Source of the DNA: a bacterium
GTDB taxonomy: Bacteria > DYJV01 > JALVYZ01
Assembly: GCA_027037705.1 (NCBI GenBank)
Contig: JALVYZ010000359.1
Coordinates: 1 to 7,172 of the forward strand
Direction: 5' to 3'
DNA length: 7,172 nucleotides
The position numbers and the translations under genes are program-made. Shown here piece by piece: positions 1 to 7,172 of the stretch. The stretch's first letter is position 1; every line of letters begins with the position of its first letter. A model generated the notes under the pieces. The model did not search any database. It saw only the letters and a list, made by a program, of their open reading frames with translations, and was not told the origin of the DNA.

Positions 1-1343
1 GCATTTATTTCAACTGATTTTTCAAATTCTGCTAAAGCTTCTAAAACTTTATCCATATCAATCTCATAACTATCCCTTACTGTCAGCAATCGTCCTGTTG
101 GGTGGCCTAAGATTGTTGTAAAAGGATTTTTAATAGCATTGATAATTCTATTAGTCATATCTTTCTTACTCATATTAAAAGAGGAATGCACTGAAGCAAT
201 TACAAAATCAAATTTTTCCAAAATATTATCTGGATAATCAAGTGAACCATCTTTTAATATATCTGATTCTATACCTTTAAAAATTTTGAATGGTGCATAT
301 TTTTCATTCAATCTCTCTATTTCCTCATGTTGTTTTTTTATATCATCTTCTGTAAGTCCATTTGCATAATAAGCACTTTTAGAATGATCTGATATTCCAA
401 CATATTTATAACCTCTTGAAATTAAGTATTTTACTATATCTTCAATACTCATTGTTCCATCAGAATAAGTTGTATGAACATGAAAAATCCCTTTGATATC
501 GGAATATCTTAAATAATTTTTTTCAAACTCAGAATTATCTTCTCTCATTTCAGGAATAATATATTCAGAATTATTAAATTTAAATATTTCAATTTCTGAT
601 TTCACTTCTTCTGGGATGTTATATTTTTCAACAAATTCTTGAGAGCCTGTTGTTAAAAATAACTTCCTAATAAAATCAGATCTATTTGAAGCAGTATATA
701 TTTCAAATTCTTTTTTATAATTTTTACAAATTTCTGTTAATTTTGCTTCATAATTTTTGAATGTAATAAATTCTAATTTTGAATAAACTTCACACTTTCT
801 TCTATAATCTCCAGTAAATGCAAAAAATATATTTTCTTTTTTAGCTCTTTCTCTAATTTCATTTAAAATTTCTTCATATTCAGCAATTGTAAATAGATTT
901 AAATTTTTTCTATAATTTTTAATTGCATTTAATATATTTTCCTGTATTTTTTTGCCAAATCCCTTTAAAATCAATAATCTATTCTCCTTGCAGGCATATT
1001 CAAGTTCACCAATAGAAGTTATACCAAGTTCTTTATATAAAATTTTTATTCTTTTCGCACCCAATCCCTTTAAATTTAATAATTCCTGAACTCCTTCTGG
1101 GATTTCTTTCTGGAGTGTTTCCAGCAAATTAGAAGTGCCTGTTTCAATTATCTCTTTTATAATTGAAAGTGTAGATTTTCCAATATTTTTTATTTTTTTT
1201 GAATTTATATCTTCTAAATTCTCTAAGCTTTCAATAGCCCTTGAGGCGTTTCTATATGCTCTAATTTTAAAAGAATTTTCATCTTTAATTTCAAGTAAAT
1301 CTGCAATTCTATTTAAAATTTTTGCTACATCTTTTTTAGTCAT
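1..1343 (-). CDS. polX: PolX-family protein (Pol beta-like core plus PHP domain), C-terminus cut by window edge, polymerase site degenerate
   Basis: Translating the minus strand from the ATG at 1343 gives 447 residues open to the window edge. An in-frame TAG at 1347-1349, two codons upstream, fixes the start, and the N-terminus (MTKKDVAKILNRIADL) matches the usual PolX beginning. In order: an 8-kDa-type N-terminal domain with helix-hairpin-helix turns at about 53-57, 92-98 (KGLGAKR) and 127-132 (KGFGKK), a short palm at about 170-240, a linker with the conserved PEMRED, then the PHP domain. Visible PHP ligands are H288, H290, D319, H320, E359, H386 and H414; the last Asp/His ligands fall outside. 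PolX proteins do gap-filling synthesis, with PHP giving 3'-5' exonuclease or phosphoesterase activity. Here the palm has GDYRR (178-182) where GSxRR is usual, and K189-L190-E191 where Asp-x-Asp binds metal; the third catalytic Asp is not identifiable. I infer that polymerase activity is lost. The part before PHP is about 45 residues shorter than in Bacillus subtilis PolX as I recall it. Confidence 0.9.
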   Translation of the reverse strand, partial: MTKKDVAKILNRIADLLEIKDENSFKIRAYRNASRAIESLENLEDINSKKIKNIGKSTLSIIKEIIETGTSNLLETLQKEIPEGVQELLNLKGLGAKRIKILYKELGITSIGELEYACKENRLLILKGFGKKIQENILNAIKNYRKNLNLFTIAEYEEILNEIRERAKKENIFFAFTGDYRRKCEVYSKLEFITFKNYEAKLTEICKNYKKEFEIYTASNRSDFIRKLFLTTGSQEFVEKYNIPEEVKSEIEIFKFNNSEYIIPEMREDNSEFEKNYLRYSDIKGIFHVHTTYSDGTMSIEDIVKYLISRGYKYVGISDHSKSAYYANGLTEDDIKKQHEEIERLNEKYAPFKIFKGIESDILKDGSLDYPDNILEKFDFVIASVHSSFNMSKKDMTNRIINAIKNPFTTILGHPTGRLLTVRDSYEIDMDKVLEALAEFEKSVEIN

Positions 1344-1656
1344 GATCTATATTTACTGTTTTATGACATTGCACACATTCTGTAAGCAGTTGATGTTCTT
1401 TGTTTTTTGGTAAAACTGTATGACATTGAAAACAATCTTGACCGCATGCATTTGATTCTGAATTTCCTAATAAGTCTTCTCCTTCTTTTCCACATCCTTT
1501 TTTATGACAATTAATACATGTTTTTATAATTTTATGTTGCTTTGGTTTTTCTAAATTTAAATCTGGATGACATTGCATACAAGAACCACCACAACAGAAA
1601 GCACTTATATTAAAAGCAAGAATTATTACAATTACAATAATAAATTTTCTAACCAT
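1336..1656 (-). CDS. Secreted small tetraheme c-type cytochrome (paired CXXCH type)
   Basis: This 106-residue protein has a basic start and a hydrophobic stretch at about 5-20, consistent with a Sec signal peptide. Four CxxCH heme-attachment motifs follow at C26-H30, C47-H51, C75-H79 and C94-H98, so four covalent hemes are expected in the periplasm or on the outer face of a membrane. The mature part is a tandem duplication of one diheme module (about 22-52 and 71-99), each reading CG-xx-CxQCH, a lone His (H41, H88) and CxxCHK. The lone histidines and H105 are candidate distal ligands. The layout resembles the 'doubled CXXCH' family, so electron transfer is the likely role; the partner is unknown. 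A strong Shine-Dalgarno precedes the ATG. A lipoprotein is possible because of C21/C22, but Phe at -1 fits a lipobox poorly. Its last 8 bp (ATGACTAA) overlap the start of the PolX gene, so the two are probably co-translated. Confidence 0.88.
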   Translation of the reverse strand: MVRKFIIVIVIILAFNISAFCCGGSCMQCHPDLNLEKPKQHKIIKTCINCHKKGCGKEGEDLLGNSESNACGQDCFQCHTVLPKNKEHQLLTECVQCHKTVNIDHD

Positions 1657-1663
1657 TCTTTAT

Positions 1664-1670
1664 CCTCCCC
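1664..1670 (-). promoter_or_regulatory. Shine-Dalgarno of the tetraheme cytochrome
   Basis: On the minus strand GGGGAGG lies seven bases before the ATG at 1656. It is one of the strongest ribosome-binding sites in the window and supports this start. The overlapping downstream PolX gene has no comparable site, which suggests it depends on ribosomes arriving from this gene. Confidence 0.75.
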
Positions 1671-1681
1671 CGATTTAGTTT

Positions 1682-1705
1682 ATGCGTGGATGCGTATATG
1701 CGATA
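1682..1705. repeat. Three tandem 8-bp units (ATGCGTGG-like)
   Basis: ATGCGTGG, ATGCGTAT and ATGCGATA stand head to tail in the spacer upstream of the cytochrome. The block is short and degenerate, with no coding capacity. It is the first of several short tandem arrays in this spacer. Confidence 0.5.
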
Positions 1706-1719
1706 TTCAATAATTTATT

Positions 1720-1762
1720 GTTATTTATAGTTATTCGTTGTTATTAGTAGTTATTTGTTATT
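1720..1762. repeat. GTTATT motifs with a 10-bp period
   Basis: GTTATT occurs at 1720, 1730, 1740 and 1750, exactly 10 bp apart, and once more at 1757. The intervening four bases vary. The spacing is about one helical turn, so the motifs lie on one face of the DNA. This could be a decayed tandem repeat or a curved or protein-binding segment; the sequence alone does not decide. Confidence 0.5.
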
Positions 1763-1821
1763 CAATTTTTCATTTTTGTTTTTTCATTATTCATTAATAT
1801 CACTCCACACTCCGCACTCCA
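1762..1821. repeat. Heptamer arrays (TTCATTA-like, then CACTCCA-like)
   Basis: TTCAATT, TTCATTT, TTGTTTT, TTCATTA and TTCATTA run from 1762 to 1796 in 7-bp register, apart from one-base slips near the start. After four bases come CACTCCA, CACTCCG and CACTCCA at 1801-1821, ending just short of the leuC stop codon. The TTCATTA units recur in the 4449-4772 spacer in the same orientation. Together with the two arrays before it, this accounts for most of the 170-bp spacer; I see no clear promoter or terminator there. Confidence 0.55.
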
Positions 1822-1826
1822 GACTG

Positions 1827-3086
1827 TTATATTATCTCCTCAGGATGCACAATTTCTCCAGCAACTCCACTTGCTGCTGCAACTGCTGGATTTGATAAAT
1901 ATACCTCGCTTTTTGGATGTCCCATTCTACCAACAAAGTTTCTATTACTTGTTGAAATTGCTCTTTCTCCTTCAGCTAATATGCCTAAATGTCCACCAAG
2001 ACAAGGACCACAGCTTGGAGGTCCAACAATTGCACCTGCTTCAAGAAAAATCTCTATTAATCCATTTTTCAATGCCATTTTATATATTTCTGGTGTTGCT
2101 GGTAAAATAATCATTCTTACATTTTTTGCAACCCTTTCTCCTTTTAAAACTTTAGCTGCAATTTCCAAATCTTCATATCTTCCATTTGTACATGAACCAA
2201 TGAAAACCTGATCTATTTTTATTCCTTTAGCTTCATAAACCGATTTTGAATTCTCTGGTAAATGAGGAAACGCTACCTGGGGATCTACTTCTGAAACATC
2301 TATCTTTATCTCATTAAAATATTCTGCATTATTATCAGATTTAAAAATTTTATACTCTCTCTGAGCTCTTTCTTTTACATATTCAATTGTAATTTCATCT
2401 GGTTCAATTATTCCACTTTTTCCACCAGCTTCTATAGCCATGTTACACATGGTAAATCTTGCATGCATTGGTAATTTTTTTATAATTGGACCTGTAAATT
2501 CCATTGCTTTATACAATGCTCCATCAACTCCAATTTTCCCTATAGTATAAAGTATTAAATCTTTACCATCAACCCATGGTTTTAATTCTCCAAAATAGTA
2601 AAATTTTATGGTTTCTGGGACTTTAAACCATGCTTTCCCATAAATCATACAAGCTGCAAAATCTGTAGATCCAACTCCTGTTGAAAAAGCACCTAATGCT
2701 CCATAAGTACATGTATGAGAATCTGCTCCAATTACAACATCACCAGGGAGTACAATTCCTTTCTCAGGCAAAAGAGCATGCTCAACACCAACTTCTCCAC
2801 CATCAAAAAAATATTTTATATTTTTTTCTAAGGCAAATTCCCTTACATATTTTACCTGCTCTGCAGATTTTATATCTTTATTTGGTGTAAAATGGTCAGG
2901 GACAAGAACTATTTTATTATTATCAAAAACTTTTCCATTATAGACTCTTCTAAATTCCTTTATACCAAGAGGTGCAGTAATATCATTGGCAAGAGCAATG
3001 TCAACATCCACCTCAACAAATTCACCAGGTTTAACATCTCTACCAAGTTTATTTGCAAAAATTTTTTCTGTTATTGTCATTCCCAT
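1827..3086 (-). CDS. leuC: 3-isopropylmalate dehydratase / homoaconitase-type large subunit
   Basis: This 419-residue protein of the aconitase superfamily has the length and sequence style of the two-subunit LeuC type found in thermophilic bacteria and archaea. Such enzymes isomerise 2- to 3-isopropylmalate (leucine) or act on homocitrate/homoaconitate, using a [4Fe-4S] cluster. The three cluster cysteines are present: C299 in GSCTNGR, and C359 and C362 in [10 protein letters not shown]. Other family signatures are the PDH of [20 protein letters not shown] and the C-terminal [12 protein letters not shown] block, so the chain looks complete and active. The start has a good Shine-Dalgarno; a second ATG two codons in is possible. 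It lies 20 bp after hldA, so they are probably co-transcribed. The small subunit LeuD, which completes the active site and largely sets substrate choice, is not in this window, and no other leucine gene is. The LeuC versus homoaconitase assignment is therefore open. Confidence 0.92.
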
Positions 3087-3093
3087 AATTATT

Positions 3094-3099
3094 CCCCCT
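3094..3099 (-). promoter_or_regulatory. Shine-Dalgarno of leuC
   Basis: AGGGGG on the minus strand lies seven bases before the ATG at 3086, within the 20-bp gap after the hldA stop codon. It supports the longer MGMTITEK start over the internal ATG. Confidence 0.65.
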
Positions 3100-3106
3100 A
3101 ATAATT

Positions 3107-4096
3107 TTAATTTTCAAAAAATACTGAAAATTGCTTCCAAGCTTTTTTAAGCTCATCTTCATGCACAGTTGCTGCCCCTAACTTCCCAACTACTATCCCA
3201 GCAGCAATATTTGCTATTTTTGCAGAATTTATAACATCAAAATCCGCTGCCATTCCTAAAGTAAGAACACTTATAACTGTATCACCGGCACCTGTTACAT
3301 CATATACATCTCTTGCTATAGTAGGCAAATGAACATATTCATCTTTATTTTTAAAAAAAATGGCCATCCCTTTATCAGCAAGAGTTATAACTAAATAATC
3401 AGATTCAAATTTTTTTAATAAGTGATTCCCCCCATTTTTTAAATTTTTAAAATTTATTGGAAACCCTGCGGCAAAACTTGCTTCACTTAAATTTGGTGTT
3501 AATAAAGTTGGCTTCTTATAAATACCCATATTTTGATTTTTAGGGTCAACATTTACAATTTTATTATACCTTTTACATAAATTTATTATTAATTCAAAAC
3601 TCTCTTTAAAAATTACCCCTTTGCCATAATCTGAAATTATAACTGCATCTATCTCAGGAATATTATTTTCCAGATATTTTTGTAATTTTTTAAAAGTGCT
3701 CAAAAATAATCCATTATCTGACTCTCTATCAACTCTTACAATTTGTTGATTATTACCAATAATTCTTGTTTTTACAGTTGTCGTTCTATTTTTTTCAATA
3801 ATAATACCACCTGGGTCAATATTATTTTTATTTAAAATCTCTAATAATTTTTCTCCATTTAAATCATCACCTATTACTCCACAAATTTTTGCATTTCCAT
3901 TTAATGATAAAATATTATTCAAAACATTAGCACTTCCACCAAGCTTTAACTCTTCTTTCTCAACTCTAACAACTGGGACAGGAGCTTCTGGTGAAATTCT
4001 TGATACTTTTCCCCAAATGTATCTATCGAGCATTAAATCCCCAATTATTAAAATTTTCTTTTCTTTAATTCTATTCAAAAAATCTTCAATGAACAT
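3107..4096 (-). CDS. hldA: D-glycero-beta-D-manno-heptose-7-phosphate kinase (stand-alone kinase domain)
   Basis: This is a PfkB/ribokinase-family kinase of about 329 residues. It begins with the HldE/RfaE signature [20 protein letters not shown] (about 17-36) followed by [10 protein letters not shown] and the substrate-binding [10 protein letters not shown] (about 52-61). The ATP/anion-hole motif VTGAGDTV near 267-274 holds the catalytic Asp, and [10 protein letters not shown] lies near the C-terminus. It phosphorylates D-glycero-D-manno-heptose 7-phosphate at C1 in the cytoplasm, making the precursor of the ADP-heptose used in LPS inner core. Escherichia coli HldE is a 477-residue fusion with an adenylyltransferase; here only the kinase half exists, so a separate HldC is expected elsewhere. 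I chose the ATG at 4096; a TTG at 4099 would add one residue. Either way the start lies inside the end of the 120-residue upstream gene, implying coupling. Other heptose-pathway genes are not in view. Confidence 0.9.
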
Positions 4097-4448
4097 CAAG
4101 CCTTACTCCCTTAACAACTTTTCTAAAAATTTCTGGAAATAAATTTTTTAACTTTTCCAAACTTATTGAAGAATGGTAAAAATTACCTTTTTCATTCTCA
4201 ATAAATATTAAATACTCTTTATTTTTTAAATTTACAAATTTGCATTCAACTTCTTCATTTATAACCTGTATATCTTCAGGATACTCTTTTAATAAAATTC
4301 CAAAATAATCAATAATTGACTTTGCAACTCTATGAGTATAGGGGTATTGTAATTCTACTCCTTTTTGATTAACATAAACTTTTAAATCTTCAATATTATC
4401 TGGTTCCCAGAAAATAATCACAAGCTCGTTAAATTCTTTAATTTCCAT
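4086..4448 (-). CDS. Hypothetical 120-residue protein, overlapping hldA
   Basis: I do not recognise this family. The 120-residue product is soluble, with no signal peptide, membrane segment or metal-binding cysteine motif (one Cys, in the EVECKFVNL stretch). Alternating hydrophobic strands (ELVIIFWEP, KEYLIFIENEKG) and probable helices suggest a small alpha/beta fold. It looks like a real gene: it is uninterrupted and on the same strand as its neighbours. The start ATG at 4448 follows GGAAG at a usual distance; an ATG at 4459 is out of frame. Its TGA stop overlaps the hldA start by 11-14 bp. It is the first gene after the 324-bp repeat-filled spacer, so it probably opens a transcript with hldA and leuC. 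The coupling would permit a role linked to heptose metabolism, but that is only inference. Confidence 0.75.
   Translation of the reverse strand: MEIKEFNELVIIFWEPDNIEDLKVYVNQKGVELQYPYTHRVAKSIIDYFGILLKEYPEDIQVINEEVECKFVNLKNKEYLIFIENEKGNFYHSSISLEKLKNLFPEIFRKVVKGVRLDVH
4106..4112 (-). promoter_or_regulatory. Shine-Dalgarno of hldA
   Basis: AAGGGAG on the minus strand, inside the last codons of the upstream gene, lies nine bases before the ATG at 4096 and six before the TTG at 4099. Both starts are usable; a second AAGG at 4101-4104 is too close to either. Start-codon preference favours the ATG. Confidence 0.5.
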
Positions 4449-4460
4449 CTTTCTTCCATA

Positions 4461-4490
4461 GTGTTAGTGTTGGTGTTAGTGTTAGTTATT
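4461..4490. repeat. Hexamer array GTGTTA x4 plus GTTATT
   Basis: GTGTTA, GTGTTG, GTGTTA, GTGTTA and GTTATT are contiguous, only 12 bp upstream of the start codon of the 120-residue gene. The array would therefore lie in the 5' leader of that transcript. Copy-number change here could alter leader length, but nothing in one sequence shows that it varies. Confidence 0.6.
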
Positions 4491-4495
4491 AATAA

Positions 4496-4523
4496 TTTTA
4501 AATTTTGGATTTTGAATTTTAAA
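4496..4523. repeat. Heptamer array TTTTAAA-like x4
   Basis: TTTTAAA, TTTTGGA, TTTTGAA and TTTTAAA follow each other without gaps, with the pattern TTTT-purine-purine-A. The unit is again 7 bp although its sequence differs from the other heptamer arrays. Confidence 0.5.
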
Positions 4524-4544
4524 TTATTCATTAACTCCAGAATC

Positions 4545-4572
4545 CCGAGCACCTAAAGTTTTAGGTGCTCGG
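4545..4572. repeat. Perfect 12-bp G+C-rich inverted repeat
   Basis: CCGAGCACCTAA at 4545-4556 pairs perfectly with TTAGGTGCTCGG at 4561-4572 around the 4-base loop AGTT. It is much richer in G+C than its surroundings. No run of T follows on either strand, so it is not a standard intrinsic terminator. It could be a small dispersed palindromic element, an RNA-stabilising hairpin at the 3' end of the trmN6-like transcript, or a protein site. Confidence 0.6.
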
Positions 4573-4580
4573 CTGACGCC

Positions 4581-4601
4581 TTCCACCTTTTACCTTTTAA
4601 T
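4581..4601. repeat. Heptamer units TTCCACC / TTTTACC / TTTTAAT
   Basis: These are three contiguous 7-bp units sharing a pyrimidine-rich start and, in the first two, ACC at the end. They continue the 7-bp phasing seen on both sides of the hairpin. The array is short and degenerate, so confidence is modest. Confidence 0.35.
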
Positions 4602-4609
4602 TACTATTC

Positions 4610-4648
4610 ACTAACCTACAACTAACCTTAATTAACTTCAACTAACCT
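4610..4648. repeat. ACTAACCT units with a 10-11 bp period
   Basis: ACTAACCT begins at 4610, 4621 and 4641, with a related ATTAACTT at 4631. On the transcribed strand the core reads AGGTTAGT. A second cluster of the same motif lies at 4732-4770. Confidence 0.5.
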
Positions 4649-4651
4649 CCT

Positions 4652-4719
4652 ATAGCCCATAGCCCAGTGCCTCTTGCCCATTTATTAATTTTTCATTTTT
4701 AATTATTCATTATTCATTT
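4652..4719. repeat. Two heptamer arrays (ATAGCCC-like, then TTCATTA-like)
   Basis: ATAGCCC, ATAGCCC, AGTGCCT and CTTGCCC occupy 4652-4679. After five bases come TTAATTT, TTCATTT, TTAATTA, TTCATTA and TTCATTT at 4685-4719, all exactly in 7-bp register. The second array matches the TTCATTA array at 1762-1796 in the other spacer. The pattern resembles the short tandemly repeated heptamers known from cyanobacterial intergenic regions; that is a resemblance in form only. Confidence 0.6.
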
Positions 4720-4731
4720 AATTGCACCTCA

Positions 4732-4770
4732 ATTAACCTCTAACTAACCTTCACTAACATCAACTAACAT
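4732..4770. repeat. Second ACTAACCT / ACTAACAT cluster, 10-11 bp period
   Basis: ATTAACCT at 4732, ACTAACCT at 4743, ACTAACAT at 4753 and ACTAACAT at 4763 form a phased cluster ending beside the stop codon of the trmN6-like gene. It is the same motif as at 4610-4648. Confidence 0.5.
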
Positions 4771-4772
4771 CT

Positions 4773-5486
4773 TCACAAATACAAATAATTTTTAACCTCC
4801 TCTGTATATTCCTTCTTATCTTTAGATTTATAAATAATCAAAGGCTTATCAATAATTGGAATTTTATAATTCATCTTTAAAATCTCAAATAGAATTAAAT
4901 TACTTGATTCATCAACACTGTTGTATATAAATCTAATCTTTTTAAAAAAAAGTCCTGAATTTTTAACTTTTTCTAAAATTTCAATGAATCTGTTGTGTGG
5001 ATAAATTAAAAATAGTATTCCTTTTGCATTTAAAAGATATTTACACAATTTTAAAAAATTATCAATATTGAAAAAAATCTCATGCCTTGCATAATTTTTC
5101 TCTCTATTTTCGCATAATCTTCCATTTTTAACAGGATAGTATGGTGGATTACAAACTATAATATCAAATGTTTCTGGTTTGAATCTATTTTTCAAATAAA
5201 AAAGATTTGTATGAATAAATTGAATATCAAAATTGTTAAGTTTTGCGTTTTCAATAGATAATTTGTAAAGTTTTTCCTGTATTTCAACACCAGTAATGTT
5301 TAAATGAGGAAATCTACTTTTCAAAATTATTGAGATTATTCCATCGCCACTTCCAGCATCTAAAATATTTTTATGATGTTTTGAAACTTCAACAAAATTT
5401 GCTAAAAGGACAGAATCAATACCGTGACGGTAGCCTTTTTTTGGCTGAATAAATTTTAATGGCCCTAAAGTTGTTAATTCACTCAA
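4773..5486 (-). CDS. TrmN6-like tRNA1(Val) adenine-37 N6-methyltransferase (COG4123 type)
   Basis: This 237-residue class I SAM-dependent methyltransferase has the SAM-binding motif DAGSGDG at 43-49, the acidic end of strand 2 in GVEIQ (66-70), and NPPYYP at 113-118, the Asn-Pro-Pro-Tyr signature of N6-adenine and related N-methyltransferases. The N-terminal QPKKGYRHGIDSVLLANFV resembles the region before motif I in TrmN6/YfiC proteins, which methylate A37 of tRNA1(Val). Length fits that family (about 240-250). The exact target is inferred, because related proteins modify other substrates. The only usable start is a TTG at 5486: an in-frame TAA at 5496-5498 lies just upstream and no ATG or GTG is near. 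No good Shine-Dalgarno precedes it, and the first 8 bp overlap the end of the DUF1015 gene, so initiation probably depends on translational coupling. It is the last gene before the repeat-filled spacer. Confidence 0.82.
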   Translation of the reverse strand: MSELTTLGPLKFIQPKKGYRHGIDSVLLANFVEVSKHHKNILDAGSGDGIISIILKSRFPHLNITGVEIQEKLYKLSIENAKLNNFDIQFIHTNLFYLKNRFKPETFDIIVCNPPYYPVKNGRLCENREKNYARHEIFFNIDNFLKLCKYLLNAKGILFLIYPHNRFIEILEKVKNSGLFFKKIRFIYNSVDESSNLILFEILKMNYKIPIIDKPLIIYKSKDKKEYTEEVKNYLYL

Positions 5487-6723
5487 GGCTGTAAATTACC
5501 AATCCTGTTAATAATTTTGGATAAAAATAAGTAGATTTTTGAGGAAGTACTCCTCTTGTCTGTGAAATGTATCTAATCTTTTCTATATCTGGTGGATGTA
5601 AAATAAAAATACCTGAAAACTTCCCATCTTTAACTAATTCAATTCCTTCTTTTTCATCTTTTATAAAATCTATCTTTGTTTTATTGGAGATATCTTCATC
5701 TGTGATAGATAAACATTTTTTAAAAATTAAATCTTCCAAAATTTCAACATCTAATTTATCATCACATTTATATTCTTCTTTTAATGTAAAAAGATAATAA
5801 TCTTTTCCATTATAAAAGATAAAACTTCCAAATTCAATGTTATGAATATTTTTAAAAGATGTTTTTTTAATTGTAAAATATTTTTCAGCTTTTTTATAAA
5901 AGTCTTCATCTACATTAACATTTTTAATAAGCCTATGAGTTGGTAGTACCAACAATCCATCTTCTTCCATTGGACAGAAATACATCATAATATAATCAAA
6001 TGGATATTCTTCATCATCTTTTGCATTAATTTTTTTTCTCATATAATCTCTATACATTAATGCAGTTTCATATCTATGATGCCCATCGGCTATAAAAACT
6101 TTTTTGTTTTTCATTATTTCTGTAATCTCTTTAATAACATCATCATCAGAAATTTTATAAAATTTATAATTAATATTATCAAAAGAAAAATTAAAAAATG
6201 GCTCTAAATTTTCTGTATTATTAATTAATATATTGTTTATTTTAAGTTCTTTATCACTAAAAATTCCAAAAATTTGGCTAAAATTTACTCTGCACTCTTT
6301 TATCAATTGAAATCTATCTTTTTTTGGGCCTTTTAAAGTCCTTTCATGAGGAACTATATTCCCTTTTTCAAATTCTTCAAGTTTTAAAATTCCAATAAAT
6401 CCTTGTCTAACAATTTTTTTACCATTAAACACAAATTCTTCTTCAAGATAGTATATATTTTCTTTGCTATCTTGAATTAAAATTTTTTCTGCAATCCATT
6501 TTTCGAATGTTTTTCTTGCTCTAATGTATCTATTATTTTTTTCATTATCTTCAGGAGAGTCTTTACCAAGAATAAGCCTTATAATGTTATATTCATCTTT
6601 TTTATAAAACTCTTCCTGCTGTTCTTTTGAAATTACATCATATGGAGGAGTTACAACATTTTCAATTTTTACCTTTCCAGGATTATATGTAATTCCCTTG
6701 AAACTTTTAACTATTACACCCAT
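5479..6723 (-). CDS. DUF1015 family protein (COG4198)
   Basis: This 414-residue protein is typical in length for DUF1015. Family signatures run in order: VTPPYDVIS at 24-32, a central IVPHERTLKGPKKDR at 123-137, the hallmark IADGHHRYETA at 211-221, and LPTHRLI at 260-266. It has no signal peptide or membrane segment and should be cytoplasmic. The biochemical function is not established to my knowledge. The DGHHR motif recalls the one in SerK/SbnI-type free-serine kinases with a ParB-like fold, and family members often sit near serine-biosynthesis genes elsewhere, so a small-molecule kinase role is a guess. No serine gene is visible here. It starts 3 bp after the DUF2520 gene with a good Shine-Dalgarno and overlaps the next gene by 8 bp, so the three form one transcription unit. 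Confidence 0.88.
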   Translation of the reverse strand: MGVIVKSFKGITYNPGKVKIENVVTPPYDVISKEQQEEFYKKDEYNIIRLILGKDSPEDNEKNNRYIRARKTFEKWIAEKILIQDSKENIYYLEEEFVFNGKKIVRQGFIGILKLEEFEKGNIVPHERTLKGPKKDRFQLIKECRVNFSQIFGIFSDKELKINNILINNTENLEPFFNFSFDNINYKFYKISDDDVIKEITEIMKNKKVFIADGHHRYETALMYRDYMRKKINAKDDEEYPFDYIMMYFCPMEEDGLLVLPTHRLIKNVNVDEDFYKKAEKYFTIKKTSFKNIHNIEFGSFIFYNGKDYYLFTLKEEYKCDDKLDVEILEDLIFKKCLSITDEDISNKTKIDFIKDEKEGIELVKDGKFSGIFILHPPDIEKIRYISQTRGVLPQKSTYFYPKLLTGLVIYSLE

Positions 6724-6726
6724 AAA

Positions 6727-7172
6727 TTACCTCACAATCTCCTTAATTTTTTTAATTTTTTCAACTGCATCTAATTCATCTACCTGATTTAATGCAATTT
6801 TAACTGTTTCAGATGATAATTTTTTATAAAGTTCAATAATTTCTGGCATAAAATTATTTAAAGCATTTAAATGCTTTTCAATTGTAACAATATCACCTCT
6901 AACAATTGGCCCAGTTAAAGAATCAACTGGACCAAGTTTTTTAATAGCCTCTGTTGTTCCAGTAAACAAAGGTGAAATTATATCTACAATTTCATTATAA
7001 TCATCACTTATACCAATTTTTCTAAAAATCTCACATGTTGTAAAGATTAAAGTATTTAAAAAATTTGAAGAAAAAACAGCAGCAAGATGATAAAGTGGCT
7101 TATATTTTGTATCAATTATAAAATACTTTCCACTTATTGTATTTACTATCTTCTTTGCAATTTCAACTGCTT
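6727..7172 (-). CDS. Rossmann-like / DUF2520 protein, C-terminal part only
   Basis: The reading frame is open to the window edge, giving 147 C-terminal residues before the TAA at 6727-6729; the N-terminal NAD(P)-binding Rossmann domain lies outside. An internal ATG at 6969 is not the real start, because the conserved upstream part is present. Recognisable DUF2520 signatures are YKPLYHLAAVFSSNFL, a helical segment, and LTGPIVRGD, which places the protein with ProC- and ketopantoate-reductase-like dehydrogenases of the 6-phosphogluconate dehydrogenase-like class. Homologues elsewhere are often found near pantothenate genes, but none is visible here, so the substrate is unknown. The next gene, DUF1015, begins after a 3-bp gap and is almost certainly co-transcribed. 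Confidence 0.82.
   Translation of the reverse strand, partial: AVEIAKKIVNTISGKYFIIDTKYKPLYHLAAVFSSNFLNTLIFTTCEIFRKIGISDDYNEIVDIISPLFTGTTEAIKKLGPVDSLTGPIVRGDIVTIEKHLNALNNFMPEIIELYKKLSSETVKIALNQVDELDAVEKIKKIKEIVR
6730..6733 (-). promoter_or_regulatory. Shine-Dalgarno of the DUF1015 gene
   Basis: GAGG on the minus strand lies six bases before the ATG at 6723 and overlaps the last codons of the upstream gene. It supports that start. Confidence 0.55.

Follow-up and report, generated by a model that had tools for sequence, protein, structure and literature searches.

A bacterial PolX homologue with a degenerate palm, very probably a PHP nuclease that no longer polymerizes

A gene at the low end of the window (the whole stretch of 7,172 bp analyzed here) encodes a PolX-like protein in which the polymerase site appears broken and the PHP domain appears sound, and this raises the question of whether such a protein can still be a DNA polymerase and, if it is not, what it does. 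The first-pass annotation predicted a DNA-binding phosphoesterase or exonuclease that has given up polymerization and has kept its degenerate palm as a DNA or nucleotide sensor. Comparison with other PolX proteins leads us to regard it, with high confidence, as a noncanonical polymerase-dead bacterial PolX. The sensor part of the prediction does not survive the same comparison (see below).

The PolX gene and its N-terminal region

The window is exactly one contig of a draft assembly (496 contigs; genome 93% complete). The PolX frame (Table 1) leaves it at the low end, with its stop codon outside, and a search across the rest of the genome for the missing C-terminus found nothing. ORF analysis gives an ATG-initiated frame of 447 codons with no stops that continues past the contig end, in agreement with the uninterrupted frame reported earlier.

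Table 1 Features of the PolX region and neighboring frames (window coordinates)
Feature	Position	Strand	Basis or remark
PolX-like protein, N-terminal 447 residues	3..1343	-	gene cut at contig position 1
8-kDa/helix-hairpin-helix region, N-terminal, well conserved	903..1343	-	Pfam HHH_8 and HHH_5; boundary approximate
Degenerate, shortened palm	654..812	-	alignment, predicted strands; about 19 residues deleted ahead of TTGS
Truncated fingers segment	546..653	-	alignment; counted from the Tyr258-equivalent
PHP domain, residues 287-447 visible	3..485	-	Pfam, ligand alignment, PHP-phosphatase fold match
Small putative tetraheme cytochrome with four CxxCH motifs and a signal-like N-terminus	1336-1656	-	
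120-aa protein	4086-4448	-	overlaps start of hldE-like kinase gene

Pfam identifies HHH_8 (residues 1-70), HHH_5 (86-142) and PHP (287-446) in these 447 residues and gives no above-threshold match to the polymerase-beta palm or thumb; for scale, the canonical PolX of a Syntrophaceae MAG (L032) gives a strong hit to the thumb model and a weak one, under the cut-off, to the palm model. The closest proteins of solved structure by phmmer are the PolXs of Deinococcus radiodurans (2w9m, 1.7e-59) and Thermus thermophilus (3au2, 2.1e-55), in alignments that span the N-terminal and PHP regions only. The 8-kDa/HhH and PHP domains thus lie in one chain that is kin to solved PolX proteins, as in bacterial PolX (PolX1: 8 kDa, polymerase core, PHP). 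In many genomes from the phylum of genome G040 an altered PolX is joined by separate open frames, about 150-400 aa long, whose similarity is confined to the N-terminal HhH region of PolX.

A structure model was built from four aligned sequences, which limits its quality, and is moderate (pTM 0.43; palm pLDDT about 44-80). When this model was compared with the PDB, the PolX structures of T. thermophilus and D. radiodurans scored Z about 19, and residues 282-447 matched PHP phosphatases with Z values of 13-16; matches over the full length have a high rmsd, and the modeled domain arrangement is therefore unreliable.

The polymerase region

The window protein was aligned with 52 further PolXs, among them the two of known structure from T. 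thermophilus and D. radiodurans, and the resulting 53 sequences comprise 18 altered and 35 canonical forms. In this alignment the catalytic triad of the window protein reads K/E/deleted, so that it does not have the three acidic palm residues of a canonical polymerase. As the first-pass annotation had read by eye, the canonical DxD position after GDYRR (residues 178-182) is occupied by K189 (AAA, 777-779), L190 and E191 (GAA, 771-773). E191 is a conservative change, with Glu also present there in D. radiodurans PolX and in many altered PolXs. The third catalytic Asp had been called unidentifiable, and the strand that bears it is indeed largely deleted; that statement is softened by E214, in the predicted strand 213-218, which is a possible stand-in that would make the site K-E-E.

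The palm measures 53 residues from the GxxRR Gly to the Tyr258-equivalent, against 72 in T. thermophilus PolX, and this deletion of 19 matches the estimate of about 20 made from the sequence alone. The fingers, from the Tyr258-equivalent on, are also short (37 residues vs 56 in T. thermophilus PolX), a feature additional to the palm shortening noted at first. A different PolX (L005, 1477-3093, + strand) has a palm of 54 and fingers of 41 residues together with an intact D/D/D triad. All double-truncated PolXs in the published survey have altered triads (PMC9226535), and L005 therefore seems to depart from this rule, which makes it a candidate for a minimal polymerase.

The dNTP-binding motifs of the window protein, GDYRR and LTTGSQEFV, do not fit the canonical GSxRR and YFTGSKxxN. 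The change from GSxRR to GDxRR recurs in 13 of the 18 altered PolXs and in none of the 35 canonical ones, the position of Pol beta Asn279 is Val (hydrophobic in nearly all altered and in no canonical forms), and the Lys263-equivalent is Gln. Predicted secondary structure in the palm consists of strands at residues 174-177, 190-195 and 213-218 and a helix at 196-206. E191 and E214 thus each fall close to the beginning of a predicted strand and, if both were acidic ligands, a very weak residual activity would be conceivable. Residual or altered nucleotidyl transfer through such a K-E-E site is nevertheless extremely improbable in our judgment, given a Lys at the first ligand position, truncated fingers, missing dNTP contacts and the precedent of D. 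radiodurans PolX, whose A-E-E site is free of bound metal in the crystal structure and inactive (PMC9226535).

The PHP domain

All seven PHP ligands listed by the first-pass annotation (H288, H290, D319, H320, E359, H386 and H414) align with the ligand positions of PolX from T. thermophilus and from D. radiodurans, the former having Gln at the position of H288. The last two of the nine-ligand set, a C-terminal DxH, fall past the contig end and are present in L003, the full-length PolX of one other genome of the phylum. By motif and spacing, the DNA-path residues F389, R418, R423 and N447 correspond to B. subtilis F440, R469, R474 and N498, which are required for PHP nuclease activity in B. subtilis PolX.

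Conservation among relatives

L003 is 53% identical to the window protein and has the triad L/Q/L, with fingers as short as those of the window protein and a palm that is unshortened. Between the two, 111 of 169 PHP positions and 74 of 134 N-terminal positions are identical, and only 14 of 53 in the palm; in comparison with canonical L032 the window protein is identical at 98/169 PHP positions and 9/53 palm positions. Identity is thus about 58-66% in PHP and 17-26% in the palm, and the palms of two canonical PolXs, L032 and L007, share 39 of 72 residues. This pattern of high PHP and low palm identity indicates selection on PHP and relaxed constraint on the palm.

It also bears on the idea that the palm is retained as a ligand sensor or a DNA-recognition module. 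A strand-helix-strand core is still predicted and GxxRR is invariant, as such a role would allow. The palm is, however, the least conserved part of the protein, it and the fingers change fastest, its deletion of about 19 residues differs between the phylum's two genomes, and the residues that contact the nucleotide are gone, so we consider the sensor proposal very unlikely.

The degeneracy could in principle reflect misassembly or a decaying pseudogene, since the draft has many contigs and the gene reaches a contig end. The stop-free frame, the well-matched PHP domain with all its visible ligands and the comparable palm decay seen in a second, independent genome oppose this so strongly that we give it almost no weight. 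Judged from these two genomes, triad loss is common to the phylum lineage and not an artefact; the Lys/Glu replacement that the first-pass annotation proposed looking for in close relatives is absent from L003 as specific residues (K/L/E) and is present as loss of the site.

Origin of the loss

A tree was computed from N-terminal and PHP columns, with the palm left out. The window protein and L003 are sisters (100/99), and the pair is adjoined by the canonical PolX L007 (98/92). Other altered PolXs branch apart from them: one clade unites the rhizobial plasmid PolXs with that of D. radiodurans, another holds the altered forms from the phylum of G040, and a third is formed by L004. The hypothesis that the altered PolXs in the sample all arose once is rejected (p-AU 3e-77); grouping the window protein and L003 with L004 has p-AU 0.028, and grouping them with the Deinococcus/rhizobial clade is borderline at 0.052. 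The tree placement and the rejected single origin make it likely that palm decay in this phylum, represented by two genomes, was independent, which suggests one more such loss; the polymerase site is known to have been lost several times among PolXs (Prostova et al., PMC9226535).

Phage and plasmid collections contain remote homologues of the window protein only, the best being 36-38% identical at full length. Two conjugative Bradyrhizobium plasmids (L063 and L064) have an altered-triad PolX near genes for a MOSC-domain protein, LigD ligase, RNase HII and topoisomerase IB, and an IMG/VR contig (L074, 2453-4168, + strand) encodes a PolX whose triad is apparently altered (SRLDVLV after GEYRR).

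Genomic setting

In the window the PolX gene is accompanied by leuC, an hldE-like kinase gene and the gene of a small CxxCH protein (Table 1). The 3' end of the CxxCH-protein frame shares 8 bases with the PolX start, an overlap that suggests coupled translation of the two. The 120-aa protein has no Pfam or NCBIfam match. Neighbors of PolX, here and at L003, give no hint of a dedicated repair operon.

Searches of the 93%-complete genome (G000) detected no Ku (PF02735), LigD polymerase (TIGR02778), Nfo or Xth, and control genomes matched as expected. Ku and LigD genes occur in 46.5% of altered-PolX genomes, a tendency and not a requirement (PMC9226535), and a link of the window PolX to NHEJ is set aside because both Ku and LigD polymerase went undetected. 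The sister genome that carries L003 has Nfo, and Xth was not found there. With Nfo and Xth undetected, the PHP domain of PolX may carry out AP-site or 3'-end repair in the source organism, a suggestion that depends on the completeness of the assembly. The stronger proposal, that palm decay here took place separately from the known clusters and that a dead PolX is the main AP-site and 3'-end BER enzyme of an organism with no detectable NHEJ, Nfo or Xth, seems to us unlikely.

Probable function

The window protein itself shows that the DxD pair and the dNTP contacts are lost, that palm and fingers are truncated and that the visible PHP ligands are intact. Its lack of polymerase activity and its exonuclease activity are read across from experiments on members of the noncanonical class. 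That class was described in 2022 by Prostova et al. (PMC9226535), who found altered triads in 27.5% of prokaryotic PolXs, often with palm or fingers deletions and with PHP highly conserved. The PolXs of D. radiodurans (AEE) and D. gobiensis (ARE) are inactive as polymerases and are efficient Mn-dependent 3'-5' exonucleases, and the D203A change in B. subtilis PolX abolishes polymerase and leaves exonuclease (PMC9226535). A 2026 survey likewise found PHP better conserved than the polymerase site (PMC12926913).

Taking domain-wise conservation, relatives and this published enzymology together, the window PolX very probably has no polymerase activity and keeps its PHP nuclease, as was first predicted. 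Since every testable structural trait fits the class, PHP-catalyzed 3'-end processing with HhH DNA binding is the most likely mechanism. The N-terminal 8-kDa/HhH domain would probably bind nicked or gapped DNA, and the PHP domain would trim or clean 3' ends as a Mn-dependent 3'-5' exonuclease and 3'-phosphatase/phosphodiesterase, with AP endonuclease a further possible activity; palm and fingers would be decayed remnants that serve at most as a structural linker.

Product names mislead here, as the first-pass annotation foresaw. L003, for all its L/Q/L triad, clears the NCBIfam cut-off for PolX polymerase/exonuclease, and altered-triad plasmid homologues are annotated with that product name; "DNA polymerase" would be the wrong reading of such genes.

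Comparison with known PolX proteins

The polymerase-dead class was already published in 2022, and what is new here is a strongly truncated member from a sparsely sampled phylum; it agrees with the published view that the nuclease, not the polymerase, is the conserved function of bacterial PolX. The substituted triad of the noncanonical class and the palm and fingers deletions known from many but not all of its members are present together in the window protein. Like other noncanonical PolXs (PMC9226535; 2w9m and the short-palm rhizobial PolXs), it combines an altered triad and short palm with conserved PHP and 8-kDa domains and a hydrophobic Asn279 site, and it shares short fingers with part of the class. 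It differs in its K/E/deleted triad, in a palm and fingers that have each lost about 19 residues relative to T. thermophilus PolX, and in sitting, with L003, beside canonical L007 and outside the altered clades. With canonical PolX (T. thermophilus 3au2, B. subtilis) it shares the domain order, HhH, and the PHP domain and its ligands, but it lacks the triad, the dNTP pocket and the full-length palm and fingers. The PolX-like proteins of Actinobacteria (PMC12926913) are similar in keeping a PHP nuclease with no working polymerase; they have lost the polymerase region and part of the 8-kDa domain, whereas the window protein retains a palm remnant and a full N-terminal domain.
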